From: Actinomycetes bacterium
GTDB taxonomy: Bacteria; Actinomycetota; Acidimicrobiia; Acidimicrobiales; Ilumatobacteraceae
Direction: 5' to 3'
NCBI GenBank assembly: GCA_029782355.1
Contig: JAKOUY010000039.1
Location: forward strand, 1-48,050
DNA: 48,050 bases
The notes under the pieces are model-generated. The model made no database searches, was not told where the DNA came from, and saw nothing but the letters and a program-made list of their open reading frames with translations. How positions within the stretch are numbered: position 1 is the stretch's first letter; each line of letters opens with the position of its first letter. Of the stretch, positions 1 through 48,050 are shown one piece after another. The translations under genes were made by a program, and so were the position numbers.

Positions 1-1149
<1,149 letters not shown>

Positions 1150-1194
1150 GTTGCGACGTCCTTTTCTCGCAGGATGTTCGTGGTGGGGTTGTGG

Positions 1195-1268
1195 TAGCGG
1201 CGATCGGGATCGAACCGATGACCTTCCGATTATGAGCCGGATGCTCTGACCAACTGAGCTACGCCGCC
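1195..1268 (-). tRNA. tRNA-Met (CAT), probably elongator
   Basis: On the minus strand the sequence folds into a 74-nt cloverleaf: acceptor GGCGGCG with CGCCGCT (a G1-U72 wobble at the tip), D-arm GCTCAGTTGGTCAGAGC, anticodon loop CTCATAA and T-loop TTCGATC. CCA is encoded directly after it (1192-1194). It lacks the initiator features (C1-A72 mismatch, three G-C pairs next to the anticodon). A CAT anticodon could also be a lysidine-modified tRNA-Ile, but the body resembles elongator Met. Confidence 0.95.
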
Positions 1269-1308
1269 AGGGCTTTGCCGACGGACGGGACGACCGGCCG
1301 CTTGGTCG

Positions 1309-1381
1309 AGCCCTCTGTGGGAATCGAACCCACGACCTACGCCTTACCATGGCGTTGCTCTACCGACTGAGCTAAAAGGGC
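1309..1381 (-). tRNA. tRNA-Thr (GGT)
   Basis: A 73-nt minus-strand cloverleaf: acceptor GCCCTTT pairs with AGAGGGC, D-arm GCTCAGTCGGTAGAGC, anticodon loop centred on GGT, and T-loop TTCGATT. The base after the acceptor is T, and CCA is not encoded. It lies 40 nt upstream of tRNA-Met and is probably co-transcribed with it and tuf. Confidence 0.97.
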
Positions 1382-1500
1382 GTTGGAGCGCGGCAGAGCC
1401 GCGAACCGGGGAGCCAGCATAGCTCCACGCCAGCCGGGCCACCACCCGGCACCGGGGTTCAGCGCCCGATTCTGGTCGCCAGGACCGCTCGCCTGGCGGA

Positions 1501-1506
1501 TACTCT
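1501..1506 (+). promoter_or_regulatory. Probable -10 box of a leaderless transcript (GNAT gene)
   Basis: TACTCT fits TAnnnT and ends 6 nt before the GTG at 1513, so transcription would start on or beside the start codon. No Shine-Dalgarno is seen. The same arrangement recurs at several other genes in the window. Confidence 0.5.
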
Positions 1507-1512
1507 CTCGCC

Positions 1513-2013
1513 GTGCCCGAGGCCGTCTCCGTCCGACCGGCAGCGATGACCGACGCCGAGGCGATCCGGGCGATCTACAACCACGAGGTCGTCCTCACGA
1601 CCGCGACGTTCGACCTCGTACCGCGCTCGCTGGAGGATCAGCGAAACTGGCTGGCGGCCCGCTCCGGCGCCTTCGCCGCAGTCGTGGCCGTTGACGCCCG
1701 GGACGCGGTCGTCGGGTTCGCCTCGTTGTCCCCGTACAAGGAGCGTGCCGCGTACCGGACCAGCGTGGAGAACTCGGTCTACGTCGACCGGGCCCACCAC
1801 GGTCAGGGCATCGGCCGATTGCTCCTCACCGGCTTGCTGGAGACCGCAGCGGCGTCCGGCTTCCATGCCGTCTTCGCCCGGATCACGGCGACCAGCGAGG
1901 CCTCCCGCGCCCTGCACGCTGCCTGCGGGTTCGAGTTGGTGGGCATCGAACGTCAGGTCGGACGCAAGTTCGGCAAGTGGCTCGACGTCGCCATCATGGA
2001 GCGGCTGCTGTGA
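1513..2013 (+). CDS. GNAT N-acetyltransferase, phosphinothricin-acetyltransferase-like
   Basis: A 166-residue single-domain GNAT enzyme that would move acetyl from acetyl-CoA to an amine. The acetyl-CoA binding motif A is clear at residues 91-110 (VDRAHHGQGIG, the R/Q-x-x-G-x-G/A pattern). The N-terminal VRPAAMTDAEAIRAIYNHEV and the later ATSEASRALHAACGF stretch are typical of the Pat/Bar group (phosphinothricin or methionine sulfoximine acetyltransferases). The substrate cannot be fixed by sequence, and many of these act on other amino-acid-like amines. The start is GTG at 1513, supported by a -10 hexamer just upstream. It stands opposite to the tRNA-tuf cluster and is followed 13 nt later by the methyltransferase remnant. 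Confidence 0.88.
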   Translation: MPEAVSVRPAAMTDAEAIRAIYNHEVVLTTATFDLVPRSLEDQRNWLAARSGAFAAVVAVDARDAVVGFASLSPYKERAAYRTSVENSVYVDRAHHGQGIGRLLLTGLLETAAASGFHAVFARITATSEASRALHAACGFELVGIERQVGRKFGKWLDVAIMERLL

Positions 2014-2026
2014 CGGTAGGGCGGCG

Positions 2027-2620
2027 ATGGTGACGGACTGCGCGTGTTGTGGCGGCGAGATCGCAAATGCGTTCAACGTTCCACTTTGGACTCGAGCAAA
2101 CTGGCCCGAGATTTCTTACGGTACGTGCCGACGCTGCGGCTCAATTTCGCGTGCGGAGGACGTCGGGACCGAGCCGGGTCGGTTCGGGTACACCGTTGCG
2201 ACGCTCGTCCCCGTTCGTTGCCAAACGGCTGAAGCGATCGCCGGTTCACTTCAGCGAGATCATCAGCCCCTCGCTCAGCTCCATCCTGGCGAATTTCAGT
2301 TGGTCTTTGCTTCTGGGTTTGGTTGGGAGGCATATCGCGACAACTGGATCAGCGTGTTCGCGCCGGAGTTGGCCTGGCTTCCCACCCACGACGGAATCCG
2401 CGAACTGACTCGTCGGGCGGGTTGTCGGATCAACCGGATCTCCATGCGTCGGAGCGCTCGCGCACTCATCCTGAGCGAGATGGTCGCGCGCCGACAGCCT
2501 CCCATTGAGGGCTGTGAAGCGGCTATGTCCCGGGCCGAGATTCGGTATTTCAACGGTCTTGCTCGTCGCCGACGACATGCTCCCTCCATCGGCATCGTCG
2601 AGGTCGTCAGGGACTTCTGA
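2027..2620 (+). CDS. Zinc-ribbon SAM-methyltransferase-like protein with the SAM domain missing
   Basis: A 197-residue protein that keeps both ends of a methyltransferase family common beside glycosyltransferases but lacks its core. The N-terminus has two Cys pairs of a zinc ribbon (C5/C8 and C34/C37, CACCG and CRRCG). From about residue 96, GFGWEAYRDNW then LPTHDGIRELTRRAGC match the C-terminal part of those proteins (GWrtYgrNW, HLFLxTxxSLxxLAxxAGF). Between them only about 45 residues replace the usual 150-170-residue Rossmann SAM-binding domain, and no ExGxGxG motif is seen. I infer an in-frame deletion product, probably inactive as a methyltransferase. Third positions are noticeably more A/T-rich than in the surrounding genes. 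It overlaps the next gene by one base (TGATG), so the two are translationally coupled. Confidence 0.6.
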   Translation: MVTDCACCGGEIANAFNVPLWTRANWPEISYGTCRRCGSISRAEDVGTEPGRFGYTVATLVPVRCQTAEAIAGSLQRDHQPLAQLHPGEFQLVFASGFGWEAYRDNWISVFAPELAWLPTHDGIRELTRRAGCRINRISMRRSARALILSEMVARRQPPIEGCEAAMSRAEIRYFNGLARRRRHAPSIGIVEVVRDF

Positions 2621-3447
2621 TGGAGCGCCGGATTGCTGCCACCGTGTTGACCTTCAACAACCACCACGGCCTGGCCGAGGTCATGCGCCGGCTGAATGCT
2701 CAGACTCGACCACCCGACCAGATCATCGTCGTCGACAACGGAAGTTTCCCGCCTGCCGCGTGCGATCAACGCCCCGAAGTTCGTCTCATCCGCAACGAAG
2801 CCAACCTCGGCGTCGGCGGCGGTCACAACGTGGCGATCCGAGCTGCTCTCGACGGCGGAGCCGACGCCGTATGGATTCTCGAACACGACACCTTTCCTGA
2901 TTTCGACTGCCTTGAGAGGCTGCTCGACGTGCTCGATGAGATGAGCGCCGGCGCAGTCGCGCCTGACTTGGCGCGAAACAACTGGGAACGTGTGACCTTT
3001 CCAGGCACCGGGGACGTGCATCGGACCGAGCGGTTTACGCTGAATGGACTGTTGATCGATCGTCATGTCATCGAGCAGTGCGGCCTGCTGAACGAGCATC
3101 TCTTTGTCGGGATGGAAGACTGGGAGTATTCCTCGCGACTGCAGGCTGCGGGGGTCTCAGTCTTCGTCCTCGGGACTCCTGCCGCCATCCACGCGCATCG
3201 GGGAGTGGGAAGACTTCCTTCGTGGGAAAGCCCGTCGCGCTTGTACTACGCGGCGCGCAACGCCATTTACCTCTCCGCGCCGGCGAGCAGGCGTCGGCGA
3301 ATGGCTGGTCTGGAAGTCGCCAAAGGCATCGTCGAGTGTGTCAGGCCGAGACGGGGTGTCAGGTTTGCTCTGGCTCGCTGGTGGGCGGCCTGCGACGCCC
3401 TGTACGGACGAATGGGTAGGCGGGCGCACTCTGGTCTGTCTGGGTGA
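2620..3447 (+). CDS. Family 2 glycosyltransferase
   Basis: A 275-residue GT-A type glycosyltransferase, probably adding a sugar to a surface glycan. The N-terminus has the GT2 nucleotide-binding pattern (VLTFNN, then QIIVVDNGS at residues 34-42), NLGVGGGHN at 62-70, and an acidic EHDTF at 88-92 where the metal-binding DXD motif is expected (HDT here). The later GMEDWEYSSRLQAAG stretch matches the ED motif of rhamnosyl- and galactofuranosyl-transferase-like GT2 proteins. It starts one base into the stop of the methyltransferase remnant. It ends before a hairpin and tRNA-Tyr on the other strand. Donor and acceptor are unknown. Confidence 0.85.
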   Translation: MERRIAATVLTFNNHHGLAEVMRRLNAQTRPPDQIIVVDNGSFPPAACDQRPEVRLIRNEANLGVGGGHNVAIRAALDGGADAVWILEHDTFPDFDCLERLLDVLDEMSAGAVAPDLARNNWERVTFPGTGDVHRTERFTLNGLLIDRHVIEQCGLLNEHLFVGMEDWEYSSRLQAAGVSVFVLGTPAAIHAHRGVGRLPSWESPSRLYYAARNAIYLSAPASRRRRMAGLEVAKGIVECVRPRRGVRFALARWWAACDALYGRMGRRAHSGLSG

Positions 3448-3465
3448 GCCAGTCACCCGGCGAGG

Positions 3466-3498
3466 AGCCCGTCGGCGGATCGCTCCAACCGACGGGCT
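3466..3498 (+). terminator. Hairpin after the GT2 gene, possible terminator
   Basis: AGCCCGTCGG (3466-3475) pairs perfectly with CCGACGGGCT (3489-3498) across a 13-nt loop, 19 nt after the GT2 stop codon. There is no run of T, so it is not a textbook intrinsic terminator. A second smaller stem (GGAGCTG 3514-3520 with CAGCTCC 3529-3535) follows. Between the convergent GT2 gene and tRNA-Tyr, a bidirectional termination role is plausible. Confidence 0.4.
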
Positions 3499-3562
3499 TC
3501 CCTCCATCTGGACGGAGCTGGCGGCTTGCAGCTCCTCGACGACATCGTTCGAGGTCGTCGCG

Positions 3563-3644
3563 TGGGCCGAGAAGGATTCGAACCTCCGTAGGCGTTGCCG
3601 GTTGATTTACAGTCAACTCCCTTTGGCCACTCGGGCATCGACCC
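3563..3644 (-). tRNA. tRNA-Tyr (GTA)
   Basis: An 82-nt class II tRNA on the minus strand: acceptor GGGTCGA pairs with TCGGCCC, the D-arm contains GAGTGGCCAAAGGGA, the anticodon loop is CTGTAAA, and a long variable arm and T-loop TTCGAAT follow. CCA is not encoded. It lies about 2.2 kb upstream of tRNA-Thr on the same strand. Confidence 0.96.
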
Positions 3645-3697
3645 GCGACCGGACACGATAGCGGTCACCAGACTGGAGAGCACAGATTACGGTCATC

Positions 3698-5218
3698 GTG
3701 GTGCCCGTGCTGGTCGAGCGCCGTGTGCGTCTGCTGCCCACTCTGATCCCGATCCTGCTCCTCGGCCTGGCCTGGGCGATGGCTATCGCACCCTCAGGGG
3801 CGCCGGATGAGGATTCTCATTACGTACGAATGGTGGGGCTCAGCTCTGGCCAGCTACTCGGACGTCCTGTCCCGGCCGACGCACCAGTCCCGCCCCCGTT
3901 CTCGTCCACGACCGGGTTCGCTCGGCGGCGACTCAACCTGGAGTCGGGGATCTACGTCATTCCGGCGAGCGCGCCGGCCCCACCGACCTGCAACCAGTTC
4001 CAGCCTCACCGCCCGTACGACTGTGCCATACCCTCGCATACTCGAGGCGCAGCCGAAGCACGGTCGTTCCACGCCCGCACACTGCCGGTGGCTGAGATCT
4101 TCCCGGCTGTCGCGTCGAGAGTAGCCGCCACTTCCCTCGCCAAGATGTACACGGGCCGGATCGCCTTTCTTGTCGAGTCGTTGACGTTACTCGGGGTCGG
4201 ACTCGTGGTGCTTGGCCCAGTCTGGCCAGTGCGTGGCGACGCTTTCACCACGATCCTCTTGCTCCTGTCGACAACGCCGCTCATGATGTTCGGGATCGGC
4301 AGCCTGTCGCCGAGCGCAGTCGAGACCCCTGCGACCGTTGCAGTCGCTTGCGTCACGCTGAGACTCTTCATCCAGCCAACCCGACGAGTTGCCCTGGTCG
4401 CGGCGTTCGTGAACCCATTCGCCATCCTGACTTGGGATCTGGGGTTCGCCTTGACCTGGTATGCCATCCTGCTCGGAGCGGCGGCCTCCTCCTCCGTGAA
4501 CGCAGTGGTCGGCAACGCACGAGATCGTCGTCTCCTGGTCATTCCGACACTCAGCACCCTGACGGCTACCGGGTTCGCCGTGACGTGGCGACTCGTCCTA
4601 CAGGTTCCGGTCGAGGGCGTCACGATTACCGGTTCCTCACTTCTCGCAGCCGTTCGAGCAACTGCCGCTGCGGGGCGTGACTCGATCGCCAAGATCGGCG
4701 CTCCGGATGTCGACCCGTTACCGTGGCTGTCGCGCCTCTGGCTCGTTGGCCTGGTGATCGCGATCGCAGCGTTCTCTCTGCTCCGTCGGCGAGTCCGCTT
4801 GACGCTTGCGGCGTACATCGGGTGGGCTGCATACAACCTCGCTCTGTACCTGGTTGTGTCACCCACGGGCTTCGGCCTCCAAGCCAGGTACTCCCTACCG
4901 ATGCTCAGCGTTGCCAGCCTCACGATCGGTCTGAGCTCGACGTACAGATCGCCTGGCGAGCGCGAACGGAGGCACGTGTGGCTCGTTGCGCTCGTCACGA
5001 GTGCCGTCGCTCTCGGTCATCTGTCCGTTCTCGTTTTCGCCGTCCACCGGACGGCAAACGGGACAACCGGTCCCTGGTCGTTGTCGAGCGCCCGCTTTGC
5101 GCCGCCCGGGGGGTGGTGGATCCCGATCTCGCTCGGCGTCTCCGCCAGCGCCATGCTGCTCATTGCTGCATGGCGACCGATCGTCGCACGGACCCGCTCT
5201 GAGACCTCCCCACTCTGA
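3698..5218 (+). CDS. DUF2142-type multi-pass membrane protein
   Basis: A 506-residue integral membrane protein. After one N-terminal membrane segment (RLLPTLIPILLLGLAWAM) comes a conserved-looking outer loop with GAPDEDSHYVRM, matching the PPDEPAHFYRA signature of DUF2142 proteins. These resemble GT-C glycosyltransferases and often sit in cell-surface polysaccharide loci. Roughly ten further hydrophobic segments follow, for example around residues 150-175 and 345-365. The loop at about 100-130 holds two Cys that could pair outside the cell. The start may be GTG 3698 or the adjacent GTG 3701. It is transcribed away from tRNA-Tyr. The enzymatic role is not proven for the family. Confidence 0.7.
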   Translation: MVPVLVERRVRLLPTLIPILLLGLAWAMAIAPSGAPDEDSHYVRMVGLSSGQLLGRPVPADAPVPPPFSSTTGFARRRLNLESGIYVIPASAPAPPTCNQFQPHRPYDCAIPSHTRGAAEARSFHARTLPVAEIFPAVASRVAATSLAKMYTGRIAFLVESLTLLGVGLVVLGPVWPVRGDAFTTILLLLSTTPLMMFGIGSLSPSAVETPATVAVACVTLRLFIQPTRRVALVAAFVNPFAILTWDLGFALTWYAILLGAAASSSVNAVVGNARDRRLLVIPTLSTLTATGFAVTWRLVLQVPVEGVTITGSSLLAAVRATAAAGRDSIAKIGAPDVDPLPWLSRLWLVGLVIAIAAFSLLRRRVRLTLAAYIGWAAYNLALYLVVSPTGFGLQARYSLPMLSVASLTIGLSSTYRSPGERERRHVWLVALVTSAVALGHLSVLVFAVHRTANGTTGPWSLSSARFAPPGGWWIPISLGVSASAMLLIAAWRPIVARTRSETSPL

Positions 5219-5252
5219 CTCACGCGATCTGAACGCTGGTTAGTCTGACGGG

Positions 5253-5737
5253 ATGCCTAGCTTCGATGTGGTGTCCGAGGTCGACCGGCAAGAGATCCGA
5301 AATGCGGTGGATCAGGCGCAGCGAGAGATCAACACTCGTTTCGACTTCAAGAACACGGGCTCATCGATCGATCACGACGACTTGGTGATCACGCTGCGAA
5401 CCGTGAGCGAGGACCGGCTGGATGCTCTACGTCAGGTCCTGGCCGAGCGGCTGGTGAAGCGAGGCGTGTCGCTCAAAGGGGTCGACTACGGAAAGGTCGA
5501 GGAGGCAACACAGAACACCGTCCGCCAGGTCGTCACGATCCGCGTCGGGATTGGCTCCGACAAGGCTCGGGAGATCAACCGCCTGATCAAGGACAAGGGC
5601 CCGAAGGGCACCAGTAGCCAGACCCAGGGAGACTCCGTTCGTGTAGTGAGCAAGAAGCGAGACGACCTACAGGCGGTCATCCAGTTGCTCAAGTCAGCTG
5701 ACCTCGGAATACCCCTGCAGTACAACAACTTCCGCGA

Positions 5738-5741
<4 letters not shown>
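5253..5741 (+). CDS. yajQ: YajQ family nucleotide-binding protein
   Basis: A 162-residue protein of normal length for the YajQ/UPF0234 family. The N-terminal [19 protein letters not shown] and [10 protein letters not shown], and the C-terminal [18 protein letters not shown], are hallmark stretches. Family members bind nucleotides; the Xanthomonas and Pseudomonas proteins bind cyclic-di-GMP and affect transcription. It begins 35 nt after the DUF2142 gene and may be co-transcribed with it. Its stop codon (TAG 5739-5741) interlocks with that of acs on the opposite strand (5738-5740) in the sequence CTAG, leaving no room for a terminator between the two. Confidence 0.95.
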
Positions 5742-7699
<1,958 letters not shown>

Positions 7700-7748
7700 G
7701 TGCGGTCCTTTCCCCAGAGGCCGACAGTAGCGGGCAAGTCCCGACTCG

Positions 7749-7754
7749 TATACT
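7749..7754 (+). promoter_or_regulatory. Probable -10 box (LytR_C gene)
   Basis: TATACT ends 6 nt before the GTG at 7761 and matches the -10 consensus closely. The transcript would be leaderless. It may drive the whole 7761-11563 gene group. Confidence 0.55.
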
Positions 7755-7760
7755 CGCACG

Positions 7761-8318
7761 GTGCGCGCCGGGACGGTCATTGGATTCCTCGCGGCATGCG
7801 GGACGGTTGGGCTGATCACCCTGTCGCAGATCGAGAAGCCGCCCACCCTGACCTCCGCCGACACCGCGCCGGTGTTCCACCCGACCACCACCTCGACGAC
7901 CACGACGCTGGCGCCCACCACCACCACGACCTCGACCACCCAGCCGACGACGACCACGCTGTCGACCACCGGTTCCACGGACGCATCGACGCCGGGCACC
8001 ACCGCCGACACGGGACCGATCGTCCCGGCCGACGTCAGCGTCCTCGTGGCCAACGCCGGGGCCAAGAAGGGCAAGGCCAAGACGGTCACGTCCAGCCTCT
8101 CCAAGATCGGCTACGACGCGCGACCGGCCGTGGACGCGCCGAACCCGGTGACGGCCACCAAGGTCGTGTACGCCGATGGTCAACTCCGAGCCGCCCAGAC
8201 CGTGGCCTTCGTGCTGAAGGTCCCACTGGATGCGGTGGTCGCCGCATCGTCGTCGGACACCAACTGGTCGACGCTCGGCGACGGCAAGGTGGACGTCCTC
8301 GTGGAGTTGGGTCCCTGA
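7761..8318 (+). CDS. Secreted or anchored LytR_C-domain protein
   Basis: A 185-residue envelope protein. Residues 5-20 form an N-terminal membrane segment or uncleaved signal ([16 protein letters not shown]). Residues about 38-85 are a Thr/Ser/Pro-rich linker made largely of TTT and TST runs. The rest is a LytR_C domain ([18 protein letters not shown], then [13 protein letters not shown]). LytR_C is normally the tail of LytR-CpsA-Psr enzymes that attach glycans to the wall; the catalytic LCP domain is absent here, so this is a stand-alone accessory protein. It lies 1 nt upstream of the Wzz/kinase gene and is probably its operon partner, which points to a role in polysaccharide export or attachment. 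Confidence 0.75.
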
Positions 8319-8319
8319 C

Positions 8320-10092
8320 GTGGAGCCGGTCGAGTACCTCCGCGCCCTCGTCCGGCGGTGGCCGATCATCGCCGTGGCCGCACTCATCGGCGCCGCCCTG
8401 ACCTACGCGGGGACCGACGCTCGCCCGGCACCCATCGAGATCACCTACCAGGCCGTCAACACGCTGCTGGTCACCGACAACGCCAACAACGGCTTCATGC
8501 GCGTCGGATCGCTGTCGCTCAACCAGGTTCCCACCTTGGCGACCACCGGCGTCGTTCCCGAGCGCGTCGCCAAGGTGCTCGACTACCAGGGTGCACCGGC
8601 GGCGCTGGCCGCCCGGGTGGCCGTCAACGTCGACCCGAACTCGATGACGGTCACCTTCACCTCCACCGGAATCAACCCCGACGAGATCGTTCGCCTTTCG
8701 GACGCCTTCAGTGACCAGACCGTCAAGTACCTGTTGGAGAAGCAGCTCTCCGATCGCAATGCCCGGCTGACCAAGATCCAGGACCTCGTCGCCAAGAAGC
8801 TGGTCGCCCTGCAGGACGCTCAGGCCAAGGTCCCGCGTGATCCGACCCAGGCCGACCCGGTCGACGTGGCCCAGCGCGACTCGGCCTCCCGGGCCTACCA
8901 GACCGCCCTCGATCAACAGACCCAGCTGCTCGACACCGACGCCGGCGAAATCAACCTGACCTTGCAGCAGTCGGCCCAGCCGGTGCAGCTCGGCGGCGGT
9001 GGGTTCACCCTGCCGCGCACCCGCAAGCAACGAGTACCCCTCGGGACCGGGCTCGGTGCGTTGTTGGGCGCCGGCCTGGCACTCGTGGTGGAACGACTCG
9101 ACTCCCGTCTCCGTGAGCGGCGCCGGGCCGAGGAAGCCTTCGCCGCTCCCGTGCTGGTGGAGTTCCCGGTCCTGGCCCGCCGCCAGCGAGGCCGGCGGAT
9201 CCTGGTCGGCCCGGAACATCACCACGCCGTTGCCGAGGACTTCCGTTCGCTGCGCACCTCGGTGATGTTCATGCAGACCGGGGGCGAGCAAGCCGGCGTC
9301 CACCAGAAGTTCGGCGTGATCATGATCACCTCGCCCGGGCCTGGTGAGGGCAAGACGACGACGGCCATGAACCTCGCGGCAGCCTTCGCCGAGACCGGCC
9401 GGCGTGTGGTGCTGGTCAACGCCGACTTCCGCCGCCCGACGATCGTCAAGGCGGTCATCGCCGCCGGCCGTCCGCCGTTGCCCGGTGGGCTGATGTCGCT
9501 CACCCGGCTGCCACCCTCGGAGTTCCTCGTCCCCACCGATGTGCCCGGGGTCGACCTCCTCGACCTGGCACCACTGGCCGCCAGCGCCGGCGACCTGACC
9601 CGCGCAACCGTGAAGATGGCCGCCCAGCTGCGCCACGAGGTCGACGTGGTGGTGGTCGATACGCCACCCCTGGCAGTGACCACCGAGGCACTCGAGTTCG
9701 TCCCGATCTCCGAGGTCGTCATCCTCATCGGTCGGATCGGGGTCACCAGCACCGAGGGCGCCAAGCGGGCCGCCGAACTGGTCCAGTTCGCCGGTGCCAA
9801 GCGGGTGGGCGTGGCGCTCACGGCGTCGGGATCGTCACGAGTTCGCGGCGCTCGGTACTACGACTACTACTCCGATGCCGGGCCGCGAACCCGCCGCTCG
9901 GGGGAGCATCGCCCCTCCGTGCCAGCGGCGATGCCGGCCGATCAGCCGGCCCTGGCCTCGCAGACCGCTCCGCGCAACGTCCCGTTGGATCCGCTGATGG
10001 GCGGCCGATCACCCGGCGTCACCGACCAGCTCGACGACCTCGACCTCCTGCTGGCCGACCTCGACGCACGCACCGAGCACGACGACCAGTGA
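8320..10092 (+). CDS. Wzz/BY-kinase type polysaccharide chain-length regulator
   Basis: A 590-residue fusion of a Wzz-type membrane domain and a bacterial tyrosine kinase. The first membrane segment is at about 14-30 (IIAVAALIGAALTYAG), followed by an extracytoplasmic region with coiled-coil potential at about 125-185, and a second segment near 243-258 (GTGLGALLGAGLALVV). The cytoplasmic kinase has Walker A SPGPGEGKTTT (about 336-346), Walker A' VVLVNADFRRP, Walker B VVVVDTPP (about 443) and a C-terminal tyrosine cluster YYDYYS near 512, the usual autophosphorylation region. Such proteins control capsule or EPS chain length and export and are dephosphorylated by LMW phosphatases such as the one at 22053. 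The GTG at 8320 follows the preceding stop by one base. Confidence 0.85.
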   Translation: MEPVEYLRALVRRWPIIAVAALIGAALTYAGTDARPAPIEITYQAVNTLLVTDNANNGFMRVGSLSLNQVPTLATTGVVPERVAKVLDYQGAPAALAARVAVNVDPNSMTVTFTSTGINPDEIVRLSDAFSDQTVKYLLEKQLSDRNARLTKIQDLVAKKLVALQDAQAKVPRDPTQADPVDVAQRDSASRAYQTALDQQTQLLDTDAGEINLTLQQSAQPVQLGGGGFTLPRTRKQRVPLGTGLGALLGAGLALVVERLDSRLRERRRAEEAFAAPVLVEFPVLARRQRGRRILVGPEHHHAVAEDFRSLRTSVMFMQTGGEQAGVHQKFGVIMITSPGPGEGKTTTAMNLAAAFAETGRRVVLVNADFRRPTIVKAVIAAGRPPLPGGLMSLTRLPPSEFLVPTDVPGVDLLDLAPLAASAGDLTRATVKMAAQLRHEVDVVVVDTPPLAVTTEALEFVPISEVVILIGRIGVTSTEGAKRAAELVQFAGAKRVGVALTASGSSRVRGARYYDYYSDAGPRTRRSGEHRPSVPAAMPADQPALASQTAPRNVPLDPLMGGRSPGVTDQLDDLDLLLADLDARTEHDDQ

Positions 10093-10093
10093 C

Positions 10094-11563
10094 GTGACCC
10101 CCTGGTTCGAGGCCCCGACCTGGCGCCAGAGCATCGGCGGACCATGGAAGGTGATGGTGCCGGGCGCCGCCGGCGTGATCGCCTACCTCGGACTCCTCGT
10201 CTGGGCGATGAACCACTGGCGCTACACCACCTGGGTGGTGCTGCTGCTCTTCCCGACCCTGGCAATCTCGGGCATCCTCATCCTCCGCTGGGCAACGGCC
10301 CGGGACGACGACCCGATGATGGGCGTGCTCGGTCTGGCCCTGGTGGTCAAGCTGGCGGCGGCCTGGGTGCGCTTCTACGTCTCGTTCGAGCTGTACGGAT
10401 CGGGGGACTCGCTCCAGTACCACCTCGATGCGGTCGCCCGAGCCGATCGGTTCTTCGCCCATCACGTGTCGTTGATCGACCTGGTCACGCCGCGCGCCGG
10501 CACCGCGTCGATCACCGATCTGACCGCCATGCTCTACACCGTCATCGGGCCGGCCCGCCTCGGTGGATTCCTGGTGTTCTCGTTCATCGGCTTCTGGGGG
10601 CTGTTCTTCTTCTCCCGAGCCTTGCGCACCGGCCTGCCCGAGGCCGATCACGTCACCTATGCCCGGCTGCTGTTCTTCCTGCCGTCGCTGGTCTTCTGGC
10701 CCTCGTCGATCGGCAAGGAAGCGATCATGATGTTCGGGATCGGCCTGGCCTCGCTGGGAGCGGCGCGCATCACTCGGCGAATCCCGCAGGGCTGGCTGAT
10801 CCTGGTGGCCGGGCTGGCGGTCGGCGGGCTGGTCCGCCCGCACGTATCCGCCGTCATCCTCGTCAGCGTGACCATCGCCGTGCTGTTCCGGCGACCGATG
10901 GACGAGCGCCGCGGGTTCGGCGCGGCCGGCCGGTTCGGCGGGGTGATGATCCTCATGGTCGGGCTGGCCTTCATGTTCGGTCAGACCGCCAAGTACCTCG
11001 TCCCCGGGTCGACCAAGAACGATGTCGCCGTGGTCGGGCAGGTGTTCGACAAGGCCACCGCCGGAACGGCAGGCGGCGGCTCGGTCATCGACCGACCCCT
11101 GCCCAACAACCCGCTGCAGTATCCCGGGGCGGCGTTCACCGTGCTGTTCCGCCCGACGATCCTCGAGGCGCGCAACCCCCAGAACCTGGCCGCCGCCGCC
11201 GAGACCACGGTGCTGCTCGCCATCCTCGTGGCCCGGTGGCGGCGGCTCAAGCAGCTGCCCAAGCTGGCCATGCGCCGGACCTATGTGCTGTTCGCCACGG
11301 TGTACACCGGCGTGTTCTGCTTCGCCTGGTCGGCGTTCGCCAACCTCGGAGCCCTGGCCCGCCAGCGGGTCCAGGTGTGGCCGCTGATGCTGACCCTGTT
11401 CTGCCTGCCCGAGGTGATCGACGAGGTCAGGGCCCGACCGTCGGCCGACCGGCGCCGGCGTCCAGCCACGCCTCCAACATCAGCAGCGGCCACAGCCGAT
11501 GTTCGTGATTCCGTCGACCCGACCGGTGGTCGGCCCACGTGGTCCGCACCGACTCGGCGCTGA
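10094..11563 (+). CDS. Multi-pass membrane protein, possible polysaccharide polymerase
   Basis: A 489-residue protein with about nine or ten hydrophobic segments, the first at residues 22-42 and 51-72. A loop with YGSGDSLQYH near 98-107 and the FLPSLVFWPSSIGKEA stretch near 195-210 resemble membrane proteins of exopolysaccharide loci (EpsG/Wzy-like), but I cannot assign a family firmly. RQRVQVWPLML near 420 would be the last natural membrane segment. Residues from about 445 on are low-complexity and overlap the 3' end of asnB on the other strand by 137 bp. Position straight after the chain-length kinase supports a polymerase or glycosyltransferase role. Start GTG 10094, one base after the previous stop. 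Confidence 0.6.
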   Translation: MTPWFEAPTWRQSIGGPWKVMVPGAAGVIAYLGLLVWAMNHWRYTTWVVLLLFPTLAISGILILRWATARDDDPMMGVLGLALVVKLAAAWVRFYVSFELYGSGDSLQYHLDAVARADRFFAHHVSLIDLVTPRAGTASITDLTAMLYTVIGPARLGGFLVFSFIGFWGLFFFSRALRTGLPEADHVTYARLLFFLPSLVFWPSSIGKEAIMMFGIGLASLGAARITRRIPQGWLILVAGLAVGGLVRPHVSAVILVSVTIAVLFRRPMDERRGFGAAGRFGGVMILMVGLAFMFGQTAKYLVPGSTKNDVAVVGQVFDKATAGTAGGGSVIDRPLPNNPLQYPGAAFTVLFRPTILEARNPQNLAAAAETTVLLAILVARWRRLKQLPKLAMRRTYVLFATVYTGVFCFAWSAFANLGALARQRVQVWPLMLTLFCLPEVIDEVRARPSADRRRRPATPPTSAAATADVRDSVDPTGGRPTWSAPTRR

Positions 11564-13343
11564 CCCAGCCACGGCGCACCGCCTCGGACCCGGCCACCAG
11601 CTCGTCGGCCCACGGGCGCAGGCCAGCGCGCAACCACTGGGCCAGGGGAGGGTCGAACCCGTGCTTGGCCCGGTGGACCACGTCGGCCGGCAGGACGTCC
11701 GCGGCGACGCGGCGCAACGGCAGCTTGCCGACCCCTCCCTTGGCCAGCGAGTCCGCGGGCAGGCTCCAGGCGATGTCCATGACCCGCGGATCCAGCATCG
11801 GGACGCGCACCTCCAGCGAGGACGCCATGCTGGCCCGGTCGACCTTGACCATCATCTGATCCGGCACCACCGAGGCCAGGTCGGTTCGCAGGACGGCGTC
11901 GAGGTCGTCGTCGGGGACCCCGCTGGACGGCGGGTGGGGGATGCTGCCGAGGTCGGCCTCTGCCCACAACCCGGCCAGTGCCGCCCAGGCGCTCTGCCCA
12001 CCGTGCAGGACGTGACCGGCCTTGCGAATCTTGTCGACCAGGTTCGGGGAGCGCAGCGCCGTGTGCGGGACCCGGCCGGCGACCCGCCCGAGCGGCTCGA
12101 GCAGCGCACCGGGCGCATGCCGGGCAGCACCACTCAGCGCCCGACGCAGTGGCGCGGGCCACGACGCCGATCGCCGGGCCAGGCCGAGTCCGAAGACGTG
12201 GCGGTTGTACCCGGCGAACAACTCGTCGCCGCCGTCCCCGCTGAGGCACACCGTCACGTGGCCACGCACCGCTCGGCACATCATCGCCGTGGGCAGCATC
12301 GACGGATCACCGAACGGTTCGTCCCAGATCGTCGGCATCGACCGGACCAGCTCGAAGGCCTCGGCGCGGCCCAGCTCGAGGGTTTCGTGGTCGGTCCCGA
12401 GCGCAGATGCCACCCGTTGGGCAACGATCCCCTCGTCGGCTTCCAACTCCGGCATGGTCACGGTGAAGGTCCGCAGCCGGGCGGCGCCAAGTGCTTCCTG
12501 GGCAAAGGCGGCGACCAACCCGGAATCGATGCCCCCGGAGAGGAACGCGCCGAGCGGCACGTCACTGATCAGCCGTTGGCGCACCGCCTCGCGGAGATCC
12601 GTCGACAACCGTGCGACCGCCCCGCCCGGATCGTTCCCCCGACTTCCTCGAGCCCGGGCGATCTCCGCATCGAGATCCCACCACAGCGATTGGCGCGGCG
12701 CCCCCTCGGCGTCGATCGTCAGCAACCCACCGGGCGGTAGCTGGAAGACGTCTCGGTAGATGGTGAACGGGTGGGGGATGAACGACCACCGCAACAACGC
12801 AGCCACCGACTGCTCGTCGATGTCCAGCGTGCCAGGCACCGCCACCCGCACGCCGCGCAGCTCGCTGGCGAAGTACACCGTCCGCGCCCGCCGGCACCAG
12901 TACAGGGGCTTCTCCCCACAGCGGTCCCGTGCCAGGTGCAGGCAGTCGGCGGCGGTGTCGTAGGCCGCCACGGCGAACATTCCGTTGCACCGACGCAACG
13001 CCTCGACCAGGCCCCAGGCGTCGATCGCCTCGACCAGGGTCTCGGTGTCGCTGGTGCCCCGGAAGGTGATGCCCGACCTCGCCAGCTCGGCGCGCAGTTC
13101 GAGGTGGTTGTAGATCTCTCCGTTGAACACCACCACCCAGCGAGCCGAGGCCGACCGCATCGGCTGGCGGCCGGTGGGCGATAGGTCGATCACCGCCAGG
13201 CGTCGCTGAGCCAACCCGACGTGCCCGGCAGCCCACGATCCATGCCCGTCCGGTCCGCGGTGGCGCAAGGTCTCGGCCATGGCCGCGGCCAGATGCTCCC
13301 GATCCGGGCCAGCGGGTCCGAACAGCCCGGCGATGCCACACAC
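11427..13343 (-). CDS. asnB: Asparagine synthase (glutamine-hydrolysing) family protein
   Basis: A 638-residue class II amidotransferase. GTG 13343 is chosen because it places the catalytic N-terminal Cys at position 2 (VCGIAGLFG); the frame is open 14 codons further upstream but that would bury the Cys. The glutaminase domain shows RHRGPDG, RLAVIDLSPTGRQPM and VVFNGEIYN. The synthetase domain has the PPi motif LSGGIDSG and CLSGDGGDELFAGY. Family members make asparagine, but homologues in surface-sugar clusters often amidate uronic acids, and lasso-peptide clusters use a variant as lactam synthetase; the intact glutaminase site favours an ammonia-transferring amidotransferase. A TACCGT box lies 8 nt before the start. 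The 3' end overlaps the convergent membrane gene. Confidence 0.85.
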   Translation of the reverse strand: MCGIAGLFGPAGPDREHLAAAMAETLRHRGPDGHGSWAAGHVGLAQRRLAVIDLSPTGRQPMRSASARWVVVFNGEIYNHLELRAELARSGITFRGTSDTETLVEAIDAWGLVEALRRCNGMFAVAAYDTAADCLHLARDRCGEKPLYWCRRARTVYFASELRGVRVAVPGTLDIDEQSVAALLRWSFIPHPFTIYRDVFQLPPGGLLTIDAEGAPRQSLWWDLDAEIARARGSRGNDPGGAVARLSTDLREAVRQRLISDVPLGAFLSGGIDSGLVAAFAQEALGAARLRTFTVTMPELEADEGIVAQRVASALGTDHETLELGRAEAFELVRSMPTIWDEPFGDPSMLPTAMMCRAVRGHVTVCLSGDGGDELFAGYNRHVFGLGLARRSASWPAPLRRALSGAARHAPGALLEPLGRVAGRVPHTALRSPNLVDKIRKAGHVLHGGQSAWAALAGLWAEADLGSIPHPPSSGVPDDDLDAVLRTDLASVVPDQMMVKVDRASMASSLEVRVPMLDPRVMDIAWSLPADSLAKGGVGKLPLRRVAADVLPADVVHRAKHGFDPPLAQWLRAGLRPWADELVAGSEAVRRGWVSAESVRTTWADHRSGRRNHEHRLWPLLMLEAWLDAGAGRPTVGP

Positions 13344-13351
13344 CGGGCGCA

Positions 13352-13357
13352 ACGGTA
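13352..13357 (-). promoter_or_regulatory. Probable -10 box (asnB)
   Basis: Minus-strand TACCGT ends 8 nt before GTG 13343, fitting a leaderless or near-leaderless transcript and supporting that start over the upstream one. Confidence 0.4.
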
Positions 13358-13404
13358 CCGGGCGGGCCGAACCCCTCGGCACCACTCAGTAGCGTGAGTG
13401 GCCG

Positions 13405-14466
13405 ATGGCGGCGCGGCGGATCTTGGTGGTGGTCACCTCCACCGCCCGGCGCGGCGCCGAGATCGAAGGAGTCGCCCTGGCGGATTGGTGGGCAGCGCAC
13501 GGGATCGAGGCGCAGGCGGTCGCCCTGGCCGCCAGCTCCGGCGATCACCCGCTCCCGATCGACACGCTGGGTCCCGGGCCACGGCGGCCGACCACCTTGG
13601 CCGCGCTGCGACGGCGGGCCGCTGGTGTCGACCTGGTGCTCGCCTACGGATCGGCCACCCTGCCCGCATGCAGCCTGGCCCTCGGCCGAGCGGTCCCGTG
13701 GGTCTACCGGAGCATCGGCGATCCGGCGGCGTGGTGTGGTGGTCGGGTGCGCCGGTGGCGAACCACCGCCCTCCTGCGGCGCAGCCGCGGCGTGGTCGCC
13801 CTCTGGCCCGGCGGGTCGGAAGCCGTCGGGCGGCTCTACCGGATGCCGGCCGAGCAACGGTGGGTGATCCCCAACGCCCGCGACCATGCCCGCTTCTCGC
13901 GTGTGACCGGTGCCGAGCGGACTGCGGCGCGCGCCCAGCTGGGCGTCGCTGCCGATGCCCCGGTGGTCGCCTACCTGGGATCGCTCAGCGACGACAAGCG
14001 CCCGCTGCTGACCGTGGACGCGGTGGCCGCGTCGCCTGGCGTTCATCTGCTGGTGGCCGGCGAGGGCCCGCTGCTCGCCGAGGTCGCCGTTGCCGCGGCA
14101 CGGGTCCCCGATGGCCGGGTCCATGTGCTGGGCGAGCTGACCGACGTTCGGTCGGTGTACGCCGCCGCGGACGCGGTCGTGCTGACCAGCCGGACCGAGG
14201 GGATGCCCGGTGTGCTCATCGAAGCGGCGATGAGCGGGCTCCCGGTCGTGGCCGCCGACGTCGGGGCGATCGGCTGGATGTTCGACCAAGGTCTGCGCGG
14301 TGAGCTCGTCCCGCCAGGGGCCGCCCCGGCAGACATCGCCCGGTCGATCGAGCGAGTCCTGACCGACCGACCGAGCCCCATCGGTGTCCCGTTCGGCTGG
14401 GACACCGTCGGTCCGCAGTGGACTCAGGTGGTCGACGAGGTGCTCTCGCCCGCCCGGCGGGCCTGA
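13405..14466 (+). CDS. Family 4 glycosyltransferase
   Basis: A 353-residue GT-B enzyme. The C-terminal half has the GT4 pattern: a new Rossmann start VVAYLGSLSDDKRPLLTVDAV near residue 190, VHLLVAGEGPLLAEV, and the donor-site TSRTEGMPGVLIEAAMSGLPVV near 265 (E-x7-E, here EGMPGVLIE). The N-terminal acceptor domain is weakly conserved, as usual. ATG 13405 is used; TAGCGT (13390-13395) is a possible -10 box. It is divergent from asnB. Its 3' end overlaps the convergent epimerase gene by 43 bp. The sugar transferred is unknown. Confidence 0.85.
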   Translation: MAARRILVVVTSTARRGAEIEGVALADWWAAHGIEAQAVALAASSGDHPLPIDTLGPGPRRPTTLAALRRRAAGVDLVLAYGSATLPACSLALGRAVPWVYRSIGDPAAWCGGRVRRWRTTALLRRSRGVVALWPGGSEAVGRLYRMPAEQRWVIPNARDHARFSRVTGAERTAARAQLGVAADAPVVAYLGSLSDDKRPLLTVDAVAASPGVHLLVAGEGPLLAEVAVAAARVPDGRVHVLGELTDVRSVYAAADAVVLTSRTEGMPGVLIEAAMSGLPVVAADVGAIGWMFDQGLRGELVPPGAAPADIARSIERVLTDRPSPIGVPFGWDTVGPQWTQVVDEVLSPARRA

Positions 14467-15392
14467 TGCCAGGCCACCTGGCGGGACAGGCCGTGGGCCA
14501 GCGGTGTCTCGGGTGTCCAGCCGAGGATGCGCTGCGCCGCTGACGAGTCCCCACCAGTGCGGGCCACGTCGCCGGCCTGGACCGGATGGTGACGGACCTC
14601 GACGGGTGCGCCGACCAGCTGCTCGACCGCCTCGACCACCTCGTTGAGCGAGGTTGTCGCGCCACCGCTCACGTTGAACACGGCGAACCCGTCGAGCTCG
14701 CCTGCGGCCGCGGCACGCGTCGCCCGGACCACGTCGTCGACGTACGTGAAGTCACGTACCTGGGTGCCGTCACCGAACATGTCGAACGGGTGGCGGTCGA
14801 GCGCCGCCTCGATGATCCGGTGCGTGGCCATGTCTGGCCGCTGGCGCGGTCCGTAGACCGTGAAGTAGCGCAACGCCACCGATGCCAACCCGAAGTTCTC
14901 GGCATACGCCGCGCCGAGGTGCTCGCACGCCAGCTTGGTGACCCCGTACGGGCTGCGCGGGTGCACCGGGGCCCGCTCGTCGACGCGGTCGGCCAGCAGC
15001 GTGCCGTACACGGACGACGACGACGCCATGACCACCCGGCCACAGCGAGCCGCGCGGGCCGCCTCGAGGATCCGCTGGGTGACGACCACGTTGTGCACGG
15101 CGTAGTAGCCGAAGCCGTCGGCCCACGAGCCGCGCACGCCCGGCTGGCCGGCCAGGTGGTACACGACGTCAGCGCCGTCCAGCAACGGCTCGAGCGCGGC
15201 AACGGACAGATCGACCACATGGGACACGACACCCGCCGCGCCTCGCACTGCCTGCCAGTTGCGTGCCTTCACGGCTGGGTCGTAGTAGTCGGTGAGCGCA
15301 TCGATGGCCACCACCTCGTACCCGTCAGCGACCAACGACTCGCACAGCGTCGACCCGATGAACCCGGCCGCCCCGGTGACCACGGCACGCAC
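14424..15392 (-). CDS. NAD-dependent nucleotide-sugar epimerase/dehydratase
   Basis: A 322-residue extended short-chain dehydrogenase. The N-terminus has the NAD-binding VVTGAAGFIGSTLCESL, followed by DALTDYYDP, the SSSVYG serine motif and the catalytic SPYGVTK (YxxxK). The YFTVYGPRQRPDMA stretch resembles UDP-glucuronate or UDP-glucose 4-epimerases, so a UDP-GlcA/GalA epimerase fits, in keeping with ugd at 29362. GTG 15392 sits 7 nt after a TACGAT box, so I prefer it to the longer start at 15425. The gene lies just after the ABC exporter gene in the same direction. Confidence 0.85.
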   Translation of the reverse strand: MRAVVTGAAGFIGSTLCESLVADGYEVVAIDALTDYYDPAVKARNWQAVRGAAGVVSHVVDLSVAALEPLLDGADVVYHLAGQPGVRGSWADGFGYYAVHNVVVTQRILEAARAARCGRVVMASSSSVYGTLLADRVDERAPVHPRSPYGVTKLACEHLGAAYAENFGLASVALRYFTVYGPRQRPDMATHRIIEAALDRHPFDMFGDGTQVRDFTYVDDVVRATRAAAAGELDGFAVFNVSGGATTSLNEVVEAVEQLVGAPVEVRHHPVQAGDVARTGGDSSAAQRILGWTPETPLAHGLSRQVAWHQARRAGESTSSTT

Positions 15393-15399
15393 CCCGCCG

Positions 15400-15405
15400 A
15401 TCGTA
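15400..15405 (-). promoter_or_regulatory. Probable -10 box (epimerase)
   Basis: Minus-strand TACGAT followed by 7 nt and GTG 15392; typical of the leaderless pattern in this window. Confidence 0.5.
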
Positions 15406-15421
15406 GACCGGTGGGCCGGCG

Positions 15422-17194
15422 TCACGTCTCCTTGGCGATGCCCGAGAGCTCCAGCGACTCGCGGTAGAACTGATTGTTCGCCGCCAGGCGCTGGGGCGTG
15501 TCGAAGCCCTTGACCACGCCGTGCTGGATCACCATGATCCGGTCACAGATCTCCAGCGTCGACAGCCGATGGGCGATGATCACCACGGTCACCCGGCCGC
15601 GCAGCTCGGCCAGCGCGTCCCGGATCAGCGCCTCGGAGTGGACGTCGAGCGAGGCGGTCGGCTCGTCCATGATCAGCAGGCGCGGATGACCGGCCAGCGC
15701 CCGGGCGATCGAGACCCGCTGGCGCTGCCCACCCGACAGGGACGACCCCCGTTGGGCAACCGGAGTGTGGATCCCGCCCGGGCGGGACTCGATCTCCTCG
15801 CCCAGGTTCGCCGCCGACAGGGCGGCGCGCACGTCGTCGTCGGAGATCCCCGAGCGCAGGAAGCGCACGCACTCGGCCACGGTCGTGCCCAACAGCACCG
15901 GGTCCTGCGGGACGAACGAGCTGAGCGCCGTCCACGATGCCCGGCTGATGTCCGACAGGTTCGTCCCGTCGATCAGCACGCTGCCCTGGTCCGGGTCCCG
16001 GAGTCCGAGCAACAGCTGGACCAATGTGCTCTTCCCGCTCCCCGACGGCCCGATGATGCCGACGATCTCCCCGGCACGCATGTCGAAGGAGACGTCGTGG
16101 AGCACCGGCCGGTCCGGCTCGTAGCCGAAGCTGACGTCATCGAAGCGGATCGACTGGAACCCGTCGATGCTCCGACCGGTGCTGGGAACGGCCTGCGACT
16201 CGAGGTCGGTCACCGCACCGTCCAACACGTCGATGGCGGGCAGTGAACCGTTGACCAACGCCGAGGAGACCTGCAGCGACTGGCCGTAGCTCAGGCAGCG
16301 CATCATCACCAGCAGCACGGCGGCGATGTCGTCGAGCGCACCGGCGCTGGCGAAGGTGGCCAGCCCGAGCGCGGTGACCAACGCCCCGTACGCCAACATC
16401 ACGTACGTCGGGCTCATCAGCCCGCCCAGTCGTTGGGCGCGCAACGCCGGGCGGCTGACCCGTTCGATCGACCCGTCGAAGACCGCGGTGAACTGTTGGC
16501 CGACCCCGAAAGCCTGCATCTCCAAACCCATCGAGCCCAGCTCGGCACACTCGCCGGCGAACCCCAGCTGGGCCACGGCGGCTCGGTGGGAGACCCGGCG
16601 GATCCGCTTGCGCAGCGGGGCGAGCACCGAGCTGAGCGCCGACAGTGCGATGAGCACGACCACGGTGGCGATCGGGTTCATCGCCAGCGAGACCAGCAGC
16701 AAGGCCATCAGGTTCAGCCCGTACGACCGCCATGCGGCGTACCCGGCCACGAGCGTCGACGAGCTGGCGGCGACGCCGGACATCAGCTCCTGCAACCGGC
16801 CGGCCGGCATGCGCTGCAACGTCGGCCAGCCAGCGCGGACGTAGGCCTCCGCCAGACGGTGGCGTTGCTCGGTGACCACCCGGACCGCCAGACGGGACTG
16901 CACCCACAGGCCGTAGACCGTCAAGGCGTACCGTGCCGCAAGGATCCCCACGGCGACCAGCACCGCCTGCAGCACCGTGGTGTGGACCCCGGGCGCCAGG
17001 GCGAAGACCTCCTTGCGTTTGGTCACCGCCAGCGCCGTCTTGCTGATGATCACCAGCACACCGGCCTCGGCGATGCCACCGAGGAACGCCGTGGCGACGA
17101 CCACGCGCAAGGATCCCTGCTTGTCGCCGACGAGGCGCTCGATGGCAGCCCGGACCTCGCGGCGCGACGCCGTGGAGGGCAGCAGGCGGGGCAC
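15422..17194 (-). CDS. ABC transporter, fused membrane and ATPase domains (MsbA-like)
   Basis: A 590-residue half-transporter that would act as a dimer at the inner membrane. Residues about 30-320 hold six hydrophobic segments (e.g. VVVATAFLGGIAEAGVLVII). The ATPase domain has Walker A GPSGSGKST near 381, Q-loop FVPQDP, signature SLSGGQRQRV near 484, Walker B LLIMDEPTAS near 507 and the H-loop IIAHRL. This layout exports lipid-linked glycans, lipids or peptides. Its start codon lies only 48 bp from the divergent HprK-like gene of the PqqD cassette, suggesting shared regulation. It could export the glycan or a modified peptide; the sequence does not decide. Confidence 0.85.
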   Translation of the reverse strand: MPRLLPSTASRREVRAAIERLVGDKQGSLRVVVATAFLGGIAEAGVLVIISKTALAVTKRKEVFALAPGVHTTVLQAVLVAVGILAARYALTVYGLWVQSRLAVRVVTEQRHRLAEAYVRAGWPTLQRMPAGRLQELMSGVAASSSTLVAGYAAWRSYGLNLMALLLVSLAMNPIATVVVLIALSALSSVLAPLRKRIRRVSHRAAVAQLGFAGECAELGSMGLEMQAFGVGQQFTAVFDGSIERVSRPALRAQRLGGLMSPTYVMLAYGALVTALGLATFASAGALDDIAAVLLVMMRCLSYGQSLQVSSALVNGSLPAIDVLDGAVTDLESQAVPSTGRSIDGFQSIRFDDVSFGYEPDRPVLHDVSFDMRAGEIVGIIGPSGSGKSTLVQLLLGLRDPDQGSVLIDGTNLSDISRASWTALSSFVPQDPVLLGTTVAECVRFLRSGISDDDVRAALSAANLGEEIESRPGGIHTPVAQRGSSLSGGQRQRVSIARALAGHPRLLIMDEPTASLDVHSEALIRDALAELRGRVTVVIIAHRLSTLEICDRIMVIQHGVVKGFDTPQRLAANNQFYRESLELSGIAKET

Positions 17195-17200
17195 GCCGCA

Positions 17201-17206
17201 AGGTTA
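17201..17206 (-). promoter_or_regulatory. Probable -10 box (ABC transporter)
   Basis: Minus-strand TAACCT, 6 nt before GTG 17194. Together with TAGCAT at 17230-17235 it forms a compact divergent promoter pair in a 48-bp gap. Confidence 0.45.
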
Positions 17207-17229
17207 CGGCCGGCAACGGCAGATGCCAG

Positions 17230-17235
17230 TAGCAT
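17230..17235 (+). promoter_or_regulatory. Probable -10 box (PqqD cassette)
   Basis: TAGCAT followed by 7 nt and GTG 17243. It would drive the HprK-like, PqqD and downstream genes as one leaderless transcript. The identical hexamer occurs at 24697-24702 (minus) and 24735-24740. Confidence 0.5.
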
Positions 17236-17242
17236 CCTCCCG

Positions 17243-18022
17243 GTGATCGGCGGGCACCGAGGCCTCGGACCGTCTGCGCTCGACACCGTCGGCGTGGTGG
17301 ACGTCGGTGACTCGATCGTCCGGATCCGCAGCAACCGCCCGTCGTTCTTCCTCGACCATCTCCCCGTTCGGGTGGACGGCGACCCGACTCAGCCCGCCCG
17401 GCGCACCATCGACGTCGTGGCCGCCGAGCGACCCTGGCCACACTGGTCGCTCTGGATCGACGAGGTCCGACGCTCGGGCACCGAGGGCGACGGAACCGTT
17501 GCGGCGCGGGTGATCGCCGAGCTTCAGGCCGCGGCCGCCGAGCTCGCTGGCCTCGGCGTGGACGGAGATTGCCTCGCCGACGGATCGGCGGGCTACGCCA
17601 TCGTCGGTTCTCGGTTCGGCGGCCGTCCGTCGCTGAGCTCGGCATTGGTCGCCACCGGTTGGACCACCGTGTCGAGTGGCGTGATCGCTCTGACAGGTGA
17701 ACGCCGAGCGCTCCGGCTGGGAGCGACGGGGACGGCCGGCGAGGCCCCGGCAGGTCCGTCGTCGGTCGACATCGTCGGCGTCGCCATCCATGCCATCGGC
17801 GCACCCAACGAGACCACGGTGGAACGCCTCTCCCAGGGTGCGGCCATGATCGAACTGTGCCGCGCCGCCACCGATGCGGGCCGCCCGTTGACCGAGCAGG
17901 GGTTCGACCGCTTGGCTCGCCTCGCCAGCGCCGTGCCGACCTGGCAGGTCACGATGGAGAGCATGGATGCCGAGCACGCCGCCACCTTGCTCCGGGTCAG
18001 GTCAGGGGGTCGCGAGCCGTGA
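17243..18022 (+). CDS. HprK-like protein with a degenerate P-loop
   Basis: A 259-residue cytoplasmic protein. In layout it recalls HPr-kinase-related proteins that accompany PqqD genes: an N-terminal beta-rich region (about 15-75), then a segment at 117-150 that lines up with the kinase core. There GSRFGGRPS (122-130) stands where Walker A GxSGxGKST is expected and VSSGVIAL (143-150) where VSDDVVAL is expected. The catalytic Lys and the acidic pair are therefore missing, so I infer a pseudokinase or a scaffold. This family link is my reading and needs a profile search. GTG 17243 is set by the -10 box. It overlaps the PqqD start (GTGA), so the two are coupled. Confidence 0.5.
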   Translation: MIGGHRGLGPSALDTVGVVDVGDSIVRIRSNRPSFFLDHLPVRVDGDPTQPARRTIDVVAAERPWPHWSLWIDEVRRSGTEGDGTVAARVIAELQAAAAELAGLGVDGDCLADGSAGYAIVGSRFGGRPSLSSALVATGWTTVSSGVIALTGERRALRLGATGTAGEAPAGPSSVDIVGVAIHAIGAPNETTVERLSQGAAMIELCRAATDAGRPLTEQGFDRLARLASAVPTWQVTMESMDAEHAATLLRVRSGGREP

Positions 18023-18348
18023 CGTCGATCCCGCGCCCGGCGCCCGGGGTGCTCGTGGCCGAGTTCACCGACGATGGGTACGAGCTGGTCGTCCATCGCA
18101 CCGGGGAGCGTTCGACCTTTCTGCTCGCCGGCACGGCAGCGGCGCTGTGGCTGATGATCGACGGCACGAACACCACCGAGCAGATCGTCGCCGATCTGGC
18201 AGAGGCGTACGGCACCGACCCTGGCTCGATCTCGGCGGACGTCGCCGAGGCGCTCGACGTGCTGGACCACTGCGGCCTCGTGGCCGCCGACATCCCGAAG
18301 CCTGCTGCCGACGATCTCGTCCTCCTCCCACGACCGGCCGACCCTTGA
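18019..18348 (+). CDS. PqqD-family (RRE) peptide-binding chaperone
   Basis: A 109-residue protein with the PqqD fold: RPAPGVLVAEFTDDGYELVV, then STFLLAGTAAALWLMIDGTNTTE, QIVADLAEAYG, and a helix ending in VLDHCGLV. The LAGTAAALWxxIDG signature and the E-x-I-xxLxxxYG helix are characteristic. PqqD proteins are RiPP recognition elements that hold the leader of a precursor peptide for a modifying enzyme. Homologues also occur beside HprK-like genes in polysaccharide loci, where the partner is unknown. No precursor-like small gene is visible nearby. The GTG at 18019 overlaps the previous stop by four bases. C-terminal residues from about 90 are Pro/Asp-rich and probably disordered. Confidence 0.82.
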   Translation: MTSIPRPAPGVLVAEFTDDGYELVVHRTGERSTFLLAGTAAALWLMIDGTNTTEQIVADLAEAYGTDPGSISADVAEALDVLDHCGLVAADIPKPAADDLVLLPRPADP

Positions 18349-18495
18349 GGGTCGCGCATCAATCGCCCGGTCTGGGCGACCACCCTCGACATCGCCACCG
18401 GTCCCTGGCGCGTCGGACTGCGAGTCGACCGGCGGCAGCTGGCTGACCAGGTCATCGCCCACCTGGGCAATCGGGCCCGACGGTCGCTCGAGCTC

Positions 18496-19008
18496 GTGCC
18501 CGACCACTACTCGCTGGTCGCTCCGCGCCTGCTCGCCGGGCACGGCACGCTGTATCGGCGCGTCACGCCCATCGCCGAGAGCCGGCGCACGGCCAAGTTG
18601 CTCGAAGCCCTGGATGCCGAACTGGCCTCCCTCCAGCCACCGCAGCCGTGCATTCGGGTCGTTGCCGCCTCGCTGTCCACGCTGGATGCGGCCGTGCTGA
18701 TCGACAGCGGATTCGATCGCCTCCCCGCCGGGACGGGCTTCGAGGCCCACCCGGCGCGGGCGCTGTGGGTCGATCCTGAGCGGATGCAGATCATCGAGCC
18801 AGCCACCGGCGAACGCCGATCACTGGCTGGCTTGCTGGCCTCCGGCCTGCCTCGCACCCCACGCCTGGTGATGCAGATGGTCGATCCATCCACGGATGCA
18901 CTGGCCGACCGTTGGCTCGACGTCGTCAGCCGCCTCGATCACCAGGATCGAGTCCAGTGGACCGACGATCCGCGGACGCCGGCCCGGACCTGGTTGGCAG
19001 GCGGTTGA
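18496..19008 (+). CDS. Unknown protein, third gene of the PqqD cassette
   Basis: I do not recognise this protein. From the first standard start (GTG 18496) it has 170 residues, but protein-like sequence continues upstream in the same frame to the PqqD stop (18349), including WATTLDIATGPWRVGLRVD, and contains no ATG, GTG or TTG. An ATC at 18358, 6 nt after GAGGG, or a CTG at 18418 may be the true start, giving up to about 216 residues. The segment CIRVVAASLSTLDAAVLIDSG followed by ALWVDPERMQIIEP faintly recalls HprK-type layout but has no P-loop. No signal peptide or membrane segment. It is tightly spaced behind PqqD and probably works with it. Confidence 0.55.
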   Translation: MPDHYSLVAPRLLAGHGTLYRRVTPIAESRRTAKLLEALDAELASLQPPQPCIRVVAASLSTLDAAVLIDSGFDRLPAGTGFEAHPARALWVDPERMQIIEPATGERRSLAGLLASGLPRTPRLVMQMVDPSTDALADRWLDVVSRLDHQDRVQWTDDPRTPARTWLAGG

Positions 19009-19032
19009 CCGTCGACCGAGGGGTCGGCCGAA

Positions 19033-19563
19033 TCAGGCGCTGACGATCGCCCGGCGCCGGCGGGAGGTCCCGACCACCAGCATCGCACCGAGCATGGCGG
19101 CGAGGGCGCCGAGCCGCAGCAGCGGACCGGTGGCGTTCGAGCCGGTGCTGGGCAGCGGCGTGCACTCCACGAGCTTGACCTTGCCGCTCAGGGTGAATGG
19201 GTTGCCGGCTGCATCGACACCCGTGGCCGTGACCACGAACGAGCCGATCGTCCCCGTCGGCAGGGCGAGGGTGAAGAACGCCTCACCCTTGGCGGTCGCG
19301 GTCACGGTGACCGGACCGGCGACCGGTGCCAGGCGCTTCCATCCCGATGCGGCCGACGTGAGCGTGACCGTCACGGTGGAACCGGGCTGTACGACCTCGA
19401 CCTCACCCGTGATCTTCGTGGCGTTGCAGGCCAGCGGATCGATCTCCAGGATCGGCGCCGACGGCGGGTAGGCCTCCGACGGGGGCTGCTGGGCGGAAGC
19501 CGTGCCGGCGAGGCCGACGAGGGTCAAGGCGATGACCCCGAGCACGCTGCTCATTCTCGACAT
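19033..19563 (-). CDS. LPxTG-type cell-wall surface protein
   Basis: A 176-residue exported protein. The start ATG 19563 follows GGGAGG by 5 nt. Residues 1-25 are a signal peptide (VLGVIALTLVGLAGTASA, cleavage after ASA). The mature part is a small beta-rich domain (about 60-130: STVTVTLTSAASG, SFVVTATGVDAAGNPFTL) of bacterial Ig-like appearance with two Cys. The C-terminus is a sorting signal: LPSTGS near 144, a hydrophobic stretch and the tail TSRRRR. A sortase would link it to the wall; none is encoded in the window. It lies just downstream of the DUF4012 gene on the same strand, suggesting surface display alongside the polysaccharide. Confidence 0.8.
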   Translation of the reverse strand: MSRMSSVLGVIALTLVGLAGTASAQQPPSEAYPPSAPILEIDPLACNATKITGEVEVVQPGSTVTVTLTSAASGWKRLAPVAGPVTVTATAKGEAFFTLALPTGTIGSFVVTATGVDAAGNPFTLSGKVKLVECTPLPSTGSNATGPLLRLGALAAMLGAMLVVGTSRRRRAIVSA

Positions 19564-19606
19564 GGTGGCCTCCCAGCTGGCGCGCCCGCGCCCGGTGACC
19601 AGCAGC

Positions 19607-21925
19607 CTAGCCACGCAACGTGACCCGTTCCAGCGCGTCGAACAGGCCGACGCGCTGAGCGCGCAGGACACCACTCGGAGTCGTGATGCGGATGCTCACC
19701 GTATCCGGCTGGGCCGAGGGCTGCGGAATTGCCACGACGTCGTAGTCGGCGGGGCGCGCCAGTTGCCCACCGACGTGCAGATGCACGGTCCGTCGGGAGT
19801 CCGGAGGAACGTCGAGGTACATCGACGTCACCACCCACCCATGCTCGCTCTGGGTCTGCACGGCGGCGGGTTGGCCGTCCACGGTGGCGGCGTCGACGGG
19901 GAAGCGGGTGTAGATCGACAGGTACATCCGGTTGGTACCGACGGGCAGCCCGCGCTGGTTGCCGACGGCGTAGGTGGACAACGACTCGGGGTGTTGGACG
20001 GTGTTGTTCAGCGTGACGTCGAGGTCGGCGCTGAGCCGCCGGTTGGCCGAGTCGAGCGTGGCCCGATACTCGACGGTGCGGCGCAGGTAGGCATCCAGCT
20101 TGTTCCCGCCGGCGTTGTTGACCACCACGGCGAAGCCGTCGGCACTGGCATCGGCGCGGGGCAGGGCGCCGTCGACCCCGATGGCCGACAGCAGCGTCTG
20201 GTCGTCGGGGTGCAGCGACCACACGGTCAGGCGGCGCTGGGCGATGGCCGGGCCGACCGCTTCGGCCACCACCCGGATTCCCGGCAGCGAACCGTCGAAC
20301 ACGGCGGACAGCAGTTGCTTGGTGAGCTCGGCTTGGACCGCGTCGCGCTGGCCGTCGTCACGGAACCGCTCGTACTGGTCGTACAGCAGGTACTGGGTGA
20401 GGTTGTCGGCGGTGAGCTGGCCATCGAGGCCGGGCACGGTGAGCGGACCGGTGAGCTTCATGAACCGGGCGATGGTGGGGACGTCGAGGGCGATGACCCC
20501 GTCGATCCTCGTCCCGCCGGACACCGGATAGAGCTGAGCGACGACGTCGGCGATCGTCGGCAGGTCGGGCGGCATGGTCACGTTCGACCAGAAGTCGATG
20601 GCGACCGGGGTCTGACCGTTGCCCGCGCCGAACGGTCCGTAGCGGCTGACGTACTCCGGCGGCATCTGGAGGGTGCGGCGCGGCGCCCCACCCAGCAGAT
20701 CGATGGTGCTGCCCGTGCGGGCCACGCGGATGGATCCGTGATCGACATGCAGCTCCGCCCACGACGCCATGTACCCGCCGAGGCCGCGAGCCTCGGCGGG
20801 TGTGGTGAAGGCGACGAAGTACGTACGCGGTCCGTCGCGACCCAGCATGGACGGCGCCACGGCCACGGTGTCGAGGCCGATCTTGGTCTGGCGGACCAGC
20901 CCATCGACCTCCCGGGCGACCGGGCGGAGCCGGCTGGCCAACGGACCGATCAGCCACGGGTCGGATGCCTCGGCCATGGCGTGCTGCAACTCGACCAGAC
21001 CGTGGTAGGTGCGCTCGAGGGGCGACGACAGGGCGGTCACCGCGTCCAGGTCGATCACCCCGTTGCGCACCGACAGCGAGTCCAGGCTGATCGACGCCAA
21101 CGACGACGCCGCCGTGGTGCCGAGGTGCTCGCCGGCCACCGACAGCCGCCCGAGCGCATCGATCTGCTGACCGACGATGGGCACCACCCGGGCCAACCAG
21201 CCCCACGGGCGGCGCAGCGAGGTGGCCGCGTCGTGCAGGTCGGTCCGGCTCTCCCCGATCAACGTCGAAGCCCGATCGAAGTCGCCGGAGCGTAGGGCGC
21301 TGAGGGCCTGGCGAAGCGTCGTGCGACTGTCGGTCAGTGACGACCTGGCCAACAGGCCGGCCGCAACGGCGCCGACCGCACCGAGCACCATCACCCCGCC
21401 GGTCAGCAGCATCGCCCGACGAGCCCGGTGACGGACCAGGCGGGAGCGGCGGGTGAGGCCGGCGATGGACGCGGTCACGGCGAACACCCCCACCAGCAGA
21501 GCCGAGTCGCCGTGGAAGGCATGGAGGTGCAGCCGGAGCAACGCCTGGGCGATCAGCGCGGCGCTGGCGGCACGCATGACGGGCATCCGCCGTTGCCCGC
21601 TGCCGACGTACATCGCTGCCAGGAATCCGGCCACCGCGCACCCGATCGGCCACGGGTCGCTGGACAGCGGCGTGGCCACCAGGCCGGCAACCCCGAGGAT
21701 CCACCACCGGGTGGTCGCCGACGCCCACACCACCGCCGCGGTGACGGCCACGGCCCACACGGCGTTGGCGGCGCGCAGTGGCGTGGGGTGCAGGTCGGCC
21801 ATCATCGCGCCCACTCCTGCCGCCCCGGCGATGAGCGCCACGAGCACGGCTTCGTTGCGGTGGATCCGGACCCGGCGCGATCCGGGGCGGCGCTGCTCGG
21901 TGTCGGTCTGCGCCACGGCGGACAT
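19607..21925 (-). CDS. Large DUF4012-domain membrane protein
   Basis: A 772-residue protein. The N-terminal 200 residues hold five or six hydrophobic segments (e.g. EAVLVALIAGAAGVGAMM, AMLLTGGVMVLGAVGAVAAG). The remainder is extracytoplasmic with the DUF4012 signature TYFVAFTTPAEARGLGGYMASW near residue 367, matching the RYLVLFQNNAELRPTGGF pattern. DUF4012 proteins are common in actinobacterial and other polysaccharide loci; their biochemical role is not established. ATG 21925 (MSAVAQTD) is used; the frame is open upstream but that part is antisense to the phosphatase gene's 5' region and low-complexity. It may be co-transcribed with the LPxTG gene downstream. Confidence 0.8.
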   Translation of the reverse strand: MSAVAQTDTEQRRPGSRRVRIHRNEAVLVALIAGAAGVGAMMADLHPTPLRAANAVWAVAVTAAVVWASATTRWWILGVAGLVATPLSSDPWPIGCAVAGFLAAMYVGSGQRRMPVMRAASAALIAQALLRLHLHAFHGDSALLVGVFAVTASIAGLTRRSRLVRHRARRAMLLTGGVMVLGAVGAVAAGLLARSSLTDSRTTLRQALSALRSGDFDRASTLIGESRTDLHDAATSLRRPWGWLARVVPIVGQQIDALGRLSVAGEHLGTTAASSLASISLDSLSVRNGVIDLDAVTALSSPLERTYHGLVELQHAMAEASDPWLIGPLASRLRPVAREVDGLVRQTKIGLDTVAVAPSMLGRDGPRTYFVAFTTPAEARGLGGYMASWAELHVDHGSIRVARTGSTIDLLGGAPRRTLQMPPEYVSRYGPFGAGNGQTPVAIDFWSNVTMPPDLPTIADVVAQLYPVSGGTRIDGVIALDVPTIARFMKLTGPLTVPGLDGQLTADNLTQYLLYDQYERFRDDGQRDAVQAELTKQLLSAVFDGSLPGIRVVAEAVGPAIAQRRLTVWSLHPDDQTLLSAIGVDGALPRADASADGFAVVVNNAGGNKLDAYLRRTVEYRATLDSANRRLSADLDVTLNNTVQHPESLSTYAVGNQRGLPVGTNRMYLSIYTRFPVDAATVDGQPAAVQTQSEHGWVVTSMYLDVPPDSRRTVHLHVGGQLARPADYDVVAIPQPSAQPDTVSIRITTPSGVLRAQRVGLFDALERVTLRG

Positions 21926-22039
21926 TCTTGCCGAAGACCCCCGCCGACCCCGCGCCACCCGGCCCACGCCAGCTCCGCGCGTGCGTGGGCGAACGGGCGG
22001 GCGGCCGGCGGGCGGGGTGGGGCGGCGCGAGATGGTCGC

Positions 22040-22045
22040 TACGGT
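22040..22045 (+). promoter_or_regulatory. Probable -10 box (tyrosine phosphatase)
   Basis: TACGGT followed by 7 nt and GTG 22053. It supports GTG 22053 over the upstream ATG at 22032, which lies before the box. Confidence 0.45.
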
Positions 22046-22052
22046 TGCCGGG

Positions 22053-22595
22053 GTGTCCGAGTCGGTGCCGTTGGTGGTCGTCGTGTGCACCGGCAACATC
22101 TGCCGCTCGCCGCTGGCCGCCGCCCTGCTGGCCAACGGATTCGCCCGGCGCGGGATGGGCGTCGAGGTCACCTCGGCCGGAACGGCTGCTCCGGTGGGAG
22201 CGGCGCCAGACCGCAACCTGCTGCGCGTGGCCGACGATCTCGGCCTCGACCTGCGCAGCCACCGCGCCCAACGGGCGACGCCCGAACTGCTCGCCACCAG
22301 CGACCTGGTGCTCGCTCTCACGGCCGGGCACGCCGCCGAGGTCCGGGTCCGAGCCGGTCGGGCCGCGATCACCACGCTGCTGGCCGCGGCGCGCCGGGCG
22401 CCACACATCCCGGCCCGCTCGTTGGGGTTCGCTGCCTGGGTGCAACGGCTGACGGCCTCCTACGACGAGCAACCGGCGTACGTGGCCGGCGCCGACGACA
22501 TCGCCGACCCGTACGGTGGCCCGCGACGTGCCTACCGGCGGATGGCTGCCGAGGTCGACGGGGCCGTCACCCAGCTGCTCTCCGCGTGGGACTGA
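22053..22595 (+). CDS. Low-molecular-weight protein tyrosine phosphatase
   Basis: A 180-residue Wzb-like phosphatase. The N-terminal P-loop VCTGNICRSP gives the catalytic C12 and R18 of the C-x5-R motif, and the general acid is D152 in IADPYGG. In capsule loci such enzymes dephosphorylate BY-kinases, and the likely partner is the kinase at 8320. The gene abuts the stop of the convergent glycosyltransferase-GNAT gene with no gap. Slightly longer than the usual 145-160 residues because of an insertion around residues 95-135. Confidence 0.9.
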   Translation: MSESVPLVVVVCTGNICRSPLAAALLANGFARRGMGVEVTSAGTAAPVGAAPDRNLLRVADDLGLDLRSHRAQRATPELLATSDLVLALTAGHAAEVRVRAGRAAITTLLAAARRAPHIPARSLGFAAWVQRLTASYDEQPAYVAGADDIADPYGGPRRAYRRMAAEVDGAVTQLLSAWD

Positions 22596-24689
22596 TCAGA
22601 ACAGCTCGACGTCCGCCATCGCCAGCCGCCAGTTGGCCAGCGGCGGCATCGCCGCCTTGTCCAGCGCACGCCACGTCAGCACCGGGCCACCACCGGGCAC
22701 GGCGATGAAGCCATGGCGGCCGGGCTCGCCGAGGCGGATGGCGTAGTCGCAGCGGGCCACCTTCGCCGAGTGACGGGCCAACCGATCGACCGCTCGCGGA
22801 GAACCGAACGCGGCCACCACCACCAGCTCACGAGCCGGTCCACGACGGCGGACGCGCACGACGACTGCCGTGTCGTCGCCGTCGACCACCCGGTAGTGGA
22901 GATCTGCCAGGCCGAGCCGCCACCGCCAATAGCCCGCCGACGCATTGGTGGTCAGCTGCCGGCCGTCCCCGACCGTGGCCGGCCAGCGGGTCGTGGGGTC
23001 GTTGGTGGCCAGCCACTCGTGGGCGGGCAGTCCGAGGTCGGTGAGCTCGGACCACAGGTCGGCTGGCTGGCGGGCCCGGGCCACCCGTGACAGCCCGACG
23101 CCCAGCATCGGCGCCATGGCCGCCGACAGCCGACCGACCTCGTTCCACCCCATCGACAGATAGCCCGGGAGGCTCTGGGCGTTGGGCGTGTTGAACACGA
23201 AGTCGGTCGAACCCCGCAGGTCGGCCAGGGCCTGCTCGGTGAGGCGGCGGAACAGGCCGCGACCCTGGTGGCTGGGGAGGGTGGCCGTGTCCACGGCGCG
23301 AACGGCGCGCAGGATCTCGCTCCCGCGGCGGAACTCCCAGCGCATCATCATCCGCAGCCCGACGATGCGCTGACCGTCGACCGCCACCAGCGCCGGCGAC
23401 GCCCCGAACGGGTTGTCGTCGTGCTTCCAGGCGAACAGCGCCCGGTGGCGGGCGTCGACCGGTCCCCCACCCATCGACTCCCACAGCACGTCCAGCATCT
23501 CGTGGCGATCCTCCGCCACCGCCGGCCGGATCGTCACGTCCGCTGCCGCCCCGGCGGTGGATCGTCGCACCGGCGTGGCGGCGGTGACCCGGTCGGTGCC
23601 GTACAGCTCGGCCAGCCGGCGCATCAGCGGGGCGACGTCGAACTGGGCCGACTTGGCCCGCGAGGCCCGCCCCAACCGGCGGCGCAGCGCCGGATCGCCG
23701 ACCACCCGCTCGACGGCGTCGGCCAGGGCACGCGGTTGCCCGGGCGGGACCAGCACCGCGTCGACGTCATCGCGCCACTCCTCGGCCATCCCGCCCACCC
23801 GGGTGCTGACGATCGGGATCCCGAGCGCCGTGGCCTCCATGGCGGCCACGGGCAACCCCTCGTACTGCGATGCCAGGACGAACACGTCGGCGCCGGCGAG
23901 CAGGCGCCGGGCGTCCGGTCGGAACCCGCAGACATCGACGGCGCCCTGCAGGCCCAGCTCGTCGCGCCGGCGGACGATCTCGTCATGCAGTGGCCCCTGA
24001 CCGACGGCCAGCAGCCGGAAGTCGACCCCTCGGTCGACCAGCACGCGGGCAGCAGCCAGCAGGTTGGGATAGTCCTTCTGCTCGCGATAGTTGGCCACGG
24101 TGACCAGCAGTGGCGTTCCTGGGTCGACGCCGAGCGAGGCGCGCACCGCCTCCCGATGGGAGCGGTCTTGCCCGACGGACTCGACGTTGATGCCGTGACG
24201 GAGCACCTCGACTCGCCGCGCCGGCCGGCCGCGCAGCGAGCGCGCCGTCTCGGCCGAGACGGCGATGGTGGCCCGGTCACCACGACTGGTCCAACGGTTC
24301 AGCCAGCGGGTCAGGACGTGGTAGGTCGGCCAGGCGTTGTGCTCGGTGGTCACCACGGCCGGCCGCCGTTCGGTGTCCAGGCTGCGCACCGCCAGGCGGG
24401 CCACCGACCCGGGCAGCGGGGCATGAACGTGGACGACGTCGTATCCACCATGTCGGATCAACCGGGCCAGGCGGAGCGGCCACCGCGGATCGGTCCGGAA
24501 CCGGCTGACGCAGTGGCTCACCACGCCCAGTTGGGCGAGCTCCTCGGCCAGATGATCCTTCCACGGCACGACGTAGGCGCACTCCACCTCGACCTGCGAG
24601 CCCAGGCCGGCGCCGGCCACCTCGACCAGCAACCGCTCGGCACCGCCTGGCCCGAGGCCCTTCACCACCCACAACACGCGACGGGCCAC
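22596..24689 (-). CDS. GT4 glycosyltransferase fused to a GNAT acetyltransferase domain
   Basis: A 697-residue bifunctional protein. Residues 1-375 are a GT4 glycosyltransferase: VLWVVKGLGPGGAERLLVE at the N-terminus, the second Rossmann start LVTVANYREQKDYPNLLAAA, and the donor-site ASQYEGLPVAAMEATALGIP near 273. Residues about 383-697 are an acyltransferase of GNAT type: VTIRPAVAEDRHEM, then the acetyl-CoA loop SHQGRGLFRRL near 472, and SMGWNEVGRLSAA. It may transfer a sugar and then acylate it. GTG 24689 is chosen from a TAGCAT box 7 nt upstream; longer starts at up to 24821 would run across the divergent promoter. Convergent with the phosphatase gene. Confidence 0.82.
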   Translation of the reverse strand: MARRVLWVVKGLGPGGAERLLVEVAGAGLGSQVEVECAYVVPWKDHLAEELAQLGVVSHCVSRFRTDPRWPLRLARLIRHGGYDVVHVHAPLPGSVARLAVRSLDTERRPAVVTTEHNAWPTYHVLTRWLNRWTSRGDRATIAVSAETARSLRGRPARRVEVLRHGINVESVGQDRSHREAVRASLGVDPGTPLLVTVANYREQKDYPNLLAAARVLVDRGVDFRLLAVGQGPLHDEIVRRRDELGLQGAVDVCGFRPDARRLLAGADVFVLASQYEGLPVAAMEATALGIPIVSTRVGGMAEEWRDDVDAVLVPPGQPRALADAVERVVGDPALRRRLGRASRAKSAQFDVAPLMRRLAELYGTDRVTAATPVRRSTAGAAADVTIRPAVAEDRHEMLDVLWESMGGGPVDARHRALFAWKHDDNPFGASPALVAVDGQRIVGLRMMMRWEFRRGSEILRAVRAVDTATLPSHQGRGLFRRLTEQALADLRGSTDFVFNTPNAQSLPGYLSMGWNEVGRLSAAMAPMLGVGLSRVARARQPADLWSELTDLGLPAHEWLATNDPTTRWPATVGDGRQLTTNASAGYWRWRLGLADLHYRVVDGDDTAVVVRVRRRGPARELVVVAAFGSPRAVDRLARHSAKVARCDYAIRLGEPGRHGFIAVPGGGPVLTWRALDKAAMPPLANWRLAMADVELF

Positions 24690-24696
24690 CCGGGCG

Positions 24697-24702
24697 ATGC
24701 TA
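24697..24702 (-). promoter_or_regulatory. Probable -10 box (GT4-GNAT gene)
   Basis: Minus-strand TAGCAT, 7 nt before GTG 24689. It pairs with the plus-strand TAGCAT at 24735-24740 to form a divergent promoter region. Confidence 0.5.
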
Positions 24703-24734
24703 CCGAGCACCGTCGCAGCGCCCGGGCGATGCGT

Positions 24735-24740
24735 TAGCAT
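24735..24740 (+). promoter_or_regulatory. Probable -10 box (PglF-like gene)
   Basis: TAGCAT with a start expected near 24747, giving a leader of about 25 nt that includes AAGGAG at 24761-24766, 5 nt before GTG 24772. Unlike its neighbours this gene has a clear ribosome-binding site. Confidence 0.45.
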
Positions 24741-24771
24741 GCCCGCGGGCGAACCAGGACAAGGAGCAGCG

Positions 24772-26630
<1,859 letters not shown>

Positions 26631-26631
<1 letters not shown>

Positions 26632-27572
26632 TGAGTCGGGTCACCGTCACCGGCGGAGCCGGTTTCATCGGGGCCAACCTGTGCCGCGAGCTGCTCGACC
26701 GCGGTCACGATGTCGTGGTCCTCGACGACTTCTCCACGGGTCATCGCCAGAATCTGGACGGGCTCGACGTCCGCCTCGTCGAAGGCTCGATTCTCGATGC
26801 CGGAGCCGTGGAGCGGGCCTGCGGGGATGCGCAGGCCGTCGTCCACCTGGCCGCACTGGGCTCGGTGCCACGCAGCGTCGCCGACCCGCAGCGCAGCTTC
26901 GAGGTCAACGCCACCGGAACCCAGCACGTCCTCGAAGCCGCCCGGCACCACGGCGCGCACCTCGTCTTCGCCGGCAGCAGCAGCGTCTACGGGTCCAACC
27001 CGGCGCTGCCCAAGCACGAGGACCTGGCACCCCGGCCGATGTCCCCGTATGCCGCCAGCAAGCTGGCGGCCGAGTCGCTGGCCCTGGCCTACGGCGCGTC
27101 CTACGGGCTGCCGATCCTGGCCTTCCGCTTCTTCAACGTCTTCGGTCCGTTGCAGCGCGCCGGGCACGCCTATGCCGCGGCGATCCCCGCATTCGTCGAC
27201 GCCGCGCTGCGCGGCCAGGCGCTGACGGTGTACGGGGACGGCACCCAGACCCGCGACTTCACCGCTGTCGACACCGTGTGCGGTGTGATCGCCGACGCGG
27301 TCGGGCGAGGGGTCACCTCGGCCGACCCGGTCAACCTGGCGATCGGGTCGCGCATCAGCCTGCTGGAGGTGATCGACGCCATCGGCCGGGAGCTGGGCCG
27401 GCCGTGCGCGGTGACGTTCGGCCCCCGCCGGACCGGTGACGTGGCCCACAGCTCGGCCGATGGCACACGCCTGCGCGCCCTGTTCCCGGACATTCGCACC
27501 GTCTCCTTCGAGGAGGGGCTGCGGGCGACGATCAGCTGGATGCGCGCCCTGGCCCCGGCCACCGCCGGCTGA
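26631..27572 (+). CDS. NAD-dependent UDP-sugar 4-epimerase (GalE/WbpP-like)
   Basis: A 313-residue extended SDR. NAD-binding VTGGAGFIGANLCRELL, HLAALGSVPRSVADP, the serine motif AGSSSVYGS and catalytic SPYAASK are all intact. The PRSVADPQRSFEVNATGTQ pattern resembles UDP-GlcNAc/GalNAc 4-epimerases such as WbpP. It would interconvert UDP-GlcNAc and UDP-GalNAc (or the Glc/Gal pair) for the polysaccharide. ATG 26631 overlaps the stop of the dehydratase gene by one base. The 3' end overlaps the convergent membrane gene by 41 bp. Confidence 0.87.
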
Positions 27573-28209
27573 GCACGCCGACCGCCAGGGCACCGGCGGC
27601 GCTCAGCGCTCCCCACTGCCCGGCCGAACGGAGTGCGCCGGGCACGCTGGGGCGCAACGCCCCGGTGCGCGCCACGACCAGCGCGGCGACACCGCCGAGG
27701 CCGGTGATCACCCAGCCGACCAGCATCGGGGCCCGCCGGACCCACGGGACCACCGTCGCCACCGCGGGCAGGACGAGCAGACCCCAGACCCCGAAGCAGG
27801 CCCCGACCACCGCCCGGGGCTGGTACGTGGCCCCGTAGACGCCTGCCCACAGCACCCCGAGGGCCATCAGCAGATGCACGAACCACGGCAACGCCCGCCG
27901 GGTGACGAGCTCGCCGGCGCCGAGCACGCCGAGCCACCAGCCCACCAGGGGCACCTGACCGGTCTCGGGCACGCACCCGTACACGGCTGCCAACCAACCG
28001 AGCAGGGCGATGCTGACGAACCCGGGCGGGCGCAGCAGGCGGCGCAGCGCCACCAGCGCCCCGGCCGCCAGCGCGCCGGTGGCGACGACGGCGACGACGG
28101 TCCAGGCCGCCAGACCGTGGCGGGGCGGAAGACCGAGGTCGCGCCGGGCGATCCACAGGGCCCCAGCTGCACCGCCGGCGACCTGGCCCGTCAGGCGGGC
28201 GGCGCGCAC
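27532..28209 (-). CDS. Small multi-pass membrane protein of unknown function
   Basis: A 225-residue protein with about six or seven hydrophobic segments (e.g. AAWTVVAVVATGALAAGALVAL reading approximately residues 28-49, FVHLLMALGVLWAGVYGA, LVGWVITGLGGVAALVVA). It is not recognised. GTG 28209 overlaps the 3' end of the aminotransferase gene by 19 bp, so translation is probably coupled. The C-terminus (RRWPGPGRASS) is positively charged and probably cytoplasmic. It may help assemble or flip the glycan, but this rests only on location. The 3' end is antisense to the epimerase gene end. Confidence 0.6.
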   Translation of the reverse strand: MRAARLTGQVAGGAAGALWIARRDLGLPPRHGLAAWTVVAVVATGALAAGALVALRRLLRPPGFVSIALLGWLAAVYGCVPETGQVPLVGWWLGVLGAGELVTRRALPWFVHLLMALGVLWAGVYGATYQPRAVVGACFGVWGLLVLPAVATVVPWVRRAPMLVGWVITGLGGVAALVVARTGALRPSVPGALRSAGQWGALSAAGALAVGVLSRRWPGPGRASS

Positions 28210-29321
28210 GCCTGGCCCACCAGGTCGCAGATCCGCGCCACGTCGGCCTCGGCGACATGGCGACCGGTTGGCAGGGACACCGAGGTGGCGAACAGCTGGG
28301 CGCCGACCCCACGACCGATGGTCGGCGCGCCGGCGAACACCGGCTGCATCGACATCGGCTTGAACCCGTGCCGGGACTCGACGCCGTTGGCCTCGAGATG
28401 GGCGACGATCCGGTCGGGGTCGGCACCGTCGATGGCCACGGTGGTCAGCCAGTGGTTCGGACGGCTGTCGGTGCCCGGCTGCTGGAATCGCACCCGGTCG
28501 ATCGACCGGAGACCGTGCTCGTACGCCTGGCGCAGGTGGGCGCGCCAGGCGATCCGCTCGCCCAGGGTGCGCAACTGGCCGCGCCCGACCGCGGCGTTGA
28601 GGCTGCCCATCCGGTAGTTGAAGCCGATGTCGCGGTGCTCGTACCACGGCACCGGTTGGCGAGCCTGCGTCGAGCGGTACCGAGCCCGGTCGACGAGCTC
28701 GGCGTCGTCGCTGACCAACGCCCCGCCGCCACCGGTGGTCACGATCTTGTTGCCGTTGAACGACAGCACCGCGCACCGCCCGTACCCACCGCCGGGCACC
28801 CCGTCGCGGCGAGCACCCAACGCCTCGGCAGCATCCTCCACCAGCGGCACCTCGTAGCGGGCGCAGACCTCGGCGAGCGCCCGCCCGTCGGCCATCGCCC
28901 CGTAGACGTCGACGGCCACCACCGCCGCGGGCAGCCGGCCACGGTTGGCCCGGCGGGCCAGTTCGTCGGCGAGCAGGTCGCTGTCGATCTGCCACGTCAG
29001 CGGGTCGCAGTCGACGAAGCACGGACGGGCGCCCACGTACGTGGCGGCGAAGGCGCTGGCGCCGAAGGTCAAGTCACTGACCAGCACGTCGTCGCCCGCC
29101 TGGACACCGACGCCGAGCAGCGCCAGGTGCAGCGCGGCGGTGCCACTGGAGAGCACGACGGCGTGGGCCCGTCCGGTCAGCTCGGCCAGCTCGCCCTCGA
29201 AGGCGGCCAGCTCCGGCCCGGCGGGGGCGATCCACCCCGAGTCGAAGGTGTCGAGCAGCAGCTGGCGCTCCACCGCCCCCACATCGGGCGGCGAGAGCAG
29301 GATGCGGCGCGGCCCGGCCAT
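28191..29321 (-). CDS. DegT/DnrJ/EryC1 sugar aminotransferase (PglE-like)
   Basis: A 376-residue PLP enzyme that would transaminate a 4-keto sugar nucleotide. Visible are the N-terminal LLDTFDSGWIAPAGPELAAFE, the SSGTAALHLAL phosphate-binding loop, VEDAAEALGA and the catalytic Lys (K192) in SFNGNKIVTTGGGGAL. The NGNK-TTGGGG form is characteristic of UDP-4-amino sugar enzymes such as PglE and LegC rather than of perosamine or desosamine enzymes. ATG 29321 is preferred (CACACT lies 8 nt upstream); GTG 29345 is an alternative. With the PglF-like gene it supplies the 4-amino sugar. Divergent from ugd. Confidence 0.87.
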   Translation of the reverse strand: MAGPRRILLSPPDVGAVERQLLLDTFDSGWIAPAGPELAAFEGELAELTGRAHAVVLSSGTAALHLALLGVGVQAGDDVLVSDLTFGASAFAATYVGARPCFVDCDPLTWQIDSDLLADELARRANRGRLPAAVVAVDVYGAMADGRALAEVCARYEVPLVEDAAEALGARRDGVPGGGYGRCAVLSFNGNKIVTTGGGGALVSDDAELVDRARYRSTQARQPVPWYEHRDIGFNYRMGSLNAAVGRGQLRTLGERIAWRAHLRQAYEHGLRSIDRVRFQQPGTDSRPNHWLTTVAIDGADPDRIVAHLEANGVESRHGFKPMSMQPVFAGAPTIGRGVGAQLFATSVSLPTGRHVAEADVARICDLVGQACAPPA

Positions 29322-29348
29322 ACCGGGCCAGTGTGCCAGGCCCACCCG

Positions 29349-29354
29349 TATGCT
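29349..29354 (+). promoter_or_regulatory. Probable -10 box (ugd)
   Basis: TATGCT followed by 7 nt and ATG 29362; a leaderless start for ugd and the two coupled genes after it. Confidence 0.5.
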
Positions 29355-29361
29355 GGCGACG

Positions 29362-30642
29362 ATGGTTCGGGTGGGGGTCGTGGGTGCCGGCTACGTCGGC
29401 CTGACCACCGCGGTGTGCTTGACGTCGATCGGCCACGACGTGCTCTGCGCCGAGAACGACCCGGCCCGCCTCGACCGGCTGTCCCGCGGCGAGGTGCCCT
29501 TCCACGAGCCCGGGCTGGACACCCTGCTGGCCGGCGCGCTCGGTTCAGGCCGGTTGCGCTTCGTCGCCCGGGCGGACGAGGCGGCCGGCGACCGCGACGT
29601 GGTCATCCTGGCGGTTGCCACCCCGCAGGGGGCCGACGGCAGCCACGACCTGTCCGACCTCGACACCGCCGCACGGGAGATCCGCGCCGCGTTGCCGGCC
29701 GGAGCCGTGGTGGTGACCAAGTCGACGGTGCCGGTCGGCACGGCCGAGCGGTTGACGGCGATCATCGGCCGAGCGGACATCGACGTGGCCTCCAACCCGG
29801 AGTTCCTCTCCGAGGGCACGGCGGTGAGCGACTTCATGCAGCCGGCGCGGATCATCGTCGGTTGCACCAATCGTGACGCCGCCTGGCGGGTGGCGTCGCT
29901 GTACGGGCACATCTCCGCACCGGTGGTCGTGACCGATCCGGCGACGGCCGAGCTGATCAAGCTGACCGCCAACTCCTTCCTGGCCACCAAGCTGAGCTTC
30001 ATGAACACCGTCGCGGCGATCTGCGAGGAGATCGGCGGCAACGTCACCGATCTCGCCGGAGCCCTGGGCCTCGATCCGCGCATCGGGTCGCGCTACCTCC
30101 AGGTCGGGCCGGGATGGGGCGGGAGCTGCCTGCCGAAGGACACCAGCGCGCTGGTCCACGCCGCCCAGCGAGTCGGGGTCGACTTCGGCATCGTCGCCGC
30201 AGCGATCACCGCCAACGAGGCCCAACTGGCACGCACCACGGCGAAGATCGTCGAGGCCGCCGGGGCCGGCGAACCCGCGGCGCGTGTCGCCGTGTGGGGC
30301 CTGGCGTTCAAGGCGGCCACGGACGACCTGCGCGACTCGCCGTCGGTCGAGATCATCCGCCGCCTGTTGGGCGCCGGGCTCGGCGTGACCGCCTACGACC
30401 CCACCGTGACGACCACTCGCCCGCCGCTGCCCGGTGGCGTCCACCTGGCTCGTTCGGCGATCGACGCCGCTCGCGGCGCCCACTGCCTGGCTGTCCTCAC
30501 CGAGTGGGACGAGTTCCGCTGGGCAGTCCCGGCCGACGTCGGTGCGGTGATGGCGGCGCGCCAGGTGGTCGACGGGCGCAACCTGCTGAATGCTGCCGAC
30601 TGGAGCGCGCAGGGCTTTCGAGTCCGCTCGGTCGGGAGCTGA
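29362..30642 (+). CDS. ugd: UDP-glucose/nucleotide-sugar 6-dehydrogenase
   Basis: A 426-residue NAD-dependent enzyme that oxidises UDP-glucose twice to UDP-glucuronate. N-terminal Rossmann motif VGVVGAGYVGLTTAVCL, then TKSTVPVGTAE, NPEFLSEGTAVSDFMQP, ELIKLTANSFLATKLSF and the catalytic Cys C256 in GGSCLPKD, followed by the C-terminal WGLAFKAATDDLRDSPS. All family hallmarks are intact and the length is normal. A GDP-mannose or UDP-HexNAc dehydrogenase role is less likely given this motif set. It leads a three-gene run: a polysaccharide deacetylase starts one base after the stop, then a GT4 gene. Confidence 0.93.
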   Translation: MVRVGVVGAGYVGLTTAVCLTSIGHDVLCAENDPARLDRLSRGEVPFHEPGLDTLLAGALGSGRLRFVARADEAAGDRDVVILAVATPQGADGSHDLSDLDTAAREIRAALPAGAVVVTKSTVPVGTAERLTAIIGRADIDVASNPEFLSEGTAVSDFMQPARIIVGCTNRDAAWRVASLYGHISAPVVVTDPATAELIKLTANSFLATKLSFMNTVAAICEEIGGNVTDLAGALGLDPRIGSRYLQVGPGWGGSCLPKDTSALVHAAQRVGVDFGIVAAAITANEAQLARTTAKIVEAAGAGEPAARVAVWGLAFKAATDDLRDSPSVEIIRRLLGAGLGVTAYDPTVTTTRPPLPGGVHLARSAIDAARGAHCLAVLTEWDEFRWAVPADVGAVMAARQVVDGRNLLNAADWSAQGFRVRSVGS

Positions 30643-30643
30643 C

Positions 30644-31441
30644 GTGGGGATCGGCCGCCTGGTGCGCTCGGCCGACCGGCTCGCCGGACGGTTGCACCGA
30701 GCCGCTCCGGGGATCACCGTGCTCATCTACCACCGTGTCGGAGCGGGGACCGACAGCGCCGTGGACGTTCCGGTGGACGAGTTCGCCCGGCAGATGGCCT
30801 ACCTCCGTGCCCACCACCGCGTGCTCGATCTGGACACGGCCATCACCGAACTCCACGCCGGCGGCGAAACGACGGGTGTGGTGGTGACCTTCGACGACGG
30901 GACCGCCGACTTCGCCGACCAGGCCGTTCCGGTCCTGGCTGACCACGACGTGCCGGCGGCGCTGTACGTGGCCACCCACTTCGTCGACAGCGGTGAGGCA
31001 TTCCCGTGGGGCGCCGCCCCACTGAGCTGGCCGGCCCTGGCCGAGGCGTGCGACGCGGCACCCGTGACCGTCGGCTCGCACAGTCATCGACACCTGCTGT
31101 TCGACCGGATCGACCGGACAACGGCCGCCGACGACATCCATCGCTCGATCGACCTGATCGCCACCAACCTCGGCGCCCCGCCGCGGCACTTCGCCTACCC
31201 GAAGGCGCTGGCCCCGTCGGCCCCCGCCGAACTGGTGGTCCGCGCCTCCGTCGCCAGCGCAGCCCTCGCCGGGGGTGGCGCCAACCGTGCCGGTTGCGAT
31301 GTGCATCGTCTGCGGCGCACCCCGGTGCAGCGCGGCCTGGGTCCGGAGCGCTTCGCCGAACTGGCCGCCGGTGGCGGGCGGTTGGAGGGTTGGGCCCGGA
31401 GGACAGCGGGGCACTGGCGCTATCGGTCGGCGACGTCGTGA
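30644..31441 (+). CDS. Polysaccharide deacetylase (NodB-like)
   Basis: A 265-residue carbohydrate esterase family 4 protein. The metal- and base-carrying motif TFDDG is at 82-86 and the zinc-binding SHSHRH pattern at about 145-150 (H146, H150). A later FAYPKALAPSAPAE stretch fits motif 3. There is no signal peptide, and the first 20 residues are basic and helical, so the enzyme is probably cytoplasmic or peripherally membrane-bound and could act on a lipid-linked intermediate. GTG 30644 follows the ugd stop by one base and the 3' end overlaps the next gene (GTGA). Confidence 0.87.
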   Translation: MGIGRLVRSADRLAGRLHRAAPGITVLIYHRVGAGTDSAVDVPVDEFARQMAYLRAHHRVLDLDTAITELHAGGETTGVVVTFDDGTADFADQAVPVLADHDVPAALYVATHFVDSGEAFPWGAAPLSWPALAEACDAAPVTVGSHSHRHLLFDRIDRTTAADDIHRSIDLIATNLGAPPRHFAYPKALAPSAPAELVVRASVASAALAGGGANRAGCDVHRLRRTPVQRGLGPERFAELAAGGGRLEGWARRTAGHWRYRSATS

Positions 31442-32586
31442 GCGGCCCGCGCACCGTGGTCCATCTGACCACCACCGACATGAGCCTCGACTGGCTGCTC
31501 GGCCCGCAGCTGGTTGCCTTCGCCGCCGCTGGCTACCGGGTGGTGGGCATGTCCGCCCCGGGGCCGCACGTCGAACACCTCCGGTCGCTGGGCATCGAGC
31601 ACGTCGCGCTCGACGGGTTGACCCGGTCCAACCGGATCGGCGGTGACCTCCGGGCCCTGGCCCAGATCATCGCCGCCCTGCGCCGTCTGCGGCCGGACAT
31701 CCTGCACACCCACAACCCCAAACCCGGGGTGCTCGGACGCCTCGCCGGGTGGCTGACGCGCGTCCCGCTGGTGGTCAACACCCAGCATGGCCTGTACGCC
31801 CAACCCACCGATCGCCGCCGGCGCCGATGGCCGGTCTACGCCGTCGAGCGCATCGCCGCAGCGTTCGGCGATGTCGAGTTGGTGCAGAACCCCGAGGACG
31901 TCGACACCCTCGTCCACCGGTTGCACGTTCCGGTCCGGAAGGTCCGCTGGCTGGGCAACGGCATCGACCTGGCCCGCTTCGATCCGGCCACGGTCACTGC
32001 CGAGGAGCGGGCTTCGGTCCGCGCCCAGTGGGGGATCGCTGCTGACGAGATCGTCGTCGGAACCGTTGGACGGCTGGTTGCCGAGAAGGGCCTGATCGAG
32101 CTGTTCCAGGCCGCCCACCAGTGGGCCGGCCATCGCCCGGCGATCCGCCTGGTCGTGGTCGGACCGGAAGATGAGGCCAAGCGCGACGCGCTCGGGCACG
32201 GGTCGATCGAATCGGCTCGAGCCGACGGCGTGGTGTTCACGGGCGAACGACGTGACATGCCGCGCTGCTACGCAGCCATGGACCTGTTCGTCACCGCCAG
32301 TTGGCGAGAGGGGTTCCCCCGGGCGGCCATGGAAGCCGCGGCCATGGGTCTGGCCACCGTGGCCTCGGACATCCGCGGCAACCGCCAGGTGGTCGATGAC
32401 GGCGTGACCGGCACGCTGGTCGCGGTGCGCGACGCCGACGCGCTGGCCCGTGCCGTCGTCGACCTGGCCGACGACGCCGCACGGCGCCAGCGGCTGGCCG
32501 GGCAGGCCCGTGACCTGGCGGTGCGCTCCTTCGACCAAGCCACGGTCATCGAGCGGACCCTGGCGGCCTACGCCTCCGCCGGCTGA
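31438..32586 (+). CDS. Family 4 glycosyltransferase
   Basis: A 382-residue GT-B enzyme resembling CapM/PglA-type transferases. The N-terminal half has VVHLTTTDMSLDWLLGPQL, DILHTHNPKPGVLGRLAG and VVNTQHGLYA; the C-terminal half has VGTVGRLVAEKGLIELFQA and the donor site ASWREGFPRAAMEAAAMGL (E-x7-E). The HTHNPKPG form is typical of the enzymes that add the second sugar to a lipid-linked bacillosamine or related sugar, which would fit the PglF/E/D/C genes here. GTG 31438 overlaps the preceding stop. Confidence 0.88.
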   Translation: MSGPRTVVHLTTTDMSLDWLLGPQLVAFAAAGYRVVGMSAPGPHVEHLRSLGIEHVALDGLTRSNRIGGDLRALAQIIAALRRLRPDILHTHNPKPGVLGRLAGWLTRVPLVVNTQHGLYAQPTDRRRRRWPVYAVERIAAAFGDVELVQNPEDVDTLVHRLHVPVRKVRWLGNGIDLARFDPATVTAEERASVRAQWGIAADEIVVGTVGRLVAEKGLIELFQAAHQWAGHRPAIRLVVVGPEDEAKRDALGHGSIESARADGVVFTGERRDMPRCYAAMDLFVTASWREGFPRAAMEAAAMGLATVASDIRGNRQVVDDGVTGTLVAVRDADALARAVVDLADDAARRQRLAGQARDLAVRSFDQATVIERTLAAYASAG

Positions 32587-32591
32587 GCAGC

Positions 32592-33425
32592 TCAGCCGGC
32601 CAGGCTGGGCCACGCGGCGACGTCCACGCCCCACTCCTCGGACAACCGCCGGGCGTCGGCGCGCCACCGTGCCAGCAACGCCGCGTTCGGGCGGCCCTCG
32701 GTCGCCGACCGCGCGTAGGCGTCGATGCTCGATCGGTCGGCAATCAGCCATCGCTTGCCGAGGCGGCGCACCGGTCGCGGCAGCCAGTCGGCGGCGCGAT
32801 GGAGGTTGTGCTCGAACAGGAACCGCATCGGCCGGGTGTACACCGGGGCACTGGCGCCGTCGTTGATCCGCTCACCCGGGCGCGGGATCGCCTCGAGGCC
32901 GAGATGAGCGAGCAGCTTGACCCACTCCGCCTCGCCCGGCCCGGTCAGGGCGGCGAACTCGACGACGGCGAGGTGATCCGGCGCATACGGCTGGAGGCAC
33001 TCGTCGGCGCAGCTGGCCCGGACGCAGATCGAGTCGGGATCGTCGAGCACCGCCTGGAAGCTGCGCCGCTCGCGCCCCCGGCGCACGTCGTGCAGGTAGT
33101 GCGAGCGAGCCCGCTCCAGCGGGTCGCGGGCCACGGCCACCAGCGGGATCCCTCCCAGCGCCTGGCGAATGCGCGGCGCGGCGATCGCGCTCCGTCCCGG
33201 ATGTGAGTAGCGGGGCGATGCCTCGCCGGTGCAGCAACCGACTGTGGCGGGAAACCGCGACTCGTACCAGGTCAGGCCGCGGAGATACAACCGGTCGTCG
33301 GCGAAGAAGCCGATGTCCTTCGCGTCCGGCAGGCACACGTCCGGGTGCGCGCCGAGCCAGGTGAACAGCGACGTCGTCGCCGCCTTCTGAGTCCCGAGGA
33401 TGAGGAAGTCTGGCCGCCGCCCCAC
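32592..33425 (-). CDS. PAPS-dependent sulfotransferase
   Basis: A 277-residue cytoplasmic sulfotransferase. The 5'-phosphosulfate-binding loop is GTQKAATTSLFTWL at residues 11-24, and the 3'-phosphate site is VAVARDPLERARSHYLHD near 97-114. This is the heparan-sulfate-type family, so the likely substrate is a sugar hydroxyl or amine in the polysaccharide. The start is GTG 33425, placed so that the protein begins VGRRPDFLILG; GGAAGG lies 3 nt upstream. Two Cys clusters (VGCCTGEA and CVRASCADEC) are notable. A sulfate group would give the glycan extra negative charge. Confidence 0.87.
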   Translation of the reverse strand: MGRRPDFLILGTQKAATTSLFTWLGAHPDVCLPDAKDIGFFADDRLYLRGLTWYESRFPATVGCCTGEASPRYSHPGRSAIAAPRIRQALGGIPLVAVARDPLERARSHYLHDVRRGRERRSFQAVLDDPDSICVRASCADECLQPYAPDHLAVVEFAALTGPGEAEWVKLLAHLGLEAIPRPGERINDGASAPVYTRPMRFLFEHNLHRAADWLPRPVRRLGKRWLIADRSSIDAYARSATEGRPNAALLARWRADARRLSEEWGVDVAAWPSLAG

Positions 33426-33474
33426 GTACCTTCCGCCTGTCGTGCACCCCGCTGATGCATCCGACGAGCCAAGA

Positions 33475-34095
33475 CTACGCGATCGTCCGATCCGCCGGTA
33501 GCTCACGCATCGTGGCCGAACCCGACTGGCTGATGCCCCGGCGGGCGAGCAGCAGCGGCACGGTTCGCACCAGGATCGACAGGTCGCCCAGCAGTGAGCG
33601 GTGCTCGACGTAGTCGACATCGTGGGCCAGGCGCTGCTCCCACGTGGTGTCGTTGCGGCCGTTGACCACGGCCAGTCCGGTGATGCCGGGCTTGACCTCC
33701 AGGCGGCGGCGCTCACGTTCGGTGTAGCGGTCGAGGTACCGCACCGGCAGCGGGCGTGGGCCGACCAGGGTCAGGTCGCCGCGCAGCAGGTTGACCAGTG
33801 ACGGCAACTCGTCGATGCTGGTCGAGCGCAACAGGCGGCCGAGTCGGGTCAGTCGCTCGCCGTCGAACTCCGGCGCCTCCCGCCCCGGGACCGGATGGCG
33901 CATGGTCCGCAGCTTCAGCACGGCAAACGGTCGGCCACCTCGGCCGCTGCGCAGCTGGCGGAACAGCACGCCCCGCCCCATGGTGACTCGCACGGCGACC
34001 GCAGCGGCGGCGACGATCGGCGCGGACACGACCACCCCGATGGTCCCGACGACGACATCCGCGGTGCGGCGCACCGCATCGGCGGCGACGCTCAC
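33475..34095 (-). CDS. Phosphoglycosyl transferase, PglC-like
   Basis: A 206-residue monotopic initiating transferase that would load a sugar-1-phosphate on undecaprenyl phosphate. One N-terminal hydrophobic re-entrant helix (VVVGTIGVVVSAPIVAAAAVAV, here split as residues 14-35), then VLFRQLRSGRGGRPF, the catalytic Asp-Glu pair D95-E96 in STSIDELPSL, and LRGDLTLVGPRPLP. The short length without extra membrane segments matches PglC rather than WbaP. Start GTG 34095 overlaps the stop of the NeuD/PglD-like gene (GTGA), so the two are coupled, as pglC and pglD are neighbours in Campylobacter. Confidence 0.9.
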   Translation of the reverse strand: MSVAADAVRRTADVVVGTIGVVVSAPIVAAAAVAVRVTMGRGVLFRQLRSGRGGRPFAVLKLRTMRHPVPGREAPEFDGERLTRLGRLLRSTSIDELPSLVNLLRGDLTLVGPRPLPVRYLDRYTERERRRLEVKPGITGLAVVNGRNDTTWEQRLAHDVDYVEHRSLLGDLSILVRTVPLLLARRGISQSGSATMRELPADRTIA

Positions 34096-34730
34096 CGCTG
34101 GGCCACCTGCCTGGCCGGCACACCCACCACGGTGGCGCCGTCCGGGACATCGGCGATGACCACCGCACCGGCGCCGACGACGGCCAGATCGCCCACCCGG
34201 CGACCCGGCAGGATGCGCGCCCCCATGCCGATGAACGCCCGCGCTCCGACGCTGACGGCCCCGGCGAGCACGGCGCCCGGGCCCACGTGGGCGAACGGCC
34301 CGACCTCCCCGTCGTGGTCGACGCTGGCGCCGGTGTTGAGGATCACCCCATCGCCCAGACGCGCCTGGGCGGTGACGATGGCGCCGGGCAGCAGGGCGCA
34401 CCCGTCCCCGATCCGGGCGGTGGGCGACACCATGGCGAACCGGCTGGTGCACGTGTGCAACTCGCCGCCTGCGGCACGCCATCGCCCGGCAGCTTCGGAC
34501 CGAGCGAGGTTGTCGCCGATGGCCACATGGGCACGCACGGTCCCGTCGGCGATCAGCGCGGCCAGCCGGGTGTCGACGTCCGTCCCGATCACCGGAACGC
34601 CGAGCCGGTCGACACCGGTGCCGTCGCGGCTCAACGCCCCGACCACTTCGACGTCGGCGTCGTCCAGCGCGGCCTCCAGACACACCCGGGCATGACCGCC
34701 GGCACCGATCAGGACGATCCGGCGAGCCAC
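34092..34730 (-). CDS. NeuD/PglD-type sugar O/N-acetyltransferase
   Basis: A 212-residue enzyme with an N-terminal nucleotide-sugar domain (VLIGAGGHARVCLEA at 6-20) and a left-handed beta-helix of hexapeptide repeats from about residue 98 (VSPTARIGDGC, GAVLAGAVSVGARAFIGMGA). The catalytic His is H139 in NTGASVDHDGEVG. PglD acetylates the 4-amino group of UDP-4-amino sugars, which fits the neighbouring PglC-like gene and the PglE-like enzyme; a NeuD O-acetyltransferase role is the main alternative. GTG 34730 has TACGCT 7 nt upstream. Confidence 0.87.
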   Translation of the reverse strand: MARRIVLIGAGGHARVCLEAALDDADVEVVGALSRDGTGVDRLGVPVIGTDVDTRLAALIADGTVRAHVAIGDNLARSEAAGRWRAAGGELHTCTSRFAMVSPTARIGDGCALLPGAIVTAQARLGDGVILNTGASVDHDGEVGPFAHVGPGAVLAGAVSVGARAFIGMGARILPGRRVGDLAVVGAGAVVIADVPDGATVVGVPARQVAQR

Positions 34731-34737
34731 GACCGGC

Positions 34738-34743
34738 AGCGTA
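34738..34743 (-). promoter_or_regulatory. Probable -10 box (PglD-PglC pair)
   Basis: Minus-strand TACGCT, 7 nt before GTG 34730, giving a leaderless transcript of the PglD-like and PglC-like genes. Confidence 0.5.
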
Positions 34744-34757
34744 GCCAGGTTGCTCGG

Positions 34758-36443
34758 CTACTGCCCTCGGGTCGAGCGGCAGGCACGGAGCAGGTCGGTC
34801 ATCGTCCTGCACTTCAGCCCGATGAGATCGGGCGCCATGATCGAGCGGATGTAGACCACATGCGGGTCGAACACCCCGAAGTTGAACCGCTCGGCACCGA
34901 TCTGGCAGATCTGCCGTTTGGCGTCCAGCGCCGGGCGGGCCGGGTAGCCGCTGTTGACCGGCATCCGCAGCGCCGCGGCGGCGAGGATGAACGGGGCGAC
35001 CGCGTCGTACTTCAGGTCGTAGCCGGCATAGCACTGGTAGGCGACCCACGGTGGTTGCAGTTGCACCGAGGTGGCACCGTTGGCACGTTCCTCGGCCAGC
35101 ACCTGGTGCGACTGGTCGTACACCACGGTCGGCAGCGAGGTGATGTGCTCGGGCTTGGTGTCGACGAACTGCACGGTGACCAGGGCGACGACAATGGCGT
35201 TCCGCCAGTGGTCACGCCAGGCCAGCACCACGGCGCCGGCGGCCAGGGCGGTCAGCCAGATTGCCGGCCAGATGAACCGACCGTTGACCCGGAACACGTG
35301 GCCGATGGCGTTGAGCGCCAAGGGCGACCTGCTCACGTCCAGGATCGTCCAACCGAAGACGCGAATCCGTGGCCAGGTGGCGAACACGGCCAGCGCCCCG
35401 CACGCCGCCAGCACGGACCACGCCGCGCCGGGGATCCGCCGCGGCAGCCGGCGCCGGGCGACGACCGCGATGGCCACGACGATCAACGCCAGCACGCCGA
35501 GACCGACGAAGCCCAGACCCTCGGTGTTCTTCGGGTGGTGGGGCAGATCAGGGAGCCACCGGCCGTACCCACGCGGCGAGAACATCGTGGTGACGTCGGC
35601 CGGGAAGCTCCCGTAGTCGCGTGATTCGGCGCTGAAGCCGTCGCCGATGAACCCGAACAGCGCGGCCACGGCGAAGACACCGACGACGGTGGCGCCGCTG
35701 ACGAACAGGGTCCGCCAGGCGGCGCGGCGCAGACCGCCGATGACGTAGGGGACCATGGTCATGGCCACCATCGGCACGAAGTACGGCTGGACGACGGGGG
35801 CCAGCAACATCAGCCCGACCCGCCAGCCGACGTCGGCAGGCGTGTAGCGCCGGCGGAACAGCGCCAGGTACAGGGCGGCGATGACGATCCACTGGTTGGT
35901 CAGCGAGACGTGGATCCAGCGCATCGAGAACATCGGCATGATCAACAGGGCGGCCGCCAGCAACCGGGCAACCGCCCGATCGCCGATGTCCAGCGTCTGG
36001 CTACGCAGCCGCACGGCGCCCGTCTCGATGAACCGGGTCGAGGCGACGTAGGCCAGGACGTAGCTGGCCAGGAGCTGCCACCCGACGAACTGGATCGGGT
36101 GATCCGGCGACAGGGCGTTGCCCAGCCGATAGAGCGGGGTCAGCAACGGGTTGGCGTCGGCCATGGCCAAGCTGATCCCCGGCGGGGAGATGTACCCGGG
36201 GACCCGGCCGAGCGGGAAGGTCAACAGCGGTGCGGTCCGCAGGAAGTTCGGGGCGGCGATGTACGTCGTCCAGTCACCACGCATCATCTCCGTGGCGGCC
36301 AGCGGGCGCAGGGTCCACACCCCGATCTGGCGGGCGAAGACGGCGAAGGGGACGAGCAGATCAGCGGCGAGCAACGCCCAGCGGACCCGTGATCGGCCCA
36401 CCGTCTCCGGCACCGTGCCCAGTTCCGCAACGGCCGTCACCAC
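34758..36443 (-). CDS. Multi-pass membrane protein, DUF6311-like
   Basis: A 561-residue membrane protein with about nine hydrophobic segments. Residues about 60-105 contain APLLTFPLGRVPGYISPPG and MADANPLLTPLYRL, close to the FPLG...P.G.s...tDs.PLla pattern of DUF6311 proteins, which resemble GT-C glycosyltransferases in layout. The last 120 residues form a soluble outer domain with three or four Cys (AYQCYAGYD, RQICQIG, GLKCRTM, RACRS). GTG 36443 or 36440 could start it; a TGGAAT hexamer lies 8 nt before 36443. It ends the polysaccharide locus on this side. The function is not established; flipping, polymerising or sugar transfer are all possible. Confidence 0.65.
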   Translation of the reverse strand: MVTAVAELGTVPETVGRSRVRWALLAADLLVPFAVFARQIGVWTLRPLAATEMMRGDWTTYIAAPNFLRTAPLLTFPLGRVPGYISPPGISLAMADANPLLTPLYRLGNALSPDHPIQFVGWQLLASYVLAYVASTRFIETGAVRLRSQTLDIGDRAVARLLAAALLIMPMFSMRWIHVSLTNQWIVIAALYLALFRRRYTPADVGWRVGLMLLAPVVQPYFVPMVAMTMVPYVIGGLRRAAWRTLFVSGATVVGVFAVAALFGFIGDGFSAESRDYGSFPADVTTMFSPRGYGRWLPDLPHHPKNTEGLGFVGLGVLALIVVAIAVVARRRLPRRIPGAAWSVLAACGALAVFATWPRIRVFGWTILDVSRSPLALNAIGHVFRVNGRFIWPAIWLTALAAGAVVLAWRDHWRNAIVVALVTVQFVDTKPEHITSLPTVVYDQSHQVLAEERANGATSVQLQPPWVAYQCYAGYDLKYDAVAPFILAAAALRMPVNSGYPARPALDAKRQICQIGAERFNFGVFDPHVVYIRSIMAPDLIGLKCRTMTDLLRACRSTRGQ

Positions 36444-36508
36444 AGCGGGCCATTCCAGCACACCGCCCGGTCCGATCGCGGGCGACCCCGGCGATTTCCC
36501 GCGTGGTG

Positions 36509-37570
36509 TTACACACGCCACTCCAGCACGTCGAAGCCACCGAGGCCCGCCGGGTCGACGAGCGCCTCGGCTTCGGTGATCCGGCTGCGCATCCGGATGG
36601 CGGTGAGATCGGGACGGGCCCGGGCGGCCTCCCACGCCTGGCGACCTGCCTCGACCAGCTCCTCGATCCCCCACCGGTGGAGGAACTGCGCCTGGCTGCG
36701 GATCTCGTCGGCTGCGGGGAGTTGGTCGAGACAGACCTGGGCGGTGATGTCCTGGGTGCCCGGGTTGCGCAGGTAGTGCTCGCCACGCTCGTGTCCCCGG
36801 TAGGTGCGCAGCCACGACCGCCAGGGGATGGTGGCCAGCTCGGCCGTGCGCGCCGTGCAGTAGTCGATGGCGATCACCCGCCCGGCGCCCAGCAACCGGC
36901 GTGCCCGGTCGACCCACGCCGCAGCTCGGTCCTGCAGGGGAACCCGGGCGCCGTGCGGCGGGTGGGCCGGCAGCCAGCCGGGCAGTGGCTCGATCGGCGC
37001 CGACAGCACCTCGCTCCACGTCCCGTCGGGCGACGGGACGACGAACGCCTCGCGCCATGCCCCGTCGAACACCGCCAGGCGGAAGGGCAGGTTGTCGAGC
37101 AGCTCGTTGGCCAGCACGACCCCGACCACCGGCCCTCGCGGCAGCTCGTCCGCCGGTTCGACCCCGTCAGGATGCCGGGCCCGCTGCCCAGCCGACACCT
37201 CGACCGCCACGTACCGCGGGCTTCGGGATGCACCACAACCAAGCCGCTCGCTGCCGGTCCGCCCCAACGCCTGCAGGGCGGGCAGGAGCGAGCGGGCCAG
37301 CGTGCCCTGGCCGGCCCCGACCTCGATCACCGTGAAGTCGTCCGGGCGGCCCAGGCGGTGCCATTCGGCGTCGATCGCCCTCGCCAGGACCTCGCCGAAC
37401 AGCGGGCCGACCTCCGGCGAGGTGATGAAGTCGCCACGCCGGCCCGCAGAACCACCCGAGGTGTAGAAGCCGCTCGGCCCATAGAGCGCCAGTTCCATGA
37501 ACCGATCGAACGGCAGCGCGCCACCGGCGGACGCCGCTGCGGCGCGCAGCTGATCAGCGGCCGAAGGCAC
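36509..37570 (-). CDS. midA: MidA/NDUFAF7-family SAM-dependent methyltransferase
   Basis: A 353-residue protein of the DUF185 family. Clear hallmarks are FDRFMELALYGPSGFYTS, GDFITSPEVGPLFGEVLA, the SAM-binding VIEVGAGQGTLARSLL and GVVLANELLDNLPFRL. The mitochondrial homologue NDUFAF7 methylates an arginine of a complex I subunit and is needed for its assembly; the bacterial target is less certain. The gene overlaps nuoN by 17 bp and so belongs to the nuo operon, which supports a complex I assembly role here. GTG 37570 gives a start (VPSAADQLRAAA) that suits the family; the frame is open upstream only inside nuoN. Confidence 0.88.
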   Translation of the reverse strand: MPSAADQLRAAAASAGGALPFDRFMELALYGPSGFYTSGGSAGRRGDFITSPEVGPLFGEVLARAIDAEWHRLGRPDDFTVIEVGAGQGTLARSLLPALQALGRTGSERLGCGASRSPRYVAVEVSAGQRARHPDGVEPADELPRGPVVGVVLANELLDNLPFRLAVFDGAWREAFVVPSPDGTWSEVLSAPIEPLPGWLPAHPPHGARVPLQDRAAAWVDRARRLLGAGRVIAIDYCTARTAELATIPWRSWLRTYRGHERGEHYLRNPGTQDITAQVCLDQLPAADEIRSQAQFLHRWGIEELVEAGRQAWEAARARPDLTAIRMRSRITEAEALVDPAGLGGFDVLEWRV

Positions 37571-39062
37571 CGGCGAGCCCGGTGATCGCCCCGTAGCCGC
37601 TGAAGCCGGGCAGCACACCGAAGGCCAGCGTGGCGACGCCGGTGATCACCAGCGCGGCCACCAGGTTGCGCGGCACGCGCACGGGCGATTCGTCGCCGTC
37701 CGGCGCCGGCTTCATCCACATCTCGCGCATCAGGGTGATGTAGTACGCCGCGGACACCACGGTGTTCACCGCAGCGATGACCGCCAGGGTGTAGGCCGCA
37801 CCGGTGCGGGCCTCGAGCACCGCCTTGAACGCCCCGAACTTGGCGTACCAGCCGCCGAACGGTGGGATGCCGGCCAGCGAGGCGAGGAACAGGGTCATCA
37901 CCGCCGCCAGACCGGGGGCGTAGTTGAACAGGCCGCCATAGCTGGCGATCTCGCCGCTGTGGGTCTTGCGGCTCACGGCCATGACGACGGCGAAGGCACC
38001 CAGGTTGGTGGCGGCGTAGATGATCAGGTAGACGACGACGGCGCGCAGCGAGGTGCGGGCGTCGCCCGTGCCGGCGACGGCCAGCGGCATGAGGATGAAG
38101 CCGCCCTGGCTGACGGAGCTGTAGGCCAGCATGCGGACGATGTTCTTCTGCTTGAGGGCCAGCAGGTTGCCCACCGTGATGGTCACCGCAGCCAACACCC
38201 ACAGGAACGGCTCGTACACGCTCTTGGCAGCGGGGAACGCCAGGAACACCAGCAGTGAGAGGGCGACGAAGCCGGCAGCCTTCGAGGCCACGGACAGGAA
38301 GGCGGTGATCGGTGTCGGGGCACCTTGGTAGACGTCCGGCGCCCAGGTGTGGAAGGGCACGGCCGACACCTTGAAGGCGAAGCCGACGATGACGAAGACG
38401 ATGCCCAGCACCTGGACGCCGACCAGGTGGTCCGTGCCGGTCACCGCCTGGCCGATGTCGACCAGCCGGGTGCTGCCGGTGACGCCGTACAGCAGGCTCA
38501 TGCCGTAGAGCATCACGGCGCTGGCGAACACGCCGAGCAGGAAGTACTTCATGCCGGCCTCGTTGGACTTGCTGTCACGCTTGCGCCAGGCGGCCAGCAT
38601 GTAGGCCGGGATCGACAGGAACTCCAGGGCGACGAACACGCTGACCAGGTCGCGGGCCGAGGCCATCATGACCATGCCCATGATGCTGGTGAGCAGCAGC
38701 GTGTAGTACTCGCCCTGGTACGGCGTGCGCTCCTCGGTGTCCCGGCTGGACATCAGCACCACCACGTACCCCGACAGCAGGAACAGGGCCTTCAGCACCA
38801 GGCTGAAGTTGTCGATGACGTAGCGACCGTCGAACATCGAGCGGACGTCGCTGCCGATGACGCCGAGGGTGACCACCGGCAGGACCGCGCCGAGCAGGAT
38901 CAGCCCGGCCACCGTGGACACCAGCCACTTGCGGCTCTCCGCCAGGAACAGATCGAGGACGATGAGCAGGCAGATCCCCACGCCGAGGACGATCTCGGGC
39001 GCGAGCGCGTGGTAGTCCACGTGCGGCGTGGCGAAGTCGCTGGCTACGAGCGCGGAGATCAC
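37554..39062 (-). CDS. nuoN: NADH-quinone oxidoreductase subunit N
   Basis: A 502-residue proton-pumping antiporter-like subunit of complex I with about 14 membrane segments. The core has the conserved KYFLLGVFASAVMLYG, FKVSAVPFHTWAPDVYQGAPTP and LLALKQKNIVRMLAYSSVSQ stretches, holding the lysines of the proton channel. GTG 39062 starts 8 nt after the nuoM stop. Length and motifs are normal. Confidence 0.96.
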   Translation of the reverse strand: MISALVASDFATPHVDYHALAPEIVLGVGICLLIVLDLFLAESRKWLVSTVAGLILLGAVLPVVTLGVIGSDVRSMFDGRYVIDNFSLVLKALFLLSGYVVVLMSSRDTEERTPYQGEYYTLLLTSIMGMVMMASARDLVSVFVALEFLSIPAYMLAAWRKRDSKSNEAGMKYFLLGVFASAVMLYGMSLLYGVTGSTRLVDIGQAVTGTDHLVGVQVLGIVFVIVGFAFKVSAVPFHTWAPDVYQGAPTPITAFLSVASKAAGFVALSLLVFLAFPAAKSVYEPFLWVLAAVTITVGNLLALKQKNIVRMLAYSSVSQGGFILMPLAVAGTGDARTSLRAVVVYLIIYAATNLGAFAVVMAVSRKTHSGEIASYGGLFNYAPGLAAVMTLFLASLAGIPPFGGWYAKFGAFKAVLEARTGAAYTLAVIAAVNTVVSAAYYITLMREMWMKPAPDGDESPVRVPRNLVAALVITGVATLAFGVLPGFSGYGAITGLAGAFGR

Positions 39063-39069
39063 CGGGGCA

Positions 39070-40680
39070 TCACTTCCCGAAGACCCGCATCAGGTTGGTC
39101 ACGGCCGGGTCGATGACCTTGAACATCAGCTGCGGATAGACGCCGAAGACGACGATGGCGATCAGCAGCGGCGTCCAGGCGATCCACTCGTAGGTGTTGA
39201 CGTCGTGGAGATCGGATCCGTGGTCGTCGCCGTGGTTCGCTGCGGCCGACAGCGAGTGAGCACCGCTGCCGTGACTGGTGAACTCGGGGTTCGGCTCGCC
39301 GAACGCGGTGCGCTGGTACAGCCACAGCAGGTACCCGGCGGCCAGCACGGTGCCGAGGGCGGCGACCACGGTGAGCACCCGGAACAGGTCCAGCTTGCCG
39401 TCACCGACCAGCGCCTGGGCCGGGTTCCACGAGGAGATGATCGCCGGGAACTCGCCCCAGAACCCGGCCAGGCCGGGCAGGCCGAGCGAGGCCATGGCGC
39501 AGAAGCCGAGGATCCATCCGAGCCGGGGGATCTGCTTGAGCATCCCGGACAGGCGACGGATCTCCAGGGTGTGGTACCGCTCCTTCACCGAGCCGGCCAG
39601 GAAGAAGAGCATGCCGGTGATCAGACCGTGGGCGACCATGCCGAAGACCGCGGCGTTGACCCCGAGCGGGGTGAGCGTGGCGATGCCCAGCATGACGAAG
39701 CCCATGTGGGCGACCGAGGAGAAGGCGATCAGCCGCTTCATGTCGGTCTGGGCCAGGCAGCCCAGGGCGCCGTAGATGATGCCGATGCAGGCCAGCACGG
39801 CGATGGCCGGCGCCCACTTCACCGCGGCCTGCGGCAGGAACGGGATGGCGATGCGGACGAAGCCGTAGGTGCCGAGCTTCAGCAGGATCGCCGCCAGGAT
39901 CACCGAGCCCTGCGTCGGCGCCTGGGTGTGGGCATCGGGCAACCAGGTGTGGAACGGGAACATCGGCACCTTGACGGCAAAGCCGACGAACATGCCGGCG
40001 AAGATCCAGATCGCCGTGGTCTTGGCGATCTCCGGGCCGTGGGCCTGGAACCAGGAGAAGGCGAAGCTGCCGCCCTCGGCGGTGTTGCCCTTGGTGACAA
40101 TGAACAGGGCGATGAACGACACCAGCATCAGGGCCGAGCCGAACATCGTGTAGAGGAAGAACTTCAGCGAGGCGTACTGGCGCTGCTCGCCGCCCCACAC
40201 GCCGATCATGAAGTACATCGGCAGCAGGACCACTTCGAAGAAGACGAAGAACAGGATCAGGTCCTGGGCCACGAAGGTGCCGGCCATGCCGGTCTGCAGC
40301 ACCAGCATGAGCATCAGGAACGCCTTGGCGTTGCCCGGGCTGGGGATGTGGTCCCACGAGTAGATGATCACCAGCAGGGTGATGACCATCGACAGGAAGT
40401 ACAGGGGCAGGCTGATGCCGTCGAGACCGAGGGTGTAGGTGGCCCGGATCGGGCGGATCCAGTCGTGGCTGGTGAAGAACTGCAACTTGGCCGACTGGCC
40501 GTAGTCGAACTTGACCAGCGTGTAGGCGCCGACGGCGACCGTGGCGATGGCCGTGACCAGGGCGACCAGCTTGGCCGACTCCTCGTCGCGCTTGGGGATG
40601 AACAGCATGATCACCACGCCGGCGAGCGGCAGGAAGGTTCCCAGGCTGAGCAACCAGTTCTGATCGCGGAGAACGTCCAT
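39070..40680 (-). CDS. nuoM: NADH-quinone oxidoreductase subunit M
   Basis: A 536-residue antiporter-like subunit of complex I. VVLLPMYFMIGVWGGEQRQYAS, FAVKVPMFPFHTWLPDAHTQAP and the LAQTDMKRLIAFSSVAHMG stretch are intact, including the pumping Lys and Glu positions. Near the C-terminus (about 470-495) lies an unusual His/Asp-rich loop (NHGDDHGSDLHD) before the last membrane segment. ATG 40680 follows nuoL by 9 nt. Confidence 0.96.
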   Translation of the reverse strand: MDVLRDQNWLLSLGTFLPLAGVVIMLFIPKRDEESAKLVALVTAIATVAVGAYTLVKFDYGQSAKLQFFTSHDWIRPIRATYTLGLDGISLPLYFLSMVITLLVIIYSWDHIPSPGNAKAFLMLMLVLQTGMAGTFVAQDLILFFVFFEVVLLPMYFMIGVWGGEQRQYASLKFFLYTMFGSALMLVSFIALFIVTKGNTAEGGSFAFSWFQAHGPEIAKTTAIWIFAGMFVGFAVKVPMFPFHTWLPDAHTQAPTQGSVILAAILLKLGTYGFVRIAIPFLPQAAVKWAPAIAVLACIGIIYGALGCLAQTDMKRLIAFSSVAHMGFVMLGIATLTPLGVNAAVFGMVAHGLITGMLFFLAGSVKERYHTLEIRRLSGMLKQIPRLGWILGFCAMASLGLPGLAGFWGEFPAIISSWNPAQALVGDGKLDLFRVLTVVAALGTVLAAGYLLWLYQRTAFGEPNPEFTSHGSGAHSLSAAANHGDDHGSDLHDVNTYEWIAWTPLLIAIVVFGVYPQLMFKVIDPAVTNLMRVFGK

Positions 40681-40689
40681 CGATGTCCC

Positions 40690-42875
<2,186 letters not shown>

Positions 42876-42876
<1 letters not shown>

Positions 42877-43175
42877 CAGCCCTTCATCTCCGACAGCTCA
42901 TCGAGGGCGATGCTCCTCCGGTTGCGATAGATCAGCAGCACCATCGACAGGCCGACCCCGACCTCCGCCGCGGCGACGGCGATGATGTACAGGGCGAAGA
43001 CGTTGCCGTCGGCGTTGTGGTGCATCTGGCTGAACGCCAGCAGGTTGAGGTTCACCGAGTTGAGGATCAGCTCGATGGCCATCAGCACCATGACCGCGTT
43101 CTTGCGGGCGATCACGCCGTAGACCCCGATGCAGAACAGGATCGCTCCGAGGATCAGGAAGTTGTTGACCCACAT
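42876..43175 (-). CDS. nuoK: NADH-quinone oxidoreductase subunit K
   Basis: A 99-residue, three-helix subunit of complex I of exactly typical size. The conserved Glu residues lie in MVLMAIELILNSVNLN and VAAAEVGVGLSMVLL. ATG 43175 begins 5 nt after the nuoJ stop, and the stop overlaps the nuoL start. Confidence 0.96.
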
Positions 43176-43180
43176 GGTGC

Positions 43181-43693
43181 TCAGTCCTTCCGGGCCAGGA
43201 CGATGGCGCCGATGGCGGCGATCAGCAGGACGAACGACAGCGCCCAGAACGGCAGCAGGTACGGCTGGAAGATCGAGTCGCTGACCGCCTTGGTGCTGAC
43301 CGGGCCACGATCGGCGGGCAGGGTGGCGTCCTTCCACCCGTCGAGCACCGCCCAGCTGATGACACCCAGCATCAGCACGGCCACCGGGATGCCGAGTCCC
43401 CAGTTGCGGTTGTTCAGATCGCCGTCGCGTCCCAGCTTGGCCCGGGTGAGCATCACGCCGAACAGGAACAGGACCATCACCGCGCCGATGTAGACCAGCA
43501 CCTGGGTGACGGCCACGAACTCGGCGGCCAGCAGCAGGTACTGGGCGGCCGCCCCGGCCATGACCAGCACCAGTGACAGGGCGGCGTGGACCACGTTGCG
43601 GTTGGACACCACGCTGATGGCCGCGCCCACCATCACCGCGGCGATCAGGTAGAAGCCGACGTTCTGGGCGACGTTGATGGACGAGGCGACCAT
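43181..43693 (-). CDS. nuoJ: NADH-quinone oxidoreductase subunit J
   Basis: A 170-residue membrane subunit of complex I with five helices. The conserved AEFVAVTQVLVYIGAVMVLFLF helix (the pi-bulge helix) is clear at about 65-86. ATG 43693 overlaps the nuoI stop (ATGA), so translation is coupled. An outer loop with KDATLPADRGP precedes the last helix. Confidence 0.95.
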   Translation of the reverse strand: MVASSINVAQNVGFYLIAAVMVGAAISVVSNRNVVHAALSLVLVMAGAAAQYLLLAAEFVAVTQVLVYIGAVMVLFLFGVMLTRAKLGRDGDLNNRNWGLGIPVAVLMLGVISWAVLDGWKDATLPADRGPVSTKAVSDSIFQPYLLPFWALSFVLLIAAIGAIVLARKD

Positions 43694-44220
43694 CACTTGC
43701 CCTTCTTCTTCTCGGCGCCGGCTTCCAGATCGGGGGCCGCCGGAACGGTCTCCATCCATTCGCCGAGCTTGCTCTTGTCGTGCAGCAGGTCGGCGATGTG
43801 CGGCTCGCTGTACTCGTACTCCGGGCTCCAGAACAGGGCGTCGAACGGGCACACCTCGACGCAGATGCCGCAGTACATGCACAGGGCGAAGTCGATGTCG
43901 AAGCGGTCGAGCTTGTTGACCTTGCGCGGCGCACCGCCGGCCCGGCGCGGTGGGGCCAGGTCCTTGTGGCCCTCGATGAAGATGCACCAGTCCGGGCAGC
44001 TGCGGGCGCACAGCATGCACACCGTGCAGTTGTCCTCGCGCAGGGCGATGACGCCGCGGGCGCGGATGGGCGGGGTCTCCTTCTCGTGCGGGTACTGCAC
44101 GGTCTGGGCGCCGCCGCCCAGCTTCTTCGGCTTCACCGTCTGGGCCAGCGTGTTCAGCGTGACCCCGAGCCCCTTCAGCAGTCCGGGTGCCTTCGGCTTG
44201 GGCGGCTTCGGCAGGGCCAT
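43693..44220 (-). CDS. nuoI: NADH-quinone oxidoreductase subunit I (two 4Fe-4S clusters)
   Basis: A 175-residue ferredoxin-like subunit that carries clusters N6a and N6b between the hydrophilic and membrane arms. The two motifs are C65-x2-C68-x2-C71-x3-C75 and C114-x2-C117-x2-C120-x3-C124, both complete. The N-terminal 35 residues are Pro/Lys-rich, and the C-terminus is highly charged (GAEKKKGK). ATG 44220 overlaps the nuoH stop. Confidence 0.96.
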
Positions 44221-45272
44221 CAGAACACCACCTTCAGGATCGCCGTGAGCATGATGTTCACCAGCGACACCGGGATCAGCACCTTCCAGGCGAAGCGCTG
44301 CAGCTGATCCTCACGGAACCGGGGGTAGCTGAAGCGAGCCCACATGATCAGGAAGGCCAGCACCATCATCTTGACGAACATGATCAGCGGGCCACCGACG
44401 TTCATCCAGTTGGCGATCTCGTGCGAACCGTTCGGCGCCCAGCCGAACCAGCGGAACGGCACCCCCCACCCACCGAGGAACAGCACGCTGGCGATCAGGG
44501 CGAACACCCCGGCCGTGGCGAACTCGGCGATGAAGAAGATCAGGAAGCGGAACCCGCTGTACTCGGTCATGTAGCCGGAGACCAGCTCGGACTCGGCCAC
44601 CGGCATGTCGAACGGCGCCTGGGTCAGCTCGGCCTGGACGGCGATCATGAACACGAGGAAGCCGATGAACTGGGTGAGGATGTACGGGTTGCCGATGCCG
44701 TCCCAGCCGAAGATCGAGTCGCTGTTCTGCTTAACCACGATGGTCTGCAGGTTCATCGACCCGGCCTGGATGACCACGCCCAGCACGGCCAGCACCATCG
44801 GCAGCTCGTAGGCGATGAGCTGGCCGGCGGCACGCAGGCCCCCGAGCATCGAGTACTTGTTGGCGCTGGACCACCCGGCGATCAGGATGCCGAGGGTGGA
44901 CACCGAGCTGACGGCCAGCATGTAGAACACGCCGGCGTCGAAGTTGGTGAAGTACGCCTCGGGACCGAATGGGACCACTGCGACCAGCAGGAACGTGCTG
45001 ACCAGGACCAGCAGTGGGGCCATCCGGAAGATCCGCCGGTCGGCCCGCTCCGGGGTGATGTCCTCCTTCTGCAGCCACTTGCCGACCTCGGCGAAGAGCT
45101 GCATCGAGCCGTACGGTCCGGCCTCCATCGGGCCCAGGCGGCTCTGCATGAAGGACATCATCTTGAACAGGAAGACATAGACGATGGTGCCCGCAGGCAA
45201 CAGGACGGCCACCGCCCCGCCGAGGACGCGGAAGATCGACTGCAACCAGTAGGGAACGGACGCCAACATCAT
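44220..45272 (-). CDS. nuoH: NADH-quinone oxidoreductase subunit H
   Basis: A 350-residue subunit forming part of the quinone site. [18 protein letters not shown] (the usual RxGPNRxGP motif, here with ME), [39 protein letters not shown] and [14 protein letters not shown] are conserved. It is the first gene of this nuoHIJKLMN-midA operon. ATG 45272 and the next codon are both Met; GAGGG lies about 10 nt upstream. No nuoG or other subunit gene precedes it, so the hydrophilic arm must be encoded elsewhere if the complex is complete. Confidence 0.96.
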
Positions 45273-45395
45273 CGAGACCAGGCCCTCAGCACACGCGCAT
45301 TACCACAGATCTGCCGGGACATCAGGCCGGACGTTACCAGGGGACCCGGATCGGCCCGAAACCAACGCCGGGGCCGGACGCCACCGACCGAGCCT

Positions 45396-45779
45396 CTACT
45401 GGATGCGCTGCCGATCCGGGCGGATCTGGTAGATCACACGACTGTCGGTGGGCCCGAAGGCGTAGTCGGCTCCGGTGTACTTGCGGGCCAGCGCGTTGAT
45501 GTGGGCTGCGGCCTCGTCGCCCGTGACCGTGCCGACCACGTGACCGCGCACCTCGGCGTAGTGGTACGGGTTCTGTGCATCCCACACGGCCACGGTGACC
45601 CGCGGGTCGTGGTCCATAGCCGTAGCCTTCGCCCGACCGAGGTCGGTGTTGATCAGCATGTGCTCATCGTCGGCGTCCACCCACATCACGTGGGTCATCG
45701 GATGACCGGACGCCGGGATGACGGTGAGCGCTGCAAAATTGGGCGCCTGGGCAAGAGCCTTGATCGCATGGTCGAGCAT
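45396..45779 (-). CDS. PNPOx-like/F420-dependent (FDOR-B type) oxidoreductase
   Basis: A 127-residue split-barrel flavin- or F420-binding protein. MLDHAIKALAQAPNFAALTVI, then GHPMTHVMWVDADDEHMLINTDLGRAKATAMDHDPRVTVAVWD (read in two parts) and YAEVRGHVVG fit the family; the RAK..NMxxDPRV pattern near 49-60 is typical of F420-binding members. AGGAGG (45786-45791) lies 6 nt before ATG 45779. The frame is open far upstream through the CRISPR array, but this is an artefact of the repeat. Substrate unknown. Confidence 0.85.
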   Translation of the reverse strand: MLDHAIKALAQAPNFAALTVIPASGHPMTHVMWVDADDEHMLINTDLGRAKATAMDHDPRVTVAVWDAQNPYHYAEVRGHVVGTVTGDEAAAHINALARKYTGADYAFGPTDSRVIYQIRPDRQRIQ

Positions 45780-45918
45780 GATCGTCCTCCTGATGTGCGG
45801 GTGGCAGTGCAGGCTACGAGCCAACCGACAACCTGAAGTCCGCCGATTGTTGGTCGACCTGGCCGACCCCCCCCGACGACTCGGTCTCGATGACCGCAAA
45901 CGCCGAAGTACCCTGTTC

Positions 45919-47428
45919 GCCGCAATGACGTCGGGGGCCGAAGCCCCCGATGACCGGGCGAGAATCCGCGCACACGCTTTCGGGCTCAGCGAGCCGCAAT
46001 GAAGTCGGGGGCCGAAGCCCCCGATTACCACCGCCGACAAGGTGTACCTCGACGCCGGCACCGCCTGGCCGCGATGAAGTCGGGGGCCGAAGCCCCCGAT
46101 GACGGCGATGCGATTCGGGATCGACACTCGGCTGTGGTCGCCGCAATGAAGTCGGGGGCCGAAGCCCCCGATGACGGTCGAACAGGGCGAAGCGGGAGGC
46201 GACGGTGTTGCCGCCGCAATGAAGTCGGGGGCCGAAGCCCCCGATGACGCCCAGGTGGCGCACGTCCGATGGCCTTTCGCGTTGACGCCGCAATGAAGTC
46301 GGGGGCCGAAGCCCCCGATGACTCGTCGAGCCGCCCAAGCCGGTCCGCTGGATGAACCTGCCGCAATGAAGTCGGGGGCCGAAGCCCCCGATGACAAGAA
46401 CTGATGGCCAGCGGTCTCGACGGACAGGTCATGCCGCAATGAAGTCGGGGGCCGAAGCCCCCGATGACGACCACCGGCCCTGCAAGAAGACGGACGCCAC
46501 CCACTGGCCGCAATGAAGTCGGGGGCCGAAGCCCCTGATGACCGTAGGCGATCCCGGCCACCTCGCACTCCAACACGACGCCGCAATGAAGTCGGGGGCC
46601 GAAGCCCCCGATGACCCAGCCCCGACCGAGTTGCGGACGTACTCGCCCTGGTTGCCGCAATGAAGTCGGGGGCCGAAGCCCCCGATGACCGGGGACACGT
46701 CATCCGGGCACAACATCGGCTGCTACTTGCCGCAATGAAGTCGGGGGCCGAAGCCCCCGATGACGACGGCCAGGCGGCGTCGTGCTCGGCGAGGTTGGCG
46801 AGGCCGCAATGAAGTCGGGGGCCGAAGCCCCCGATGACCACCACCGGGCCGTTCCCATGCGCCGGCGATCACGTGGCCGCAATGAAGTCGGGGGCCGAAG
46901 CCCCCGATGACGTGACCGAGTTGGTAGCCGGGACGGTCGCGAGCGCACCCTGCCGCAATGAAGTCGGGGGCCGAAGCCCCCGATGACCAGACCTACCCGG
47001 GTCTGCCGGGCAGAATCCTGGAGCCGCAATGAAGTCGGGGGCCGAAGCCCCCGATGACAAGCTGTCCAGCCCGACCGTCTCGTGACGGCCGTTGTCGCCG
47101 CAATGAAGTCGGGGGCCGAAGCCCCCGATGACCCGGCCAGCCGCCGTAGGCGACGTCGCTGCGGGTGTTGCCGCAATGAAGTCGGGGGCCGAAGCCCCCG
47201 ATGACCACTGCCGTCCCCCGACCACCACCGACGGCCGCCGCGCCGCAATGAAGTCTGGGGCCGAAGCCCCCGATGACTCCCGAACACAAACCCGCCGTTG
47301 GGGGTGACACCGTCGGCGCCGCAATGAAGTCGGGGGCCGAAGCCCCCGATGGCCCGTAGCACCCGCAACGGCGCATCAGTCGACGTGCCGTCGCCGCAAT
47401 GAAGTCGGGGGCCGAAGCCCCCGATGAC
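45919..47428 (-). CRISPR. CRISPR array: 21 repeats of 36 bp, 20 spacers of 35-40 bp
   Basis: Repeats begin at 45919, 45993, 46068, 46140, 46213, 46287, 46360, 46433, 46507, 46580, 46654, 46729, 46803, 46876, 46952, 47023, 47097, 47170, 47242, 47318 and 47393. Read on the minus strand each repeat starts GTCA, has the 8-bp stem TCGGGGGC/GCCCCCGA closed by TTCG, and ends TTCATTGCGGC. Spacers are all different (38, 39, 36, 37, 38, 37, 37, 38, 37, 38, 39, 38, 37, 40, 35, 38, 37, 36, 40 and 39 bp from low to high coordinate). Single-base variants are in the first three repeats (45919, 45993, 46068) and in those at 46507, 47242 and 47318. Degeneration at the low end and a promoter beyond the high end place the leader at the high end and transcription on the minus strand. 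No cas gene is in the window, so the type is not assigned. Confidence 0.98.
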
Positions 47429-47560
47429 TGGTCGTCGTCTGGCCTTGTCGCATTTGGCCCTGACGCCCAAAGTGCGAGCGCTGATGTAAGAGTAGGCGCA
47501 TCTCTCCAGTTGTCAAACGGCTCCAACAAGGTCGACCAGCTCAGAGGGGTGCGAGCGCTC
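47429..47560 (-). promoter_or_regulatory. CRISPR leader with promoter
   Basis: On the minus strand TTGACA (47511-47516) and TACTCT (47489-47494) are separated by 16 bp, a near-ideal -35/-10 pair, with transcription expected from about 47481 towards the first repeat at 47428. An 11-bp direct repeat GTGCGAGCGCT occurs at 47472-47482 and 47549-47559 (77 bp apart), possibly a leader motif. No gene is seen here. Confidence 0.7.
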
Positions 47561-47601
47561 TGCCGAAAATCGGACGCGCGACCACCGCTCGCATCTCCTA
47601 C

Positions 47602-47616
47602 ACGATCATTGATCGT
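47602..47616. repeat. Short inverted repeat
   Basis: ACGATCA and TGATCGT flank a single T. It lies between the CRISPR leader and the IS3 remnant and could be an operator or part of an old insertion-sequence end. The 47561-47666 stretch otherwise shows nothing recognisable. Confidence 0.35.
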
Positions 47617-47666
47617 TCACTGGGCATTGGAGTGACCCCTGGATCACGGACGGATTGGTTGTTGGA

Positions 47667-47855
47667 TCATGCCACGGTAGTGGCTTCGAAGTCTGCGGGG
47701 CTGAGGTAGCCAAGGGTGGAGTGGCGTCGGGTCGGGTTGTGGAACGCTTCGATCCAGTGGAACATCGCCTGGGCGAGCCCGGCGCGGGTCGGCCAGCGAT
47801 GCCGGTCGAGCAGCTCGCATTGCAGTGAGGCGAAGAAGCTCTCGGCGACGGCGTT
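47667..47855 (-). pseudogene. IS3-family transposase remnant (C-terminal end)
   Basis: About 62 residues of the integrase-type transposase (OrfB) remain: NAVAESFFASLQCELLDR, then GLAQAMFHWIEAFHNPTRRHSTLGYLSPADFE and a stop at 47667. In intact IS3 proteins the N of NAVAESFF is preceded by WD; here the match stops abruptly at 47855 and the next bases (minus strand) belong to the IS110-type element. The catalytic Glu region of the DDE site (the E of AVAES) is present but the two Asp are lost. It is therefore a dead fragment. Its downstream end may lie near 47632, where GTGACCCCTGG could be a terminal repeat, but the partner is not visible. Confidence 0.85.
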
Positions 47856-48050
47856 GACGCCCCTATATGTCAAGAGTGTTCATGCGGCGCCGCTGGCGAG
47901 TTGTCGGGCGCGGTGGTCGGTCATGACGCGTTGGTAGACCTCGCGGGCGACGAAGCGCTTGAGACAGCGGATGATGTCGCGCTTGGAGAGCCCGTCGCTG
48001 GTTCGGCGGGCGACGTAGTCGATGGTCGGTTGATGGAATCGCATGCGGAC
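47856..48050 (-). mobile_element. 3' end of an IS110-family element, inserted in the IS3 remnant
   Basis: The end of the element lies in the minus-strand sequence CTTGACATATAGGGGCGTC, which abuts the IS3 coding sequence at 47855/47856. IS110 elements lack long terminal inverted repeats, so the boundary is set only by loss of IS3 similarity. The rest of the element runs off the window. Confidence 0.7.
47880..48050 (-). CDS. IS110-family transposase, C-terminal 56 residues (cut by window edge)
   Basis: The visible part reads RMRFHQPTIDYVARRTSDG, then LSKRDIIRCLKRFVAREVY and ends ...ASGAA before TGA at 47880. The YxxRRTxEGxSKrEIIRCLKRyVAREvY block is the standard C-terminal signature of IS110 (RuvC-like DEDD) transposases. 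No frameshift is seen in the visible part, so the element may be intact and active beyond the window. Confidence 0.85.
   Translation of the reverse strand, partial: VRMRFHQPTIDYVARRTSDGLSKRDIIRCLKRFVAREVYQRVMTDHRARQLASGAA

Follow-up and report, generated by a model that had tools for sequence, protein, structure and literature searches.

The window analysed here is a stretch of 48,050 nucleotides from an actinomycete of the family Ilumatobacteraceae. On its plus strand, a gene for a PqqD-family protein is flanked by genes for two proteins that, judged by sequence kinship, belong to the HprK superfamily. The upstream protein is referred to below as K, the downstream one as D, and the three genes together as the trio. 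The trio and its neighbours are listed in order of position.

11427..13385, minus strand: AsnB-type amidotransferase, above the cut-off of TIGR01536 (asparagine synthase); setting of the trio
15422..17194, minus strand: ABC exporter, above the cut-off of ABC_tran and just below that of ABC_membrane; setting of the trio
17195..17242, no strand: divergent intergenic region of 48 bp, common to the trio and the ABC exporter
17243..18022, plus strand: K homologue, a degenerate HprK-related kinase by sequence, profile and fold kinship
18019..18348, plus strand: predicted PqqD-family (RRE) peptide-binding protein, from its PF05402 match
18349..19008, plus strand: D homologue, a predicted second HprK-family pseudokinase with the P-loop absent, from the D profile and the tree
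19033..19674, minus strand: small secreted protein, LPXTG-like, with a C-terminal LPSTG, a hydrophobic stretch and RRRR
19607..22408, minus strand: DUF4012 protein, neighbour of the trio, the longest frame being taken as its extent

The K gene starts with GTG at 17243 and stops with TGA at 18022, and the PqqD gene starts with GTG at 18019, overlapping the stop of the K gene by 4 bp. The PqqD stop codon occupies positions 18346-18348, after which the third frame continues in the same reading frame and ends at 19008. All three plus-strand frames are open and tightly packed, in agreement with the initial annotation, which had described three coupled genes. It had also placed an ABC exporter opposite the trio and an AsnB-type gene nearby; both are present, and the exporter start at 17194 on the minus strand lies 48 bp from the GTG at 17243. 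A minus-strand frame at 17593-18750 was dismissed because the plus-strand frames match protein families.

The start of the third gene is unusual. The frame contains no ATG, GTG or TTG before 18496, though kinship to D begins near 18358, where an ATC follows a GAGGG at 18347-18351; this ATC is a possible start. Counted from the PqqD stop, the frame has 219 codons, compared with about 258 in its relatives.

The middle protein had been described as PqqD-type, and its PF05402 score of 46.7 bits (Pfam cut-off 23.4) supports this. TIGR04353 is not among its seven NCBIfam matches at E <= 1, and as a single query the protein finds no relative among the genome contigs searched.

The window also carries glycosyltransferase and sugar epimerase genes and a gene for a ParA-type ATPase, read as CpsD-like; because these occur together with the AsnB-type and DUF4012 genes, the locus looks like a polysaccharide locus. 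The LPXTG-like gene at 19033-19674 is convergent to the trio, and the Pfam match of its product is below the cut-off. A PF14907-type gene is absent from the window frames at E 1e-6, with the PF14907 protein of another locus (L047) as a single-sequence query.

The kinase-like proteins K and D

Window K has no Pfam or NCBIfam match at E <= 1, and hence none to TIGR04352. Its kinship is seen with an iterated HMM of D and K proteins built without the window (44 bits, E 6e-12, model positions 8-264), and the match to a K-only profile is weak (16 bits, E 0.0099; hhalign P 0.0016). A BLAST comparison, pairwise and without composition correction, aligns it over almost its full length with an intact K from the same genome (locus L177) at E 4e-11. 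This paralogue, relative to which window K lacks about 32 residues, is also its nearest relative in the tree (support 99/92). As a single query, window K gives weak matches in 5 of the 298 genomes of the order, its own included; among the 150 genomes of the family only its own is matched, and none of the other 149.

The AlphaFold model of window K (pLDDT 70.1, pTM 0.64) was built on an alignment of 29 sequences that are relatives of K, so that the model is not independent of the K assignment. In a Foldseek search with this model, 49 of the 50 matches listed are PEP carboxykinase (PEPCK) or HprK/P (E 3.3e-4 for HprK/P), and the alignment with PEPCK has a VIA Z of 13.2 over 243 residues at 4.3 A. 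The structural match to HprK that the initial annotation predicted is therefore found.

The motifs GSRFGGRPS and VSSGVIAL, which had been read as replacements of the Walker A Lys and the Walker B acids, are confirmed: window K has R, P, S and G in the columns of the Lys, the Thr/Ser, the Asp and the Glu that make up the Walker A motif and the acidic pair. It has neither the GxxGxGK(S/T) Walker A nor the acidic pair of an active HPr-type kinase. Window K thus resembles HprK/P and PEPCK in modelled fold, but unlike HprK/P it lacks these residues and no link to HPr was seen; it is a predicted pseudokinase of the HprK/PEPCK superfamily.

To collect relatives of the trio, 298 genomes of the order were searched for PqqD; 31 matched (the window's own included), and 20 stretches chosen from the PqqD and K searches were inspected for gene layout. 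In the recurrent pattern, the gene downstream of PqqD encodes a protein of about 258 residues that lacks a P-loop (D), and an HprK-like protein whose P-loop is intact (K) is often encoded nearby. We place D and K in one superfamily because their profiles align over 248 columns with hhalign Prob 98.6 (P 8.3e-16).

Among K domains, 46 of 48 have the Walker A Lys and 47 of 48 the Asp; besides window K, the Lys is missing only from those of L092 and L098, both from one genus, which have Ala instead. By contrast, none of the 27 D domains (window included) has this Lys, a count that is partly by construction since the 19 profile seeds among them were chosen partly for a missing P-loop; the cleaner count is 0 of the 8 D domains that were not seeds. 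D sequences vary at every motif position; in the alignment of 19 D rows no column is invariant, and a single one, a Gly, is nearly so. Three D proteins that were tested reach no Pfam or NCBIfam cut-off. Searched against PDB sequences, the D profile finds no match and the K profile weak matches only, HprK and PEPCK among them. D proteins are found in many genera, and from their residues D is a predicted standing, conserved clade of pseudokinases that has lost the P-loop. Two loci from other phyla, L111 and L118, encode proteins in which an N-terminus of D type, judged by eye, is combined with a retained P-loop, a combination that points to descent of D from an active kinase.

The third protein of the trio had been described as unrecognised. 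Indeed, Pfam gives no match above cut-off and NCBIfam none at E <= 1, and of the fold predictions that the initial annotation proposed, the one for K was informative, whereas the model of the third protein (pLDDT 53.8) finds no fold match in the PDB at E <= 0.001. Profile comparison, however, identifies it as a D homologue. Against the first five D proteins it scores hhalign Prob 75 (P 2.5e-5), and against 19 D proteins, none of them from the window, Prob 97 (P 8.4e-11, 149 columns); in a control with 60 random frames, the smallest P with the D profile is 0.21. With a D profile built without the window, it is the sole match at E <= 0.001 in its own genome (E 3.3e-11), 8 of the 106 first-look candidates being scored. 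In a maximum-likelihood tree of 72 domains, from which four K domains of less than 180 residues were left out, it groups with 26 D proteins (support 100/98), apart from the K proteins.

The third protein also keeps the N-terminal pattern of the D family, and it has gaps or other residues at the catalytic columns, with no active-kinase motif. It lies inside the D clade, has lost the P-loop and is directly 3' of PqqD; it is thus a predicted member of the D family, a second and older pseudokinase of the same superfamily as window K. The catalytic loss in window K is probably separate from that of the D clade, and later.

The genome search with the D profile returned its own 19 alignment rows by construction. 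Several of the other matches were rejected as D: G146, G049, G104 and G137 lie on the K domains of L081, L057, L060 and L047, G052:C157 overlaps a K domain (L086), and G095 and G113 (L190, L191) scored as K. Two more, G090 and G101 (L192, L193), have D scores of 21-22 bits, and one further match is at G264.

Recurrence of the gene order and candidate clients

A PqqD gene lies at most 400 bp upstream, on the same strand, of 23 of the 27 D genes, although this count is biased because the first D seeds were taken from PqqD neighbourhoods. A search of the phylum with the D profile is cleaner: the window aside, it yields six new D, five K and one further match (G509), and all six new D, two of which are near-identical, have PqqD 54-201 bp upstream. 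Of the 26 D outside the window, 17 have a K no more than 2.5 kb away. Seven other loci (L047, L058, L060, L085, L087, L106 and L185) show K-PqqD-D in this order on one strand, so that relatives of the three genes do occur together, which the initial annotation had made a condition of its reading. Among these loci, L185 comes from a different order of the same class as the window, and L106 is on a contig labelled Rhodobacteraceae.

The polysaccharide setting, previously regarded as odd for a PqqD protein, is common among D loci. A relative of the PF14907 nucleotidyltransferase occurs in 13 of 25 D loci (the query locus L047 included) versus 14 of 75 loci with K and without D, and a relative of the ParA/CpsD-like ATPase of the window in 12 of 24 D loci other than the window versus 6 of 75, in both cases among loci of unequal length and phylum. 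DUF4012 relatives occur in 2 of the 24 D loci outside the window; one of them adjoins PqqD-D in L041.

The genome of the window contains three further strong K matches with the Walker Lys (L177, L178 and L179), each adjoining a PqqD gene, and a fourth, weaker one (30 bits) near PqqD. As a side observation, the C-terminal extension of the L177 PqqD resembles D in weak tests (hhalign P 0.011; BLAST 1.2e-4, pairwise) and may be a shortened D.

Small Tat-signal-like proteins, with the consensus RRDxLKxxAVxGAxVWxAP, recur beside the cassettes. In the window's own genome, such a protein is encoded just downstream of each K of L177, L178 and L179; two of the three contribute rows to the signal profile, and the third comes from a motif scan only. 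Near the fourth K there is no Tat match, in a stretch that ends about 440 bp further on.

The Tat set consists of 61 matches at E < 1e-5, weaker rows having been dropped, and 24 of the 61, model rows included, are within 5 kb of PqqD. Among the 47 strong matches not used in the model, 10 are within 5 kb of PqqD, while about 0.39 would be expected over 148 genomes under an estimate made with a single genome size and without regard to contig breaks; the other 37 have no PqqD within this distance. By genome, PqqD is present in 24 of the 27 that have Tat matches versus 50 of 148, relatedness being ignored. A looser scan, which gives many false matches (for example, frames inside the nucleotidyltransferase), finds Tat-like frames within 3 kb in 54 of 100 PqqD loci, at a density per 10 kb of 1.20 within 1.5 kb of PqqD, 0.30 at 5-7.5 kb and 0.65 beyond (3 matches). 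A link specific to D loci was considered and rejected: the strict scan finds Tat matches at 9 of 25 D loci, but also at 21 of 88 loci without D.

The Tat link to PqqD is thus partial in this order, and a Tat-exported small protein is a candidate client of the cassette. The initial annotation had suggested a glycan or a cryptic peptide; the linked exported proteins suggest a protein client instead. In the scanned neighbourhood of the window trio there is no Tat-signal protein, and the nearest exported protein is the LPXTG-like one encoded at 19033, a possible alternative client.

Comparison with known systems and interpretation

The trio is most readily compared with the HPr-rel-A system of NCBIfam (TIGR04352, HprK_rel_A; TIGR04353, PqqD_rel_X), in which a PqqD protein likewise adjoins an HprK-related kinase. 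Four K relatives that were tested match TIGR04352 (E 7.8e-13, 2.9e-19, 6.3e-15 and 2.6e-34), with scores of up to 118.6 bits, all below the cut-off of 200, and one fused PqqD of the relatives passes TIGR04353, 'HPr-rel-A system PqqD family peptide chaperone' (36.5 versus 35). A PF14907 nucleotidyltransferase nearby is what we take to be part of the HPr-rel-A system. The window differs in that its K and PqqD match neither model at E <= 1 and no PF14907-type gene was found by the single-sequence query. The SynChlorMet cassette offers another parallel, in that the NCBIfam model ScmD is related to PqqD and ScmC, presumably kinase-like, gives weak matches to K relatives; all these scores are far below cut-off.

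Since NCBIfam models are named for it, the pairing of PqqD with an HprK-like kinase is already recognised, and this part of the novelty claimed for the trio falls away; the dead D subunit and the doubly dead version remain. In open-licence PubMed Central, we found no paper that pairs HprK with PqqD, none on a dead D subunit or a doubly dead variant, none on HprK pseudokinases (judged by title), none that links nucleotidyltransferase, PqqD and polysaccharide in Sphingomonas, and, among the papers listed, no mention of HprK-related, HPr-rel-A, TIGR04352 or SynChlorMet, only of 'PqqD-like'. As far as searched, a conserved dead D subunit, and a variant in which K is dead as well, are new.

Lasso peptide clusters with a kinase (paeninodin, pseudomycoidin) form a further comparison, since an HPr-kinase homologue, PqqD and a nucleotidyltransferase are reported with lasso genes. 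According to a review (PMC8498205), homologues of HPr kinase put phosphate on lasso precursors at their C-terminal Ser, and in pseudomycoidin a nucleotidyltransferase adds one or two hexoses to the phosphorylated peptide. A screen of ruminal species for lasso genes (PMC7533575) reports an HPr kinase, PqqD and an uncharacterised nucleotidyltransferase among these species. The window is unlike these clusters: its AsnB belongs to another subfamily, its kinase is inactive by sequence, and in a non-systematic look neither a precursor, as the initial annotation had also remarked, nor a leader peptidase was noticed.

The reading that we prefer, and to which we give about an even chance, is that K-PqqD-D is a three-gene unit akin to the HPr-rel-A-like cassettes and that the window version only binds. 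PqqD would grip its client by a peptide segment; the client would probably be a surface protein that is exported, or a Tat-type secreted protein, and in the relatives K would phosphorylate a Ser of this client. The PF14907 nucleotidyltransferase may then put a sugar on the phosphate, as is reviewed for a nucleotidyltransferase of pseudomycoidin, a phosphoglycosylated lasso peptide (PMC8498205). D would have no catalytic part and would instead hold K and PqqD or tune them. By analogy, an exported protein may receive a phosphate or phospho-sugar mark from the K-PqqD(-D) cassette. Because both kinase-like subunits of the window appear dead, its unit could only bind, as a scaffold or adaptor, or lend its PqqD to an intact kinase (K) encoded elsewhere in the genome.

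The best-surviving alternative is that the trio is a decaying cassette, in which the client and the selection were lost, as were the catalysis of K and the usual start and tail of D; we consider this a serious rival, though the less probable account. It would explain why window K lacks the four motif residues and about 32 others, why D is short with no canonical start near the onset of homology, why the end branches of the window K and D domains are long (1.81 and 1.72 versus a median of 0.93), why no relative of K was matched in the other 149 family genomes and no Tat protein near the trio, and why GC3 is lower in the trio (0.82-0.86) than in the ABC (0.93) and AsnB (0.88) genes. However, the three frames are open, K and PqqD still overlap, the PqqD score clearly exceeds the family cut-off, the third protein retains the N-terminal pattern of its family, and a K with Ala for Lys persists in two genomes of another genus. 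In addition, the loss of the Walker Lys in D is not a sign of decay, because this Lys is missing from all 26 D relatives.

A more elaborate version of the binding unit is rather unlikely in our estimate: D and PqqD would form an ancient, obligate pair that captures a Tat or surface protein for phospho-glycan marking by kinase and nucleotidyltransferase, and the window would hold a capture-only form with two dead kinases and an RRE. Less probable again is that K and D are enzymes of another chemistry, such as nucleotide transfer or ligand sensing, for which the Walker A Lys is dispensable; the HprK/PEPCK fold of the K model and the conservation of D across many genera would fit this, but D varies at each motif position and its 19 rows share no invariant column. 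A lasso-like RiPP cluster with an unseen precursor, in which PqqD would be B1, K a tailoring kinase, AsnB the cyclase and the ABC protein the exporter, is very improbable, for although the top NCBIfam score of the PqqD protein is to the lasso PqqD model (25.9 bits, cut-off 70) and HPr kinases and nucleotidyltransferases can occur in lasso clusters according to PMC8498205 and PMC7533575, AsnB prefers TIGR03108 (XrtA/PEP-CTERM amidotransferase, 459 bits, the top score, below its cut-off) and TIGR01536 (400 bits) over the lasso cyclase (199 bits, cut-off 525), an AsnB relative is found in only 1 of 24 D loci outside the window, and in the part of the window searched no protein matches a leader peptidase model.

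Returning to the binding unit, the trio looks like a reduced form of a system that has received little study, that usually has one intact kinase at its other loci and that perhaps handles exported proteins. PqqD domains serve as beacons for RiPP discovery; according to the RRE-Finder paper, the proteins for which its discrete lasso RRE model is the best match number almost 8,000, and only about 4,000 of them occur together with the lasso peptidase and cyclase. For some such proteins, a cassette of PqqD, an HprK-like kinase and a dead partner would provide a concrete role outside the known RiPPs. The Tat-exported small proteins would be a testable class of clients for this cassette, and the D proteins, as a conserved branch of pseudokinases within the HprK superfamily, would lend themselves to studies of dead-enzyme subunits.

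Start of the third gene

In the window, the PqqD gene and the third gene of the trio, which encodes a homologue of D (the clade of HprK-family pseudokinases without a P-loop), lie in one frame and are divided, at the junction spanning 18346-18358, by a single TGA. No ATG, GTG or TTG is found near the homology start of the third gene, and the ATC at 18358, which is preceded by GAGGG, may serve as its unusual start.

Variants of K and possible variants of D

In two genomes of one genus, the HprK-related kinase K is in one frame with PqqD (L092:7552-8688 and L098:7352-8488; L-numbers denote stretches fetched around relatives, with local coordinates), its Walker A Lys is changed to Ala, and DE to DA. 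Judged by sequence, these are dead K proteins, a case separate from the K of the window. In the window's own genome, the PqqD of one cassette (L177:8897-9745) carries a C-terminal extension of more than 100 residues. This extension matches the third protein of the window at 1.2e-4 in pairwise BLAST and at P 0.011 in hhalign, and is possibly a truncated D. Two HprK-like proteins of other phyla (L111:4338-5135 and L118:2026-2814) combine an intact P-loop with an N-terminus that is, by eye, of the D type; they may be present-day relatives of the protein from which D arose.

Small exported proteins beside the cassettes

Secreted proteins with a mature part starting like AQ(Y/Q)PP, whose kinship was judged by eye only:
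window 19036-19674, near the trio, with an LPXTG-like anchor at the end
L041:5527-6321, near the cassette
L190 about 9594, near the cassette

Elsewhere in the window's genome, three PqqD-kinase cassettes each have a small Tat-signal-like protein downstream, and in two of these proteins the hydrophobic part contains a W-A-P type motif:
L177:9824-10462, contig 20
L178 about 9999, contig 19
L179 about 9214, contig 6

Small Tat-signal-like proteins also accompany PqqD-kinase pairs at these proteobacterial loci, where they are encoded upstream of the pair, at a distance of about 360-840 bp from PqqD:
sphingomonads, L116:5101; L117:5074; L126:5087
other proteobacteria, L103:637; L108:4592; L110:4699; L112:5214

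Across the order, there is a partial link between this signal type and PqqD: PqqD lies within 5 kb of 10 of the 47 Tat-signal matches that were not used to build the profile, against about 0.39 expected.
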